Assembly (NCBI GenBank): GCA_029011315.1
Contig: JAQXLA010000005.1
Span: 1-64,000 of the forward strand
Source: Desulfovibrionaceae bacterium
GTDB taxonomy: Bacteria; Desulfobacterota; Desulfovibrionia; Desulfovibrionales; Desulfovibrionaceae
Direction: 5' to 3'
DNA: 64,000 nt
The notes beneath the pieces were generated by a model. That model saw only the letters and a program-made list of their open reading frames with translations, was not told where the DNA came from and made no database searches. Of this stretch, positions 1-64,000 are shown one piece after another; the stretch's first letter is position 1, and each line of letters begins with the position of its first letter. A program made the translations under genes and the position numbers.

Positions 1-212
1 CGGCATCCCTGATCCGGCACTGAAATAGCAGAAGTGGGCAGGGCCGTCATACGGAGTTTGATTTCGTCGTTTTTATCCCTGCCAAATGCAAGAAAAGGGA
101 CTCCGATCGGAGTCCCTTTGCTTGCATTTGGCAGGGATCAACACGACGAATTCAAACTCCGTATGACGGCCCTGCCCTCTTCTGCTATTTCAGTGCCGGA
201 TCAGGGATGCCG
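1..212. repeat. 212-bp near-perfect palindrome at the queC 3' end
   Basis: Bases 1-106 are the reverse complement of 107-212 with only five mismatches (positions 35, 62, 71, 74 and 93) and no spacer; the axis lies between 106 and 107. The right arm holds the last codons of queC and its terminator. The left arm therefore carries the same last eight codons and stop on the plus strand (2-28). All five differences are outside that coding segment and put A or T in the left arm. The palindrome may continue left of the window. It is either a true inverted duplication of a queC tail or a fold-back assembly chimera nucleated at the terminator hairpin. Confidence 0.9.
93..119. terminator. queC transcription terminator hairpin
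   Basis: An 11-bp stem (94-104 with 109-119) closes a GATC tetraloop. The outer three pairs are A-T, so in the leftward direction the stem ends in a short run of U. It lies about 65 bases after the queC stop codon and forms the exact centre of the large palindrome. Confidence 0.65.
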
Positions 213-877
213 TTTGCAGCAAATGCAGCAGCCCTATCCAGGCATGTTCCGCATGCGCCGCATGGTTTTTCTTCGCCTTCATAGCAGCTCCAGGTCAATT
301 CATACGGTACTCCCAGTTTGAGACCTGTTGCCACAACCTGAGCCTTGTTCATCTGAACCAAAGGAGCCTTCAGACAGACATTATCATACGTCCCTATCCG
401 TATGGCCATGCCCATGGCTTCCGTAAACGCCGCGGAACAGTCCGCATAGGCGTTGCCGGCGGCATCATCAGCATGCGCGCCAAGCCATATTCCTGTTTTC
501 GCATCCGGCCACAGACTGGCGGCCAATGAAGCCGCGGCCGAAAGCATCAGTCCGTTGCGAAAAGGAACATAGGTGGAGACCATGCCCTGCTCATTTTCCC
601 GAATTTGTTCGGCATAGCTCTGATGCGGCACGGATCGGGCAGATCCCTGCAGAAGAGGACAGTCACTGTGACGAAAAATGCTGCTGAGATCCAGCGTATC
701 ATGGAATATGCCGTAAAAAGAGGCGATCTTCCGGGCCTGATCCAATTCCTTCTGATGCTTCTGCCCATAAAAAATGGATACTGATGCCACATTATCCGAA
801 CCGAGTTCCGCAACAGCCATTCCAATGCAGGTCGTACTGTCCACACCGCCGCTGCTGAGCACAAGAGCCTTTTCCAT
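185..877 (-). CDS. queC: 7-cyano-7-deazaguanine synthase QueC
   Basis: QueC makes preQ0 from 7-carboxy-7-deazaguanine, ammonia and ATP in the queuosine pathway, in the cytosol. The 230-residue protein is of normal family length. The PP-loop SGGVDS is at residues 9-14. The zinc-binding cysteines near the C-terminus are at 198, 206, 209 and 212. The ATG start at 877 gives a standard N-terminus (MEKALVLSSGG). The later pathway enzyme queA is also in the window (52176-53240), but queD, queE and queF are not. The last eight codons are repeated in inverted orientation at the left edge of the window. Confidence 0.97.
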   Translation of the reverse strand: MEKALVLSSGGVDSTTCIGMAVAELGSDNVASVSIFYGQKHQKELDQARKIASFYGIFHDTLDLSSIFRHSDCPLLQGSARSVPHQSYAEQIRENEQGMVSTYVPFRNGLMLSAAASLAASLWPDAKTGIWLGAHADDAAGNAYADCSAAFTEAMGMAIRIGTYDNVCLKAPLVQMNKAQVVATGLKLGVPYELTWSCYEGEEKPCGACGTCLDRAAAFAANGIPDPALK

Positions 878-1177
878 ATTTTTCCAGCCTTATCTGTTAT
901 TTTCTATACAAAAATATATGGAAGCGAAAACGAAAGACCGCCCCAATTCCTGAGCTGCCATGAAGAATACGTCGCTTTGTCAATGCATACAAGGATTCTC
1001 TTAAGGATCCGAAATCTGGACAACCAGCGGTTTTTCTTGCCTATTCGCAAGGGATATGGTTAACATGATAATCCGGATCAAGGCGCAATCGGATACGCGC
1101 CGCGACACCGCGCCCGGTCACATGACAGCTGTCTTCCGGGGGACAACGCGGGCAATCAGACAGCGGAGGTTTTTTGC
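878..1177. other. Non-coding interval between divergent queC and corC
   Basis: These 300 bases separate two divergent genes and should hold both promoters. I see no convincing gene. The part next to queC (895-925) is AT-rich. I looked for a preQ1 riboswitch on the queC side and saw no convincing hairpin and A-rich tail arrangement. A Shine-Dalgarno-like GGAGG just before 1170 belongs to corC. Confidence 0.5.
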
Positions 1178-2005
1178 TTGGACCGAAGTAGCACCCTCTG
1201 GGAACGGCTGCGCCATCTTTTCGGCGGACACACATCGGAAACTCTGGAACAGGCGGTTATTGAAGCCAGAGAAGACGGAGAAGTCGACCTCGATGAAGGC
1301 TCCATGATTCTCAGCATTCTTCGTCTCGATGACCTGCAGGTACAGGATATTATGACGCCCAGGACGGATTTTGACTGCATTGCTTCCGGATCCACAGTCA
1401 AGACAGCCGCGCAATCCATTCTGAGCTCCGGTCATTCCCGTATTCCTGTTTACAAGGATACCCGGGACAATATTATCGGTATCGCCTACGCCAAGGATCT
1501 TATCGAACTGCTTATTGATCCTCAGAAGCACGGAAATCCTGTTGACTCAATTATGCGTCCTCCTTTTTTTGTTCCGGAAACAAAAATTGTTTCAGAACTT
1601 CTCCAGGAATTCCGAGCCAGAAAAAACCATATTGCCATCGCTGTAGACGAATACGGCGGCACATCCGGCCTGGCAACGATTGAAGACATCCTGGAGGAAA
1701 TCGTCGGAGATATCGAAGACGAACACGATGCGCCAAAAGAAGACGATATCCATCTGCTTGGAGAAAACCGCTATTCTCTTTCCGGCCGAGCGTATCTGAG
1801 TGATCTGCATGAAGTCGGCATCTGCATTGATACGGAAGAAGTGGATACGATAGGAGGATATCTCTGTCTTGAAGCCGGTCATGTTCCGGAAAAAGGCGAA
1901 GTTTTTGAATCCGCCGGCTGGCAATTCTCCATTACCGAAGCCGATGCCAAGCAAATCCGCAGAATTTTGGCTGAAAAGGCAGCGACTCAGGAGGATAATG
2001 CATGA
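1178..2005 (+). CDS. corC: CorC/HlyC-family CBS-domain protein
   Basis: The 275-residue protein matches the soluble CorC (YbeX) type, linked in other bacteria to magnesium/cobalt homeostasis. It has two CBS domains (about residues 55-175, with MTPRTDF near the start and the DEYGGTSG motif near the end) and a C-terminal CorC_HlyC domain (about 190-270). There are no membrane segments. Translation starts at TTG 1178, chosen because GGAGG lies 9 bases upstream; no in-frame ATG would leave the N-terminus intact. The stop overlaps the start of the lipoprotein gene by four bases, so the two are probably translationally coupled. The exact substrate is unknown. Confidence 0.9.
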   Translation: MDRSSTLWERLRHLFGGHTSETLEQAVIEAREDGEVDLDEGSMILSILRLDDLQVQDIMTPRTDFDCIASGSTVKTAAQSILSSGHSRIPVYKDTRDNIIGIAYAKDLIELLIDPQKHGNPVDSIMRPPFFVPETKIVSELLQEFRARKNHIAIAVDEYGGTSGLATIEDILEEIVGDIEDEHDAPKEDDIHLLGENRYSLSGRAYLSDLHEVGICIDTEEVDTIGGYLCLEAGHVPEKGEVFESAGWQFSITEADAKQIRRILAEKAATQEDNA

Positions 2006-2556
2006 CCAAACTTTTTTCTATGATGAAATACAGTGCGACAGCCATAGCAGTATGTGGTATTCTGCTCAGTGCAGGCTGTTCTGAGATGCAAATCTCCAAT
2101 CCTTTTGCCACACCTTCAACTGCCGCAGGCAACACTTATTTTGGAGGATTTACTGATATTCCCATTCCTTCAGAACTTGAGCTTGTTGCGGATCGAACGC
2201 TTATCAATACGCTTCCCAGCGGAGAACAGTACGGCGTGCTGACCGCTCATGGCCGCATTGAGAGCAACGCGCTGTATACATTTATGATCGGCAAAATGCA
2301 GGAAAACGGCTGGACACTGACCCGGACTCAACAGGGAAAACGCTCCCTTCAAATCTATGAAAAAGACGGAAGAGAAGCGGTCATTTTCTTCAATAGGCAG
2401 ACAGTCACAGGCGTCAATCTGGAAATCTGGGTTCCAGGACGGCCAAATCCCAATATTTTTCCTCAATCCTCCTATCATTACGGCTCAAGTGATCTCTCTT
2501 CATCCTCTTATTCAGACAGAAGAGAATCCTCAAGCGTAAGAAAGCTGGCACAGTGA
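2002..2556 (+). CDS. Predicted lipoprotein of unknown function
   Basis: The 184-residue protein has a basic N-terminus, a hydrophobic stretch and the lipobox LSAGC (Cys at about residue 26), so it should be lipidated and exported. The middle (residues 45-150) looks like one globular domain with PIPSELEL and VNLEIWVPG segments. The C-terminal 35 residues are Ser/Tyr-rich and probably disordered. The ATG overlaps the corC stop (ATGA), and an AGGAGG lies 8 bases upstream. Its own stop overlaps the start of coaBC. I do not recognise a named family with certainty. Confidence 0.85.
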   Translation: MTKLFSMMKYSATAIAVCGILLSAGCSEMQISNPFATPSTAAGNTYFGGFTDIPIPSELELVADRTLINTLPSGEQYGVLTAHGRIESNALYTFMIGKMQENGWTLTRTQQGKRSLQIYEKDGREAVIFFNRQTVTGVNLEIWVPGRPNPNIFPQSSYHYGSSDLSSSSYSDRRESSSVRKLAQ

Positions 2557-3818
2557 TGATTGCTCCACATTATGCTTTCTCTATTCGTTCAGATCGACGT
2601 GAGCCTCTGCCATGGGGGCACAGCGGCACTCCGAAAATTCATCTCGGCGTATGCGGCTCCATCGCCGCATACAAAATGCCCGATATTGTCCGCATGTGGC
2701 AAAAAGCCGGCATTTCCGTCAGCGTTACGTTAACCGAAGCCGCTCAAAAATTTATTACCCCTCTGACTTTTGAAGCCCTGGGATGCAATCCCGTTTACAC
2801 CTCCATTTTCGGAGAGGAACGGTCCGCATCAATCTTTGCGCATCTGGAACCGGGGCAGCATGCCGATGCACTCATTGTTGCGCCAGCTTCGGCTTCGACC
2901 ATTTCCGATATCGCCTGCGGACGTGCAGACAAGCTTCTTGCCTGTCAGGCACTCGCTTTTCACGGAACCGGAAGCAATCTTGTTTTTGCGCCTGCCATGA
3001 ATCCCCATATGTGGGCAAATCCCGCAACGCAATCCAATGCGGCTCTTCTGCAACAACGGGGCTGGAACATGGTGAGCCCCGGAGTCGGAGGTACAGCCTG
3101 CGGAGAAACCGGACAGGGACGGTTGGCCAATATTGACGACATTTATTTATCCGGCCTCAAGGCACTGGCACCTCAGGATATGACGGACGTCACCGTCATG
3201 ATCACCGTCGGTCCGACACGAGAATACTGGGATCATATCCGCTTCTGGAGCAATCCCTCGACCGGAGTCATGGGGGCTTCTCTTGCCGTGGCAGCATGGC
3301 TTCGCGGCGCATCGGTTCACGTCATAGCCGGACCAGGAGTACCGCATCTTCCCACGGGCATCTTCCGCCATGACGTATCCTCTGCCGAGGAAATGTTTGT
3401 CACGGCGCAGCAGATCTGGCCACAGGCCAATGCAGGTATCTTTACAGCAGCCGTAGCGGACTTCAGGCCGGAGCCGCATGATATCAGGGAAAAATTCAAG
3501 AAAAGCAAGGCACCAACCGGATTTGACATCCATTTTCTTCCCAACCAGGACATTTTGAAAACGCTTTCCCTGTCGAAAAAAAAGGGGCAGAAAGTTATCG
3601 GCTTTGCGGCAGAAAGCCAAGACCTGGAAAACGCGGTACGCAGAAAATTAGCGATAAAAAAAGCCGACATGATCGTCGGCAATCTGATCGATGACGGCTT
3701 CGGCAAAGCAGACAACTCTGTTCTGGTTGCTGACGCCCATGGACATACTGAACGCTGGATATCGCTTGCAAAGCCGGATCTTGCATGGCGGATTCTGTCA
3801 TGGATGCAGAGCATCTGA
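2553..3818 (+). CDS. coaBC: Bifunctional coenzyme A biosynthesis protein CoaBC
   Basis: It converts 4'-phosphopantothenate to 4'-phosphopantetheine through cysteine ligation (CoaB) and FMN-dependent decarboxylation (CoaC). The CoaC half (residues 28-200) contains GVCGSIAAYK and the substrate motif PAMNPHMW. The CoaB half begins near residue 210 with VGPTREYWD and contains AAVADFRP. The start is GTG 2553, overlapping the lipoprotein stop; ATG 2556 is an equal alternative. The protein carries about 25 more N-terminal residues than usual, so the start is not firm. The family normally has about 400 residues, and this one has 421. Confidence 0.95.
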   Translation: MMIAPHYAFSIRSDRREPLPWGHSGTPKIHLGVCGSIAAYKMPDIVRMWQKAGISVSVTLTEAAQKFITPLTFEALGCNPVYTSIFGEERSASIFAHLEPGQHADALIVAPASASTISDIACGRADKLLACQALAFHGTGSNLVFAPAMNPHMWANPATQSNAALLQQRGWNMVSPGVGGTACGETGQGRLANIDDIYLSGLKALAPQDMTDVTVMITVGPTREYWDHIRFWSNPSTGVMGASLAVAAWLRGASVHVIAGPGVPHLPTGIFRHDVSSAEEMFVTAQQIWPQANAGIFTAAVADFRPEPHDIREKFKKSKAPTGFDIHFLPNQDILKTLSLSKKKGQKVIGFAAESQDLENAVRRKLAIKKADMIVGNLIDDGFGKADNSVLVADAHGHTERWISLAKPDLAWRILSWMQSI

Positions 3819-4576
3819 AAATTGCCGCAATTCTCAGGCCCTGGCGCAATGCGGGCATTACATGGCTTCTCCCCGATGAACACTTCCTGGAGATGCTTAA
3901 AAGAGCCGAAGACAACGCAAAGGCCGTGCATCTGAATAAAAATTCAGCCGGTTCTCCTTCGCCTGTCGTTTCTCCTGATTTGAAGGCTGCCAGAACGTCC
4001 GACTTTGCTGATCGGAAAAAAAACGCACCTTCAGGACAGCCGAAACCTGCTCCCGATCCAAAGTGCCGGGAAACGGATCGCTCCGCCGCATCAAAAGAAG
4101 CTTCCTATGCCATTCCACGTGAAGCATGGCCTGAAAGCTGGACGTTCTTTTTACAGAGCACGCCATCTCATCCCCGTTTTTTGTGGTCTTACTATGACTA
4201 CAGCCGGGATATATGCGGAAAATGTAATGTTGAGGCGCATAGGAGCTTTTTAAAAAGATTAATTCCTGCTATGTCTATGCCAAAAGGCAGCCATGCTTTT
4301 TGGCCTCTGCAACTCTGCCCTCCGGATGGACAGGCTAAACAGGTCTCTGTCAATCTGCCTCTGTTTTTCAGCGGCATCGAGTATCTGAATCCTGAAACGA
4401 TTTTTCTGATGACTGGAGAAATGCCTCCGGAAATTCCTATCCGAACCGGCACAATGTTCAACCCTGTTTTGTTTCATGGGCGCCGGTATGTGGTCATTCC
4501 CTCAATCGATGACATGATCGCCGATGAACCCCGATACAGACAATGCCTTGCTTTTCTTAAAAACCGTTTTCTCTAA
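3785..4576 (+). CDS. Hypothetical protein downstream of coaBC
   Basis: The 263-residue product overlaps the coaBC 3' end by 34 bases; an alternative start is ATG 3800. Residues 40-100 are low-complexity, rich in Ser, Pro, Lys and Ala, and probably a linker. The C-terminal 150 residues look globular, with a CGKC pair near residue 140 and a hydrophobic core including FFSGIEYLNPETIFLM. There is no signal peptide or membrane segment. I do not recognise the family. Its close coupling to coaBC suggests co-expression but does not indicate a function. Confidence 0.75.
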   Translation: MADSVMDAEHLKIAAILRPWRNAGITWLLPDEHFLEMLKRAEDNAKAVHLNKNSAGSPSPVVSPDLKAARTSDFADRKKNAPSGQPKPAPDPKCRETDRSAASKEASYAIPREAWPESWTFFLQSTPSHPRFLWSYYDYSRDICGKCNVEAHRSFLKRLIPAMSMPKGSHAFWPLQLCPPDGQAKQVSVNLPLFFSGIEYLNPETIFLMTGEMPPEIPIRTGTMFNPVLFHGRRYVVIPSIDDMIADEPRYRQCLAFLKNRFL

Positions 4577-4623
4577 ACCCATGCGATCTGATGCTTGCAT
4601 GGCTATCACACAGGGAGTTTGAT

Positions 4624-5661
4624 ATGGATGTTATCAGACACAGTGGTACCGGTAACTTTGTTTCTCAGGTTAAAGATCAGGGCAAAACCGTTCTCGTATC
4701 CGGAGCTGCGGGATTCCTTGGCGCAGCACTGTGCCGCAGACTGCTTCAGGAAGGCTATGCAGTCATTGGCATTGATGATTTAAATAGTCATTACTCTTCC
4801 GCATTGAAGGAAAAACGCATAGATCTTATCAAGGCAATGCCACAGGCTGAGACAAATTTTGAATTTTTCTGCGGAGATATCACAGACAGTCCTTCCATGA
4901 ATGTGATGTTCCGGTTCCATAAAATTTCCTATATCGTCAATCTCGCGGCCATGAATGGCATTCACAGAACAACTGTCAATGTTCTGGAATGTCTGAAAAC
5001 AAATGTGCTCGGTCTGGCCAGCCTCCTGGAAAATGCCAGAAAAACAGGCTGCCTCCAGCACGTGGTGTACGCTTCCGCCGCAGATGTTTACGGAGTGAAT
5101 GGCGCAGTTTCCGCATCGGAAAAGCAGGAAAGCGATCAGCCTGATAGCATGTATGCCATGACCAAGCGCACCGATGAGCTTCTTGCCTATGCCTTCAGCT
5201 CCATATACGGAATTCCTGCAACAGGACTTCGCTTCTTCGGCGTCTATGGACCTTGGGGACGTCCCGACATGGATCCCTATGCCGCAGCGCAGGCTATTAT
5301 GGACGGAGATCCCATCCGCCTCGAACCAGGGAAAAAAGACTATTTATATATTGACGATGCTATTGACGCCATTATGCAGGCAATGACCCATATTCCCGAG
5401 GCCAACCCTCTGCCATACAAAATTTACAACATCGGTTCAGGTACCAGTACAGATTCCCGGGAAATTGCTTCTATGGTGGCGGACTTACTGAAAAAAAAGG
5501 CCTCGTTTGAACAAGCGGAAGATATTGAAAAGGGAACACAGCTGAATCATCAAGCCGATATATCGGCATTTTCAGCCGCTACGGGATTTTCTCCAAAAGT
5601 TTCCCTCAAAGAAGGGCTGAAGCTGTTTATCGACTGGTATCGTGAATATCATAAAATTTAA
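4624..5661 (+). CDS. NAD-dependent sugar epimerase/dehydratase (GalE/CapI-like)
   Basis: This extended short-chain dehydrogenase has 345 residues. The Rossmann glycine motif GAAGFLG lies near residues 26-32. The catalytic YxxxK is seen as YAMTK, preceded by an ASAADVYG strand that carries the usual serine region. The overall form resembles UDP-glucuronate 4-epimerases, but the substrate cannot be told from sequence alone. I chose ATG 4624 because GGGAG lies upstream and the extra residues from 4591 add nothing family-like. A small hairpin (4579-4602) without a U run precedes it. Confidence 0.88.
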   Translation: MDVIRHSGTGNFVSQVKDQGKTVLVSGAAGFLGAALCRRLLQEGYAVIGIDDLNSHYSSALKEKRIDLIKAMPQAETNFEFFCGDITDSPSMNVMFRFHKISYIVNLAAMNGIHRTTVNVLECLKTNVLGLASLLENARKTGCLQHVVYASAADVYGVNGAVSASEKQESDQPDSMYAMTKRTDELLAYAFSSIYGIPATGLRFFGVYGPWGRPDMDPYAAAQAIMDGDPIRLEPGKKDYLYIDDAIDAIMQAMTHIPEANPLPYKIYNIGSGTSTDSREIASMVADLLKKKASFEQAEDIEKGTQLNHQADISAFSAATGFSPKVSLKEGLKLFIDWYREYHKI

Positions 5662-5668
5662 TCAGATC

Positions 5669-5698
5669 AAAAAACGGCGGCGGATCAATCCGCCGCCG
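5669..5698 (-). terminator. Minus-strand intrinsic terminator upstream of the CYTH gene
   Basis: A 10-bp GC-rich stem (5675-5684 with 5689-5698, loop TCAA) is followed, reading leftward, by six U residues (5669-5674). Reading rightward there is no U run. The only leftward gene that could use it is the CDF transporter ending at 6147, which would make the transcript antisense to the whole CYTH gene. In the rightward mRNA the same stem pairs the first G of the CYTH ribosome binding site GGAG (5698-5701). Confidence 0.65.
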
Positions 5699-5709
5699 GA
5701 GTTCTCTGC

Positions 5710-6192
5710 ATGGCTCTTGAAATTGAAAGAAAGTTTTTAGTTGCGGACGATTCCTGGCGAGGCATAAGCACCGGCAGGCTTTTTGTGCAGGGATATCTTC
5801 AAAATTCTCCACATACTGTCCGGATACGAATCGAAGGGGATCAAGCCCGCCTGAACATCAAAGGTCCTTCACAGGGAATCTCCCGTCTTGAATTTGACTA
5901 CCCCATTCCCCGAGATGATGCGGAACTCATGCTCCGTAAACTGGCCGGCAATCTTGTACGCAAAATACGGTATACAGTTCCGTACCAGGGGCATGAATGG
6001 GTAATTGATGAATTTCTTGACCAGAATTGCGGATTAATCCTGGCTGAAATCGAATTGAAGGCAGAAAACGAAACATTCGATTTGCCTCCCTGGGCAGGAA
6101 GGGAAGTTTCGGACGATCATCGCTATGCCAATTCCTTTCTTGCCGATCACCCTTTCAGCACATGGAAATCTGCATCATTATCCATCGGCTGA
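5710..6192 (+). CDS. CYTH-domain protein (inorganic triphosphatase-like)
   Basis: The 160-residue protein has the diagnostic ExExK signature at residues 4-8 (EIERK), followed by alternating Arg/Lys- and Glu-rich strands (VRIRIEGD, ARLNIK, RLEFDYP, VRKIRYTVP, VIDEF, AEIELK) that build the triphosphate tunnel. Such bacterial proteins hydrolyse tripolyphosphate or related triphosphates; adenylate cyclase activity is less likely for a stand-alone short form. The start at 5710 has GGAG 8 bases upstream. The 3' end overlaps the convergent CDF transporter gene by 46 bases. Confidence 0.9.
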   Translation: MALEIERKFLVADDSWRGISTGRLFVQGYLQNSPHTVRIRIEGDQARLNIKGPSQGISRLEFDYPIPRDDAELMLRKLAGNLVRKIRYTVPYQGHEWVIDEFLDQNCGLILAEIELKAENETFDLPPWAGREVSDDHRYANSFLADHPFSTWKSASLSIG

Positions 6193-7607
6193 GTCTGCGG
6201 TTCACAGGCAACAGGATCCGTATGGATGAACAGCAAATCCAGTTCAGGCATGGCTCCAAGGATCTCGCGTTCCGCCATTGTCGCAATATGATGCGCTTCT
6301 GACACCGTCATATCGGCTCTCATTTCGCAATGGAAGCTGGCTTCGGATTTTCCGCCGCACACATCAATGCGAATACGATGTGGCGAGGCAATTTCCGGAT
6401 AATGAGCAAGCACAGAACAGATAATGCGCTGAAAACGATCCACGCTGACGACATGCCCCTTACTGTCGCCGCCGTTATCCGCAGGCTCCAGATGCGTCAC
6501 AATGACGGCATCGCCAAGATCAGAGCTGAGAGCTTTTTCAAATACGCAGACCCGATTGTGCGCATCTTCAAGCGTTGTATCCGGATCTACCTCAACATGC
6601 AGGAGAACTCTGTGCCCGCCATTTTCTGAAAAAAGCAAAACATGATGCACAGAAAGCTGGTGTGCCATGGCCATAGCGCGGATATGCGCCATCAAGTTGC
6701 TGTCCGCACTTTTTTCTGGTTCCAAATGCACAACAATATCCGCGGAAGGAATAATTTCCCGAATCACATCTTCCGCCGCCATGGACGCTTCATGTGCCGT
6801 TTCCAACGGCAGATGCCCGGGAACTTCAAGAGTCAAATCTGCGAAGACGTCAGATCCGCTTTCCCGCATTCTCAAACGCCGAACGGCATATTGAGGAAGA
6901 CGATTCCCCAGAGCGGATTCGACCTGTTCGGCTCTGTCTCCTACGCTGGCATCCATCAGAGAAGCCAGCGACTTCCCCGCCATTCTGATTCCTGTAAAAG
7001 CTGCAATAAAAGAGACAGCCAGAGCTGCAGCCGCATCGGCTTTGGGCAACACAGAAGACAAAAACCAATCCTGCGGCACAGCTTTGGCAAACTCAAGACA
7101 AAGCAGTCCGAATAAAACAGCGGCCGAAGACCAGATATCCGTAGCAAAGTGCATGGCATCGGCTTCAAGAGCCTGACTGCCGAATTTTCTGGCAGCCCGG
7201 CGAAGCATTGAGGCTCGATGAATATCAACGCAAAGGGAAACAAGAATGACCCCGACACCCCACCAGGAAGGATGCACAGCTGCCTCATTGAAAAAAAGTC
7301 GCTCGATAGCTTCTCCGGCAATCCAGCCGCATGTAACAAACAGCAGAGCCGTTTCCACCAGAGCCGAAATGTTTTCCGCCTTGCCATGTCCATAGTGATG
7401 TTCCTTGTCAGCTGGTTTCAAAGCCAGACGAACCGCAAACCATGTCATAGCAGCAGCAAGCAAATCCAGTGCACTGTGCAAGGCCTCGGAAAGGAGTCCG
7501 AGGCTGTTGGTCATCAGTCCGATCACCAATTTAATGGCTGTCAAAAAAAACGCCCAAAAAACGGAAAGGAGAGCAGCCTGCAGTTTTTCCTGTTCTGACG
7601 ATGCCAT
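6147..7607 (-). CDS. Cation diffusion facilitator transporter with three C-terminal dimerisation domains
   Basis: The first 210 residues form a six-helix CDF transporter. Metal-site patterns HxxxD are visible in TM2 (HSALD) and TM5 (HFATD). CDF proteins export Zn, Fe, Mn or related ions by proton antiport. The 486-residue length is unusual because the family norm is about 300. The extra length appears as three tandem cytosolic dimerisation-type domains (about 215-300, 305-385 and 390-475), each ending in a similar hydrophobic-His-hydrophobic strand (VVHLEPE, VTHLEPA, FIHTDPV). The start is ATG 7607 with GGAGA upstream. The metal is unknown. Confidence 0.9.
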   Translation of the reverse strand: MASSEQEKLQAALLSVFWAFFLTAIKLVIGLMTNSLGLLSEALHSALDLLAAAMTWFAVRLALKPADKEHHYGHGKAENISALVETALLFVTCGWIAGEAIERLFFNEAAVHPSWWGVGVILVSLCVDIHRASMLRRAARKFGSQALEADAMHFATDIWSSAAVLFGLLCLEFAKAVPQDWFLSSVLPKADAAAALAVSFIAAFTGIRMAGKSLASLMDASVGDRAEQVESALGNRLPQYAVRRLRMRESGSDVFADLTLEVPGHLPLETAHEASMAAEDVIREIIPSADIVVHLEPEKSADSNLMAHIRAMAMAHQLSVHHVLLFSENGGHRVLLHVEVDPDTTLEDAHNRVCVFEKALSSDLGDAVIVTHLEPADNGGDSKGHVVSVDRFQRIICSVLAHYPEIASPHRIRIDVCGGKSEASFHCEMRADMTVSEAHHIATMAEREILGAMPELDLLFIHTDPVACEPQTQPMDNDADFHVLKG

Positions 7608-7622
7608 ATATCCTGTCTCCGG

Positions 7623-7658
7623 AAAAAAAGAGAGCGGTTCGGTTTTCCGAGTCCGCTC
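7623..7658 (-). terminator. Terminator of the fba-gap operon
   Basis: An outer stem 7632-7637/7653-7658 and an inner stem 7639-7642/7647-7650 form a hairpin 26 bases after the gap stop codon. It is followed leftward by seven U residues (7623-7629). Confidence 0.85.
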
Positions 7659-7684
7659 CCGATAATCAGCATACTGTGCTGACG

Positions 7685-8683
7685 CTACATGTTCTGATCC
7701 ACGAGTGCAATCAATCTTTTGAGCTGATTGGTAAACCCTGCTTCATTATCATACCAGATGATCAACTTGGCCATATTATTGCCCATAACGGACGTCAGCA
7801 AGCCGTCCACGACACCACCGTGCGTGTCTCCGACATAGTCTACAGACACCAGAGGGCTTTCAGAATACCCCATGTTCGCTTTCATGGATCCTTCCGCAGC
7901 CTCTTTCAGAGCCGCATTAACGGATTCCACTGTTACATCTTTCTCAAACGTGCAGACAAGATCGACAAGAGAGACATCAGGGGTAGGCACACGAACAGCC
8001 ATACCATCCAGTTTGCCCTTTAATTCTGGCAAAACTTTGCTAACAGCCTTCGCAGCTCCTGTCGTCGTGGGAATCATGGAAACCGCTGCGGCTCTCGCTC
8101 GACGGATATCCTTTGACGATCCGTCGAGTATGCGCTGACTCATGGTATAGGAATGAATGGTTGTCATCAGGCCGCTGCGAATGCCAAACGCATTATGGAG
8201 CACTTTGGCAACCGGAGCCAGGCAGTTTGTCGTGCAGGAAGCCGCTGAGATGACTTCATGCCTGGATCCATCGTATTCCGCATCGTTGACGCCCATAACA
8301 ATCGTCACATCTGCATCAGAAACAGGCGCGCTCATAATTACTTTTTTCGCACCTCGGGCGATATGCTGCATAAGGCCTTCACGTTTCTTGATGGTTCCGG
8401 TGGTCTCAATAATGAGATCGATACCAAGATCGCCCCAAATCCATTCATTGGTCTTGCAGCGGGTAACCTGAATATGATGACCGTCCACGATGATGCCATC
8501 ATCATCAAAGCTCACTTCGCCAGGATAGGTGCCATGCACGGAGTCGTATTTGAACAGATGCGCAAGCGTTGCATTATCCGCTCGGGCATTGATCGCCGCG
8601 ACAGGCATTTTTCCCTCTTGTGCATACAGACGGATCAAATATCTTCCAATGCGTCCAAAGCCGTTCATACCAATACGGGCCAT
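7685..8683 (-). CDS. gap: Glyceraldehyde-3-phosphate dehydrogenase
   Basis: This is the phosphorylating glycolytic/gluconeogenic enzyme and acts in the cytosol. The 332-residue length is standard. The NAD-binding GFGRIGR is at residues 7-13, and the catalytic motif SAASCTTNC carries the active-site cysteine near residue 150. I moved the start to ATG 8683 because GGGAGGAG lies 6 bases upstream and the product then begins MARIGMNGFGRIGR. The longer frame to 8749 would only add unrelated residues across the fba stop. It lies 37 bases after fba, in one operon, and is followed by a strong terminator. Confidence 0.97.
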   Translation of the reverse strand: MARIGMNGFGRIGRYLIRLYAQEGKMPVAAINARADNATLAHLFKYDSVHGTYPGEVSFDDDGIIVDGHHIQVTRCKTNEWIWGDLGIDLIIETTGTIKKREGLMQHIARGAKKVIMSAPVSDADVTIVMGVNDAEYDGSRHEVISAASCTTNCLAPVAKVLHNAFGIRSGLMTTIHSYTMSQRILDGSSKDIRRARAAAVSMIPTTTGAAKAVSKVLPELKGKLDGMAVRVPTPDVSLVDLVCTFEKDVTVESVNAALKEAAEGSMKANMGYSESPLVSVDYVGDTHGGVVDGLLTSVMGNNMAKLIIWYDNEAGFTNQLKRLIALVDQNM

Positions 8684-8720
8684 AATACTCCTCCCTATTT
8701 GTTTCCAGTCAAAGGACAGG

Positions 8721-9644
8721 CTAGGCTTTGCCGGAACAGCCAAGCACATTCCGAATTTTGTGCTGTACCATGTTCTTTACGGCTTCACGAGCTGTTTTCA
8801 AATATCCGCGAGGATCAATATCTTCGGGATGCTCTGCCAGATATTTGCGAATAGAAGCCGTCATCGCCATGCGAATATCTGTGTCAATATTAATTTTACA
8901 TACAGCCATGCCCGCTGCCTTGCGCAGCAAATTTTCGGGAACTCCGGACGCTCCGGCAACATTTCCGCCATATTCATTGCACATCTTCACAAATTCCTGA
9001 GGGACGCTGGAAGCACCGTGCAAAACAATGGGATAGCCCGGAAGGAGCTGGCCGATTTTTTCCAATCGATCAAAATCAAGTTTGGCTTCACCTTTGAATT
9101 TGTACGCACCATGACTGGTACCGATAGCCACAGCCAGAGAATCACATCCCGTACGATCAACAAATTCCGCAACCTGATCCGGATCAGTATACAAACTGTG
9201 CTCCGCCACGACATCCTCTTCGACTCCGGCAAGCTGACCCAATTCCGCTTCCACCCAGACGCCGTGATCATGTGCGTATTCCACGACCTGACGGGTCACC
9301 GCAATATTGTCTTCAAAAGAATGATGCGATCCGTCATACATAACGGAGGTAAATCCGCCGTCCACGCAGTCCTTACAAATTTGAAAATCAGCACCGTGAT
9401 CCAAGTGCAACACGACAGGAATCTCTGCTGTTTGCAGACCCGCTTCAATGAGCTTCACAATATAATTCTGTCCGGCGTATTTTCGAGCTCCAGCCGACAC
9501 CTGAAGAATAATCGGAGCCTTTTCTTCAGCACCGGCCTGCATAATACCCTGAATAATTTCCATATTGTTGACATTGAAGGCGCCGACGGCATAGCCTTCA
9601 GCATACGCACGTCTGAACATCTCCTTAGGTCCAATCAAAGCCAT
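8721..9644 (-). CDS. fba: Class II fructose-bisphosphate aldolase
   Basis: It cleaves fructose-1,6-bisphosphate to the two triose phosphates using a divalent metal. The 307-residue protein shows the zinc-ligand motif HLDHGAD (residues about 79-85), AIGTSHGAYK, PIVLHGASS and the C-terminal KINIDTDIR. This arrangement is the class IIB Fba type found in Desulfovibrio relatives. The start at 9644 has AGGAG upstream. gap follows directly in the same operon. The leader (9645-9866) contains a small GC hairpin at 9664-9680 just before the ribosome binding site. Confidence 0.96.
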   Translation of the reverse strand: MALIGPKEMFRRAYAEGYAVGAFNVNNMEIIQGIMQAGAEEKAPIILQVSAGARKYAGQNYIVKLIEAGLQTAEIPVVLHLDHGADFQICKDCVDGGFTSVMYDGSHHSFEDNIAVTRQVVEYAHDHGVWVEAELGQLAGVEEDVVAEHSLYTDPDQVAEFVDRTGCDSLAVAIGTSHGAYKFKGEAKLDFDRLEKIGQLLPGYPIVLHGASSVPQEFVKMCNEYGGNVAGASGVPENLLRKAAGMAVCKINIDTDIRMAMTASIRKYLAEHPEDIDPRGYLKTAREAVKNMVQHKIRNVLGCSGKA

Positions 9645-9866
9645 AGAGCGACTCCTGTTCGCGGGTTCTGCACCCGCCCGGTAAGCGTTGTATTCTTGCA
9701 GCCGAACAGCATCATGCCTTTGCAGATGCCTTTCAGGATATACAAAGATACATATATCCGGGATCGTTCAGCCCCGTCAGCCGTGTACATAGAAAAAATT
9801 CTTTCTGTACATTCAGCATCTCTTCATTAATACACAACTTTTTCTGTAAATTAAAGCGAAAAAATT

Positions 9867-10367
9867 TCAGCTGCGACTTTTTGCAGATATGCCAAAAGAT
9901 TCAAGATAGGCTCTGTAGCTTTTGGCAACAGGAGAATCCGGATCCATCGTATCAAGATAACGTCCGATATCCTTCGGACATTGCATCATAAGCGGATTTC
10001 CAGGAACGGTTATGTCATCGACGGCTTTATTCAACGGCCTTTTGCCGCGCATAAGACGCAATTCGACCTTCTGAAAAACAGCGGAATCCATAAACGCATT
10101 GGCTCTCTGCAGAATTTCCGGAATTCGAAAGGAAAGCTCCTGCATGGCAATGCCATCTTCTCCGCCGACGATCAACACGGCATTTTTTCTCCCAAGGGGG
10201 AATGCCATCTGACTCAGTTCCGACCCCATCACAATATTCCAATGAGACCACAACTGAAATTCTCTTTCCTGTTCCGGCTTCCCGATATGACAGACAAGCA
10301 TGCGGAGACAGTCACTGACTGACAGCATGACGTTCTGTCGATGTTCCCCTGCTCCACTTTTTCCCAT
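9867..10367 (-). CDS. DUF721/DciA-like protein
   Basis: The 166-residue protein has a central region (about 25-110) with LWSHWNIVMG, AVLIVGG and QELSFRIPEILQRAN, which fits the DUF721 family. That family includes DciA, a loader or operator of the replicative helicase DnaB in bacteria without DnaC. The C-terminal 50 residues are not recognisable. It is the last leftward gene after hisG (62-base gap). The function is inferred from the fold family only. Confidence 0.7.
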   Translation of the reverse strand: MGKSGAGEHRQNVMLSVSDCLRMLVCHIGKPEQEREFQLWSHWNIVMGSELSQMAFPLGRKNAVLIVGGEDGIAMQELSFRIPEILQRANAFMDSAVFQKVELRLMRGKRPLNKAVDDITVPGNPLMMQCPKDIGRYLDTMDPDSPVAKSYRAYLESFGISAKSRS

Positions 10368-10392
10368 AGCCGTATCCGGATTTCTGAAACAA

Positions 10393-10416
10393 GCGAAGGA
10401 GAGAAGACACCTTCGC
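10393..10416. terminator. Possible terminator between hisG and the DciA-like gene
   Basis: A 7-bp stem (10393-10399 with 10410-10416) lies 12 bases after the hisG stop. The U run on the minus-strand side is short and interrupted (UUGUUU), so it may be a partial terminator or simply an mRNA hairpin. Confidence 0.35.
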
Positions 10417-10428
10417 CAGAAAAAAAGC

Positions 10429-11310
10429 TTAAATAACCTTGTTCAATGCGTATTCCAGGATTCCTTCTGCCCCGACATGCCGAAGCTGCGGGATCAAATC
10501 CCTGACAATATCCGTTCCGACAACTGTTTCGACAGAAACCCAACTTCCGTTTTGCAACGGAGCAACAGTAGGAGAATTCAGAGCCGGAAGGAGATCCAGA
10601 ACAGCGTTCAGCTTGTCCGTGGGAGCATTCATCTTCAGACATACCAGAGATTCCGCTCTCAAGGCACCCTGCAAGAGCAAATCTATCTGCTCAATCTTGC
10701 GGCGTTTTGCCGGATCATCCATCGTGCGGGCATTGGCGATGAAGACGGTATTCGTAGAAAGGACTTCATCGATAATGCGGAGAGAATGCGCCCGAATCGT
10801 CGTTTCCGTTTCCGTCACTTCCACAATAGCATCTGCCAGGCCTTCAACAACTTTGGCCTCTGTAGCCCCCCACGAATAGGTTATCTTGACGGGAATGCCG
10901 AGATTCTCAAAATATCTTTTGGCCACACCGATCAATTCCGTTGCAATGTGCTTTCCAGCAAGATCCTGCGGTTTGGTATACTCCGAAGATCCAGCTACAG
11001 CCAGAACCCATCTGGCAGGCTTGTTTGAGGCCTTTGAATAAACCAAATCGGAAATTTTCACCACATCAGCACCGGTTTCAAGAATCCAGTCCTTACCTGT
11101 CAGGCCGGCATCCAAAACGCCATCCTGAACATAGAGGGGAATTTCCTGCACTCGACACAGACGAGCCGTGATTTCCGGATCATTAATGGAGGGAAAGTAA
11201 TTGCGGGTATACCGATGAATTTTCCAGCCCGCCCTGGAAAAAAGATCAATGGTCGACTCTTCCAGAGACCCCTTCGGAAGACCAAGTTTCAACAGGGGAG
11301 CATCAGTCAC
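10429..11310 (-). CDS. hisG: ATP phosphoribosyltransferase, long form (HisG)
   Basis: It catalyses the first step of histidine synthesis, joining ATP and PRPP. The 293-residue length and a C-terminal ACT-like regulatory domain (about residues 220-293) mark the long, histidine-inhibited form that does not need HisZ. The N-terminus LKLGLPKGSLEE is typical, and GLTGKDWILE marks the first lobe. The start is GTG 11310, fixed by a perfect AAGGAGG six bases upstream. It overlaps the hisI stop by 8 bases, indicating coupling. Confidence 0.95.
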   Translation of the reverse strand: MTDAPLLKLGLPKGSLEESTIDLFSRAGWKIHRYTRNYFPSINDPEITARLCRVQEIPLYVQDGVLDAGLTGKDWILETGADVVKISDLVYSKASNKPARWVLAVAGSSEYTKPQDLAGKHIATELIGVAKRYFENLGIPVKITYSWGATEAKVVEGLADAIVEVTETETTIRAHSLRIIDEVLSTNTVFIANARTMDDPAKRRKIEQIDLLLQGALRAESLVCLKMNAPTDKLNAVLDLLPALNSPTVAPLQNGSWVSVETVVGTDIVRDLIPQLRHVGAEGILEYALNKVI

Positions 11311-11695
11311 GGTAAACCTCCTTGGGATCAAAGATTTGAGAACAGCATCTGACTGCAGAGCCGTCTTGTTCCAGCTTGCGGGAAAAGCAGCTTACATAGC
11401 CTTCGTGGCATGCGGCGCCTCCTCTCTGTTCAATCAACAGCAGTATGGCATCGCCATCGCAATCCAAACGCATTTCCACAATCTTCTGTGTATTTCCGGA
11501 AGACTCACCCTTATGCCAGAGCTTTTGACGGCTGCGACTGAAATACCAGGCTTCTCCCGTCTCCTTTGTCTTTTCAAAGGCTTCCTCATTCATCCATGCG
11601 AGCATCAGCACTTCCCGAGTTACGGCATCTTGTGCGATAGCAGCGATCAACCCCCCCGATTTTGAAAAATCAGGATGGAACTCAAGATTACTCAT
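11303..11695 (-). CDS. hisI: Phosphoribosyl-AMP cyclohydrolase (HisI)
   Basis: It opens the adenine ring of phosphoribosyl-AMP in the third step of histidine synthesis. The 130-residue, single-domain protein has the metal motif LDCDGDA, the conserved LWHKGESSGN and two further cysteines (GAACHEGYVSCF). No fused HisE domain is present. ATG 11695 gives the family start (MSNLEFHPDF); the longer frame to 11809 only runs into the upstream gene. It lies 10 bases after the carboxynorspermidine dehydrogenase gene and overlaps hisG, so histidine and polyamine genes share a transcript here. Confidence 0.95.
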   Translation of the reverse strand: MSNLEFHPDFSKSGGLIAAIAQDAVTREVLMLAWMNEEAFEKTKETGEAWYFSRSRQKLWHKGESSGNTQKIVEMRLDCDGDAILLLIEQRGGAACHEGYVSCFSRKLEQDGSAVRCCSQIFDPKEVYRD

Positions 11696-11705
11696 AATAA
11701 GCCAC

Positions 11706-12911
11706 TTATTTTTCGTTTTCGGTTGTTTGCTGGACAGTCCAAGGCAGGCCGTGAATCTGAAGCTGCTCCATGAAAGGATCCGGATCGAACTGCTCCATAT
11801 TCCATACACCTGGGCGAATCCATTTTCCCGTCATCATCATCATAGCTCCGATCATGGCGGGAACTCCCGTTGTATAGGAAATCGCCTGACTGCCCACTTC
11901 CTTAAAGCTCTCTTCGTGACTGCATACGTTATAGATATAGGCTGTCTTTTCCCTGCCGTCCTTCACACCGCGCATCAGGCAGCCAATACAGGTTTTACCC
12001 CGAGTCAGAGGACCGAGCGAAGCCGGATCCGGCAAGAGACTCTTCAGGAACTGTACCGGCACAATTTGCTGCCCATGATAGTCCACAGGATCGATACGGG
12101 TCATCCCCACGTTTTCAAGAACCTTCAGGTGATTCAGATAGGCCTCCGAGAACGTCATCCAGAAACGAGCTCTCTTCAAGCCCCTCAAATGCATAACGAG
12201 CGATTCCAGCTCCTCATGATACATGAGAAAACATTTCTTCGCTCCGATTCCTTCAGGAAAATCGTATGTCATAGACCAGGAAAGAGGATCCGTTTCAACC
12301 CATTCCCCGCGCTCCCAGTAACGGCCGCGCGCCGACACTTCCCGGATATTGATTTCAGGATTGAAATTCGTGGCAAACGGCTGGCCATGATCCCCGGCAT
12401 TGCAGTCAATAATGTCGAGGACATGAATTTCATCGAAAAGATGCTTCTGTGCGTATGCAGCAAACACGTTGGTCACGCCAGGATCAAAGCCGCTTCCCAG
12501 AAGTGCCGTCAAGCCTGCGTCGCGAAAGCGATCCTGATAGGCCCACTGCCACTTATATTCAAACTTGGCCAGATCTCTGGGTTCATAATTCGCCGTATCG
12601 AGATAATGAACACCCGTCTCAAGACAGGCATCCATGATCGACAAATCCTGATAGGGAAGCGCGATATTCAGCACCATGTCCGGCTTGACGTTCCGAATCA
12701 AATCCGTCAGTTCCGCCACATTGTCTGCATCCACGCCAGCTGTACGAAGCTCTCGTCCAGTACGCTGCCTTACCGCATCAGCCAGGGCTCTGCATTTGGA
12801 TTCCGTACGGCTGGCAATAACGATGTCTTCAAAAACTTCGGGAACAGATGCGCATTTATGCGCCACGACGCTGCCGACACCTCCAGCACCGATGATCAAT
12901 ATTCTTGCCAT
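11706..12911 (-). CDS. Carboxynorspermidine dehydrogenase (saccharopine dehydrogenase family)
   Basis: The 401-residue protein starts with a Rossmann motif (IIGAGGVGSVVAHK) and continues as a saccharopine-dehydrogenase fold. The family member in this gene context reduces the Schiff base of aspartate semialdehyde and a diamine to carboxy(nor)spermidine. The assignment relies on the family and on speA 30 bases upstream. The partner decarboxylase nspC is not visible in this window. GGGAGG precedes ATG 12911. A true saccharopine or lysine role is less likely but not excluded. Confidence 0.85.
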   Translation of the reverse strand: MARILIIGAGGVGSVVAHKCASVPEVFEDIVIASRTESKCRALADAVRQRTGRELRTAGVDADNVAELTDLIRNVKPDMVLNIALPYQDLSIMDACLETGVHYLDTANYEPRDLAKFEYKWQWAYQDRFRDAGLTALLGSGFDPGVTNVFAAYAQKHLFDEIHVLDIIDCNAGDHGQPFATNFNPEINIREVSARGRYWERGEWVETDPLSWSMTYDFPEGIGAKKCFLMYHEELESLVMHLRGLKRARFWMTFSEAYLNHLKVLENVGMTRIDPVDYHGQQIVPVQFLKSLLPDPASLGPLTRGKTCIGCLMRGVKDGREKTAYIYNVCSHEESFKEVGSQAISYTTGVPAMIGAMMMMTGKWIRPGVWNMEQFDPDPFMEQLQIHGLPWTVQQTTENEK

Positions 12912-12941
12912 AAAAACCTCCCGGCATGCGACACATGCGAA

Positions 12942-14864
12942 TTATCTCTCAAAATACGTATAGCCTCTCAAGCCATCTTCAAAAACCTGCATGATGTTAT
13001 ACCGTTCCGTGGGCGTGATACGTTTCGCGCGTACAGCACGTTCGGCTGCAGAACGCAAATCATCAAGAATCGTCCGGGGATCATATTCCACATAATCAAG
13101 AATATCCGCCACCGTATCACCACGAATTTCACGCACGAAATCATAATTGCCATCTTCGTTGATGCGGATGGCAACGACATTCGTATCCCCGAGAAGGTTA
13201 TGCAGATCTCCCAGCGTCTCCTGATACGCACCAACGAGAAAAACGCCGAGATAGTACTCTTCCCCGTCAGTTACAGGATGCAGTTCCAGTGTTTTCTTAA
13301 TGCCCTGAGGACTGATGAAATGATCAAGTCTGCCGTCGCTGTCGCAGGTAATGTCGGACAATACCGCATGACGGGATGGAAATTCAGCAAGTCTGTGTAC
13401 GGGCATGACGGGAAACAGCTGATCGATTGCCCAGGCATCGGGAAGCGATTGAAACACGCTGAAGTTGCCGTAATAAATATCCGCCAGAAAAGCATCAATT
13501 TCCTCAAGATCCTTGGGAACATGCTTCAACTTGGCCTTTTCTTCGGCGATACGACGGATAATCGCCCAAAAATATTTATCGGCAACAGTGCGCTGCCTCA
13601 GTGTAACCTGACCGGTGACAAACCTTTGCCGCATGTCGTCCCGATAATAGACAGCGTCGTTATAGCACTCCTGAAGATTGCGCACGTTGAGATTATTATA
13701 GGCATCCCACAGATTGCGGATCGGTTCCGGAGCATCTTCAGGAGGGGTGTCCGGCACGGCATCGCCAAATTCTACTTCGCTCACATCCAGGATATTAAAA
13801 AGCAGAATTGAATAATAGGCGACCGTCGATCTTCCGGATTCCGTAATGATGTGAGGATGCGGAATCTGACGCTCGTCAAGGATGGTCATCACTGCTTCGA
13901 CCACATCCATGCAGTATTCATCAATGCTGTAATTTCGACTGCTGACGTAATTGGTATGCGATCCGTCATAGTCCACAGCAAGCCCACCGCCCAAGTCCAG
14001 ATACCCCATGGACGCGCCTTCCTGAACCAGACCGGCATAAATGCGCGCCGCTTCCATCACAGCCGATCGAATATCCCGAATATTGGGAATCTGGGAACCG
14101 AGATGATAATGCAGCAGGCGAAGACAATCGAGGGCATCGTTCTGTTTCAGATAATCAACGACATCCATCACCTGAGCTGATGTCAGACCGAATGCAGAAC
14201 GTTCTCCTCCGGATCCGGCCCAATGACCGCTCCCCTTGGTTATAAGCTTGACCCTGACACCGAGAATGGGACGTACATTGAGAGCTTTCGCTCGCTCCAT
14301 AATCAGCTCAAGCTCTCCAGGCATTTCAAGAACGAAAAAGCACTTGTATCCCATACGCACCGCAGAAAGACCGATATCAATAAATTCTTCGTCCTTATAG
14401 CCATTGCATATGAGGCAGGCATGCTCATCACTCAACTGGGAGATGGCGGAAATCAGCTCAGCCTTTGATCCGACTTCAAGACCGTGATGGTATTTCGCAC
14501 CAAACTGCACGATTTTTTCCACGGTATTCTGCTGCTGATTCACCTTGATAGGAAATACTCCGCGATATTCGCCATGGTAGCCGAGTTCACGGATTGCCTT
14601 TCGGAAGCTTTCATGCAGCGTGCGGATCTGGGATTCAAGAATATTTTCAATACGCACCAGAGCCGGCATATCATAGCCACGTTCCCGCATACCCCGGATG
14701 ATGTCCGGAATACTGACAGCCTTGTCAGTCGGCACACCCGTAGGATAAATCACCACATCGCCTTTAGAAGAAACTCCAAAATATCCAGCACCCCAGTTGC
14801 GGATCCCGTACAGTTCTGCGGAATCCTCCGCATTCCATTGCTGAAGAGTCTGTTTTATCGCCAA
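12942..14864 (-). CDS. speA: Biosynthetic arginine decarboxylase (SpeA)
   Basis: It makes agmatine from arginine, the first step of polyamine synthesis, with PLP on an alanine-racemase-type barrel. The 640-residue length matches the family. The PLP lysine lies in GVFPIKVNQQ, and the glycine-rich phosphate site is LDLGGGLAVDYDG. Translation starts at TTG 14864, with AAGGG about 10 bases upstream; no ATG is available nearby. The next gene leftward makes carboxyspermidine, so both serve polyamine synthesis. No agmatinase or agmatine deiminase gene is visible in the window. Confidence 0.95.
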   Translation of the reverse strand: MAIKQTLQQWNAEDSAELYGIRNWGAGYFGVSSKGDVVIYPTGVPTDKAVSIPDIIRGMRERGYDMPALVRIENILESQIRTLHESFRKAIRELGYHGEYRGVFPIKVNQQQNTVEKIVQFGAKYHHGLEVGSKAELISAISQLSDEHACLICNGYKDEEFIDIGLSAVRMGYKCFFVLEMPGELELIMERAKALNVRPILGVRVKLITKGSGHWAGSGGERSAFGLTSAQVMDVVDYLKQNDALDCLRLLHYHLGSQIPNIRDIRSAVMEAARIYAGLVQEGASMGYLDLGGGLAVDYDGSHTNYVSSRNYSIDEYCMDVVEAVMTILDERQIPHPHIITESGRSTVAYYSILLFNILDVSEVEFGDAVPDTPPEDAPEPIRNLWDAYNNLNVRNLQECYNDAVYYRDDMRQRFVTGQVTLRQRTVADKYFWAIIRRIAEEKAKLKHVPKDLEEIDAFLADIYYGNFSVFQSLPDAWAIDQLFPVMPVHRLAEFPSRHAVLSDITCDSDGRLDHFISPQGIKKTLELHPVTDGEEYYLGVFLVGAYQETLGDLHNLLGDTNVVAIRINEDGNYDFVREIRGDTVADILDYVEYDPRTILDDLRSAAERAVRAKRITPTERYNIMQVFEDGLRGYTYFER

Positions 14865-15169
14865 AATCTCGCACCCTTCTGTCTCAAGTCAAAACAGCCT
14901 GTCATCAATGTTTCATCACTCCCGCGACGTTCTGCAAAAAGCAGAAAACAACCGCCCGGATTTTATCTTTAAAATATGCCAGGCAGCAGTGTGAAGCATA
15001 CACGGTAAAAAGGCAAGATTTTTCATTCCTCTCCGGCTTCAGAAAGACCTCTTCAGGCTTCAGTTTCCGAAAAATCGTTTCATTGCAGTGAGTAAAAAAC
15101 TATGATAGCGAAAAAGCAGATCGAAACATGTTTTTTCAGACGGTGATCAACCCTTTCGGAGGCCTCTCA
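14865..15169. other. Divergent intergenic region between speA and the ABC importer
   Basis: The 305 bases hold no convincing gene. They must contain two outward promoters. A TATGAT box at 15101-15106 points toward the importer, but no good -35 box lies 16-18 bases upstream. No riboswitch or operator palindrome stands out. Confidence 0.4.
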
Positions 15170-15919
15170 ATGAAACGCGTTCTTTTTGTTTTCTTCTGCT
15201 TGCTGGCCCTTGGCTTCGGTCGCATTTCCGGAGCCGAAGCAGCCGATGTTGCGCTTGTCAACGGCATCGACGCAAACTATCCTCCCTTTGCCTACGTTGA
15301 TGAAAAAGGCAATCCAGCTGGATTCGATGTAGATTCCATGAACTGGATCGCTGCCAAAATGGGCTTTTCCGTCCGCCATCAGCCGATGGATTGGGACGGC
15401 ATCATTCCAGCTCTACTGGCGAAAAAAATCGATATGGTATGTTCCGGCATGAGCATTTCCCCCGAGCGTGCGGCAAAAGTGGCTTTTTCCAATCCTTATT
15501 GGTCTGTGGGCAAGGTCTTTATTGCTCCGAAGTCTTCAAAGCTGACTGGGGACGATGTGTGGACGAAGAAAATCCGCCTCGGCGTGCAGAGAGGTACGAA
15601 TGAACATGAAATGCTCGAACAGGCCAAAAGCGAAGGCAAAGGTGCCTATGTTCTGCGTTTTTACGATTCCGCTCCCATGGCGGTTGAAGATTTGCTGAAC
15701 GGCCGTATTGATGCCATCGGGATGGACAGCGCGCCTGCTGAAGACGCCATAAGCAAAGGCAAGGCTGTCAAGATCGTCGGGGAATTCGGCAAGGATGACT
15801 TCGGCGTCGCTCTGCGTCGCGAAGATGCCGATCTGCGCGCTAAAATCAATGAAGGATACCGGCTTTTAAAGGCTGATCCCTACTGGAAAGTTCTGCAGGA
15901 AAAATACAAGGTCAATTAG
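15170..15919 (+). CDS. Polar amino acid ABC transporter, periplasmic binding protein
   Basis: The 249-residue product has a signal peptide with a probable cleavage at GAEAA-D (about residue 24) and then the family-3 solute-binding fold. PPFAYVDEKGNPAGFDVD is the typical opening ligand segment, followed by GIIPALLAKKIDMVCSGMS and the C-terminal DPYWKVLQEKY. It delivers an amino acid to the permeases encoded next. ATG 15170 is preceded by GGAGG and gives the correct signal peptide; the longer frame from 15128 does not. The ligand cannot be predicted. The gene is followed by a stable stem-loop rather than a terminator. Confidence 0.93.
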   Translation: MKRVLFVFFCLLALGFGRISGAEAADVALVNGIDANYPPFAYVDEKGNPAGFDVDSMNWIAAKMGFSVRHQPMDWDGIIPALLAKKIDMVCSGMSISPERAAKVAFSNPYWSVGKVFIAPKSSKLTGDDVWTKKIRLGVQRGTNEHEMLEQAKSEGKGAYVLRFYDSAPMAVEDLLNGRIDAIGMDSAPAEDAISKGKAVKIVGEFGKDDFGVALRREDADLRAKINEGYRLLKADPYWKVLQEKYKVN

Positions 15920-15939
15920 TACGAAACGTTCATGACGCA

Positions 15940-15989
15940 ATTGGCGGAGCCCACCTGATTCATTAATTCATGCAGGATTCTCCGCCAAT
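15940..15989 (+). promoter_or_regulatory. Intercistronic stem-loop after the binding-protein gene
   Basis: A 10-bp perfect stem (15940-15949 with 15980-15989) encloses a 30-base region that can pair further through CCTG and CAGG. No U run follows. Such structures in binding-protein operons often protect the upstream mRNA and lower expression of the membrane components. That role is an inference here. Confidence 0.6.
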
Positions 15990-16012
15990 CGCTTTACAGG
16001 AAAGTACAGATT

Positions 16013-16702
16013 ATGAATTCTCTTGCGGCTACGCTTTCAGTAATCTGGGATGCGTTGCCATATATTTGTTCAGGCAGTGCCGTCACCCTAATTACTGTTA
16101 TCGGAGCACTGGCGTTAGGATTGTTTCTCGGCGTTCCGATGGCCGTCGCACAGGTATACGGAGCCCGTCCGCTGAGATGGATAACCGGCGTGTACGTCTG
16201 GTTTTTCCGGGGAATGCCGGTTTTGCTGCTGCTCTTTTTATTCTACTTCGGACTGTTTGAACTGCTGCATCTGAATCTTTCCACCATCTCCGCGTCATGT
16301 CTGGTTCTGGGCATGGCCAGTGCGGCGTATCAGTCCCAGATTTTTCGAGGCTGCATTGAAAACCTTCCGTCCGGGCAGCTAAAGGCGGCCAGAGCACTTG
16401 GAATGAATGACAGGCAGGCCATTGTGTCCATCATTCTTCCACAGGCACTGCGCCTGTCAATTCCAGGATGGTCCAACGAATTTTCCATATTGCTGAAAGA
16501 TTCCGCAATGTGCTTTGTTCTCGGGACTCCCGAACTCATGGCCAGGACGCATTTTGTCGCTTCCAGAACATACGAACATCTGCCTTTATATATGACTGCC
16601 GGCATAATCTACTTCTGCATGACTCTCATCGGAATCACACTGCTGCGCCGTCTTGAGCGTAAAGTTCATATCCCCGGCTATGCGGTCGGCGGAGAAATAT
16701 GA
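16013..16702 (+). CDS. Amino acid ABC transporter permease
   Basis: The 229-residue integral membrane protein has about five helices and the HisM/GlnP family pattern. GMPVLLLLFLFYFGLF lies in the first half. The EAA loop that docks on the ATPase is seen as LKAARALGMNDRQAIVSIILPQALR. It sits between the binding-protein and ATPase genes, 93 bases after the former and 7 bases before the latter. It is one of two different permeases in this operon, consistent with a heteromeric channel. Confidence 0.93.
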   Translation: MNSLAATLSVIWDALPYICSGSAVTLITVIGALALGLFLGVPMAVAQVYGARPLRWITGVYVWFFRGMPVLLLLFLFYFGLFELLHLNLSTISASCLVLGMASAAYQSQIFRGCIENLPSGQLKAARALGMNDRQAIVSIILPQALRLSIPGWSNEFSILLKDSAMCFVLGTPELMARTHFVASRTYEHLPLYMTAGIIYFCMTLIGITLLRRLERKVHIPGYAVGGEI

Positions 16703-16709
16703 GGACCCA

Positions 16710-17459
16710 ATGGATACTCCCGTACTGCGAGCCGAACATATTTGTAAATCGTTGAATGGCAAAAAAATTCTGGATAATCTGTCTATTACTGTAAATAAGG
16801 GAGATTTGAAAGTACTCATTGGACCATCCGGAGGCGGCAAAAGCACCTTTCTTCAATGCCTCAATTGCCTCATCATTCCCGATGAGGGCACGATTTTTCT
16901 TGACGGACACCCCGTAAATGCTTCAAGCAGCCGGGAATTATGCGCATTCAGACGAAAAGTCGGTATGATCTTTCAGGATTTCAATCTTTTCGATCATCTC
17001 AATGCCGAAGATAACGTTGCCATCGCGTTGACAAAGGTTGCGGGGTATTCCAAAACAGAGGCTCATGAACGGGCTCTGGCGGAATTGGAGCGCGTCGGCC
17101 TCGCAGAACGGTCTTCCCTGTATCCGGCTCAGCTTTCCGGAGGACAGAAACAGAGAGTCGCTATTTCCCGAGCACTGGCAAAGGATCCGCCGGGTATTCT
17201 ACTTGACGAACCCACATCGGCGCTGGATCCAGAAATGGTAGGCGAAGTGCTTTCCGTCATCCGCACATTGGCCGAAAACGGCATGACCATGGTCATGGCA
17301 ACGCATCAGATGGAATTCGCCGGCGCACTGGCTTCAGAAATTCTGTTCATGGAACAAGGACATATCGTTGAGCAGGGGACTCCGTCTGAATTGCTTCAGA
17401 CCGCTTCGCATACGCGCACCGGAGATTTTTTCAGCATTCTATCCAAAGGCCGAATCTGA
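16710..17459 (+). CDS. Amino acid ABC transporter ATP-binding protein
   Basis: The 249-residue ATPase shows Walker A GPSGGGKS, the Q-loop in MIFQDFNLF, the ABC signature LSGGQKQR, Walker [12 protein letters not shown] and the switch histidine in ATHQ. It belongs to the GlnQ/HisP group. ATG 16710 is used because GAGGA precedes it and the product begins [11 protein letters not shown]; the longer frame runs back into the permease gene. It drives import by the two neighbouring permeases. Confidence 0.95.
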
Positions 17460-17472
17460 GGCGGTACGGCAT

Positions 17473-18147
17473 ATGTGGTTCAATCCGGATTTCATTATCA
17501 ATACGGTTTTGCCCGCCCTCAATAGAGGTCTCTGGCTTTCCCTGGCTCTGATTCTCCCTTCAGCCAGCATTGGATTTCTCCTTGGACTGATACTGGGAAG
17601 CATACGGGTTTTCGCACCATGCTGGCTCAGAAGATTTGGAGATGGATTCACGGCTCTGTTCCGGGGAGTTCCCCTGGTTGTCCAGCTGATGATTCTGTAT
17701 TTCGGGCTGCCCAACCTCGGCATTTACCTGGAACCCTATACAGCATCTGTCGTCGGCTTTATCCTATGCACTGGCGCATATCAATCCGAATATGTTCGAG
17801 GAGCCCTTCTTTCTATCCGACAGGGACAGTTGAAAGCCGCTGCCGCGCTGGGATTTACCCGCTTTCAGGCCATTCTCTGGATTGTTATTCCACAGGCTGC
17901 CAGACGAGCCCTTCCGGGCTGCGGCAATGAAATCATTTACCTGATAAAGTACTCGTCTCTGGCCTACATTGTCACATGCATCGAATTGACCGGAGAAGCC
18001 AAAATTCTGGTTTCGCGCACTTTCAGTCCGACGGAAGTCTATTTCATCGCCGGTCTTTATTACCTTTTACTGGTCTCCGCAGCGACATGGCTGCTGCATC
18101 GGCTTGAAAAACGCTTTGAAATACCTGGATTCGGCTATAAACACTAG
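17473..18147 (+). CDS. Second amino acid ABC transporter permease
   Basis: The 224-residue membrane protein is of the same family as the first permease, with FRGVPLVVQLMILYFGL and an EAA loop LKAAAALGFTRFQAILWIVIPQAAR. I set the start at ATG 17473, 14 bases after the ATPase stop, with GAGGCGG upstream; the longer frame overlaps the ATPase gene and does not look like the family. It ends 18 bases before lepA without an obvious terminator, so some read-through into lepA is possible. Confidence 0.92.
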   Translation: MWFNPDFIINTVLPALNRGLWLSLALILPSASIGFLLGLILGSIRVFAPCWLRRFGDGFTALFRGVPLVVQLMILYFGLPNLGIYLEPYTASVVGFILCTGAYQSEYVRGALLSIRQGQLKAAAALGFTRFQAILWIVIPQAARRALPGCGNEIIYLIKYSSLAYIVTCIELTGEAKILVSRTFSPTEVYFIAGLYYLLLVSAATWLLHRLEKRFEIPGFGYKH

Positions 18148-18165
18148 AACTCTGCAGGGTCTGTT

Positions 18166-19974
18166 ATGTCAACTCGGGAAAATATTCGAAACTTCAGCAT
18201 TATTGCGCATATTGACCATGGAAAGTCCACACTTGCCGACCGTATTCTTGAATTGACCAATCTGGTTTCAGATCGAGAGAAAAGAGACCAGTATCTCGAT
18301 CGCATGGATCTGGAAAGAGAGCGCGGCATTACCATCAAGGCTCAGACCGTACGCATTCCGTATACTGCCAGAAACGGCCAAACATACATTCTCAATCTTA
18401 TTGATACCCCGGGACATGTTGATTTCAATTATGAAGTATCCCGATCTCTCGCGGCATGTGAAGGATCCCTGCTCGTTGTCGACGCCACACAAGGCGTGGA
18501 GGCACAAACCCTGGCCAATGTTTATCTGGCTCTGGATCATAATCATGAAATCATCCCGGTACTCAACAAGATTGATTTGCCAAGCGCAGACGTCGCCAGA
18601 GTCCGCACGGAAATAGAAGAAGCCATCGGACTGGATTGCTCCGAAGCGCTCAATGTCAGTGCCAAAACAGGCGAAGGCGTTCCTGACGTACTGGAAGCCA
18701 TTATCGAACGTCTTCCTGCTCCGAAAGGCGATCCAGATCAGCCGCTTCGAGCCCTTGTCTTTGATTCCTGGTACGATTCCTACCAAGGCGTCATCGTGCT
18801 GTTTCGCATTGAAGACGGAAGCATTTCTAAAGGAGATCGCATCCGCTTCATGGCTACGGGGAAATCCTATGAAGTTATCCGGCTTGGCTTTTTTTCACCT
18901 GATGCGATGGATACAGATACGTTGAGTGCCGGAGAAGTCGGATTTTTATGCGCGACAATTAAAGAGCTGGGAGATGCCCGAGTAGGCGATACCATCACGC
19001 ATGAATCCACCCCTTGCACAACTCCAGTTCCAGGGTTCAAGGAAGTCAAGGCCGTTGTATTCTGCGGTCTGTATCCTTCCGACGCCAATGATTACGAAAG
19101 CCTGAAAACAGCCTTGGAAAAACTTCAGCTGAATGATGCGGCTTTTACTTTTGAGCCGGAAACATCTCAGGCTCTGGGCTTCGGATTCCGATGCGGATTC
19201 CTTGGACTTCTTCACATGGAAATTATTCAGGAACGACTTGAACGGGAATTCGATGTCGATCTTATTGCCACAGCACCTTCCGTAATCTATCGGGTTGAAA
19301 CAACCGACGGGGCCGTCCAGAATATTGACAATCCTTCCAAACTTCCCGATGCCGGACGAATCAAAAATCTGTACGAACCGTATGTGCGCATCGATGTTCA
19401 TGTGCCAAGCGAATACGTGGGAAACGTCCTCAAGCTGTGCGAAGAAAAACGCGGCATTCAGAAAAATATGGGCTATATTGCGCAGAACCGAGTCGTTATT
19501 ACTTACGAACTGCCGTTTGCGGAAATTGTCTACGATTTCTTTGACCGTCTAAAATCCATGACCAAGGGATATGCCTCAATGGATTACGAAGTCGTCGACT
19601 ACAGAGCTTCAGATCTCGTCAAACTGGACATCATGCTTAATGGAGACGTTGTCGATGCGCTGGCTGTCATCGTCCACCGTGAAAAAGCCTACAGATATGG
19701 CAGAGCACTGGCTTTGAAACTGAAGCGAACCATCCCCAGACAAATGTTTGAAGTCGCCATTCAGGCAGCTATCGGTCAAAAGGTCATTGCACGCGAGACA
19801 AACTCCGCTCTACGTAAAAATGTTACGGCGAAATGCTACGGAGGAGACATTACCCGCAAACGCAAACTGCTGGAAAAACAGAAGGAAGGCAAAAAACGCA
19901 TGAAGCGAATGGGCAATGTGGAACTTCCCCAGGAGGCTTTCATGGCCGCTCTTCAAGTAGGAGATGACGAATAG
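18166..19974 (+). CDS. lepA: Elongation factor 4 (LepA)
   Basis: This ribosome-associated GTPase back-translocates or rescues stalled ribosomes. The 602 residues begin with the G-domain ([10 protein letters not shown]-loop, DTPGHVDF switch, NKIDLP specificity motif). EF-G-like domains follow, then the LepA-specific C-terminal domain ending in [20 protein letters not shown]. Length and motifs are standard. The start at ATG 18166 has CAGGG upstream. Confidence 0.98.
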
Positions 19975-20027
19975 CCAGGAAAAACGCTGCGTTCGAAAAA
20001 ATCCAATCGGGGAAAGACAAAAATCTA

Positions 20028-20065
20028 TTGACATGGTAGGTTTTATTAAGTAGGTAAAAAACCTA
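20028..20065 (+). promoter_or_regulatory. Promoter and putative repressor operator of the metY-cysK cluster
   Basis: A consensus -35 box TTGACA (20028-20033) is followed after 17 bases by a weak -10 region at 20051-20056. Two nested inverted repeats cover the promoter: an 8-bp arm pair TAGGTTTT (20037-20044) and AAAACCTA (20058-20065), and an inner TAGGT/ACCTA pair (20051-20055, 20061-20065). The overlap with the -10 box suggests a repressor site. The Rrf2-type regulator encoded at 22457 is the natural candidate, but that is inference. Confidence 0.6.
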
Positions 20066-20132
20066 TCAAAAATATGTGTTTTTATTTCGATAAAAATCAT
20101 CAGTCTGCCCAAGACAGCAAGGAGAACTTACC

Positions 20133-21416
20133 ATGTCCAAGTATCGCTTTGAAACGCTTCAGCTTCATGTTGGCCAGGAGACACCTGATCCGGCTACCGA
20201 CGCTCGCGCTGTTCCAATTTATGCAACGACTTCATATGTTTTTAAGGATTCCGCTCAGGCAGCCAATCGCTTCGGTCTGAAGGAAGGCGGCAATATTTAT
20301 ACTCGCTTGATGAATCCCACGTCAGATGTTTTTGAAAAACGTATCGCCGCTTTGGAAAATGGAGCGGCAGCGTTGGCTACAGCTTCAGGCTCCGCAGCCA
20401 TTGCCTATGCCGTTCAGAATATTGCCGGAGCTGGCGATCATATTGTATCCTCGATTAATCTATATGGGGGAACCTACAATCTTTTCCAGAATACATTGAG
20501 GGAACAGGGACTCTCTGTCTCCTACGGCAACCCTGCCGATCCCCAATCTTTTGAAGAACAAATCCGTCCCAATACGAAATTGCTTTATGCGGAAACACTG
20601 GGCAATCCCAATTCCGACATCACGGATTTGGAGGGGTTAGCAGCCGTAGCGCATGCGCACCATATTCCGCTTATTGTCGACAATACGTTCGCAACTCCCT
20701 ATCTTCTGCGTCCTCTCGATCATGGTGCGGATATCGTCGTGCATTCTGCTACCAAGTTCATTGGAGGACACGGAACGGTCATGGGCGGCGTAATCGTAGA
20801 CGGTGGAAAATTTGACTGGGCTCAGGACGACAAGTTCCCCGGTCTTTCCACGCCGAATCCCTCCTATCATGGTGTCATTTTCACGGAGGCCTGCGGTAAT
20901 CTTGCCTATATTCTAAAGTTGCGCACAACGCTGATGAGAGATCTGGGAGCAACCATTTCTCCCTTCAATTCGTTTCTGCTGCTCCAGGGACTGGAAACGC
21001 TCTCTCTCAGAGTAGAACGCCATGTTCAAAATGCTCTGGCTGTGGTCGATTTTCTGAAAAATCATCCATCTGTTACGAAGGTCAACCATCCTTCTCTGGA
21101 AACAGGCACGCAAAAAGCTCTGTATGACAGATATTTCCCGAAAGGTGCAGGATCCATCTTCACCTTTGAAATTAACGGAGATGCAAAAACAGCCCAAAAA
21201 TTTACGGAAAGCCTAAAGCTTTTCTCCCTTCTGGCCAATGTAGCGGATGTCAAGTCGCTTGTGATTCATCCTGCCTCCACGACACACTCTCAACTTTCTG
21301 AAGAAGAGCTTCTGGCCAGCGGCATTACACCGAAAACGGTTCGGCTTTCCATCGGTACAGAACATATCGATGATATTCTTGAAGATCTTCAACAGGGCTT
21401 TGAAGCCGTCAACTAA
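20133..21416 (+). CDS. metY: O-acetylhomoserine sulfhydrylase (MetY)
   Basis: It forms homocysteine from O-acetylhomoserine and sulfide with PLP, in the cytosol. The 427 residues, the long N-terminal ETLQLHVGQ start and the PLP lysine motif [10 protein letters not shown] identify the acetylhomoserine branch of the Cys/Met-metabolism PLP family. GGAGA precedes ATG 20133. It is first in a cluster with cysK, an Rrf2 regulator and metA. The metA product is predicted to make its substrate, and sulfide is abundant in a sulfate reducer. Confidence 0.95.
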
Positions 21417-21430
21417 AAGGAGCAGACACA

Positions 21431-22357
21431 ATGAAAATTTATTCTTCAGCAGAGCAGCTTATCGGCAGGACACCATTGCTGGAGCTTACTAATCTTGAAA
21501 AGGCCTTAGGGCTTCAGGCTCGGATTGCAGCCAAGCTTGAACTGTTTAATCCGGCAGGCTCCGTGAAAGATCGCATTGCCAGAACCATGCTTGACGCTGC
21601 CGAAAAATCAGGCAAACTCCGTCCGGATTCCGTCATCATTTCTCCAACATCCGGCAATACCGGCATCGGTCTGGCGTCTGTAGCTGCTGCGCGAGGTTAC
21701 AAGCTCATCATTGTTATGCCTGAAACAATGTCTCTGGAACGCAGAAAGCTGATGCAGGCTTATGGAGCACAGCTGGTGCTCTCTGAAGGCTCTAAAGGTA
21801 TGCAGGGTGCTGTCGACAAGGCGAATGAATTGGCCAATGCTACGCCAAACAGTCTGCTTATCGATCAGTTCAGCGATTTTTCCAATCCTGAAGCGCATCG
21901 CTTAACCACAGGACCTGAAATTTTTGAAGATACTGAAGGCACAGTAGACGCCTTTGTCGCAGGCGTCGGCACAGGGGGGACAATTACAGGAGTTGGAGAA
22001 TATCTGCATTCTCGCAAACCTTCCGTACATATTGTCGCCGTGGAACCGGATTCTTCTCCTGTACTTTCAGAGGGACGGGCAGGCTCTCATAAGATTCAGG
22101 GAATCGGAGCAGGCTTTGTGCCCACCGTGCTGAACATCAAGGCATATGATGAAATCATCCGGGTAACGGATGAAGAAGCTCTGTCTACGGCAAGAACCGT
22201 TGCCAAACAGGAAGGTGTTTTTGTCGGAATTTCTTCCGGAGCTGCAGTCCATGCAGCTATCACGCTGGCCAGGCGTCCAGAGTTCGCCGGGAAACTCATT
22301 GTAGCCCTGCTCCCCGATACAGGAGAAAGGTATCTTTCCACGGCTCTGCTTGATTAA
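21431..22357 (+). CDS. cysK: Cysteine synthase A
   Basis: It combines O-acetylserine and sulfide to cysteine with PLP. The 308-residue protein carries the PLP lysine in NPAGSVKDRIA, the substrate loop TSGNTGIGLA and the cofactor phosphate loop VGTGGTITG. It follows metY by 14 bases with AAAGGAG upstream of the ATG. The family is also called CysK/CysM; the motif pattern favours CysK. Confidence 0.96.
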   Translation: MKIYSSAEQLIGRTPLLELTNLEKALGLQARIAAKLELFNPAGSVKDRIARTMLDAAEKSGKLRPDSVIISPTSGNTGIGLASVAAARGYKLIIVMPETMSLERRKLMQAYGAQLVLSEGSKGMQGAVDKANELANATPNSLLIDQFSDFSNPEAHRLTTGPEIFEDTEGTVDAFVAGVGTGGTITGVGEYLHSRKPSVHIVAVEPDSSPVLSEGRAGSHKIQGIGAGFVPTVLNIKAYDEIIRVTDEEALSTARTVAKQEGVFVGISSGAAVHAAITLARRPEFAGKLIVALLPDTGERYLSTALLD

Positions 22358-22408
22358 GGCTAACATGATTTCAACAAGATTTTTTCAAAAATTTTAACAT
22401 ATTACTCA

Positions 22409-22440
22409 GTCTCCCCTGTCTTTGAAAGACTGCGGGAGAC
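22409..22440 (+). promoter_or_regulatory. Two-tier hairpin between cysK and the Rrf2 gene
   Basis: An outer 7-bp stem GTCTCCC/GGGAGAC (22409-22415, 22434-22440) encloses an inner 5-bp stem GTCTT/AAGAC around a three-base loop. No U run follows. It could slow read-through from cysK, stabilise the metY-cysK message or affect translation of the regulator 17 bases downstream. Confidence 0.5.
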
Positions 22441-22456
22441 CCTATGATGGTGCTGT

Positions 22457-22897
22457 ATGATTTCAACTCGCGGAAGATATGCCCTAAGAGTTATGATTGA
22501 TCTCGCAGAACACGCGCATGAAGGTCGTCCCATTCCCATCAAGGATATTGTCCAGCGTCAGGGAATTTCACATAAATACATTGAGCATGTGATGTCGCTT
22601 CTCACAAAGAGGGGACTTGTGAACGGCTTTCAGGGAAAGGGGGGAGGATACAAGCTCAACAGGGATCCTGCGGCATGCATCGTCTGGGATATTCTTCAGG
22701 CAACGGAGATATCTCTCGCACCAGTTGCCTGTCTTCAGGCAAGTGCTGCGCCATGTCCCAGGGCTCAGGAGTGCAGAACTTTGCCCATGTGGAACAAACT
22801 GGATGCTCTGCTTCAAAATTTTTTTCAGGGAATAACACTTGCAGATTTAATGCAAAACGATTTAACAAGGAAAAAAATTCTATTGGAGAAAAAATAA
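22457..22897 (+). CDS. Rrf2-family transcriptional regulator with Fe-S cysteines
   Basis: The 146-residue protein has an N-terminal winged helix ([17 protein letters not shown]; recognition region [19 protein letters not shown]). Three cysteines at residues 92, 100 and 106 sit where IscR holds its Fe-S cluster; here the spacing is C-x7-C-x5-C. It may sense Fe-S status or sulfur supply, like IscR or CymR. It lies between cysK and metA, four bases before metA, so autoregulation of the sulfur cluster is a reasonable inference. No strong ribosome binding site precedes ATG 22457. Confidence 0.9.
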
Positions 22898-22901
22898 CGT
22901 T

Positions 22902-23822
22902 ATGCCAGTGAAAATTCCGGATGATCTGCCCTCCCGAGTCATTTTGGAAAAAGAAAATATTTTTGTTATGACGGAATCCAGAGCCAGAAGGCAGGACATT
23001 CGTCCTTTAGAGATTGCTATTGTCAATCTGATGCCCACCAAGATTACAACTGAGACACAGCTGCTTCGACAGCTGAGCAATACGCCTCTTCAAGTGAACG
23101 TCTCGCTAATCCGTGCGGCCGATCATATATCAAAAAATACGCCTGAAGGTCATCTCGAACGTTTCTATACGACCTTTGATCAAATCCAAAACCGGACATT
23201 CGACGGCATGATTATTACCGGCGCCCCAGTTGAGAAGCTGCCTTTTGAGGAAGTTGACTACTGGCAGGAATTAACGGATATCATGAAATATTCCCGTACG
23301 CAGGTACATTCCACGCTGTTTATTTGCTGGGGAGCTCAAGCCGGACTATATTATTTGTACGGTATTCCCAAGGTCAATCTGCCGTCGAAACTTTCAGGTA
23401 TTTTTTCCCACCATACGCTCGTCCCCAGCAAGCTGTTCCAGGGATTCGACGACGTATTTCATGCGCCGCATTCCCGTTATACGGAAGTACGCAAAAAAGA
23501 TATTGAAAAAGTGGGAGAGCTGGATATTCTGGCGGAATCAGAAGAAGCCGGCGTCTTTGCCGTCAGCACGCCGGACTATCGGCAAATCTTTGTTACCGGC
23601 CATCTTGAATACGACGCAGGCACATTGGATCAGGAATATCGCAGAGATCTGGCAAAAGGGCTGGATATTACCATGCCTCGCCATTACTATCCAGGTGGGG
23701 ATCCATCTCTGCCACCGCAGGTGACTTGGCGAGCCTGTGCCAATCTTTTCTATTCCAATTGGCTAAACTACTGTGTGTATCAGGAAACACCTTATTTTAT
23801 TGAAGAGATTTCCCACTGTTAA
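22902..23822 (+). CDS. metA: Homoserine O-acetyltransferase of the MetA family
   Basis: The 306-residue protein is a MetA acyltransferase. The acyl-accepting cysteine is residue 142 (FICWGAQAG) and the other catalytic residues follow the family. Residue 111 is glutamate (GAPVEKL). In this family, Glu at that position goes with acetyl-CoA use and Gly with succinyl-CoA use, so an acetyltransferase is predicted. This fits metY in the same cluster, which needs O-acetylhomoserine. It ends before a bidirectional terminator shared with putP. Confidence 0.94.
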
Positions 23823-23875
23823 ACGCAGGCGATTTTGTGCAGCCTGTCTGGTGTTTCAGCTTCGTAAAACGAAAT

Positions 23876-23919
23876 AAAACCAGAGCGGGAGAAAGCCTCT
23901 TCATCCCACTCTGGTTTTT
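23876..23919. terminator. Bidirectional terminator between metA and putP
   Basis: An 11-bp stem with one mismatch (23880-23890 with 23904-23914) is followed rightward by five U residues and preceded by an A run (23876-23879) that gives a short U run leftward. It separates two convergent genes. Confidence 0.85.
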
Positions 23920-23922
23920 CTT

Positions 23923-25449
23923 TTACTGTTTCACCGAATCAAATTCCGCTTCAATTGAAGCATCATATTTATATGTCCGCCGACTGACCGTCACGATAGC
24001 GAAGCAGGCGACAAGGAATGCTGGAAGCAGCTCGTAAATACCGAAGACACCGCCCATCGGGCGCACCAGGAACTTCCAGATAAACACCATTCCACCGCCA
24101 GCAACCATTCCGGCAAAGGCACCCTGCTTCGTACATTTCTTCCAGAACAGCGCATACAGCATCACAGGACCAAAGGACGCACCGAAACCGGCCCAGGCAA
24201 AAGAAACAATCTGAAAAACGGAGCTGTTCGGATCCCTTGCGATAAGAATGCCGATAATCGCAATGACAAAAACAGTCAGACGGGCGACACGGATCGTTCC
24301 TCTGTTGGACATGGTGATGCCGAAAACTCTCTTTGTAATGTCTTCAGACACGCTGGAGGCTGCGGCGAGCAGCTGAGAATCTGCGGTACTCATGGTGCAG
24401 GCAAGAATTCCGGCCAGAACCAAACCGGCAATAAAGGCTGCTATAATTCCCTGCTCACTCAGAATGTGGCTGAAACGAATAATGACATATTCAGCAGCGG
24501 AGCTGCTCTGAAAGACTTCAAAGGCTCCGGATTTTGCTGCGGCATAGCCAATAATGCCAATAAGGATGGCAAATCCCATCGCTATCACAACCCATCCCGT
24601 ACCGATACGGCGGGACACTGCAATTTCATCCTGATGCCGGATTGCCATAAAGCGAAGCAGAATATGGGGCATTCCAAAGTATCCGAGTCCCCAGGCCATG
24701 GTCGAAATAATAGTCAGGAAACCATAGTCTCCGGCCTGTCCGGTCATGATGTTGGCGGACTGTGTGATGCTCAGATATCCAGGAACAGAAGATGCCGCGG
24801 CAACAACTCCATCCCAGCCTCCAGCAAGATCCAGTCCAAACCAGATGATCACGATAAGAGCCACAGTCATCACAACTGACTGAATGACATCGGTTGTGGA
24901 CGCCGCCAAAAAGCCGCCCATTGCCGTATACGCTACGATCACCACAGCACCGAGAAGCATGCCGGATGTGTAGCTCATACCAAACAGCGAAGAAAACAGC
25001 TTTCCGCAGGCGGCAAAACCGGATGCCGTATAAGGAATGAAGAAAACAATAATGATAATGGCAGAAATGCCAATTAAAAGGCGATCGGTATCATGGAAAC
25101 GCTTGGCAAAAAATTCGGGAATCGTAATAGCGTGAATTTTTTCGCTGTAGCTGCGCAAACGTCTGGCGACAAGAAGCCAATTTAAATAGGTTCCCAGAGC
25201 CAACCCCAGACAGGTCCAGAACGTATCGGCAATGCCGCAGAAGAAGCAGAGCCCTGGAATTCCCATCAGCAGCCAGGATGACATGTCTGATGCTTCTGCG
25301 CTCATGGCAACGGCAACAGGCCCAAGACGACGCCCACCGAGATAAAAGTCTCCAGCATTTTCATTCGCTTTGGAAAAGCGAAAACCGATATATAAAATGA
25401 CGCCAAGATATACCAGGATCGCAAGATACACAAAAAAAGAATGAGCCAT
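23923..25449 (-). CDS. putP: Sodium/proline symporter (PutP-like)
   Basis: The 508-residue membrane protein has about thirteen helices and belongs to the solute:sodium symporter family. Sequence landmarks of the proline group include AVAMSAEASDMSSWLLMGIPG near residue 50 and ACTMSTADSQLLAAASSVSED in the second half. It imports proline with Na+. ATG 25449 starts right before the first helix; the longer frame to 25566 adds residues unlike the family. Other sodium-coupled substrates remain possible. Confidence 0.9.
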   Translation of the reverse strand: MAHSFFVYLAILVYLGVILYIGFRFSKANENAGDFYLGGRRLGPVAVAMSAEASDMSSWLLMGIPGLCFFCGIADTFWTCLGLALGTYLNWLLVARRLRSYSEKIHAITIPEFFAKRFHDTDRLLIGISAIIIIVFFIPYTASGFAACGKLFSSLFGMSYTSGMLLGAVVIVAYTAMGGFLAASTTDVIQSVVMTVALIVIIWFGLDLAGGWDGVVAAASSVPGYLSITQSANIMTGQAGDYGFLTIISTMAWGLGYFGMPHILLRFMAIRHQDEIAVSRRIGTGWVVIAMGFAILIGIIGYAAAKSGAFEVFQSSSAAEYVIIRFSHILSEQGIIAAFIAGLVLAGILACTMSTADSQLLAAASSVSEDITKRVFGITMSNRGTIRVARLTVFVIAIIGILIARDPNSSVFQIVSFAWAGFGASFGPVMLYALFWKKCTKQGAFAGMVAGGGMVFIWKFLVRPMGGVFGIYELLPAFLVACFAIVTVSRRTYKYDASIEAEFDSVKQ

Positions 25450-25625
25450 GGAATGTGTCTCACAAAAAGAAAAAGAACGTTGATAAATTAAGGAAATCAG
25501 CCGGCAGAATATTTGGAAGAAAAAAATAATGTTACCGCCTTTTCGGCGGCTGAAAAATCTGTGCAAAATTTACAGGAAAACGGTGACTCAATATCATAAA
25601 ACATGCCGGATAAAAGATAAAAAAA

Positions 25626-25702
25626 TGGCGTCCCCAAGCAGATTTGAACTGCTGTTGACGGCGTGAAAGGCCGCTGTCCTGGGCCGGCTAGACGATGGGG
25701 AC
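25626..25702 (-). tRNA. tRNA-Glu (TTC)
   Basis: The 77-base gene reads GTCCCC... to ...GGGGAC plus G and an encoded CCA. The anticodon loop CTTTCAC gives anticodon TTC (Glu). A run of seven U follows the CCA directly on the minus strand. Confidence 0.96.
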
Positions 25703-25802
25703 GCATACCGCCTGTGAATTTCACAAGTGGGATTTGATATCTAGACAAGATTTCAGACAAAGTCAAGCATGAACGGGGTGTTTTCTATATTTTCTACGCA
25801 AG

Positions 25803-25828
25803 AAAAAGGAGATGGTTAAACCATCTCC
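25803..25828 (-). terminator. Terminator after tRNA-Arg
   Basis: A perfect 8-bp stem (25808-25815 with 25821-25828, loop of five bases) lies 9 bases downstream of tRNA-Arg. Leftward it is followed by five U residues (25803-25807). Confidence 0.85.
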
Positions 25829-25836
25829 TGAAAATA

Positions 25837-25913
25837 TGGTGCGTCCGGCGCGATTCGAACGCGCGGCCTTTAGCTCCGGAGGCTAACGCTCTATCCAACT
25901 GAGCTACGGGCGC
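25837..25913 (-). tRNA. tRNA-Arg (CCG)
   Basis: The 77-base gene has an encoded CCA and an anticodon loop CTCCGGA, giving anticodon CCG (reads CGG). D, anticodon and T stems pair fully. The acceptor stem, GCGCCCG against CGGACGC, has a C4-A69 mismatch where most such tRNAs have a C-G pair. Confidence 0.96.
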
Positions 25914-25982
25914 ATGAAGGCTCTCAATGTACGCAGGGATAATGTACGCTGAGAGATTCCTGCTGTCAAGACGCGGCAATTA

Positions 25983-26369
25983 TTATTGATGGCAGGGCGC
26001 ACAGCCTTTCAGGCTGGCATGTGTTGCAGACTGTTTAATATGACAGCCCATGCAGGAATGACTGCTCTTCTTATTATGAATTGCCTTCATATAGCTGCGA
26101 CGGGAACGATCATCGCGAGACAGGCTGTCGTGACATTCTGAGCTGATGGAACAGGACACAAACGTGCGTTTGTCAGATGTCGTTTTATGGTGGCATGTCC
26201 AACAGTCCACTGTTTTATGGCTGCTGTGATTAAAAACCACGCCTGTATGATTTAAAAGAACGGGTTTTTCCGTTGCGGCGCGCAGGTCTTCAATTTTGAT
26301 CGGTGCGTCGGCAAAAGCCGGAATGCTCAGGCCAAAGACAAGCGACACGCAGACTGCCAGATATTTCAC
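25983..26369 (-). CDS. Tetrahaem cytochrome c3
   Basis: This is a small periplasmic electron carrier. The product has 128 residues with a signal peptide cleaved after AFA (residue 20), leaving about 108, the normal size for class III cytochrome c3. Haem sites are C56-x2-C59-H60, C73-x5-C79-H80, C106-x2-C109-H110 and C123-x2-C126-H127. The second site has five residues between the cysteines, where two or four are usual. H48, H51, H61, H98 and H104 are candidate distal ligands. GTG 26369 is preferred because GGGAG lies six bases upstream and a clean signal peptide follows; the frame from TTG 26411 has neither. It diverges from the Rnf operon. Confidence 0.9.
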   Translation of the reverse strand: MKYLAVCVSLVFGLSIPAFADAPIKIEDLRAATEKPVLLNHTGVVFNHSSHKTVDCWTCHHKTTSDKRTFVSCSISSECHDSLSRDDRSRRSYMKAIHNKKSSHSCMGCHIKQSATHASLKGCAPCHQ

Positions 26370-26645
26370 AGCCAACTCCCAAAATGTTTTCAAGATTGCC
26401 CGGATTTTCAAAAGAAAAATTCAACTTTTGAAAAATCCGATAAAAATAATGATGAAAGTATATTTTCAGGCACGGTCTTTGTCAATTTTTCCAATTCTTC
26501 CCAGAAAGTCCATTAGAGGGAACCTCGTTTTATGCTGTTTTTCATTAAAAATTTGACAATAGCAAAGTCTGCGATGTATGCAAAAAACGTTGTTGATCTT
26601 CATAATCGACAATTCGTCTATTACTTTGCCTGAGGACTGGATGCC
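26370..26645. promoter_or_regulatory. Divergent control region of cytochrome c3 and the Rnf operon
   Basis: This region contains no gene. A TTGACA box at 26553-26558 points toward the Rnf operon; about 18 bases further is TATGCA (26577-26582), a weak -10 box. The promoter call is tentative. I saw no Rex- or Fur-like palindrome. Confidence 0.4.
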
Positions 26646-27353
26646 ATGCCAAAACGCTATCTTCTTATCATCGTTTTTTCTGTTTTTCTCCTTTTGACAG
26701 CCGCAATAGGCTACATGAGTCCGGCTCAAAAAGAAGAAATGCCTGTTCGTGTTCTGCTGGACAATATGGCTGGCAAGGTCATCTTTGAACATGAAAAACA
26801 TATCCGGGAATACAATCTTTCCTGTGAAACCTGCCACCATGAAACCAAAACGCCGCGGCAAAATGTTCTGCAATGCGGAACATGCCATGGTGCGGCTACA
26901 ACTGCAGAATTTAAACAAAATCATGCAACAGATATTCAGGATCCGGCGGCCTGCGCATGGTGTCACCACAAAGCTATAACCCCAGCGGTATGGCGACACA
27001 ATGACCATGTTCAGAAAAACAATATGCAGTGCTGGGATTGTCATAATACTGAAAAAGAACAGCAGCATCCCCACGCTATGTGCATTGACTGCCATGAATC
27101 CGTATTGACCAAGGGAATAAAAGACTGTTCCTTCTGCCATGGTTTTGTAAACAATCGCAAAAATTTCGCAGCGGGCAAGGATACGCTTATCCGCGGGAAT
27201 GCAAACTGCATGGAATGCCACCAGGGCAAAACAGTAAAGGAACTCATACCAAACAGAATGGCTGCATTCCATGGCAGCTGCATCAAATGCCATGAACAGC
27301 GTGCTCAGGGACCTTATGAAAAAGGCCAGTGCCAACAGTGCCATTTGAAATAA
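26646..27353 (+). CDS. Nonahaem cytochrome c of the Rnf operon
   Basis: The 235-residue protein has an N-terminal hydrophobic segment (residues 5-23) serving as signal or anchor and nine CXXCH motifs: CETCH, CGTCH, CAWCH, CWDCH, CIDCH, CSFCH, CMECH, CIKCH and CQQCH. It is expected on the periplasmic face. In Desulfovibrio-type Rnf operons a multihaem cytochrome c heads the operon and is thought to link Rnf to periplasmic cytochromes. The stop codon lies 15 bases before rnfC. I find no tenth haem motif with four or more intervening residues. Confidence 0.93.
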   Translation: MPKRYLLIIVFSVFLLLTAAIGYMSPAQKEEMPVRVLLDNMAGKVIFEHEKHIREYNLSCETCHHETKTPRQNVLQCGTCHGAATTAEFKQNHATDIQDPAACAWCHHKAITPAVWRHNDHVQKNNMQCWDCHNTEKEQQHPHAMCIDCHESVLTKGIKDCSFCHGFVNNRKNFAAGKDTLIRGNANCMECHQGKTVKELIPNRMAAFHGSCIKCHEQRAQGPYEKGQCQQCHLK

Positions 27354-27367
27354 TGGGGCGGAATACA

Positions 27368-28636
27368 ATGAACCAGACACCGTCTTTGCTTACCAAAACG
27401 ATCGTGCGTCCTCTTCGATCTCTTTTCAGACATTTTGGAGATCGTCTCCATGAGGGTGAAGCGCAGCTCCGTCTGACCCACGGCTTTACCAGAGATTTCA
27501 TTGACGGACCGATGCCAAAGATACTGCGCATCAACCGCAGAGGACTTGTAACTTCTCTGAAAAAAAAGGCTGCCGTTTATCCCGGTATGCTGCTGGCTAA
27601 TAGCAATACTCTGGAAATAGGAGATGTGCTGAGTCCTGTTTTCGGGCAACTTACCAATATTACCGATGAATTTTTGGAAATTACTGCAGCAGAACCGTCG
27701 ACTGAGTATTCTGCTCCGGAATTTCCCGATTTGCTCAATCCGGACTTAACTGGAGACGAACTCAGAAAGGCTATCAAGGCTCTTGGCATCAGTCTTGCCG
27801 TACAGTCTGGAAAATTGCTGGTGATCAACTGTCTGAATCCGGAACCTGGAGTACTCTGGGCTGAACCCATGCTGGGAATCCGTGCAGACGAGACACGTCT
27901 TGGCATTGCCATCATCCAAAAGCTGAACTGCGCGCAGAATATCGTTCTGGTTTTGCCGGATGACATGGATAATCCGTGGCCTGATTTGCCGTCCGTTTCA
28001 GTACATCCAATCTATCCAAACAGTTTAAATGCGCTGGTCTGGAGAACCGTATCCGGTGAAGAAAGCCTGTCAGGCAACGTCATCAGCATCAGAGACGTGT
28101 GGATGCTTGGCAGAACCGCTCTTGAAAAAAAACCCTTCCTGAAAACCGTCGTGACGGTTTCGGCTCCAGGCTTTGCAGAAAATGTCCTTCTGGATAACGG
28201 ATTCATCGTCAGCGAGCTGCTACAGCATTTCAACATTTCTGCAAATCAGGGAGATACTGTTCTGCTTCATGGCGGAGCCATGTCTGCAGAGGCTTTGACG
28301 GAGACATCCTGCGGCATACGAAAAGACAGCCGGTCGGCTTCCGTTATTCCTGCGGGCACATTCCTACCTGTTGACGGCACGGCGCCATGTATTAACTGCG
28401 GTGCCTGCGTACAGGTCTGTCCTGCACGGCTCAATCCCTGTGATTTGAGCCGTGACGCGGAATTCAGCCTGTTTGATCGCTGCGGAACGAATGGAATCGA
28501 ATCCTGTTTTCAGTGTGGAATGTGCACCTATGTCTGCCCTGCAAGACGCCCCGTGCTGCAGTATATTCAGCTGGCTCAGTATCACATCAAAGAACAGGAA
28601 CGGCTGGCTAAGCTGACTCCAATCAAACATGCCTAG
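27368..28636 (+). CDS. rnfC: Rnf complex subunit RnfC
   Basis: This peripheral Rnf subunit carries two [4Fe-4S] clusters, and in many homologues an NADH site. The two cluster motifs CINCGACVQVCPARLNP and CFQCGMCTYVCPARRP are in the last 100 of 422 residues. A conserved RnfC core with LLHGGAMSAEAL precedes them. ATG 27368 is chosen with GGGGCGG upstream; ATG 27353 overlapping the cytochrome stop is possible. In Desulfovibrio relatives this subunit may work with the operon cytochrome. Confidence 0.93.
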   Translation: MNQTPSLLTKTIVRPLRSLFRHFGDRLHEGEAQLRLTHGFTRDFIDGPMPKILRINRRGLVTSLKKKAAVYPGMLLANSNTLEIGDVLSPVFGQLTNITDEFLEITAAEPSTEYSAPEFPDLLNPDLTGDELRKAIKALGISLAVQSGKLLVINCLNPEPGVLWAEPMLGIRADETRLGIAIIQKLNCAQNIVLVLPDDMDNPWPDLPSVSVHPIYPNSLNALVWRTVSGEESLSGNVISIRDVWMLGRTALEKKPFLKTVVTVSAPGFAENVLLDNGFIVSELLQHFNISANQGDTVLLHGGAMSAEALTETSCGIRKDSRSASVIPAGTFLPVDGTAPCINCGACVQVCPARLNPCDLSRDAEFSLFDRCGTNGIESCFQCGMCTYVCPARRPVLQYIQLAQYHIKEQERLAKLTPIKHA

Positions 28637-28688
28637 GAAGGCTTTTATCCGATATGGTTTTCAAGCCCTGAAGGGCGCGGAGGAAGGA

Positions 28689-29648
28689 ATGGCAGAAAAG
28701 ACATCATTATCCGGACAGTTCGTCGTCACGGCCCCGCCATATTGGCACTGCGGACGTACTATCAGCTCCACAAACGGAATCGTGCTGATTTCCCTGATTC
28801 CGGCCGCACTGATGGCTGTCAATTCATGGGGAGTCCATGCGGCATCGGTCATGTCTTTGGCTGTATTGGCTGGTATGGCTACGGAAATACTCTGCGAAAA
28901 AATGATGCGCCGGGAAATTCGGGTCAATGATTTATCTACAGCGGTTTCCTGTTTGGTGCTGGCATTTCTGCTACCTGCAGAAACACCGTGGTGGGCTGCA
29001 GCACTGGGAGCCATTCTTTCCGTATCTCTTGGGAAGATGGCTTTCGGCGGCATAGGTAACAGTCCTGTCAATACAGCTCTGGTCGGATGGGCAATGCTGA
29101 GTGTATCATGGCCCCTTATCGCGGACCCCAATGCGATGCAGCTGGCGACTTCCTGGGTGGATCCACTGGTGCGCCTGAAGTATTTCGGAGTGAACGGTAT
29201 TGAAGAGATTGAACTCTGGGATCTCCTCCTGGGGCACCAAATCGGAGGCTTGGGAGCCTCTCAGGTCGGTCTTATCCTGTTGGCGGGTCTGTGGCTGACA
29301 GCCAAGGGCTATTTGCGCTGGGAAATTGCCTTCAGCTTTCTTGCGGGGGTTTTTTTGACGGCTTCAGCGTACTGGATTGCCGATCCTTCTCAGTTTGCTT
29401 CCCCAATGTTTCATATTCTGGCCGGATCGACCATGCTGGGGGCTTTTTTCCTGGCCACAGATGATGCCAGCTCTCCGATGAGACCTGCTGCACAGATCTG
29501 CTACGGACTGACTGGAGGCATTTTGGTCATTTTGATTCGCTCCCACAGTGTCTATGCCGACGGTGTTCCTTTCGCCATTCTGCTTATTAATCTGCTGGCT
29601 CCGCAGTTTGATGCGCTTCTGTCCGGCAAACCTTTCGGAGCGAGGTAG
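28689..29648 (+). CDS. rnfD: Rnf complex subunit RnfD
   Basis: This integral membrane subunit has 319 residues and about eight to nine helices (for example VSCLVLAFLLP and STMLGAFFLATDDASSPM). RnfD normally binds an FMN through a threonine in an SGAT-like motif. I see only MQLATSW in the corresponding loop, so the modification site is unclear. ATG 28689 has GGAGGAAGG upstream; the longer frame from 28629 would overlap rnfC by 8 bases. Confidence 0.92.
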   Translation: MAEKTSLSGQFVVTAPPYWHCGRTISSTNGIVLISLIPAALMAVNSWGVHAASVMSLAVLAGMATEILCEKMMRREIRVNDLSTAVSCLVLAFLLPAETPWWAAALGAILSVSLGKMAFGGIGNSPVNTALVGWAMLSVSWPLIADPNAMQLATSWVDPLVRLKYFGVNGIEEIELWDLLLGHQIGGLGASQVGLILLAGLWLTAKGYLRWEIAFSFLAGVFLTASAYWIADPSQFASPMFHILAGSTMLGAFFLATDDASSPMRPAAQICYGLTGGILVILIRSHSVYADGVPFAILLINLLAPQFDALLSGKPFGAR

Positions 29649-29654
29649 CGCATC

Positions 29655-30221
29655 ATGATGCGAATGATAGTGGTTCTGTCCGTCATCTGCGGATTGGCCG
29701 GTTTTGTACTGTCCTACCTTAAGCTGTCCACCGCCCCGGCCATTGAAGAACAGGTCCTGACCTATGTGCAGGGTCCTGCCATTCTGAATGTTTTTTCCGG
29801 AGCGGATAATTTCCCCATTGCTGAACGAAGAAAATTCATGACAAAAGACGGTCGAAACGTGACGGTATTTCCAGGGAAACGCAATGGAAAGCTGATCGGC
29901 GTCGCGATTGAGGATTTCGGTAAGGGTTTCGGCGGCAATGTTGGGGTAATCGTCGGGATTGATATCCGGCACGACACCTTAATTGGTATAGGCGTCACGA
30001 CAATGAAGGAAACGCCAGGTCTGGGAACTCGAGTTGCCGAACCAGGATTTACGGAACAATTCGCAGGAAAAGGGCTTGATGTCCGCCTGAAAAGCCAAGG
30101 TGGCACCATTGATGCCATTTCCGGAGCAACTATTTCTTCAGGAGGCGCTGTAAGCGCCGTATCCAATGCGATTCAAGTCTATAAGGAACTGAAGCCTGAG
30201 ATCCTCAAAATCTGGCAGTAA
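29655..30221 (+). CDS. rnfG: Rnf complex subunit RnfG
   Basis: The 188-residue subunit has one N-terminal membrane helix (residues 3-22) and a periplasmic FMN-binding domain. The motif DAISGAT near residue 155 matches the flavinylation signal recognised by ApbE, which is encoded at the end of the operon. The threonine should carry covalent FMN. GLGTRVAEPGFTEQFAGK is the usual segment before it. It lies 6 bases after rnfD. Confidence 0.94.
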   Translation: MMRMIVVLSVICGLAGFVLSYLKLSTAPAIEEQVLTYVQGPAILNVFSGADNFPIAERRKFMTKDGRNVTVFPGKRNGKLIGVAIEDFGKGFGGNVGVIVGIDIRHDTLIGIGVTTMKETPGLGTRVAEPGFTEQFAGKGLDVRLKSQGGTIDAISGATISSGGAVSAVSNAIQVYKELKPEILKIWQ

Positions 30222-30234
30222 GCAAGGAGACGTC

Positions 30235-30897
30235 ATGCACGCTTTTTTTAAGGAATTCATCAAGGGCTTATGGGCGGAACTGCCTCCTTTCCGTTTGGTG
30301 CTCGGCCTGTGTCCTACTCTCGCCGTCACTAAATCAGCCGGAAACGGTCTTGGAATGGGTGCCGCAGTCATCTTCGTGCTGGTACTGTCCAATGTGATTA
30401 TTTCTCTGGTAAGAAAACTGATTCCCAAAAAAGTTCGCATTGCCTGCTTTATCGCAATTTCCGCATCTCTTGTCGTTTCTGTTGAGTTGCTGATGCAGGC
30501 GTATGCCTATCCTCTCTATCAGCAGCTCGGCATTTTTGTCCCGCTGATTGTTGTGAACTGCATTATTCTCGGACGGGCAGAGGCCTTTGCGGCAAAGAAT
30601 CCGCCTCTGCTGGCTGCAGCTGACGGATTGGGAATTGGGCTTGGCTTTACGATGTCCCTGACCTTTCTCGGGGCCTTGAGAGAAATTTTCGGCTCAGGAA
30701 CGCTGTTCGGAACATCCGTAATGTGGGATGGCTTTCAGCCTTTCCGAATCATGATTGAAGCTCCCGGGGCCTTTATCTGTCTCGGCCTTATTCTAGCGGG
30801 CATGAACTGGTTTAACGTCATTCAGGCACGCCGGCGTGATCAAAAGGCAGCGCAAATCGCCGCAAGAGGCTGCGAAGCCTGTGGGCAACATAAGTAG
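30235..30897 (+). CDS. rnfE: Rnf complex subunit RnfE
   Basis: The 220-residue, six-helix membrane protein is of the RnfE/NqrD family, with GLCPTLAVT near the N-terminus and IPLIVVNCIILGRAEAFA-like sequence in the middle. Paired with RnfA it forms the membrane ion and electron path, with a shared [2Fe-2S] cluster between the two halves in Rnf/Nqr structures. The C-terminus has a CEAC pair of unknown meaning. It follows rnfG by 13 bases. Confidence 0.94.
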   Translation: MHAFFKEFIKGLWAELPPFRLVLGLCPTLAVTKSAGNGLGMGAAVIFVLVLSNVIISLVRKLIPKKVRIACFIAISASLVVSVELLMQAYAYPLYQQLGIFVPLIVVNCIILGRAEAFAAKNPPLLAAADGLGIGLGFTMSLTFLGALREIFGSGTLFGTSVMWDGFQPFRIMIEAPGAFICLGLILAGMNWFNVIQARRRDQKAAQIAARGCEACGQHK

Positions 30898-30905
30898 AGG
30901 CAGTC

Positions 30906-31481
30906 ATGGGCATTTTTGAATTGTTTATCTCCGCCATCTTTGTCAATAATATCGTTTTGGCACAATATCTTGGCAACTGTCCCTATCTTGGATGCTCCAA
31001 GGATCGCAAAGTTGCCCTTGGCATGGGAAGTGCTGTCGTTTTTGTTATTATCATGGCGACGCTGTGCACATGGCTCATTCAGAAATATGTTTTGAATACA
31101 CTGGATCTTGGCTATCTCCAGACTATTGTCTTTATTCTTGTGATTGCAGCTTTGGTCCAGTTTGTGGAGATGTTCCTCAAGAAAATGATCCCTTCCCTGT
31201 ACTCGTCGCTCGGCATTTTCCTGCCCTTGATTACGACTAACTGCGCCGTTATGGGGGTCACCATTCTGGTACAGCGTGAAGAATATGATTTAATCACTTC
31301 TCTTCTCTATGCACTGGCATCCAGCCTCGGCTTTATGCTGGCTCTCATTTTAATGGCCGGAATCAGGGAACGTCTGGAATCGGCACGGGTGCCGCAGTCC
31401 ATGAGAGGCACGCCAATCGCTCTGATTATGGCAGGACTCATGTCTCTTGCCTTTATGGCATTCAAAGGCATGACGGCATAA
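30906..31481 (+). CDS. rnfA: Rnf complex subunit RnfA
   Basis: The 191-residue, six-helix membrane protein is homologous to RnfE with inverted topology. NNIVLAQYLGNCPYLGCS near the N-terminus and PLITTNCAVMGV in the middle carry the conserved cysteines. It lies 8 bases after rnfE. Confidence 0.95.
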   Translation: MGIFELFISAIFVNNIVLAQYLGNCPYLGCSKDRKVALGMGSAVVFVIIMATLCTWLIQKYVLNTLDLGYLQTIVFILVIAALVQFVEMFLKKMIPSLYSSLGIFLPLITTNCAVMGVTILVQREEYDLITSLLYALASSLGFMLALILMAGIRERLESARVPQSMRGTPIALIMAGLMSLAFMAFKGMTA

Positions 31482-31511
31482 TGTTTCTGACCTTGCTGTA
31501 AGGATAACACA

Positions 31512-32333
31512 ATGGTTCTGTCTTCCTTTCTTACCCTGCTGATTTTAGGCTTGCTCGCTTCGGCCGCGTTAGCCTTTGCGTCAAAAATTTTCTTCGTAGA
31601 AGAAGATCCAAAAGTTGAAGAAGTGACTGAAGTACTTCCCGGAGCCAACTGCGGTGGTTGCGGATTTGCAGGCTGCGAAAGCTATGCGGCCGCAGTTGCT
31701 CACGATCCTGCAGTTCCGGCTAATCTCTGCGTCGCCGGAGGTGCTGCGACTGCCGAAGCTGTGGGGCGCATTACCGGAAAAGCCGCCGGCTCCGCTGATC
31801 CTGTTGTCAGTTTCAGACGATGTGAAAAACATGCCGGCAACGTACTCAAACGCTATACATATCAGGGCATTCCCTCCTGTGCGGCGGCCGCTGAACTGGC
31901 AAATGGCTCAGAAAAATGCGAATACGCCTGTCTTGGTTTCGGAGACTGTGTGCGAGCCTGTCCGTTCGGAGCACTGCAACTCGAAGGGGACATCGTTACC
32001 GTCAATAGCGATAAATGCACAGGCTGCGGTATCTGCACAAAAAATTGTCCACGGGCTGTTTTGGAAATTATTCCCAGACGAGCCCGGGTTGTCATTGGCT
32101 GCTCTACGAAAAACAAGCTGAAAGTCGCGATGCAGCTGTGTGATTCCGGCTGCATAAACTGTGGCAAATGCGTTAAGTCCTGTCCGGCCAAGGCCATTGA
32201 CAACAGCACTGGACGCATCCAAATCGATCAGGAAAAGTGTCTGGCTTATGGAAGTTCCTGCGGAGAAGCCTGTCTGAAAGCCTGTTCTCGCGGTTCTTTG
32301 CGCCCCTTCAGCATAAATGGAAAAACAGCATGA
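31512..32333 (+). CDS. rnfB: Rnf complex subunit RnfB
   Basis: The 273-residue ferredoxin-like subunit is the expected entry point for electrons from ferredoxin. It has an N-terminal membrane helix (residues 4-24) and a [4Fe-4S] domain with NCGGCGFAGC near residue 48. Further cysteine clusters follow, including CTGCGICTKNCP and CINCGKCVKSCP. Its stop overlaps the apbE start (ATGA), so the maturation enzyme is co-translated. Confidence 0.95.
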   Translation: MVLSSFLTLLILGLLASAALAFASKIFFVEEDPKVEEVTEVLPGANCGGCGFAGCESYAAAVAHDPAVPANLCVAGGAATAEAVGRITGKAAGSADPVVSFRRCEKHAGNVLKRYTYQGIPSCAAAAELANGSEKCEYACLGFGDCVRACPFGALQLEGDIVTVNSDKCTGCGICTKNCPRAVLEIIPRRARVVIGCSTKNKLKVAMQLCDSGCINCGKCVKSCPAKAIDNSTGRIQIDQEKCLAYGSSCGEACLKACSRGSLRPFSINGKTA

Positions 32334-33322
32334 AATTTTCGTTTTCAAGAAGATCATTCCTATCCATGGCCGGCCTGATCGGCACCGGTTTGTGCTTTGG
32401 TCTTCCCAGAATTGCTCAGGCTTCTGAACGCAGGACCGAAACACGATTGATGCTTGGCACATTTGTCACGCTAACAGTTGCCAGCGTTTCGGAGATGCAG
32501 GCGGAAGAAGCACTGGGAAAAACGTTTGAAGAGATTTCGCACCTGGAAAAAATGCTGAGCCGGTATCAAAGCCGCTCTGCACTCAGCGTTCTAAATGACA
32601 GAGGGAAGCTAACAGAAACCCCCGATGAGCTCCTGACCGTTTTGAAAGCGGCTGCAAATATGCACCGTCTATCCACTGGCGGCTTTGATATCTCTGTTGC
32701 GCCAGCTGCTGATTTTCTCAAGAAATGTGCTGCAAGAGGGGAGATCCCTCCCTCGGCAGAACAGGAATTGCTCGACCGTCTTGCTCTGGTGGACGCATCC
32801 TGCATCCACATCAACGGCCGTACCGTCGTTCTCGAACGTGAAGGTATGCAATTGACGCTTGACGGGATTGCCAAAGGCTATATTGCCGATCGTGCGGCAT
32901 CGTCTCTCCGGAGGAATGGCATCCGTCATGCCATCGTCAATGCTGGTGGAGATATCATGGCCTGCGGGAGCAGAGAAGATGGTCTGGCATGGAATATCGG
33001 ACTTCAGTCGCCTGCACAGCGCAATCAACTTGTTGGAACAATCGGAATCCATAACGGTGCCATTGCGACGTCAGGAACCTATGAGCAATTTTACAATGAA
33101 TCCCATACAAAAAGCCATTTGATTTCTCTCAGAGGAAAACAGAATACGGTCAGCGCGACCGTAACGGCTCCGACGACCATGATGGCTGATGCTTTGGCTA
33201 CAGCCTGCTGCGTACTGCCCGTTACTCAGGCTGTCGCTCTTGCTGACGCTGTGCCCGGATGCGCCTGCTTGCTGATTGAAGCTGACGGATCCAGACACAG
33301 ATCTTCCCTCTGGAATGCCTGA
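32330..33322 (+). CDS. apbE: FAD:protein FMN transferase (ApbE)
   Basis: It transfers FMN from FAD to threonine in Rnf subunits on the outer face of the membrane. The 330-residue protein has a twin-arginine-like signal (SRRSFLS) and a hydrophobic stretch ending near AQA. Family motifs are LMLGTFVTLTV, LDGIAKGYIADRA and NAGGDIMACG. ATG 32330 overlaps the rnfB stop. A strong terminator follows at 33329, closing the operon. The visible acceptor in the operon is DAISGAT of RnfG. Confidence 0.95.
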   Translation: MKFSFSRRSFLSMAGLIGTGLCFGLPRIAQASERRTETRLMLGTFVTLTVASVSEMQAEEALGKTFEEISHLEKMLSRYQSRSALSVLNDRGKLTETPDELLTVLKAAANMHRLSTGGFDISVAPAADFLKKCAARGEIPPSAEQELLDRLALVDASCIHINGRTVVLEREGMQLTLDGIAKGYIADRAASSLRRNGIRHAIVNAGGDIMACGSREDGLAWNIGLQSPAQRNQLVGTIGIHNGAIATSGTYEQFYNESHTKSHLISLRGKQNTVSATVTAPTTMMADALATACCVLPVTQAVALADAVPGCACLLIEADGSRHRSSLWNA

Positions 33323-33328
33323 TGTTTC

Positions 33329-33371
33329 CGGACGATCTCCTGCGTAGCGTAATGGAGATCGTCCGTTTTTT
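33329..33371 (+). terminator. Terminator of the Rnf-apbE operon
   Basis: A perfect 12-bp stem (33329-33340 with 33354-33365, 13-base loop) is followed by six U residues, seven bases after the apbE stop. Confidence 0.92.
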
Positions 33372-33397
33372 CTTCAGTCTTCAAAGAGAGCTTTTCC

Positions 33398-34471
33398 GTG
33401 CCTGATGCAACACATATTCCTATTGTCGATCTGTTAAAAAAGAAACAATTCACTGAAATCTCGGAAATCTATCGAATCAGCGCAGTCATCAGCGGAACGC
33501 AAAAAAACGGAGACCCTTACTGGTTCCTTACACTCTCCGATATTACCGGCAAAATTACGGCGAAAATATGGTCTGGATCTCAGGCCTCCCGGTATGCCGA
33601 TACGCTGAAAGCAAATCAGTATATCCAGGTACAGGCATCCGTTTCCGTGTATCAAAACAGCCGGGAACTAACTGTATCAGATTTTCAGACGGTACCGGAT
33701 ACAAAAGTGGATCCAACGCTTTTTCTTTTATCCAGCGAACGTCCACCTTTAGATATGCTGAAGGAACTGGAACAGATCTGCACAAGGACACTGACTTTTT
33801 CAGGATGGAAAAATCTTGTTTTCTCCATTCTGCACGATCAGAATATCCGCGCAGGTCTTCTTCGTTCTCCCGCAGCTAAGGCCATGCACCATGCCTATAT
33901 TGGAGGGCTCATCGAACATACGCTTGCAGTGGCACAGCTGTGCATGAGATTTTGCGATTTGTATCCTCGACTGGATCGGCAGATTCTCCTTGCTGGAGCC
34001 GTATGTCACGATATCGGAAAAATAAGGGAATATCCTGACGGGGCAGGATCTGATATTTCAGCAGAGGGAGAACTTATCGGACATATCACTATCGGTTTGG
34101 AAATGTTGGAACCTTTTTTGCGGCAATCCGATCTCAATGAAATGCAGAAGATGCATCTGCGCCATATGATAGCCTCCCATCATGGAAAACTGGAATTCGG
34201 ATCTCCCAAAACGCCGCGCACAGAAGAAGCTCTTGCTCTGCACTATGCGGACGATCTGGATGCGAAAATGGCTGGATGCCGATCTGTTTTTACGGATTTT
34301 TCAGAACCGGAAATGGACGATCATCCTCTGAGAATTGACAGACCTCATCCTAATATTCTCGGATCCTCCATACTGCGGTTTGGCAAAACTCTGGAACAGA
34401 TCGATCTCAAAAATGATAAAAAAATCCTTAAAAAGGGCGTAACGCAGTGTTCATTACTGTCGAAGGCATAG
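33398..34471 (+). CDS. OB-fold/HD-domain protein (YhaM-like 3'-5' exoribonuclease)
   Basis: The 357-residue protein has an N-terminal OB-fold (about 18-100: DPYWFLTLSDITGKITAKIWSG) and a C-terminal HD domain (about 155-320) with HHAYIGGLIEHTLAV and the metal doublet in GAVCHDIGKI. This architecture is that of YhaM, a metal-dependent nuclease that trims RNA and DNA 3' ends. Its 3' end overlaps tmk by 25 bases. No clear ribosome binding site stronger than GAGAG precedes ATG 33398. Confidence 0.9.
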   Translation: MPDATHIPIVDLLKKKQFTEISEIYRISAVISGTQKNGDPYWFLTLSDITGKITAKIWSGSQASRYADTLKANQYIQVQASVSVYQNSRELTVSDFQTVPDTKVDPTLFLLSSERPPLDMLKELEQICTRTLTFSGWKNLVFSILHDQNIRAGLLRSPAAKAMHHAYIGGLIEHTLAVAQLCMRFCDLYPRLDRQILLAGAVCHDIGKIREYPDGAGSDISAEGELIGHITIGLEMLEPFLRQSDLNEMQKMHLRHMIASHHGKLEFGSPKTPRTEEALALHYADDLDAKMAGCRSVFTDFSEPEMDDHPLRIDRPHPNILGSSILRFGKTLEQIDLKNDKKILKKGVTQCSLLSKA

Positions 34472-35082
34472 AAGGATCCGGAAAAACGACTCTGCTTACC
34501 AGTCTGGATCTGTGGTTTCAGCAGCAGGGACGCAAAACAATACTGACCCGGGAACCAGGATCCGGATATCTAGGGAAAAAGCTCAGATCAATTTTGCTGA
34601 ACCCGCAGGAACAGCTATCGCGTGAAGCGGAACTTTTCCTCTTTCTGGCTGACAGAGCTCAGCATGTTGCAGACATCATCCGTCCCGCTCTAGATCGGGG
34701 AGATGACGTTCTCTGTGATCGATTTACAGATTCCACGCTGGCTTATCAGGGCCTGGGACGCCAATTTTTTAATGAGCAATGGCTCAGGCAGTGTAATAAC
34801 ATCGCCTCATTGGCAATTCGGCCTGACTTGACATTGCTTCTTGACATGGATCCAGGCCAAGCCCTTGAACGAGCCAGATCCAGAAATATGCGCGCCGGGA
34901 TAGCAGAGGCTGAAGGCCGTTTTGAAGCGGAATCCATTGAATTTCACAGACGTATCAGAGAGGGTTTTCGGAAGATTGCACAAATGGAACCTGAACGAAT
35001 TATCATGTTCGATGCGTCTCTTTCTCCGCAGGATCTGCTCACTTTGGCTATTTCAATCATTTCTGCCCGTCTCAAAGGGTAG
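34447..35082 (+). CDS. tmk: Thymidylate kinase
   Basis: It phosphorylates dTMP to dTDP. The 211-residue protein has the P-loop EGIEGSGKTT at residues 6-15, the substrate motif DRFTDSTLAYQGLGR and a LID region with GIAEAEGRFE. It starts with GTG 34447 inside the end of the YhaM-like gene, preceded by AAGGGC. Length and motifs are standard. Confidence 0.96.
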   Translation: MFITVEGIEGSGKTTLLTSLDLWFQQQGRKTILTREPGSGYLGKKLRSILLNPQEQLSREAELFLFLADRAQHVADIIRPALDRGDDVLCDRFTDSTLAYQGLGRQFFNEQWLRQCNNIASLAIRPDLTLLLDMDPGQALERARSRNMRAGIAEAEGRFEAESIEFHRRIREGFRKIAQMEPERIIMFDASLSPQDLLTLAISIISARLKG

Positions 35083-35103
35083 CAACATTATGGGAGAGAA
35101 TTT

Positions 35104-36930
35104 ATGTGCGGCATTATAGGTTATGCAGGACACAGACCAGCCGTTCCGGTATTGATTGAAGGGCTGAGCCGACTGGAATATAGGGGATATGATTCCGCCG
35201 GAGTCGGTTTCATCCAAGACGGGCATCTCCATATTATTAAAGCTGAGGGACGACTTTCCTCTCTAAAAGCCAAATTGGAAAAGCATCCCTGCCTCCTTGC
35301 TGTCAACGGCATCGGACACACGCGATGGGCGACGCATGGAATCCCCACGGAACGCAATGCGCATCCACATCTTGGCGGAGACGGCAAACTGGCACTCATT
35401 CACAACGGCATTATTGAAAACTATCAGGAGCTAAAGGCAGAACTCCTCGAAAAAGGATATGATTTTCAATCAGAAACGGATACTGAAGTTCTGGCTCATC
35501 TTATCGCAGAAGGCAGAAAACAGCAGCCGGATATGCTTCACGCCTTTGCATGGGCACTCCGGCGTGCGAGAGGTGCATATGCTGTGGCCATGGTATCTCC
35601 GGAAGATCCCGGAACCGTTTTTGCCGCCAGGCTGGCTGCTCCCCTAATTCTCGGAGTCGGTACGGGCGAACATTTTGTGGCCTCAGACATCCCTGCCTTT
35701 CTTCCTTATACGCGAGATGTCGTTTTTCTTCAGGATGGAGAAATTGTCCGTATAAACGACTGCAGCTGGCAGGTTCTCTCGCTATCCGACTTATCTGTCA
35801 TTGACAAGAAAATCCAGACAATCAACTGGGATATGCAGGTTGCTCAGAAAAACGGCTACAAACATTTCATGCTGAAAGAAATTTTTGAACAGCCGCATGT
35901 CATTGAAGAATGTCTCTCAGGGCGCATTAATCTCAAAACAGGAACGGTTTCACTCCCGGAATTACAGAATCTTCCCATTCCGGAACGTCTAAGAATAGTC
36001 GCCTGCGGCACATCATTCCATGCCGGTCTCTGGGGACAATATCTTCTGGAACAAATCGCGCATATTCCAACAGTCTGCGATATTGCTTCCGAATTTCGCT
36101 ATCGGAATCCCGTTATTGGCAACAATGAAATGACTCTCGTCATCAGCCAATCTGGAGAAACTGCTGATACGCTCGCGGCACTTCGGCTGGTCCACGCTCA
36201 GAAAAAAACCGTTCTAGGGCTGTGCAATGTCATCGGATCCTCTATCACCCGTGAGGCTGATGCCGTTATTTACACACAGGCAGGACCGGAAATCAGCGTT
36301 GCATCAACAAAAGCCATGACCAGCCAAATGCTTGTTATGGCACTTCTGGCTCTTTACTATGCGCAAAGAAAAGGCATCATCGATTTGCAGGCACTGAATC
36401 AAGCCGCCAAGCTTTTAAAAAATCTTCCCGGAATCCTTCAGGAAGCACTTCCAGACATGGAGAAAACTGCTGAAAAATTGGCCGTACAGTTTTCTAAAGC
36501 GAAGGACTTCTTCTATCTCGGTCGTGGCCATGCCTATCCTCTGGCCCTTGAAGGAGCATTAAAGCTCAAGGAGCTTTCCTATATTCACGCCGAAGGATAC
36601 GCTTCCGGAGAAATGAAACACGGTCCAATCGCCCTGATAGACTCCGCCTTTCCAACATTTGCTCTTGCCTTTGATGACGATTTGTTTGCTAAAACAAAAT
36701 CCAATATTGAAGAAGTACAGGCGAGAAATGGATCGGTCATTCTGCTGACAGATCGGGATGTAAATCCTGAAAAGGGAATGCATATCTGGAAAATTCCTTC
36801 TCTCTACGGACCTTTTACTTCGTTCCTTGCCTTATCCGCGATGCAGCTGTTCAGCTACTGTATGGCGGATTATCTTGGCAAAGATGTGGATCAACCGCGA
36901 AACCTCGCCAAAAGCGTGACGGTCGAATAA
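35104..36930 (+). CDS. glmS: Glucosamine-6-phosphate synthase (GlmS)
   Basis: It makes glucosamine-6-phosphate from fructose-6-phosphate and glutamine for cell-wall and LPS synthesis. The 608 residues comprise an N-terminal glutaminase (nucleophile Cys2 in MCGIIGYAG, then YRGYDSAG) and two SIS isomerase domains (CGTSFHAG, SQSGETADT and the C-terminal QPRNLAKSVTVE). GGGAGAG precedes ATG 35104. No glmS ribozyme is seen in the 21-base gap to tmk. Confidence 0.98.
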   Translation: MCGIIGYAGHRPAVPVLIEGLSRLEYRGYDSAGVGFIQDGHLHIIKAEGRLSSLKAKLEKHPCLLAVNGIGHTRWATHGIPTERNAHPHLGGDGKLALIHNGIIENYQELKAELLEKGYDFQSETDTEVLAHLIAEGRKQQPDMLHAFAWALRRARGAYAVAMVSPEDPGTVFAARLAAPLILGVGTGEHFVASDIPAFLPYTRDVVFLQDGEIVRINDCSWQVLSLSDLSVIDKKIQTINWDMQVAQKNGYKHFMLKEIFEQPHVIEECLSGRINLKTGTVSLPELQNLPIPERLRIVACGTSFHAGLWGQYLLEQIAHIPTVCDIASEFRYRNPVIGNNEMTLVISQSGETADTLAALRLVHAQKKTVLGLCNVIGSSITREADAVIYTQAGPEISVASTKAMTSQMLVMALLALYYAQRKGIIDLQALNQAAKLLKNLPGILQEALPDMEKTAEKLAVQFSKAKDFFYLGRGHAYPLALEGALKLKELSYIHAEGYASGEMKHGPIALIDSAFPTFALAFDDDLFAKTKSNIEEVQARNGSVILLTDRDVNPEKGMHIWKIPSLYGPFTSFLALSAMQLFSYCMADYLGKDVDQPRNLAKSVTVE

Positions 36931-36951
36931 GTAAAACCGTGTTTACTTTTT
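36929..36951 (+). terminator. Probable terminator after glmS
   Basis: A 7-bp A/T-rich stem (36929-36935 with 36942-36948) overlapping the stop codon is followed by a U run. The stem is weak, so termination may be partial. Confidence 0.5.
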
Positions 36952-36999
36952 CTGCCACTGAGGTATAGTAACGCAAACTCCATTCTTAGAGGTTTGTCC

Positions 37000-37686
37000 A
37001 TGGCTGAAAAATTCATCGACCCCCGCTGCGCAGCTTGTCCATTCAAGCCAAGTGAACGTTTCTGCATGAATCCCAAGGGGAAACATCCGGAAGACTGCCC
37101 TACTGTACATCATCCTGAAATCATTGAAGAAGCTCGCCAGGCCTATCAAACGCCGGAACTGGCAGTCTTTGCAAAAGAAGCTTCGTTAACAGAACGCGGC
37201 AGCTATTTCCGTCTTCCCAGCGGCATTCTCAAGCCGTTCCGATCCCGTTTGGAAGAAATCGTCGCATTCTCAAAAAAGATGGGATATAAAAAACTCGGTC
37301 TTGTCTTCTGCTTCGGTCTGCGCAAGGAAGCGGCTATCATTGCCAAGGTATTGGAAACCAACGGTTTTGACGTAGCTTCTGCTGCATGCAAAGTGGGGGG
37401 ACTGCCAAAGGAAAGTCTTGGACTCACACGGGAGGATCAGCTTGAACCAAAATTTCCGGAAAGCATGTGCAATCCGGTTATGCAGGCCAAGCTCATGAAT
37501 GCCGCGAAGACGGATTTCAATATCCTCGTAGGGCTTTGCGTCGGCCACGACACAATGGCTATCAAATATCTTGAGGCACCGGTTACCGTTCTTGTTGCCA
37601 AGGATCGTCTCCTTGGCCATAATCCGCTGGCGGCCGTGTATCAGTGCGAATCCTATTACAGATACGTTACAATGCCGCAGGATTAG
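37000..37686 (+). CDS. DUF1847 family protein, probable metal-binding
   Basis: The 228-residue protein begins with a cysteine-rich segment (RCAACPFKP, then FCMNPKG and EDCPT) that resembles a metal site. A globular domain follows with YKKLGLVFCFGLRKEA and ILVGLCVGHDTMAIKYLEAPVTVLVAKDR. This pattern fits DUF1847, a family common in anaerobes with no known role. ATG 37000 has AGAGG seven bases upstream. It is a single gene with its own terminator. Confidence 0.82.
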   Translation: MAEKFIDPRCAACPFKPSERFCMNPKGKHPEDCPTVHHPEIIEEARQAYQTPELAVFAKEASLTERGSYFRLPSGILKPFRSRLEEIVAFSKKMGYKKLGLVFCFGLRKEAAIIAKVLETNGFDVASAACKVGGLPKESLGLTREDQLEPKFPESMCNPVMQAKLMNAAKTDFNILVGLCVGHDTMAIKYLEAPVTVLVAKDRLLGHNPLAAVYQCESYYRYVTMPQD

Positions 37687-37701
37687 AATCCGTATTCTAC
37701 G

Positions 37702-37739
37702 AAAGCCGATTCTCTGTAAAAGAGAATCGGCTTTTTTTT
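37702..37739 (+). terminator. Terminator after the DUF1847 gene
   Basis: A perfect 14-bp stem (37702-37715 with 37721-37734, loop of five bases) is followed by a long U run. Confidence 0.93.
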
Positions 37740-37831
37740 ATGCCAACTTCATATCTTGACTGACTTCATACAGGCTTTACTTATATACCCAAGGCAAGCG
37801 GGAAAACCCAAAATGCCGGAGGAAAATTATC

Positions 37832-38755
37832 ATGGCAGCCGAATATAAAGATTACTATAAAATTTTGAATGTGAGCCGAACGGCAAATAAAGACGAAATA
37901 GGCCGTGCCTTTAAAAGACTGGCAAAAAAATATCATCCAGATTTGAATCAAAACGACCCTAAGGCTGAAGAAAAATTCAAAGAAATCAATGAAGCCTATG
38001 AAGTTCTGAAGGATGAGGAAAAAAGACGTCTGTATGACCAGCTTGGTTCTGACTGGCAGCAGGGACAGCAGTTCAGATCAGGAAATTTCAACGGAGGAAC
38101 ACGATTTTCCTTCAATGGACAGAATTTTGGATCATCCGGATTTAGCGATTTTTTTGAAACGCTGTTTGGATCTGGATCCCACTTTAGAGGCTCATCTCCG
38201 TTTGAACAGATGTTTCAGGCAGGAGGCTCTGGGCACTTTCGCAAACCATCTTCAGACATCAATGCATCTCTTGATATTTCCATTGAAGAAGCCGTCAGTG
38301 GGACACGAAAATCTCTGAGCCTTCATATGGATCAGGGAATCGTCAGCACGCTGCAGGTCAATATTCCTGCTGGAGTAAAAAACGGATCCAAGCTGCGTTT
38401 GGCAGGCAAAGGCAGAACAGCCCAGGATGGCAGCAAGGGGGATCTCTATCTTACTGTTCGCCTACTGCCCAACTCCAAATATACTGTGGAAGGCGATCAT
38501 TTAATTCATACACTTACGATTGATCCCTGGCAGGCTGTGCTTGGTTCCAAAGTCCGCGTTCCCACCCCATACGGCGAAGTTGAAATGTCTATCCCAGCAG
38601 GGACAGACAGCGGAAGCAGACTTCGCCTACATGGCAAAGGGCTTGGAAAACCGAATAGCCGCGGAGATGAATACGTCGATATCGTAATCCGCATTCCCAA
38701 AAAGCTCACAGAACGGCAGAGACAGTTATGGCAATCACTTGCTGATGAAAAATAA
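37832..38755 (+). CDS. DnaJ-like co-chaperone (CbpA type)
   Basis: The 307-residue protein has an N-terminal J domain (residues 5-70) with the HPD motif (KKYHPDLN) needed to stimulate DnaK. A Gly/Phe-rich linker (about 75-140) and two C-terminal substrate-binding beta domains follow. The zinc-finger domain of true DnaJ is absent, which makes it CbpA-like. GGAGG precedes ATG 37832. It is followed by clpB, with which the DnaK system works in disaggregation. A TTGACT box at 37756 may belong to its promoter, but the -10 spacing is poor. Confidence 0.93.
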
Positions 38756-38792
38756 TTCATCAACAATATCGTATATTTCTATTTCAGATTTT

Positions 38793-38879
38793 AATTATAT
38801 AAAAAACATTTTATATAATATATTGACTTTGTAAAAAAGACTCTTAATTCTTCTATAAAAGAAGATACTTTTACAAAGT
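38793..38879. promoter_or_regulatory. AT-rich control region of clpB with nested inverted repeats
   Basis: The gap between the dnaJ-like gene and clpB is strikingly AT-rich. It holds an 11-bp perfect inverted repeat ACTTTGTAAAA/TTTTACAAAGT (38826-38836 and 38869-38879), which encloses a smaller TCTTC/GAAGA hairpin (38849-38853, 38861-38865). A separate ATTATATA/TATATAAT pair lies just upstream. TTGACT (38823-38828) overlaps the left arm and TATAAA (38854-38859) lies in the centre, but their spacing of 25 is too long for a standard promoter. It does not match CIRCE or HAIR sequences. Confidence 0.6.
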
Positions 38880-38909
38880 AAAATTCTTATTTATAAAGAG
38901 GATATAAAT

Positions 38910-41549
38910 ATGGATATTAATAAATTTACCAAAAAATCTCAAGAATCTATACAGCTTGCTCAAAATATTGCTGTCCAATATGGACATCAGGAAGTTGATG
39001 CTGAACATTTAGCTCTTGCACTGATTCGTCAGGAAGATGGATTTGTACCGCGCATTCTCGATCGGATCGGAATAAACACGCAATCACTGATTCTTGCTCT
39101 GGAGTCTGCATTAGCCAAAAAGCCTTCTGTAAGCGGACCAGGAGCAGATATGGAGCATATTGCCATATCCAGAAGAACAGCCAAGGCTCTAACGCAGTCC
39201 GAATCTTTAGCCAAACGGCTGAAGGATGAATATGTCAGCGTTGAACATATTTTTGCGGAGCTACTGCAGGAACCGGATACAACTCCCCTTGGAAAAATTT
39301 GCCGCAGTTTTGGTCTGAATTCTGAAAAATTCATGGAATTGATGATGCAGATTCGAGGTCCTCATCGAGTCACTTCAGCAAATCCGGAAGAATCTTATGA
39401 AGCCTTAAGCAAATACGGCAGAAACTTGGTAGAAGCGGCATCTAACGGCAAGCTGGATCCCATTATCGGCCGCGATGCTGAAATCCGCCGAGTTATCAGA
39501 ATTCTGTCACGCAGAACAAAAAACAATCCGGTGCTTATTGGCGAAGCCGGCGTGGGCAAGACGGCCATAGCTGAAGGGCTCGCACAGAGAATCATGACAG
39601 GAGATGTTCCTGAAGGGCTGAAGGGAAAACAGCTTTTTGCGCTGGATATGGGCTCACTGATTGCAGGAGCAAAATACAGGGGTGAATTTGAAGAGCGTCT
39701 GAAGGCGGTTCTTGAAGAAGTCGAAAAATCAGAAGGGCAAATTATTCTTTTTATTGATGAGCTGCACACCATTGTCGGCGCAGGAAAAACCGATGGAGCC
39801 ATGGACGCAGGGAATCTGTTAAAACCTCTGCTTGCGCGTGGCGAACTGCACTGCATCGGAGCGACTACTCTGGATGAATATCGCAAATATATCGAAAAAG
39901 ATCCGGCTCTTGAACGACGCTTCCAACCTGTCCTGGTAGAAGAACCTTCTGTTGAAGACGCCATTTCCGTGCTGAGAGGTTTGAAGGAAAAGTTTGAAGT
40001 CCATCATGGTGTACGCATTAGCGATTCTGCCATTGTGAATGCTGTGGTGCTTTCAGATCGATACATCACGGATCGCCAGCTTCCGGATAAGGCCATAGAT
40101 CTGATTGATGAAGCAGCGGCCATGATTCGTACGGAGATTGATTCTCTGCCTTCGGAACTGGATGAAGTGAATCGCAAAGTCATGCAAATGGAGATTGAAC
40201 GGGAGGCTCTGCGCAAAGAGGAAGATGAGGCTTCACGAGAACGTCTGGAAAAACTGGAAAATGAACTGCGTAACCTTCAGATAACGCAAACGGATCTCCG
40301 CAATCGCTGGGAAGACGAAAAGAAGACGATTGATGCCGTCCGCTCTCTCAAGGAACAAATTGAAAAGACACGGCAATCCGTAGATGATGCAACCAGACGC
40401 GGAGATCTGCAATTAGCAGCAAAGCTGAAATACGACACGCTCTTCTCTCTTGAAAAGAAGCTGAAGGAAGCTGAAGATGGAGAAGAACCAAAACTTTTGA
40501 AGCAGGAAGTTCGACCCGACAATGTCGCAGAAATTGTCGCACGATGGACAGGCATTCCCGTAACCAGACTGATGGAATCTGAAAGGGAAAAGCTCCTTCG
40601 TCTGCCGGATAAACTGCATGAACGGGTCATTGGACAGGATAACGCGATCAAAGCTGTTTCCGAAGCTGTGTTGCGGGCTCGAGCCGGTTTGTCCGATCCT
40701 AACAGGCCGCAGGGATCCTTTATTTTCCTCGGACCGACGGGGGTCGGCAAAACCGAATTGTGTAAGGCTCTGGCAGAAGCACTCTTTGATTCTGAAGAGA
40801 ATATTGTTCGCATTGACATGAGCGAATATATGGAAAAGCATGCTGTAGCCAGATTGATCGGAGCGCCTCCAGGGTATGTGGGCTATGATGAAGGTGGACA
40901 GTTGACAGAGGCTGTACGCAGAAAGCCATACAGCGTCATTCTGTTCGATGAAATCGAAAAAGCCCATCCTGACGTCTTCAACACGTTGCTTCAGCTGCTG
41001 GATGACGGACGGCTGACTGACAGCCAGGGTCGAACTGTTGATTTCAGGAATACCATTGTCATTCTGACGTCAAATATCGGATCTGCAAAATTAATTGAAG
41101 GCATCCAATCTGATGGAACCTTCACTCCTGATGCAGAACGGGAAGTTCTGGAGGAATTGAAGCATTGGTTCAAGCCCGAATTTCTCAATAGAATTGACGA
41201 GACGGTTCTGTTTACGCCATTGATGCCTGCACAGATTGCCCAAATTATTGACGTGCAACTGCGCCGCATTCAAAAACGCCTGGATGATCGAAAAATCATT
41301 CTGGAAATGACTGAAGCAGCACACGAGTTTATCGCAAAATCGGCCTATGATCCCCATTATGGGGCAAGACCTTTGAAAAGATATCTGCAAAATCGTGTGG
41401 AAACCGCACTGGCCAAGGAAATCATTCTTGGCAATATCCGGGATGATCAGCATGTCATTATCGATGCTTCTGACAAAGATCTTTGCTTCTTCGTCAGAGG
41501 AACAGACGGCAATCTGATCCACATTGCTTCCAATGAGACAGCAGAATAA
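38910..41549 (+). CDS. clpB: ATP-dependent disaggregase ClpB
   Basis: ClpB is a hexameric AAA+ machine that, with DnaK/DnaJ, rescues aggregated proteins. The 879 residues contain the Clp N domain (1-145), NBD1 with Walker A GEAGVGKT and Walker B FIDELH, a coiled-coil M domain (about 410-530) that distinguishes ClpB from ClpA/C, and NBD2 with GPTGVGKT and [17 protein letters not shown] precedes ATG 38910. The neighbouring dnaJ-like gene fits a shared stress function. The upstream control region is unusual. Confidence 0.98.
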
Positions 41550-41565
41550 ACACGCAGCATAAATA

Positions 41566-41598
41566 CAAGGCCTCCTCAGTTTGATGAAGGAGGCCTTG
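41566..41598. terminator. Terminator between clpB and the convergent zinc-ribbon gene
   Basis: A perfect 11-bp GC-rich stem (41566-41576 with 41588-41598) lies 16 bases after clpB. The U runs on both sides are short and interrupted, so it may serve both genes with moderate strength. Confidence 0.65.
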
Positions 41599-41602
41599 TT
41601 GC

Positions 41603-42127
41603 TTATTTAGCACCGCAACGAAGCAATCTGGTTCCGCTGCTAAATAAAATTCTGACTTTATCCGGCGGCAGGATTTCCTGAACAATCCCTCTGCCAAATT
41701 TTGCGTGCAGAATCACATCATGAAGGCGATATTGTCCAGACATCGTATAGGGAATTGGATCATCCGTATCATGTTGAAGCAGCAAAGTTCTCCAAGTCGC
41801 TTCATCTGCAAAAGAACTTGTCTTGTCGCTAGCTGCAGCATCTTTTTGTATTTTTTTCTGCACTGACGTTTCAGGTTTAAGCATTTCCGACATTGCCGTT
41901 TTGGCTACATTCCGACGATTTTCTCCGGATTTGACCGTCACAGGGCCTATTTCACGCGTTTGACGCTTTGCACGCGGTACTGCGTATTTATGCACACTTC
42001 CACAAGATCGACATTCCACCCGAACAATGGAATCGCCATCCATAACCATCACAACATGTCCCGTAATAATGCCGCAGCGACTGCAATGCGCTTCGACAAT
42101 ATCTCCGGGATGTACTGTTCCCTGCAT
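41603..42127 (-). CDS. Zinc-ribbon protein with C-terminal Tudor/CarD-like segment
   Basis: The 174-residue protein has a CxxC pair (HCSRCG and ECRSCGS, about residues 15-45) that should form a zinc ribbon. A charged linker follows, and the C-terminal segment HDVILHAKFGRGIVQEILPPDKVRILF resembles the small beta-barrel seen in CarD and at the UvrD/PcrA C-terminus, which bind RNA polymerase. ATG 42127 has GGGAGA upstream; the longer frame to 42199 is less likely. A role in transcription is a guess. I do not recognise a named family. Confidence 0.7.
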   Translation of the reverse strand: MQGTVHPGDIVEAHCSRCGIITGHVVMVMDGDSIVRVECRSCGSVHKYAVPRAKRQTREIGPVTVKSGENRRNVAKTAMSEMLKPETSVQKKIQKDAAASDKTSSFADEATWRTLLLQHDTDDPIPYTMSGQYRLHDVILHAKFGRGIVQEILPPDKVRILFSSGTRLLRCGAK

Positions 42128-42239
42128 TGTCTTCTCCCGAATCAGAAACTCCGCTTTTTCAGCGAAAGATAGCGAAGCAGTTTGAAACAGGATGTTCAAA
42201 AAATCAAGACAATCTCAATCTTTTCCAATCCTAACAGAC

Positions 42240-42268
42240 TTGTCCGCGAAAAAATTTTCACATATAAT
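42240..42268 (+). promoter_or_regulatory. Promoter of the flavoprotein gene
   Basis: TTGTCC (42240-42245) and a perfect TATAAT (42263-42268) are separated by 17 bases, 50 bases before the start codon. Confidence 0.5.
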
Positions 42269-42318
42269 TTAACACAATAACGAAGCTATATCTTTCAACA
42301 TAAAGCAAGGGAGAATTT

Positions 42319-42885
42319 ATGCTGGTTGTTGCTTTTAACGGAAGCCCACGCGCAACGGGAAATACCTCCCGCATGATTCAAAGAGTGTTTCAAGGCCTTG
42401 AATCAGAGGGAATTGAAACGAAAAGCATCAATATCGGAGGGCATAAAGTCCATGGCTGCATAGCATGTGGAAAATGCCGTCAAGAAAACTCTGGACAATG
42501 CGCATTCACAGATGATCCGATCAATGACTGGATCAGAATCATGGATCAGGCTGATGGCATCATTCTTGCGTCTCCGACATATTTTGCGACTGTCACTACA
42601 GAAATGAAAGCCCTGATTGATCGCGCAGGGTATGCATTGGGCTCTCGCTTATATCGCAAAGTTGGGGCACCAATTGCTGTCGCCCGACGCGGAGGAGCCA
42701 TTCAAACATACAATACTCTCATGGCCTTCTTTGGCATTAAGCAAATGATTGTCCCCATGTCTTCCTACTGGAATATGGGATATGGGAAAAATATCGGTGA
42801 AGTGGAACAGGATTCTGAAGCTATGGAAACCATGGACAATCTGGCAAAAAATATGGCCTGGCTCCTAAAAAAACTACATGCCTGA
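42319..42885 (+). CDS. NADPH-dependent FMN reductase-like flavoprotein (ISF type)
   Basis: The 188-residue protein has a flavodoxin-like fold with the FMN-phosphate loop NGSPRATGNT at residues 8-17. A compact cysteine motif CIACGKCR and a further Cys (GQCAF) follow and resemble the [4Fe-4S] site of archaeal and clostridial iron-sulfur flavoproteins. SPTYFATVT is the second flavin loop. It probably acts as a cytosolic redox enzyme or flavin reductase, with unknown partner. GGGAG precedes ATG 42319. Confidence 0.87.
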   Translation: MLVVAFNGSPRATGNTSRMIQRVFQGLESEGIETKSINIGGHKVHGCIACGKCRQENSGQCAFTDDPINDWIRIMDQADGIILASPTYFATVTTEMKALIDRAGYALGSRLYRKVGAPIAVARRGGAIQTYNTLMAFFGIKQMIVPMSSYWNMGYGKNIGEVEQDSEAMETMDNLAKNMAWLLKKLHA

Positions 42886-42911
42886 TTGTTTGTTTCACAT
42901 GAAACAAAAAC

Positions 42912-42964
42912 AAAAAAAACATAACAGCAACAGAGCGAAGACTTAAGATCCCTGCTCTGTTGCT
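42912..42964 (-). terminator. Terminator after tatD
   Basis: A perfect 11-bp stem (42926-42936 with 42954-42964) begins four bases after the tatD stop. Leftward, a run of eight U (42912-42919) follows after six bases. A second small hairpin (TGTTTC/GAAACA, near 42890-42905) lies at the end of the convergent flavoprotein gene. Confidence 0.7.
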
Positions 42965-42967
42965 GCA

Positions 42968-43801
42968 TTAGCAGCATTCAGGAAGCCCAAAAAACTTTCT
43001 AGTATTCCGTCCGCACAAAAGCCAGAAGTCTTTTGGATCCATATGCAAAACATGAGCGATATGTACAGCTGTAAAAGCTGAAAAAGAAGGTTCGTTAATT
43101 TTACCTCTCCATGGTTCAGGTGCCAGATATGGGCAATCGGTTTCTACCATAATTCTATCATGAGGTATGGTGGCAACAGCTTCATCATAGATCTGCGAAC
43201 TTCGATACGTATATGGACCGGGAATTGATACGTGCCAGCCATTCGCTATAATCTTCGTCAAATATTCCATGGCATCAGAACTCAGGCAATGCCATAGCAG
43301 TGCCCTTCCTACAAACCCCTCTTCCTCAAGTATCCGAATTGTTTCCTCTGCTGCATCTCTGGAATGAATGACAACCGGTTTATCCAAATCAATCGAAAGT
43401 CGTAACTGTTTGCGAAAAACATCTTTTTGAATATCGTGAGGACAATCACGCCAATAGAAATCCAGACCAATTTCTCCAACTGCGCGAAGTGTTTCATCTG
43501 ATAGAAATGCCTCTCGCAATCTCTTCTCGGTTTCATCAGTCCACTTTAAAGCATCGCATGGATGAATGCCCAAAAGGAAAAACAGCTCTGGATATGGCGC
43601 AAAAAGCGTTTTTCCTTTTTCCCATGCCTCTGGAGAGAGATACACCTGGCCAACGGAAGCAAGCCCAGCAGCGCGAGCCCGATCCATTACGTCAGCCAGG
43701 CAATTTCTAAATTCCTCAGAATCCAAATGAGCATGGGAATCAGCACCTCCAAAAGGGAGCTCCAATGTATTGGCAAACGGCCTTTTTTTATGCTTACTCA
43801 T
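42968..43801 (-). CDS. TatD family metal-dependent hydrolase
   Basis: The 277-residue TIM-barrel protein has DSHAHLD at residues 21-27, GEIGLDFYW, VIHSRDA and a late METDCPYLAPEP, all typical of TatD metal ligands. TatD proteins act as 3'-5' exonucleases or D-aminoacyl-tRNA deacylase-like hydrolases; the activity of this member is unknown. It has about 15 additional residues before the barrel. It lies 17 bases after paaK and ends at a hairpin terminator. Confidence 0.92.
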   Translation of the reverse strand: MSKHKKRPFANTLELPFGGADSHAHLDSEEFRNCLADVMDRARAAGLASVGQVYLSPEAWEKGKTLFAPYPELFFLLGIHPCDALKWTDETEKRLREAFLSDETLRAVGEIGLDFYWRDCPHDIQKDVFRKQLRLSIDLDKPVVIHSRDAAEETIRILEEEGFVGRALLWHCLSSDAMEYLTKIIANGWHVSIPGPYTYRSSQIYDEAVATIPHDRIMVETDCPYLAPEPWRGKINEPSFSAFTAVHIAHVLHMDPKDFWLLCGRNTRKFFGLPECC

Positions 43802-43818
43802 AAGCTAAATCCGCTGTT

Positions 43819-45117
43819 TTACTCCTCAAAACGATGATCCGTCACTCTTTTGGATTTTGAGAATGTTCTTGGCAACTCTCCAGGATTGACGATTCGCACA
43901 TTAATGCGCGCCAGGATTTTCTTATGCAGCTGTTCTGCGATGTTCAAAGAGACCATCGCATCAATATCAGAAGAGCAAGCAGGATCTCGTTCGACCAGCA
44001 AATCCATATAGTCCAGGCCGTTTTTCCGTGTCAAATCGATATGATATTCGCCACCAACTTCGGGAACAACATGGAGCACATCCGATATTTGGCCTGGATA
44101 GATATTGACGCCTCGAAAAATAATCATGTCGTCGGAACGACCGCGAATATGGCCGTGGCGAGGAATGTCCCGGCCACATGAACAGGGTTCAGGGATGATG
44201 CGTGAAATATCGTGGGTGCGATACCGAATAAGCGGAACGGCTTCTTTGCACAGACTGGTGACGACCATCTCGCCTACTTCACCGTCCGGGACAGGTTCCA
44301 ACGTTACAGGATCAACAATTTCGATATAAAAAAGATCCGCCCAGTAATGAATGCCTTCCTGAGCTTCGCAGTTGATACCGGTACCCGGTCCGTACATTTC
44401 TGTCATTCCGGCGATGTCATAACTTGCTTCAAGACCAAGATTTTCGGTAAATGTCCTGCGCATTTTCAGACTATGCGGTTCGGATCCAAAAATAATCTTT
44501 CTGAGGGCAAGCTTGTCCCGCAATTTATGCCGCTCCACTTCCTCAGAAAGGAGCAATGCCATGGAAGCCGTAGCGCACAGGCAGGTCGTTTGCATATCTT
44601 CCAGCAGCTGCATCTGAATATCCATATTGCCAGGGCCTACAGGAACAGCCATCGCACCAAGCTTCTCACATCCGAATTGAAAGCCAACACCTGCCGTCCA
44701 TAATCCATATCCGACAGCGATCTGAACACGATCTTCCGATGTAATGCCAGCCATTTCATAGCATCTGGCCATCTGATAAGCAAACATGTCCACATCTTTC
44801 TGCGTGTAAGCCAAAACCTTGCGCTTTCCAGTTGTTCCAGAAGAAGCGTGTATGCGAACCACATCATGAGCAGGAACACACAGCAGAGGAAAAGGATAAC
44901 CCTCTCTCAAATCGGAAACATCAGTAAACGGAAGTTTCCGAACATCCTCAAAAGTCTGAATATCTTCAGATGAAGAAAGTCCGCACTTTTCAAATTTTAA
45001 TCGGTACTGCGGGCTGTTCATCGCCTGTTTCACTGACCATCGAATTCCCTCAAGCTGCTTTGCTGCAAGGATTTCCTGAGGAAGATGAGGCAGAAAACGA
45101 GAGTTGGAAACAGTCAT
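43819..45117 (-). CDS. paaK: Phenylacetate-CoA ligase (PaaK family)
   Basis: It forms an aryl-acetyl-CoA from the acid, ATP and CoA in the cytosol. The 432-residue length and the AMP-binding motif HASSGTTGKRK fit PaaK, and YDIAGMTEMYGPG and RGRSDDMIIFRGVNIYPGQ are conserved. No other phenylacetate genes are present, so it may serve amino-acid (phenylalanine, tryptophan) fermentation or salvage. GGGAGAA precedes ATG 45117. Confidence 0.92.
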   Translation of the reverse strand: MTVSNSRFLPHLPQEILAAKQLEGIRWSVKQAMNSPQYRLKFEKCGLSSSEDIQTFEDVRKLPFTDVSDLREGYPFPLLCVPAHDVVRIHASSGTTGKRKVLAYTQKDVDMFAYQMARCYEMAGITSEDRVQIAVGYGLWTAGVGFQFGCEKLGAMAVPVGPGNMDIQMQLLEDMQTTCLCATASMALLLSEEVERHKLRDKLALRKIIFGSEPHSLKMRRTFTENLGLEASYDIAGMTEMYGPGTGINCEAQEGIHYWADLFYIEIVDPVTLEPVPDGEVGEMVVTSLCKEAVPLIRYRTHDISRIIPEPCSCGRDIPRHGHIRGRSDDMIIFRGVNIYPGQISDVLHVVPEVGGEYHIDLTRKNGLDYMDLLVERDPACSSDIDAMVSLNIAEQLHKKILARINVRIVNPGELPRTFSKSKRVTDHRFEE

Positions 45118-45230
45118 GAAAGTTCTCCCAAAATCGGCGTTTCCGATGTTGTGTTTTAAGAATGAAACAGATACTGTTCAGAACAGAATACATCTGGATA
45201 CATAACAAAATTTTGGGGGGAGGAAAAGGT

Positions 45231-46499
45231 ATGCGTTTGCTCATCATCGGCTCAGGAGGCAGGGAACATGCTCTGGCCTGGCGATTCCATCGGGCTGGAC
45301 ACACCGTATTTTGCGCTCCTGGGAACGGAGGTACGGCAAAGGAAGGCGTGAACATCGCAATCGCCGATGACGACATTCCAGCTCTCGTACAGTTCGCCCG
45401 GGACAAATCTATCGATCTAGTCGTTCCAGGTCCAGAACTGCCCCTGACACTGGGCATTACAGATGCCATGAAAGAAGCTGGAATCCGCTGTTTCGGCCCA
45501 GACCGCTACTGCGCTCAACTTGAGGGAAGCAAGTCTTTCGCAAAAGATGTCATGAAACGCTCCGGCGTTCCTACCGCACCTTTCGAAGTTTTCAGCTCTC
45601 TTGACCAAGCAGAAACCTTTATCAGAAAACAAGGTGCACCTCTGGTGATCAAAGCCGACGGACTGGCTGCAGGAAAAGGCGTCATTATTGCGCAGAGTGA
45701 AAAGGAAGCTCTGGACGCCGTCCGTATGATACTTAAGGAAAAAGCCTTTGGAAATGCCGGTTCACAAGTCGTTATTGAACGTTTTCTCTGCGGAGAGGAA
45801 GTTTCTCTCCTGGCATTCTGCTCCGGAGAGCAGGCCGTTCCTCTTCCTTCTGCCCAAGATCATAAAGCGGCCTTTGACGGCGATACCGGTCCTAACACCG
45901 GAGGTATGGGCGCCTATAGTCCCGCACCGGTTCTCCCTGACACTGATCTTGAACGCATCTCAGATCTCGTTATTCGTCCTATTTTGCATTGCATGGCTAA
46001 AGACGGGCATCCCTATACCGGCATTCTGTATGCCGGTTTGATGATGACTGAAGATGGTCCCATGGTGCTGGAATACAATGTCCGTTTTGGCGATCCGGAA
46101 TGCCAACCCCTGCTGATGCGACTCGAAACGGATCCGGCTGAAATCATGATGGCCTGCATTGAACACAATTTGGACGCGATTCCGTTATCTATTCGACAGG
46201 AATCCGCTTTGGGCGTCGTCATCGTCGCAGACGGCTATCCGGGAAAATATCCCAAAGGAATGGAGATTCACGGACTTGAAGAAGCGGATACAACAGACAA
46301 CATTACCGTATTTCAGGCGGGGACAGTCAGAGACGGGAATCTGACAAAAACCAACGGCGGAAGAATTCTCTGCGTTACGGCGCTGGGCAAAGATCTTGAA
46401 GAAGCACAAAAACGCGCCTACAATACACTTCCCCTGATTGATATCAAACAAACCCGATATCGCACAGATATCGGACAAAAAGGACTCAGGAGGTCATAA
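45231..46499 (+). CDS. purD: Phosphoribosylamine-glycine ligase (PurD)
   Basis: This is the second step of purine synthesis. The 422-residue ATP-grasp enzyme begins MRLLIIGSGGREHALAWR and contains ADGLAAGKGV, DGDTGPNTGGMGAYSP and YNVRFGDPE. ATG 45231 has GGGGAGGA upstream; the longer frame from 45162 is unlike the family. It overlaps purE by one base (TAATG). Confidence 0.97.
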   Translation: MRLLIIGSGGREHALAWRFHRAGHTVFCAPGNGGTAKEGVNIAIADDDIPALVQFARDKSIDLVVPGPELPLTLGITDAMKEAGIRCFGPDRYCAQLEGSKSFAKDVMKRSGVPTAPFEVFSSLDQAETFIRKQGAPLVIKADGLAAGKGVIIAQSEKEALDAVRMILKEKAFGNAGSQVVIERFLCGEEVSLLAFCSGEQAVPLPSAQDHKAAFDGDTGPNTGGMGAYSPAPVLPDTDLERISDLVIRPILHCMAKDGHPYTGILYAGLMMTEDGPMVLEYNVRFGDPECQPLLMRLETDPAEIMMACIEHNLDAIPLSIRQESALGVVIVADGYPGKYPKGMEIHGLEEADTTDNITVFQAGTVRDGNLTKTNGGRILCVTALGKDLEEAQKRAYNTLPLIDIKQTRYRTDIGQKGLRRS

Positions 46500-47005
46500 T
46501 GCAGGCAGCAAAAGTTGCTGTGTTTATGGGATCCAAATCAGATGAGGCCATGATTGCCCCCTGTGCGGAAATCCTCAAACAGCTGGAAATTCCTTTTGTC
46601 TTTACCGTCGCTTCTGCACACCGTACGCCGGAACGTACAGCGCAACTGACGGAAAGACTTGAGGCTGAAGGATGTGAAGTCTTTATCTGTGCCGCAGGCA
46701 TGGCCGCTCATCTCGCCGGAGCTGTTGCCGCGAGGACAATCAAACCCGTCATAGGGATCCCCGTAGCAGGTTCTCCGCTGTGCGGCATGGACGCTCTGTT
46801 CGCCACTGTGCAAATGCCTCCAGGGTTTCCCGTGGCTACAGTAGCCCTGGATAAGGCCGGAGCGCGCAATGCGGCCTGGCTTGCCGCTCAGATTCTGGCT
46901 TTGAAGGATCCAAATCTGGCTGAAAAGCTGCAGACAGCACGGAAAAAATTCCGTGACGGCGTGGAAAGTGCCGCTCAGGAAATGGAAGCCAAATACATGA
47001 TCTAA
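46499..47005 (+). CDS. purE: 5-(carboxyamino)imidazole ribonucleotide mutase (PurE)
   Basis: It rearranges N5-CAIR to CAIR in purine synthesis. The 168-residue protein has FMGSKSD, ASAHRTP and [16 protein letters not shown], which resemble class I PurE (SAHRTP rather than SAHKT). Class I normally depends on PurK, and no purK is adjacent. The start overlaps the purD stop. Confidence 0.95.
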
Positions 47006-47042
47006 AACAGGTGGGACGGATGACATCCGTCCCGCCTGTTTT
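47004..47042. terminator. Bidirectional terminator between purE and the TPR lipoprotein
   Basis: A 19-bp stem with one wobble (47004-47022 with 47024-47042) has A's at its left base and U's at its right base, so it can terminate both convergent genes. Confidence 0.92.
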
Positions 47043-47043
47043 A

Positions 47044-47625
47044 TCACTTGCATACGTTTTTCTTCCTTGCCAGAGCAATAGGTTCGCAATTGCCCCTGGC
47101 ACAGGCAGTTTCAAAATCCACACAGGCTGCCTGAGTATTGCCTGTCTCCCAATAAAGCGCACCTCTGAGCGTATACGGCCGATGTTCACTGCGAGACAAC
47201 GAAACGGCTTTCTCCAAGTCCTGCTCTGCTCCTTTGAAATTACCCTGCCTTAAAAGCATTAATCCTCTCGAAGCATATCGTGAAGCATCGGGCTTTAAGC
47301 GGATTGCTCTGGTAAGATCGTCAAAAGCTTCGTCCCAATATCCCAGAGACGCCAATGCCAGCCCTCGACGCTCCAAAGCTTCAGCATACTCAGGCTCAAG
47401 CATCAGAGCTTCATCCAGATACGATACAGCTTCCTGAGGATTGCTGCATATTTCACTGCCCTTCCACAGCACATTGGCCTTGGCAAAGGCAATTTCAGCC
47501 TGAGGATTTCTTTTTCCAGATACTCCGGTAGGATTCGCCTGTTTTGGCACTTCAGGATCAGGGGTAAATACAGAACAGCCGGCAAGCAGGATAATCAGCA
47601 GAACACAACTGAAACGCAGCGACAC
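47044..47625 (-). CDS. TPR-repeat lipoprotein
   Basis: The 193-residue protein has a short signal with the lipobox LLAGC (Cys at about residue 17) and then three to four TPR repeats (about 50-165: YAEALERRGLALASLGYWDEAFDDL and following). A cysteine-containing tail (CVDFETACARGNC) ends the protein. It should be a lipid-anchored scaffold or assembly factor. GTG 47625 is chosen with AAGGAA upstream and 13 bases after mutL; the longer frame lies inside mutL. Confidence 0.85.
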   Translation of the reverse strand: MSLRFSCVLLIILLAGCSVFTPDPEVPKQANPTGVSGKRNPQAEIAFAKANVLWKGSEICSNPQEAVSYLDEALMLEPEYAEALERRGLALASLGYWDEAFDDLTRAIRLKPDASRYASRGLMLLRQGNFKGAEQDLEKAVSLSRSEHRPYTLRGALYWETGNTQAACVDFETACARGNCEPIALARKKNVCK

Positions 47626-47638
47626 TTCCTTCTCCTGT

Positions 47639-49615
47639 TCAACGCTTGAAAAGCCGATCAAGATCGGCAATAGACCATGATAACACGCAAGGGCGGCCAT
47701 GCGGGCAATATTCTCTATCTTCCGCATTCAGCCACTGCCGTATCAAATTCAGGGCTTCGTCTTCAGAAAGGCTATCTCCGGCCTTAATGGCAGCCTTGCA
47801 GGCCATGCCTGCCCATAATGCATTCAAGTCACTGACGCTACCTGAAAGAGATTCCTTCAAAAACGATGCAGCATTCTCCCGAGAAAGCATTCCGGGGATG
47901 GATGTGACTGTAACGCCTTTTGCCGTACCCAGATCTCTCATTTTTAAAGAAAACCCAAGGGAGATCAGTGTATCCCACAGTTCTTCAAGCCGTTCCAGCT
48001 CCGCCCGATGCAGCGTAAAATCCAAAGGGAGAACCAAAGTCTGAGCAGGACCTGACACACCCCGTTTTTGCAGCTGCGAGACCAGCACCCTTTCATGGGC
48101 GGCATGTTGATCCAAAAGAATAAAAGAGGCATTTTCCCTGTCATTGCGCATATCCTGCAGCATCAGGTAGCTGTTTCCCAGCTGCCCAAGATAGCGATAG
48201 GGACCGATAACGGCTCCAAAAGTCTGTTGCTGATTAAGAGGGGAAGCGACATACTCTGCAGGAGCATCGCACACGTTTTCTGAACAAATCGGTTGAATTT
48301 TCCTTTGGTCTGTCCATGCATTTTTTACAAATTCCGGAGGGATTTCACGGAATTCCGTCTTCTTTCCTAAGAGATCTCTTTGAGGAGGACAGAAATCCGG
48401 CACAAAGCTGACTTCTTCCGCATCAACAGATTTTTGTTCAGGTTTGGCAGACCATCCATCAGCTGCTCCCCAAAATCCTGCCGGAGTACTTTCAGCAGCC
48501 TTTTTTTCAGGCTTCAAAAGATTCGTTTGCTCATAAAAAACATTATCAACAGCGTTATTTTGTTCTGCACTCACTCCAGCATCGTTAAATCCATGCGCAT
48601 CTAACGCTTGCCTGATAGCATGCATAACTATACTGAAAACACGGTTTTCATCACGAAAACGCACTTCACTCTTGGCCGGATGTACATTCACGTCCACATC
48701 TGCCGGATCAAGAGTCATAAACAGAATTGACTGCGGATATTCCCGAGCAAGAAGACGCCCCTTGTAGGCTTCTCGTACCGCTCTCTGAAGCAATTTGTCT
48801 GAGACGCTCCTGCCATTGACATACAGCCAGAGACGATCACTTCTAACATGCGGCTTTTCCGGAGGTGCTGTAAAACCAGCGACAGAGATACCCTCTCCAG
48901 ATGCAGAAAACGGGAATAAAGCGTCTGCAACATCCGGAGGCCACACTTCTCTCAATCTTGCCCGCACATCATCCTCTGCACGAAATCGCAAAAGTTCCCG
49001 ATTTCCAGCTACAAGACGAAATGAAATGCTCTCATGCGCCATCGCCAACCGCGCAACGATATCCGTAATGCGCTTTTGTTCAGCAGACGCGGACTTAAGA
49101 AACTTCAATCTGGCAGGAACATTTCGAAATAAATCCCGAATTGCAATTTTGGTACCTTTCGTATAGGCACAGGGACCTCGTTGAACAATCTCACCTCCAG
49201 AAAGTTCCAAAAAAGCCCCCATTGCCTCAGGATCGTCCCTAAAAAATTCCGACGAACTTTCTATCCTCACCTGAGCAACAGAGGCAATGCTTGGCAATGC
49301 TTCGCCTCGAAAACCAAAAGTATGAATATTCCATAAATCGTCAAAATCACTGATTTTGCTTGTTGCATGTCGCGAAAAAGCCAGTTCCAGCTCCTCTTCC
49401 ATCATTCCAGAACCATTATCTGTTACGCGGATGAGTTCCTGACCTCCATTTTCCAAAAAAATTTCAATGTCATTCGCGCCAGCATCAAGGCTGTTTTCTA
49501 TTAGTTCCTTCACTACCCCTGCGGGACGATCAACGACTTCTCCGGCAGCAATACGATTGCACAGTCCTGGAGGAAGCTGATGTATTCTTGGCGTGTATTT
49601 CATATTGGCATCCAT
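47639..49615 (-). CDS. mutL: DNA mismatch repair protein MutL
   Basis: The 658-residue protein has the GHKL ATPase domain (residues 1-335: IAAGEVVDRPAGVVKELIENSLDAG, NGSGM, HATSKI, GFRGEAL) and a C-terminal dimerisation domain. The C-terminal region keeps DQHAAHE, an ACKAA segment, CPHGRP and a terminal LFKR, which are features of the endonuclease-type MutL; the last acidic residue of the first motif is replaced by Ser. The start is uncertain: ATG 49615 or ATG 49603, neither with a good ribosome site. The partner mutS is not in the window. Confidence 0.94.
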   Translation of the reverse strand: MDANMKYTPRIHQLPPGLCNRIAAGEVVDRPAGVVKELIENSLDAGANDIEIFLENGGQELIRVTDNGSGMMEEELELAFSRHATSKISDFDDLWNIHTFGFRGEALPSIASVAQVRIESSSEFFRDDPEAMGAFLELSGGEIVQRGPCAYTKGTKIAIRDLFRNVPARLKFLKSASAEQKRITDIVARLAMAHESISFRLVAGNRELLRFRAEDDVRARLREVWPPDVADALFPFSASGEGISVAGFTAPPEKPHVRSDRLWLYVNGRSVSDKLLQRAVREAYKGRLLAREYPQSILFMTLDPADVDVNVHPAKSEVRFRDENRVFSIVMHAIRQALDAHGFNDAGVSAEQNNAVDNVFYEQTNLLKPEKKAAESTPAGFWGAADGWSAKPEQKSVDAEEVSFVPDFCPPQRDLLGKKTEFREIPPEFVKNAWTDQRKIQPICSENVCDAPAEYVASPLNQQQTFGAVIGPYRYLGQLGNSYLMLQDMRNDRENASFILLDQHAAHERVLVSQLQKRGVSGPAQTLVLPLDFTLHRAELERLEELWDTLISLGFSLKMRDLGTAKGVTVTSIPGMLSRENAASFLKESLSGSVSDLNALWAGMACKAAIKAGDSLSEDEALNLIRQWLNAEDREYCPHGRPCVLSWSIADLDRLFKR

Positions 49616-49723
49616 AACGTTACGGCGCAATTATTTTGACAGCATCACAGGCTGCAAAGTTAGCTTTACGGCATAACTCATGAAAAATGAAGAAAAAACA
49701 AATCGAAAAACTAAAAAATGATA

Positions 49724-49752
49724 TTGACATTCTTTTTCAAAAAGAATAATAA
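49724..49752 (+). promoter_or_regulatory. feoA promoter with a perfect 19-bp palindromic operator
   Basis: Consensus TTGACA (49724-49729) and TAATAA (49747-49752) are spaced by exactly 17 bases. The spacer is filled by a perfect palindrome ATTCTTTTT-C-AAAAAGAAT (49729-49747). A repressor bound there would block RNA polymerase. Because the gene is feoA, an iron regulator such as Fur or DtxR is the obvious candidate, but the motif is not a textbook Fur box. Confidence 0.75.
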
Positions 49753-49806
49753 GTAACCCAATCAGGAACAAATCATTTTAATTTATGTTTTTATAGGAGA
49801 TTTCAC

Positions 49807-50070
49807 ATGGATATGCAGGAACAAACGCCTCAAACAACCGCATGCTCTCTCAGAGAGCTGAATGTTGAGGAAAAAGCCCGTATCGTCAGTATCAAAGCCT
49901 GCGGGGAACTTGGCCGCCGCATTCGTGATATGGGGCTGGTTCCAGGCGTTGATGTGGAAGTTATCGGACGAGCACCTCTTCGAGATCCCATTGCTCTGCG
50001 AATCTCCGGCTTTACACTGACTCTCCGTAATAATGAAGCCGACTTAATATTTGTCGAACGCCTTAAATAA
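49807..50070 (+). CDS. feoA: FeoA-domain protein
   Basis: The 87-residue cytosolic protein is an SH3-like FeoA domain (LGRRIRDMGLVPGVDVEVIGRAPLRDPIALRISG). FeoA usually assists the ferrous iron channel FeoB. Here it stands alone, flanked by mutL and a convergent membrane protein, with no feoB next to it. Its strong palindrome-bearing promoter suggests regulation by iron or another signal. AGGAGA precedes ATG 49807. Confidence 0.93.
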   Translation: MDMQEQTPQTTACSLRELNVEEKARIVSIKACGELGRRIRDMGLVPGVDVEVIGRAPLRDPIALRISGFTLTLRNNEADLIFVERLK

Positions 50071-50091
50071 AAAATGGCCTATTCAGCAGGC

Positions 50092-50130
50092 AAAAAAGGC
50101 GGCAGCTTGGCAAGGCCTGCCGCCTTTTTT
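50092..50130. terminator. Strong bidirectional terminator after feoA
   Basis: A perfect 14-bp stem (50092-50105 with 50117-50130) carries six A's at its left base and six U's at its right base. It ends feoA and the convergent membrane-protein gene. Confidence 0.94.
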
Positions 50131-50134
50131 GCTG

Positions 50135-51100
50135 TCAATTTTTACAGCTTCGTCCATCACTGCGGGAACAACGGCTTTCAATAGATAGCTCCGACGGCAG
50201 GAAATAATCCGTATGATCCGTCACTGCTTTTTTTTCATCTCTGGCAGGCGCTACCAGGATGCCGGGAAATCCATTCAAAGACATAAACGGCAGAATGCCT
50301 CCATTGGCCGACATAACTCGGGCTCTATTTTTCCAAAGACGAAACTGCAGCAGCAAGGCACTGAAAGAACTGCGAGCACCTAACGACAACTCAGAAGCAT
50401 ATCCGGCCTGTTTCAGGGCATCTGTCAAAGACAGATCCGGATTATCCTGCATCAAAATAGTCATTTCATGAATCAACGTAAAATCTCTTTCTGTTTCAGC
50501 CACAGGATAAAACGAAAAGGATTTTCTTTCAGCATCGGGGAAGCTGTCAAGCATTTTCAGACAGGCACTGCATGTCGGAGAAAAAAATACGGCTCCATGA
50601 TCTTCTCCCTCAGCCGAAACCAAAGCCCATGGAGCATTCAGAGCATGAACAGATCCTCCAAGAGAGAGAAGAAAAAGTAATCCCCATGCAACAAGCAGCC
50701 ACGAAAACTTTGCTTTTCTCTCACCATATCCTGTTTTAGCGGCATGAAAGCCCGCATATGACAAGGCCAGCAACAACGCAACGACAAGGCAAGAGAGACA
50801 TGGCAGTGTTGAGGTCATCACCAAAAGAAGGACACAGTCTGTGACAAGGGATACGGCGCATACTATTCTTCCAGCACGGACAAGGCCAAAAAGAGCGAAC
50901 AAGACCGCAGCACAGAAAACTCCAATTCCAAGCCACCATGGGGAATATCCGGAAAACATCATGCTCTGAAACATCTGACATCCGGATGAAAAACACGGCA
51001 CTGATTCAGGTAATGCAAGATTCCATAAAGAAAAACACAAGCCTGACAATCCCGTCAGCAGAGGAAACCACAGAGGACCGCGAAATCGGGAGCTATGCAC
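50135..51100 (-). CDS. VKOR-like membrane protein with thioredoxin-like CxxC domain
   Basis: The 321-residue protein has about four to five N-terminal membrane helices (residues 10-155). Paired cysteines CFSSGC and CLSC lie in or near the helices, as in vitamin K epoxide reductase homologues. A soluble domain follows with FFSPTCSACLKM (CxxC near residue 180), a thioredoxin-like centre. It may form disulfides in the periplasm by handing electrons to quinone, without DsbB. GTG 51100 has AAGAAGGG upstream. The family call is by pattern only. Confidence 0.7.
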   Translation of the reverse strand: MHSSRFRGPLWFPLLTGLSGLCFSLWNLALPESVPCFSSGCQMFQSMMFSGYSPWWLGIGVFCAAVLFALFGLVRAGRIVCAVSLVTDCVLLLVMTSTLPCLSCLVVALLLALSYAGFHAAKTGYGERKAKFSWLLVAWGLLFLLSLGGSVHALNAPWALVSAEGEDHGAVFFSPTCSACLKMLDSFPDAERKSFSFYPVAETERDFTLIHEMTILMQDNPDLSLTDALKQAGYASELSLGARSSFSALLLQFRLWKNRARVMSANGGILPFMSLNGFPGILVAPARDEKKAVTDHTDYFLPSELSIESRCSRSDGRSCKN

Positions 51101-51129
51101 CGTTTTACCCTTCTTAGGAATGTTAAAGA

Positions 51130-52155
51130 CTATGATAAGGCCGAAGCATACCAGTCTCCAGCATGCTTTAAGCCGCTGCGCACAGAAAATTCTGGATGAT
51201 ATCCGAGTTTTTCAGACGCTCTGGAAATATCCGCCAGAGAATGACGCACATCGCCGGAGCGAAAATCACGATATACCGGATCGAGCTGTGCGACATGAAT
51301 ACCATGACGCTCTACTTCACTGCGAATTAGATGAAAAAGTTCATTCAGCGTCGTGCTCTGGCCAAAAGCGACATTATAGATCATATTGCGATGCGCTTCT
51401 TCCGCAAAAGAAGCCAGAATATTCGCCTGAATGACATTTTCAATAAAACAAAAATCCCTGGAAGTTTCTCCGTCGCCATTGATATATACAGTCCGTCCGG
51501 CAATAAAGTCTGAAAACCACAGAGGAATAACGGCAGCGTACGCTCCATGCGGATCCTGCCTTTTGCCAAAGACATTGAAGTAGCGCAGGCCAATGCTTTT
51601 AAAGCCATAGCAACGTGCAAATACATCAGCGTACAATTCATTGACGTATTTGGTTACGGCATACGGCGAAAGAGGATGCCCAATGATGTCCTCCTGCTTT
51701 GGCAGACATACAGAATCGCCATATGTCGAACTGGAAGCAGCATAGACAAAGCTTTGAACCTGCGCATCTCTGGCTGCGCATAGCATGTTCAGAAAGCCGT
51801 CAATGTTGCAGCTGTTCGTGTTCATGGGATTATCAATGGATCGGGGGACGGAACCAAGCGCCGCCTCATGAAGCACATGATCAACGCCACAACACACTTT
51901 ACGACATATATCAGGATCCCGAATATCTCCTTCAATAAAATGGAATCTTGCACGCTGCTCACAGCTCAGGCCTGAAACGGCGAGTTCAAGATTGCGGCGG
52001 TATCCCGTTAAAAAATTATCAAGTCCTGCAACGCGCTGATTATGCCGTAAAAGGGCTTCTACAAGATTGGATCCTATAAAACCGGCAGCTCCTGTTACAA
52101 GCCAGGTTTCTTCCTGATCATCCATTCGACTTAAAATATCATGATATAATGCCAT
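51130..52155 (-). CDS. NAD-dependent nucleotide-sugar 4-epimerase (WbpP-like)
   Basis: The 341-residue SDR has GAAGFIGSN (residues about 24-32), the SSS-x-YG serine motif (AASSSTYG) and the catalytic [36 protein letters not shown] and [19 protein letters not shown] resemble UDP-GlcNAc/GalNAc 4-epimerases of the WbpP group. It would feed surface polysaccharide synthesis. I chose ATG 52155 (GGAGAG upstream). It follows queA by 20 bases. Confidence 0.87.
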
Positions 52156-52175
52156 TGCTTCATCTCTCCGCAAAA

Positions 52176-53240
52176 TTAACAAATCAGCATCGCATCACCA
52201 TAAGAGAAAAAACGGTATTTCCGCTTTACAGCACTGCGGTAGATATCCAGCATCTTCTCTCTTCCCGTCAAGGCAGAAACCAGCATCAGCAAGGTTGATT
52301 CAGGGAGATGAAAATTCGTAATCAGTCCATCGATAATCCGAAATTCATACCCGGGATAAATAAAGCAGTTTACGTTGCCAAAATACGATACAATCTCGCC
52401 TCTGGAAGCCGCAACAGCCTCTAGAGTACGCACGGACGTCGTACCAACTGCAATTACAGGACGCCCGTCTTTCTTGGCTTGACGTATATTGTTTGCCGTT
52501 TCCTCAGAAATTTCGACAAACTCTTCATGCATCACATGATTGCGAATATCTTCACACCGAACAGGGCTGAACGTACCGTATCCTACATGCAGTGTGACTT
52601 CATCCCAGTGCAGACCGGCATTGAGCAGTTTCTGCCTGATTTCGGGAGTAAAATGAAGCCCTGCAGTAGGCGCCGCGACAGATCCTGTTTTGTCATCTCT
52701 GGCATAGCAGGTCTGATATGAGCTTCTGTCCCCCTCTGTATCTTCTCTATGAATATACGGAGGAAGCGGAAGATGACCGAATCGCTCCAGAATCGTCTGC
52801 AAATTGCCCTGCCAGGTCAGGCGAACACGATGTCTGCCGAAATCTTTTTTTTCCAGAACAGTCAGGAGGAGATCGCCGTCCATTGTGAGCACATCTCCGG
52901 AATGAAGGCGCTTCGAAGGCTTCAGGAGACCTTCAACCTCAGCCTCTCCTGCCGTGACATTCAGAAAAGGTAATGGTGTCAAAAGCAAAAATTCCGCAGC
53001 TCCGCCTCCGTGACGCTTGCCAAACAGACGCGCAGGAATTACCCGTGAATTATTAGCCACCAGAAGAGCGTCTTTTGGAAGCCAACTTGCAAGATCCGCA
53101 AAATGCGCATCCTCTGACTTGCCAGTCTCTCTGTCTACAACGAGAAGGCGATCTGTTCCCCGTTCAGCGGGATGCTGTGCGATGAGATCGGGAGGAAGAT
53201 CGTACTGATATGAAGAAAGCTTAAAATCAAGTTCATTCAT
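52176..53240 (-). CDS. queA: S-adenosylmethionine:tRNA ribosyltransferase-isomerase (QueA)
   Basis: It transfers the ribosyl part of SAM to preQ1 in tRNA during queuosine synthesis. The 354-residue protein begins with the family start [20 protein letters not shown], and has [17 protein letters not shown] and [16 protein letters not shown]. It is in one run with the sugar epimerase gene but far from queC. The start is ATG 53240. Confidence 0.97.
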
Positions 53241-53394
53241 TGATACTTTGATCCACAGTTCAATAAAATTTAGCCAGCAAAATATAGCAACCGGGGAGGG
53301 TCATTGTCCAGTTTGCTTTCCGGTACTGCCTCCGGGCTCTGTTGTTTTATTACGCAATAAGAGATATAACAAACCATCTGTAAAAGGAGTCCGT

Positions 53395-53649
53395 ATGATG
53401 AAATACCTCATTATGGAAGATTTTTCAGGACACCCGGTTCTTTTCACGTTTCCGAACCGGGTTAATCATGCCGATATGAGGGAGCAGCTGCCCTATAATC
53501 GAGTCATCAGCGCAGGCTATTTTTCTCTGCAGAATGGCAAATTTATCTGCTCCGGCGGATGTGCAGAACTGCAGGCTTCAGCTGATGCTGAAAAAGATTC
53601 GGTTTTTATCAGCAAATGTTTTACAGCCGGGGAGGACTTCCGTGCCTGA
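53395..53649 (+). CDS. Small hypothetical protein upstream of mutM
   Basis: The 84-residue product begins MMKYLIMEDFSGHPVLFTFPNRVNHADMRE and has a C-terminal cysteine segment FICSGGCAEL. AAAGGAG precedes ATG 53395, which supports translation. Its stop overlaps the mutM start by eight bases, so it is co-translated with mutM. No membrane segment or known domain is visible. I do not recognise the family. Confidence 0.72.
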   Translation: MMKYLIMEDFSGHPVLFTFPNRVNHADMREQLPYNRVISAGYFSLQNGKFICSGGCAELQASADAEKDSVFISKCFTAGEDFRA

Positions 53650-54469
53650 GCTTCCGGAAGTGGAAACCATTGCCAGAACATTGGCACCTGGTATTACAGG
53701 ACGCGTGATTACCGCTGTACATACAGACTGTGAACGTTCCGTGCAGGGATCCTCTCTGGAAGAAGCCAAGGGACAACGTTGTCTTGTGCCATTCCGGCGG
53801 GGAAAACTGCTAATTATTCCCTTCGAAAATACAGGACTGCCGTCTGAAGAGCAAAAAAAAGGGCTTGTGTTTCATTTGCGCATGACAGGACGCCTGATAA
53901 TCTTTCCTCATGGGACGAAACCGCATGCCCATACCAGACTTCGCTTTGAATTGGATGACGGCAACGTACTCTTCTTTGATGATACCAGAAAATTCGGTTT
54001 TGCAGCTTTAATTTCGGAAACGATGCTGAAGCATTGGAAATTTTGGCAGGAACTTGGCCCGGAACCTCTCGACATAGATTCAGAATTATTCGTTTCACGC
54101 TTTCAGGGTTCAAGGCGAACCATAAAAGCAATGCTGCTGGATCAAAAAGTGATTGCTGGCTGCGGCAATATTTATGCGGATGAAAGCCTGTTTCGTGCCG
54201 GCATCCGTCCTGATGCATCTGACATTTCCACAGCGCGCCTTCGCAAGCTGCATCAGGCATTGCGTGAAGTGCTTCTGGAATCCATCGAAGCTTGCGGCAG
54301 CTCCATACGCGACTACCGTATGGCTAATGGGGATGCAGGGTCTTTTCAAAACCACTTTCGTGTATACGGCCGAGCAAAGGAGCCTTGCTGCTCCTGCGGT
54401 CAGCCTCTTGTTTCGGACAAAATCGCCGGACGAACGACGGTTTACTGCCCGAGTTGCCAGACACTCTGA
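53642..54469 (+). CDS. mutM: Formamidopyrimidine-DNA glycosylase (MutM/Fpg)
   Basis: It removes 8-oxoguanine and other oxidised purines and nicks the DNA. The 275-residue protein starts with the catalytic Pro2-Glu3 (PELPEVETIAR). It has the middle CGNIYADESLFRAGI and the C-terminal zinc finger with C-x2-C ... C-x2-C (CCSCGQPL, YCPSCQ). The GTG start at 53642 is fixed by the required N-terminal Pro and by GGGGAGG upstream. Confidence 0.97.
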   Translation: MPELPEVETIARTLAPGITGRVITAVHTDCERSVQGSSLEEAKGQRCLVPFRRGKLLIIPFENTGLPSEEQKKGLVFHLRMTGRLIIFPHGTKPHAHTRLRFELDDGNVLFFDDTRKFGFAALISETMLKHWKFWQELGPEPLDIDSELFVSRFQGSRRTIKAMLLDQKVIAGCGNIYADESLFRAGIRPDASDISTARLRKLHQALREVLLESIEACGSSIRDYRMANGDAGSFQNHFRVYGRAKEPCCSCGQPLVSDKIAGRTTVYCPSCQTL

Positions 54470-54506
54470 CAACTTTGATCTGATACTCTCTTAAGGATGC
54501 ATTTGT

Positions 54507-55583
54507 ATGAAAAAAAACATCTGTCTGCTCCCAGGTGACGGTATCGGCCCGGAAATTGTTTCTGAAGCCGTCAAAGTTCTCCATGGAATTGAAAAGAAAT
54601 TTCATCATACCTTTATGATGACTGAGGCTCTGATCGGCGGTTCAGCTATCGATGCTACAGGAGTACCACTTCCTGAGGCAACGATTGCCGCATGCAAAGC
54701 CTCCGATGCCGTCTTTATGGGAGCCGTAGGCGGACCGAAATGGGATACCATTGACCCTGCCATTCGTCCTGAAAGAGGTCTTCTTGGCATCCGCGCCACA
54801 CTTGGCCTGTTTGCCAACCTGCGCCCGGCGACACTGTTCCCTGAGCTGTCCGGATCCTGTCTGCTGCGTGAAGACACTTCAGCCAAAGGTCTGGATCTTA
54901 TAGTCGTCAGAGAGCTGACTGGCGGCATCTACTTCGGCAAACCTTCTGGAACAGAAGTTCGCAATGGATTGCGCACCGGTTTCAATACGATGATTTACAA
55001 TGAAGAGGAAATTGCCCGTATTGCACATACAGCTTTTCAAACGGCACAGAAACGACGCAAAAAAGTTTGCTCGGTAGATAAGGCCAATGTTCTTGCCGTA
55101 TCACGCGTCTGGAGAGAAGTCGTCACAGAAATTTCGCGCCAGTATCCTGATGTGGAGCTGTCGCATCTCTATGTCGATAACGCATCCATGCAGCTCGTCC
55201 GCGATCCCTCCCAGTTCGACGTGATTCTTACAGGCAATCTGTTTGGCGATATTCTGTCCGACGAAGCTGCTGTTATTACAGGTTCCATAGGCATGTTGCC
55301 TTCCGCATCACTTGGATTGCCCGGGACCCCCGGTCTGTTCGAACCCATTCATGGATCAGCTCCCGACATAGCAGGCCAAAGCAAGGCCAATCCCATCGCA
55401 ACAATTCTGTCAGCAGCCATGATGCTCCGTCTCGGACTTAATATGGATGCCGAAGCCGATGCTGTGGAACAGGCCGTCCACAAGACGCTTCAGGAAGGCT
55501 TCAGGACTGGCGATATCATGTCTGAAGGCATGACTTTGCTGAACACAGTGCAGATGGGCGATAAAATTGCAGAAAATCTGTAA
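54507..55583 (+). CDS. leuB: 3-isopropylmalate dehydrogenase (LeuB)
   Basis: It oxidatively decarboxylates 3-isopropylmalate in leucine synthesis using NAD. The 358 residues have [12 protein letters not shown], the substrate strand [19 protein letters not shown] and GSAPDIAGQ near the C-terminus. It is alone here, with no leuA, leuC or leuD nearby. AAGGATG precedes ATG 54507. It ends before a clear hairpin terminator. Confidence 0.96.
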
Positions 55584-55605
55584 AAATATCTGAAAAACAG
55601 ATCAG

Positions 55606-55634
55606 AAGAGAGACGCTCATGGAGCGTCTCTCTT
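55606..55634. terminator. Terminator between leuB and the convergent YqiA-like gene
   Basis: A perfect 13-bp stem (55606-55618 with 55622-55634) with a three-base loop lies just after leuB, followed by a short U-rich stretch. Confidence 0.8.
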
Positions 55635-55635
55635 T

Positions 55636-56244
55636 CTATGATGCAGCATCGTCGTCCTGCTTCAATCCGGACAGAATCACTTCTCGCATAGGCGCGTAAT
55701 CTTCTATTTGATGGCCGGATTGAATGACGTGAAGATCCGCGAATCCCCGCCAGTAGGCTAAGGTTAAACCGCTGTCGAGAATTTCATCTCGATCGCCGAC
55801 ATAAATATCCCGTCGAGGCGTTTCTGCACCCACCTCGCTTTCATTCCATCGCCTTGCATCTGGAGCCAAAGCATAGGAATGACAGATCGACTCTGTAAAA
55901 ATCCAACGCTTGCCATCAGTAAAACGTGTGTTAGAACCCAGAAACTGCTCAAGCTGTACGGCAGGATTCACGCCTGGATTCCAGGCGATGACATGGGAAA
56001 TGGCTGCATGCCGCAGCTGAAGCGCATAAAACCCGCCAAGAGACGATCCCATAAGACAAATGCGATCCGATGCGCCAAAATAAAAATTCAGCTGTTTTTT
56101 CAGTGCACTGAGGCAGCCTTCAAAAGGCTGGGAATAATCATATGACAGACAAACAACAGCCTGACCTGTCACGACAGAAAGAAGACGGCCGGAACGACCG
56201 TCAGGCCCGCTATTGAAGCCGTGAATGTATGCAAACCGATACAT
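55636..56244 (-). CDS. YqiA/YcfP-like alpha/beta hydrolase
   Basis: The 202-residue protein begins YRFAYIHGFNSGP, has the nucleophile elbow GSSLGG near residue 70, an acidic VGDRDEI segment and a late His (SGHQIEDY), which could complete a catalytic triad. This is the pattern of the YqiA esterase group. The substrate is unknown. GAGGT precedes ATG 56244. It is the last gene of the leftward pgi operon. Confidence 0.82.
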   Translation of the reverse strand: MYRFAYIHGFNSGPDGRSGRLLSVVTGQAVVCLSYDYSQPFEGCLSALKKQLNFYFGASDRICLMGSSLGGFYALQLRHAAISHVIAWNPGVNPAVQLEQFLGSNTRFTDGKRWIFTESICHSYALAPDARRWNESEVGAETPRRDIYVGDRDEILDSGLTLAYWRGFADLHVIQSGHQIEDYAPMREVILSGLKQDDDAAS

Positions 56245-56251
56245 TGCGACC

Positions 56252-56791
56252 TCACTGCGGCAAATTCAACATCATGCAAAGGGCTGCTCGAATATGGGAG
56301 AACTGAACGCCAATCAAAAGAAGAGCGCAAGCTAGAAAAACTGTTTCACGCCATGTTCCCGTACGTACGAGATTGCATCCTGCACGAGGATATCGCCTGC
56401 CAAAAGGCAGCAGAGGAACGCCTTTGGGATTCAAAGCATCCAGGGCAATGTGCGAAAGAGCCCCAAGTCCAATCCAGAGCACTGCAGTACCTGTATTTGA
56501 CGCGATGTAGGGAATCCAATTCAACGGCAGAAATGCCGCCATATCCCAGCCAATGTTGAGCAGAATCCGCTGCAAAGGCAATGCCAGGATCACAAGAATT
56601 GCATACCAGCCAAACCAATGAGAACTCTGTCTGTGCAAACGAGCCCAGCGCTGCCTGTCGCTTCCTGCACGCAAAGTATCAATCATGTCCGGCAGAATAC
56701 TGCCAAAAACAGCAGCGGCAACAGCCGTGATCCCGGGTTCAAAAAGCAGGGATCCTGCAACGGCAACCGCTTTATGCGTGGTCCATTTCAT
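56252..56791 (-). CDS. Membrane-bound metal-dependent hydrolase (DUF457/YdjM type)
   Basis: The 179-residue protein has about four membrane helices. Conserved His/Asp segments include THKAVAVAG near the start, SILPDMIDTL, HRQSSHW and LSHIALDALNPKGV, matching the DUF457 family of predicted metal-dependent membrane hydrolases. ATG 56791 overlaps the aroK end by 20 bases, so translation is coupled. The longer frame to 56833 is less family-like. The reaction is unknown. Confidence 0.8.
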   Translation of the reverse strand: MKWTTHKAVAVAGSLLFEPGITAVAAAVFGSILPDMIDTLRAGSDRQRWARLHRQSSHWFGWYAILVILALPLQRILLNIGWDMAAFLPLNWIPYIASNTGTAVLWIGLGALSHIALDALNPKGVPLLPFGRRYPRAGCNLVRTGTWRETVFLACALLLIGVQFSHIRAALCMMLNLPQ

Positions 56792-57308
56792 AGCACGCGA
56801 GCCGCCTGCAGATTGCACTGACACATTCTTCAAGCCCCATATTTTCGGTCTGCACCGAGATATCCGCCCACTGACGGTATAACGGCTCCCGTTCCCAAAA
56901 TAAATCCTCGATGCTTTGTCCAGTCCCTATCGCCAATCCTCTGTCAGGCGCAGCTGCAATCCGCTTCAGCAGCACGGGCAATGGCGTATCCAGATAGACC
57001 AGAGTCCCCAGAGAAGAAAGATAGCGCATAGAGCTTTCCCGATATATGACGCTTCCACCCGTTGCCAAAACGCTTCGACGCACTCGAAGCGATGTGATGA
57101 TACCGGCTTCCAGATCCAGAAAGGATTCTTTGTCCATAGAATCTGTTACAGTCTGAAGTCTGGCTCCGTAAACAGCTTCAATCAGGCGATCTGTATCCAT
57201 GAATGCCCAGTTCAGATGTTTTGCCAGTGCCTCGCCAACAGTAGTTTTTCCGGCGCCTGCCATACCTATGAGAACAACACAGGCATCTTCCTGCAGTTGC
57301 GTGATCAT
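56772..57308 (-). CDS. aroK: Shikimate kinase (AroK)
   Basis: It phosphorylates shikimate in aromatic amino acid synthesis. The 178-residue protein has the P-loop GMAGAGKTT, the shikimate-binding DTDRLIE, ATGGSVIYR and a LID-like segment near REPLYRQWAD. ATG 57308 overlaps the stop of the sensor kinase gene (ATGA). The alternative start at 57329 lies within the kinase gene. Confidence 0.94.
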   Translation of the reverse strand: MITQLQEDACVVLIGMAGAGKTTVGEALAKHLNWAFMDTDRLIEAVYGARLQTVTDSMDKESFLDLEAGIITSLRVRRSVLATGGSVIYRESSMRYLSSLGTLVYLDTPLPVLLKRIAAAPDRGLAIGTGQSIEDLFWEREPLYRQWADISVQTENMGLEECVSAICRRLACYEMDHA

Positions 57309-58789
57309 ACATTTGCCTTTTTTAAACATTCCTGAGGCTCTTCTCCATATTCAGGAAGAAGGATCGTCACCACAGCACCGCCGTCAGGATTATTAGACAG
57401 ATCCAAACGGCCTCCATGCCCTGAAATAATTGTACTCACTATCGGCAGTCCAAGCCCTGTACCATGATCCTTCGTCGTGAAAAAAGGCTCTATGATCTTG
57501 GTCATCAATGCTTCAGGAAAGCCCGGACCGCTGTCATGGAAAGACAGCTCCAGCATGCCATCAGATAGCCTCCGGCAGCGAATACGAATCACTCCGCTGC
57601 TGCCAATGGCCTGATAGGCATTGACAAGTAAATTGTAGATTGCACGGTACAGCAAATCCTTATCGCCAGAAACAGCAAAATTTTCAGGGACATAGTGTTC
57701 TACAGATATCTCTTTCTGTTTCAGCTCTCCATCCAGAAAGACCAGTGCCTGCTGCAGCAGCTCCTGCAGAAGCACTTTTTCCCGGCGGGGAACTCTGGGT
57801 CTGGCATAATCTAAAAAGTCATTGACTGTCTGGCCAAGACGGCAGGTTTCACTATAAATAGCCTGTAAAATTCTCTCTTCCCGGGGCTCCCAGTTTTCTC
57901 TCTGATCTTTTCTGCGAAGAAGCAGTTCCGCGCTGGATCGAATAATGCCCAAAGGGTTCCTTATTTCATGGGCGATACTGGCGATCACGCGTCCCATACC
58001 AGCCAGCTTTTCATGCTGATGCAGTTCTGCCTCAAGCTTCCTTGTACGATTCATGCGATCTGTCAAGGCATCTTCCGCCTTGCGGATAAAGACCTGAAGC
58101 AGGCCAAATAAAAAAAAGGAAGAGCTGAGACATGTCGCGAAAATAAGCCATTGAAAGCGAATAATCGTCTCATAATCTCCGCTGATATCCTGACGAATCT
58201 CTAAAACTCCTGTGACTAATGATTCCGACAGTCCGGTTGTTTCGCTGATTCCCAGGCTTACCGTCAGAGGGAAAAGCGTCCGCAAGCTGTATGTTCCAGC
58301 AGGAACATCAAGACAAAAAAGGGACGCCAGCATCCCGACAGAAGACATCGTTTCATAGGCCGGTTTGGAAGAGACCATCACCAGTTCCATTGAAGAAGGT
58401 ACGAGATCTGTACGCCCCAATTCTGTAGAATCAAAAGAATAATTCACCATGCAGTCACTGCCGTAAATACGCAACGACTGCAATTTCAGGCCGGCAACTG
58501 TTGACTGAATAACTTCATCAAGCTGATGATACTGCTCTGTCTGACGCAGCGTAATCCGACCATAGGCTAAAACTGTCGGCAACGTAAAACGCCGATAAAT
58601 TTGCTGATTTAAATATCCGGCAAGCAACGACGCATATTCCTGTCTGCGTGTCATGATCGTATCTCTGGCACTGTTTCCAAGAAAAAATGCCAAGACGATA
58701 CTGGAAGCCAGGATAAGAACCAGTGAAATCCATGACAGAAAACGTGTCATCCCAAAGGATGAATCGTTTCGAGGATCCAAACTGCTCAT
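57305..58789 (-). CDS. Orphan membrane sensor histidine kinase
   Basis: The 494-residue protein has a first membrane helix (about 16-40), a roughly 175-residue periplasmic or extracytoplasmic sensor part, a second helix (about 215-240), then a HisKA domain with the phosphorylation site SIAHEIRNPLG and a HATPase domain (NLLVNAYQA, DSGPGFP, FTTKDHGTGLGLPI). It should autophosphorylate and pass phosphate to a response regulator not present in the window. The gene overlaps pgi (ATGA) and aroK (ATGA), so it is translationally embedded in a metabolic operon. Confidence 0.94.
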   Translation of the reverse strand: MSSLDPRNDSSFGMTRFLSWISLVLILASSIVLAFFLGNSARDTIMTRRQEYASLLAGYLNQQIYRRFTLPTVLAYGRITLRQTEQYHQLDEVIQSTVAGLKLQSLRIYGSDCMVNYSFDSTELGRTDLVPSSMELVMVSSKPAYETMSSVGMLASLFCLDVPAGTYSLRTLFPLTVSLGISETTGLSESLVTGVLEIRQDISGDYETIIRFQWLIFATCLSSSFFLFGLLQVFIRKAEDALTDRMNRTRKLEAELHQHEKLAGMGRVIASIAHEIRNPLGIIRSSAELLLRRKDQRENWEPREERILQAIYSETCRLGQTVNDFLDYARPRVPRREKVLLQELLQQALVFLDGELKQKEISVEHYVPENFAVSGDKDLLYRAIYNLLVNAYQAIGSSGVIRIRCRRLSDGMLELSFHDSGPGFPEALMTKIIEPFFTTKDHGTGLGLPIVSTIISGHGGRLDLSNNPDGGAVVTILLPEYGEEPQECLKKANV

Positions 58790-60105
58790 TTATTCAGAAA
58801 ACGGTCTAGTATTTTCGCTTCTTCGGGATATTCTGAAGCACCGAGACGCGTATAGGCCAGCCTTTTTCCAAGTTCGACGGCAGGCTGATCAAGAGGATTG
58901 ATCTCCAGCATCCATCCCGTCAGGACAGTCGCCAGCATACAGACACCCATCACTTCGCCCATAGTACGCAAGGAAGGTCTGTCCACATCAAAAAGCGTTA
59001 AAGGCAGTCCTTTATCCGCAAGCGCTGCCGCAGATCCCAGGGCTTCAGCCTGAAGAAGTTCTCCAAAATGCTTTTCCCTAAGCCAGCGCCAGCGATCCGG
59101 AATCGTTTCCGGAAAGACCGATCCCAGGGTTTGACCGGAACTGCGAAGAAACAGACAGCCCTTATCTGCTGGACCGTCCAAAAACATTTGCTGAAGAGAA
59201 TGCTGATCCGTAACACCTACAGCAGGAATCGGCATGGTTCCTCTGCCGTTCTTACCAAGGCTTTCAGCCCAAAGCTGAGCAAACCAGTCGCCAAGATCCG
59301 ACCACGCAGGAATGTAGCAGAAAAAAATCAGCTGAGAATACGCTTTTTCATAAAGTTCTCTGCACCACTGAGCGAGCATCCATGAAGGATGCCGTGTCAG
59401 CTGAGACGGATTCCGAACAGGATCGGAAAACACTGATGCCGCGCCATCCAGAAAATCCTTCCAAGGCAGACCGGCAAAGGCAACCGGAACCATACCCACA
59501 GCAGACAGCACCGAATAGCGTCCTCCCAGCCCATCAGGCACGGGCAGAGACGCTATCCCCTCCCGTTCCGCCTCTTCTCTCAGATATCCCTTGCGGGCAT
59601 CTGTCACAAACAGCAGGTGATCTCTCCAGCTGTCAGGCAATGAGTTGCAAAGCCATCGGCGCAGCATAAAATATTGTGCCAATGTTTCAATAGTGCCGCC
59701 AGATTTGCTGATTGGAACAACGATAGTTTCCGCAGGATCCAATTTTTGCATAAAAACTTCAAGCCGTTCCGTATCGACATTGTCAAGAAACCAAATTTGT
59801 TTCCCAGCATAACAGGGAAAATCCTGTTCCCGGAAGAAGGCCCTGATCAGTGCTTTGCCCCCCAGAGAAGACCCGCCGATGCCAACAATCAGCATATGTC
59901 GAAAACGCATCCATCCGGCAGACAGCGCATCCAGCTCCCGAATCAGATCTCCTCGATGAGGAAGAGACAAAAATGGCAACGTTCCCTGTTCAAGCTCATT
60001 CCGCAGACGTTCTTCACATTTGCCGGAAAACAGAGAAGAGCGGCTCTGAGCTTCTCTCTCAACCGTCCGCCCGCTCCACGAATGACTCCAATTCAGTGAA
60101 ATCAT
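58786..60105 (-). CDS. pgi: Glucose-6-phosphate isomerase (Pgi)
   Basis: It interconverts glucose-6-phosphate and fructose-6-phosphate. The 439-residue protein has GIGGSSLGGKAL, SKSGGTIET near residue 130-140 and a C-terminal NPLDQPAVELGK. It is shorter than the E. coli enzyme but normal for many anaerobes. AGGAGGA precedes ATG 60105. It heads the operon with the kinase and aroK, and feeds the sugar pathways seen elsewhere in the window. Confidence 0.96.
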   Translation of the reverse strand: MISLNWSHSWSGRTVEREAQSRSSLFSGKCEERLRNELEQGTLPFLSLPHRGDLIRELDALSAGWMRFRHMLIVGIGGSSLGGKALIRAFFREQDFPCYAGKQIWFLDNVDTERLEVFMQKLDPAETIVVPISKSGGTIETLAQYFMLRRWLCNSLPDSWRDHLLFVTDARKGYLREEAEREGIASLPVPDGLGGRYSVLSAVGMVPVAFAGLPWKDFLDGAASVFSDPVRNPSQLTRHPSWMLAQWCRELYEKAYSQLIFFCYIPAWSDLGDWFAQLWAESLGKNGRGTMPIPAVGVTDQHSLQQMFLDGPADKGCLFLRSSGQTLGSVFPETIPDRWRWLREKHFGELLQAEALGSAAALADKGLPLTLFDVDRPSLRTMGEVMGVCMLATVLTGWMLEINPLDQPAVELGKRLAYTRLGASEYPEEAKILDRFLNK

Positions 60106-60130
60106 GGTTCCTCCTCCGGGAATACATTTA

Positions 60131-61306
60131 TTAGTCGCCGTAAAAAGCCCGACGCATGGAAGTCAGAGATTTCATCAGGACGTCATCAGCCACAGCATAA
60201 GACAGACGAATACATCCGGCAGAACCAAATGCATCTCCGGGAACCACAGCTACGTGAGCCTTGTCCAGAAGCATAGAGCATGCAGCTGTGGCATCCGGCA
60301 TTTCCGGAGTAAGAAGTTTGGAAATATCGAGAAACAAATAGAAAGCTCCATCAGGCTTCGGACAGATGACTCCCTTCCAGCCTGCAATTTCAGACAATGC
60401 CGCATCACGCCGTCTGCGGAATGCTTCTCGCATCATGGAAATAGAATCCGTTGGGCCGGTCAAGGCCGCCAAACCGGCTTTCTGGGTAATGGAGCAAATA
60501 TTGCCTGATGTCTGTCCGGTAATCTGAGACAGTTTTCTAATCAGATCTGCATTAGCCAAAGTGAAGCCCATACGCCAGCCGGTCATGGCAAAACTCTTGG
60601 AAAGGCCATTGACGATTGCGAGATGATCCTGATGATTCTCCCACCATTTCGAAGCGCTTGAAGGCGTAAAGGGGTCATAGACAAGCTGATCATAAATTTC
60701 GTCTGCAACGACAAAAATACGATTTTTTTCAGCCCAGGCCATGATCTCATTGATTTCTTCCTGTGTATAGCACGCCCCAGTGGGATTTGAAGGTGAATTG
60801 AAAATCATCATTGTCGTCTTCGACGTACGATACCGTTCCAAGAGTTCGACAGAAACCTTAAACTTCTGGGCAACCGTAGTGGGAACCGTGACCGGGATAC
60901 CGCCAGTCAAGCTGATTAAAACAGGATAGCTCACCCAATACGGAGCAGGCAGCAGCACTTCATCTCCTTCATTCAGGAGTGCCAGCATCAAATTATACAG
61001 AGACTGCTTGCCGCCGTTGCTCACAATGGTGTTTTCAGGCTTTGCCGACACATTATAATTTCGTTTAAAATAGTCCGCTACAGCTTCCCGAAGAGGAGGG
61101 ATACCGGCTTCCTGGGTGTATCTGGTAAATCCATCACGAATTGCCTGCACCGCAGCATCGCAGATGTGTTTCGGCGTATCGAAATCAGGCTGCCCCACAG
61201 CAAGGCTGATGACGTCAATCCCCTGAGACCGCAGCTGCATTGCCTTGGAATTAATGGCAAGAGTCGCGGAAGGCTTCATTACACTCATTCTGTTCGCAAA
61301 ATTCAT
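60131..61306 (-). CDS. Aspartate aminotransferase (class I/II)
   Basis: This PLP enzyme exchanges the amino group of aspartate with 2-oxoglutarate; the substrate is assigned by family. The 391 residues have the N-terminal DVISLAVGQPDFDTP, NSPSNPTGACY and the PLP lysine motif NGLSKSFAMTGWRMG, typical of subgroup I-gamma aminotransferases. GGAGGTTG precedes ATG 61306. It lies 25 bases before pgi, so a shared transcript with pgi is possible. Confidence 0.93.
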   Translation of the reverse strand: MNFANRMSVMKPSATLAINSKAMQLRSQGIDVISLAVGQPDFDTPKHICDAAVQAIRDGFTRYTQEAGIPPLREAVADYFKRNYNVSAKPENTIVSNGGKQSLYNLMLALLNEGDEVLLPAPYWVSYPVLISLTGGIPVTVPTTVAQKFKVSVELLERYRTSKTTMMIFNSPSNPTGACYTQEEINEIMAWAEKNRIFVVADEIYDQLVYDPFTPSSASKWWENHQDHLAIVNGLSKSFAMTGWRMGFTLANADLIRKLSQITGQTSGNICSITQKAGLAALTGPTDSISMMREAFRRRRDAALSEIAGWKGVICPKPDGAFYLFLDISKLLTPEMPDATAACSMLLDKAHVAVVPGDAFGSAGCIRLSYAVADDVLMKSLTSMRRAFYGD

Positions 61307-61352
61307 GGAACAACCTCCATATTGGTTACAGTATTCTAATCTGCGGCGTACT

Positions 61353-62480
61353 TTATCGGATCGACTGAATCAGCACACTGCAAACTTCGTCAATATCAGA
61401 AAGCGTCAATGCCGGATGCAACGGGAGCGTAAGCAGCTCCGAATACAGTTTTTCTGCTATAGGCAAAGATTCTCTTCCCCCGCCGAATAAGGTCAGCAGA
61501 TGATTTGGCTTGTAATGTCTTCCGACCTGAATTCCTTTCTGTTCAAGTAGCTGCGAAGCAAATTCTCTCTTTCCATCGAGGATGCGCACAGGGAAGATAT
61601 GAGGCACGACATACGTATCAGAATTTTCTTCCAGCAGAGCAATCCCGGCAACTCTTCTCAATTTTTCCCGATACCGTTGCGCAAGCTCTCGACGAGCCGG
61701 CGCAAATTCCTGCTCAAAGCGACCCAATTGTACACGACCAATAGCAGCCATAATATTGCTCATATGATAACGCCATCCCTGGCGTTCCACATCAAAATCC
61801 CAGCTGCGCTGACCGGAAAAACGCTTCTCCGTATCCTTGGCCACAGAAAGAAGACGGGCATCCCGACACCGTTCAGCTATCACTTCATCTGACGTGACAA
61901 TGCATCCGCCTTCTCCGCAGGTGATATTTTTAATGCCATCGAAACTGAAGCATGCCACATCGGAAAAGCTCCCGACTCTGCGCCCCCTGTATTGACAGCC
62001 AAAAGCATGCGCAGCGTCTTCAATCACTCTCAGATCATGCTTTGAAGCGAAAGCATAGACGGCATCCAGATCACCAGGATTTCCTGCATAATGCACAGGC
62101 ATGACAGCTTTTGTATGCTCCGTAAGACGCCGTTCAGCATCCTGAAGATCAAGCAGTCCGTTTTTTTCCAGCACATCACACGCTACAGGCACAGCCCCAG
62201 CTGCACGAACCGCCTGAAAAGAAGCAACAAACGTCAAAGACGGTATCAGAACTTCCGCCCCGGAAATATCGCCTACCGCAGACTCGGCGGCCAGATGCAA
62301 AGCCGCCGTTCCGGAATTGACGGAAACGACGTGACTTGCAGGGACTCCCAAAAAAGATGCGATATCTTCTTCAAATTTCTGAACTTCGGATCCCATTCCC
62401 AGATAGCCATCTTCACAGAGAACTCTGGTTACAGCATCAGCTTCTGCAGATCCGACAACAGATCGGGAAAGTCTCATCAT
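61353..62480 (-). CDS. DegT/DnrJ/EryC1-family sugar aminotransferase
   Basis: The 375-residue PLP protein has NSGTAALHLA, PVHYAGNPGDLDAV and the cofactor lysine in FDGIKNITCGEGG. The presence of Lys separates it from RfbH/ColD dehydratases, which use His there. So it is expected to transaminate a keto-sugar nucleotide. Its neighbours are a CDP-glucose 4,6-dehydratase and an RmlC-like epimerase, giving a likely amino-deoxysugar of surface polysaccharide. It lies 3 bases after the epimerase gene. Confidence 0.9.
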   Translation of the reverse strand: MMRLSRSVVGSAEADAVTRVLCEDGYLGMGSEVQKFEEDIASFLGVPASHVVSVNSGTAALHLAAESAVGDISGAEVLIPSLTFVASFQAVRAAGAVPVACDVLEKNGLLDLQDAERRLTEHTKAVMPVHYAGNPGDLDAVYAFASKHDLRVIEDAAHAFGCQYRGRRVGSFSDVACFSFDGIKNITCGEGGCIVTSDEVIAERCRDARLLSVAKDTEKRFSGQRSWDFDVERQGWRYHMSNIMAAIGRVQLGRFEQEFAPARRELAQRYREKLRRVAGIALLEENSDTYVVPHIFPVRILDGKREFASQLLEQKGIQVGRHYKPNHLLTLFGGGRESLPIAEKLYSELLTLPLHPALTLSDIDEVCSVLIQSIR

Positions 62481-62483
62481 CTT

Positions 62484-62966
62484 TCAGCACCCCTTCTGCG
62501 CTGCGGATTCCCAATGATACGGAATGGCTGGATCCTGCATATCCCTGCGCAGCGCTTCTGAAGGATCATGCGGCTTATCAGCACAATTGCACAGCAATGC
62601 CGGAGTATTGCCCAAAGGGGTAAAACCGTACCAGATTTTCGGCGGCACACGAAGAAGCCGATAGGCATGCGGACGCCCGAGAACAACGGTCTCTATCCGG
62701 CCGTATGTCGGAGATTCCGGACGTTCATCATACAAAACCAGCTTCATACATCCATACGGCACGCAAAACATCTGCGTCTGTTCTCTATGACTTTTCCAGG
62801 CTCGTACTTTTCCAGGCTGAACTTCAGAAAAATAGACTTCGCCAAACGCTTTAAACAGAGAAGAATCCGATCGAAGCATCTTGAGTACGGCACCGCCATC
62901 TGTCGGAATAATCGGCAAATCCTGAAGTACCACGCCCAAGATTGATGTTTGCATCAACGCATCCAT
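62484..62966 (-). CDS. RmlC-like sugar 3,5-epimerase (cupin)
   Basis: The 160-residue cupin-fold protein resembles the dTDP-4-dehydrorhamnose 3,5-epimerase family: it has GEVYFSEVQPGKVRAWKSHREQTQMFCVP, then VLGRPHAYRLLRVPPKIWYGF. The His/Lys around AWKSHR are the expected active-site residues. Its substrate is probably the CDP-keto-sugar made by the dehydratase gene it overlaps. Start 62966 overlaps that gene by 13 bases; ATG 62954, which shares bases with the stop codon, is also possible. Confidence 0.85.
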   Translation of the reverse strand: MDALMQTSILGVVLQDLPIIPTDGGAVLKMLRSDSSLFKAFGEVYFSEVQPGKVRAWKSHREQTQMFCVPYGCMKLVLYDERPESPTYGRIETVVLGRPHAYRLLRVPPKIWYGFTPLGNTPALLCNCADKPHDPSEALRRDMQDPAIPYHWESAAQKGC

Positions 62967-64000
62967 GCCAGTTGCCTTTTTGCTGCGAAATCACAGTATT
63001 CATCAATTTGAAGGCTCGTAATATCATACGCTCCAGCACTGCCGCCGGCATAGAATCTTTCATACCACTGTGCCGTAAAACGCATGGTCGTGTCAAAGTC
63101 CAGAACAGCACGCCAATCGAGCCATGCCAGAGCCTTGTCACAGCACAATTTCAGCAGAGTGCATTCTTTCATGCCTCTCTGTCCCAGCGCATCCATTTTG
63201 CTTTCAAATCCCGGCCATTGCGCAGCAAGAGACTCCACTACCTGTGCAACAGTGTGACTCGAATCAGAAGAAGGCCCGAAATTAAAAGATTCTCCAGCAT
63301 AGCGAAACGCGCATTCCTGTCCGTTTGCTTCCGCAAACAATCTGGATCCAAGCCACAGATATCCGGAAAGCGGCTCCAGGACATGCTGCCACGGCCTTGT
63401 TGCGAGAGGGCTGCGGATTTCAACCGCCCGCTTTGCATTCCAGGCTCTCGCGCAGTCGGGAACAATACGATCAGCAGCCCAGTCACCGCCGCCGATAACA
63501 TTGCCTGCACGACTGGTCGCACAGCGCGCTGCAGAGTCATCATGAAAGAATGATGCGAAATAACTGTGTGCAATAATTTCGGCGCAGCCTTTTGAAGCAC
63601 TGTACGGATCATCGCCTCCCAGAGCGTCCGTTTCCCGATAGCCCCAAACCCATTCGACATTACGATAAGCCTTGTCGCTGGTAATGCATACAAGAGCACG
63701 TACTGACGATGTAGCTCTTACAGCTTCAAGGACATTCAGCGTGCCGATGGCATTGGTTTCAATCGTGCCTGCAGGGTCAGCATAAGATGCCCGGACAAGG
63801 GCTTGGGCAGCGAGATGAAAGACTATCTCTGGCTGAAATGTCTGCATGACGGCTGTCAGACGCTTTCGATCTCGCACATCTCCCCGAAAATCATGGATCT
63901 TCCGATCCAGCTCTGCAGATTCAAACAAGGATGGAGATGTGGGGATGCCGACAGAATATCCAGCAACTTCAGCACCAAGTTTTAGCAGCCATGTAATCAG
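62954..64000 (-). CDS. rfbG: CDP-glucose 4,6-dehydratase (RfbG), partial
   Basis: It turns CDP-glucose into CDP-4-keto-6-deoxyglucose, an entry step to 3,6-dideoxy or related sugars of the LPS. The frame stays open through position 64000, so the real N-terminus with its NAD-binding motif lies beyond the window; residues upstream of 63928 (GAEVAGYSVGIPTSPSLFESAE) continue the family pattern. VVFHLAAQALVR-like sequence, ITSDKAYRNVEWVWGYRE, YSASKGCAE and RPWQHVLEPLSGYLWL are diagnostic. The 349 codons seen include the stop. The cluster is expected to continue to the right. Confidence 0.94.
   Translation of the reverse strand: MITWLLKLGAEVAGYSVGIPTSPSLFESAELDRKIHDFRGDVRDRKRLTAVMQTFQPEIVFHLAAQALVRASYADPAGTIETNAIGTLNVLEAVRATSSVRALVCITSDKAYRNVEWVWGYRETDALGGDDPYSASKGCAEIIAHSYFASFFHDDSAARCATSRAGNVIGGGDWAADRIVPDCARAWNAKRAVEIRSPLATRPWQHVLEPLSGYLWLGSRLFAEANGQECAFRYAGESFNFGPSSDSSHTVAQVVESLAAQWPGFESKMDALGQRGMKECTLLKLCCDKALAWLDWRAVLDFDTTMRFTAQWYERFYAGGSAGAYDITSLQIDEYCDFAAKRQLAWMR

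Follow-up and report, generated by a model that had tools for sequence, protein, structure and literature searches.

queC and the palindrome at the left edge

The window, i.e. the whole 64,000-nucleotide stretch analysed here, carries queC near its left edge; the gene encodes a 7-cyano-7-deazaguanine synthase (157.4 bits against TIGR00364, cut-off 150.3) and is read towards the left edge (Table 1). The genome also encodes DsrA above the family cut-off, a match that makes its host probably a sulfite- or sulfate-reducing bacterium, perhaps one belonging to the Desulfovibrio group. The queC gene is 64% identical to that of a Selenomonadaceae MAG (L060), while queC in the three other species of the genus is different, with only ~31% identity to the window gene; these comparisons make a gene replacement via transfer from a Firmicute probable.

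Between queC and the edge lies an inverted repeat whose arms, 106 nt each (1-106 and 107-212), abut with a spacer of 0 nt and are 95% complementary. The exceptions are five mismatched pairs (35/178, 62/151, 71/142, 74/139 and 93/120), and in 5/5 the left-arm base is A or T. Both arms encode the end of QueC, GIPDPALK followed by a stop. An earlier note, made from the letters alone, had described a spacer-free palindrome of 212 bp with five mismatches in 106 positions, A or T in the left arm at every one of them, and the last eight QueC residues plus stop on both strands; each of these observations was reproduced. Folded as RNA, window 1-212 reaches an MFE of -198 kcal/mol with z = -31 against shuffles, and thus the palindrome is not due to chance; the next longest perfect stems in the window (loops up to 8 nt) have 13-14 pairs. 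Its DNA has no match among 58 relatives.

The first base of the window is also the first base of C5, a draft contig of 187,344 bp in an assembly of 26 contigs and 1,485,434 bases. The palindrome thus sits where a contig ends: its left arm reaches the edge, and C5 has nothing further left. In a search of its own genome, the left arm has no second matching place, and queC yields one match only, with no copy in separate unique flanks. The duplication of the whole gene that the earlier note had entertained is accordingly rejected.

Table 1. Features near the left end of the window (positions are those of the window).
Feature	Position	Strand	Basis
Fold-back copy of window 127-212, very probably an artefact at the contig edge	1..86	.	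contradicted by contig C24
Genuine 40-nt palindrome, likely a shared terminator hairpin and the fold-back site	87..126	.	perfect in C24
3' flank of queC, genuine	127..184	-	127-151 confirmed by C24 bases 1-25
queC, 7-cyano-7-deazaguanine synthase, 230 aa	185..877	-	ORF; TIGR00364

Contig C24, a shared hairpin and a type II-A CRISPR-Cas locus

If C5 stops at the left arm, what lies next to queC in the genome? A second contig, C24 (6,275 bp), offers an independent view. Its bases 1-65 equal window 87-151 in reverse complement, with 64/65 bases identical; the single difference coincides with the mismatch at window position 93, and here C24 agrees with the right arm. Bases 1-45 of C24, facing window 107-151, fit the right arm at every position and do not match the left arm. 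Beyond C24 base 65 (window 86/87) the two sequences part at once, with 23/86 bases agreeing in an ungapped comparison. Their divergence begins at the outer base of a perfect palindrome of 40 nt: C24 bases 26-65, equal to window 87-126, are their own reverse complement (TGCAAGCAAAGGGACTCCGATCGGAGTCCCTTTGCTTGCA), and window position 93 has A where the C24 palindrome has C. The corresponding hairpin (~ -35 kcal/mol) has no loop, and the axis of the 212-bp palindrome sits on a natural inverted repeat able to self-prime.

Outward from the hairpin, C24 carries a candidate tracrRNA (minus strand), cas9 (1361 aa), cas1, cas2, csn2, a leader and CRISPR repeats. The proteins match their families at 809.1 bits (Cas9, TIGR01865), 278.6 bits (type II Cas1, TIGR03639), 68.3 bits (Cas2, TIGR01573) and 125.3 bits (Csn2, TIGR01866), and the presence of Csn2 assigns the locus to type II-A. 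All the components of this type are found on C24: cas9, cas1, cas2, csn2, the tracrRNA anti-repeat and CRISPR repeats. The anti-repeat lies between cas9 and the hairpin and forms a duplex of -38.1 kcal/mol with the CRISPR repeat; a promoter-like site, TTGACA-18-TATTCT, lies directly upstream of the candidate tracrRNA, and the last stem of this RNA is the 40-nt hairpin itself.

The complete locus (cas9, cas1, cas2, csn2 and candidate tracrRNA) spans positions 184-6000 of L004 (C24), with the far end of the contig in L006. A related Cas9 (34% identity) occurs in only 1/198 other genomes sampled from the family, a rarity that suggests horizontal transfer of the locus, and none of 14 queC loci examined in other genomes (flanks of a few kb) has cas9 beside queC. 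At the far end of C24 (L006, 1182-1275) the order is leader-repeat-spacer X-repeat; on another contig, C6 (L012, 1-470), spacer X (AAAAGATGCAGTTATGGTGATGATAAAGTT) sits inside an array, with at least 4 spacers on its leader side. Either C24 was misassembled across the repeats at this end, or it reflects a variant among the cells that has lost the leader-side spacers.

The tracrRNA is directed towards queC and queC towards the tracrRNA, leaving the 40-nt hairpin between two convergent transcripts. From its position and fold, the hairpin probably ends both, although a scan for T-run terminators left it unflagged. The real order is likely queC, the shared hairpin and, in the opposite orientation, the tracrRNA, followed by cas9; going by C24, the CRISPR-Cas9 locus is the true neighbour on the left side of the window. 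The earlier description, of convergent queC tails around a queC terminator, is better replaced by that of a single queC which converges on a tracrRNA and shares with it the hairpin that lies between them.

A very probable fold-back at the hairpin

How could the end of queC come to face its own copy? The palindrome is very probably a fold-back produced in vitro or during assembly at the contig end and seeded by the genuine 40-nt hairpin, and hence no real feature of the genome. A strand ending in or crossing the hairpin would snap back, presumably during library making or sequencing; with the 3' end annealed to the 5' side of the same strand, extension would use that strand as its template and yield a read of queC tail, hairpin and, reversed, queC tail once more. 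One or more such reads would then have been incorporated as the last ~86-106 bases of C5, leaving C5 and C24 unjoined.

Several findings support this account: the position at the end of a contig, the overlap with C24 and the point where it stops, the perfect hairpin, the single queC and the clean state of the other 51 contig ends. A fold-back primed at the hairpin predicts that C24 leaves the window at the outer hairpin base, where it does. The false arm is contradicted by an independent sequence from the same genome, as C24 runs into tracrRNA and cas9 instead. Against a fold-back count the high mismatch rate for a consensus, the doubtful far end of C24 and the much shorter arms of the published library artefacts. 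The earlier note had offered a duplication and a fold-back, with a slight preference for the former; the second half of that alternative gains from C24, the single queC and the edge of the 40-nt palindrome, while the whole-gene duplication loses, because a unique flank other than queC, with tracrRNA and cas9, is found on C24.

The mismatches, which the earlier note took as a mild argument against a simple fold-back, do not speak against one and look like read errors. In the reading direction, from queC across the axis, the substitutions are G>T, C>A, C>A, T>A and T>A: transversions in 5/5 cases, with 0 transitions. With n=5 this is a weak test (P = 0.13 if changes are uniform, 0.01 if 60% are transitions), as is the tendency to copy a neighbouring base (4/5, P = 0.13). 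Three of the five (G>T, C>A, C>A) belong to the substitution types commonest in Illumina reads: in one study of MiSeq read ends, C>A made up 58-61% of the substitutions of C and G>T 40-45% of those of G, and error rates climb towards read ends (PMC4381044). An Illumina origin of the reads is an assumption, with which the zero indels in 106 bases are in line. The only left-arm mismatch covered by C24, at position 93, is contradicted there, and overall the five changes fit read errors, mostly C>A, G>T or neighbour copies, better than divergence.

A rate of 5/106 is nevertheless high for a consensus. A fold-back made by the assembly graph would be free of mismatches, and the consensus must therefore come from one or a few reads that contained errors. 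A purely graph-made origin (a de Bruijn loop through the palindrome) is disfavoured for the same reason, and also because the overlaps between contig ends are of unequal length (65, 85, 94 and 95). Nor is folding back a habit of the assembly as a whole, an idea rejected by a survey of the first and last 500 bases of all 26 contigs: the palindrome occurs at 1/52 ends, and arms > 21 nt are absent from the other 51.

Comparable artefacts are known. Illumina libraries contain hairpin-primed palindromic reads in which only one of the two arms is true (Star et al. 2014, PMC3946424); there, as here, a reverse-complement copy of a strand end is added past a natural hairpin, and one arm fits the genome while the false one carries erroneous bases. 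Those reads come mainly from historic or ancient DNA and have arms of 11 bp on average, in contrast to the 106 nt, uninterrupted and built into a contig, seen here. Inverted chimeras are also the main rearrangement of multiple displacement amplification (MDA), in which a displaced 3' end primes again on its own molecule (Lasken and Stockwell 2007, PMC1855051). The inverted sequence is shared with the present case; however, most MDA chimeras have intervening deletions, whereas none is found at the axis of this palindrome, as expected of a hairpin without a loop, and this genome (estimated 100% complete) bears no sign of an MDA origin.

A possible inverted duplication in vivo and the reliability of C24

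Could the palindrome exist in some cells after all? A minority might carry a true inverted duplication of the queC tail, or of more, formed in vivo at the 40-nt hairpin through DNA degradation and hairpin capping, with cas9 in that place in the majority; this is improbable. A mixed population would also place the right arm on both C5 and C24, and such events have a precedent: in E. coli lacking SbcCD and RecA, large inverted duplications form in vivo at a 246-bp interrupted palindrome (Darmon et al. 2010, PMC3315005), centred, like the one considered here, on a palindrome and arising there via a hairpin-capped end. The E. coli events involve large chromosome regions; here the copy is only 106 nt long, lies where a contig ends and is contradicted by another contig. 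A recent duplication should not differ from its source, and an ancient one should show transitions and sit in unique flanking sequence; instead, the left arm halts at the contig edge, window position 93 is contradicted by C24, a second queC is missing, and both the transversions and the edge position would stay unexplained. If true, a minority duplication would mean that in those cells queC no longer has the type II-A CRISPR-Cas locus as its neighbour.

That two convergent queC tails are a fixed part of the genome is very unlikely. The sequence as assembled says so, and the five mismatches can be read as divergence, yet the genome has one queC, and C24 links the same right arm to the tracrRNA/cas9 locus; since C24 bases 1-45 fit the right arm and not the left, C24 is no neighbour of a second, left-arm copy. 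Hardly credible is a chimeric C24 beside a correct C5: the far end of C24 and the CRISPR array on C6 fit in no simple way, but that doubtful end is 6 kb off and within repeats, and at the queC end the hairpin leads into a coherent tracrRNA of which it is the last stem, which is unexpected of a random chimera.

Taken as a fold-back, the palindrome has little biological importance. It illustrates how a perfect hairpin of natural origin can give rise to a fold-back where a contig ends and so conceal the neighbour; in this case queC was cut off from a complete type II-A CRISPR-Cas locus. A palindrome that stops exactly where its contig does should be compared with other contig ends before a duplication is called. 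Near an end of contig C8 (L038, 266-301, ~200 bases in), where there is no fold-back, lies a perfect 36-nt palindrome that has no loop and resembles the queC/tracrRNA hairpin in its build.
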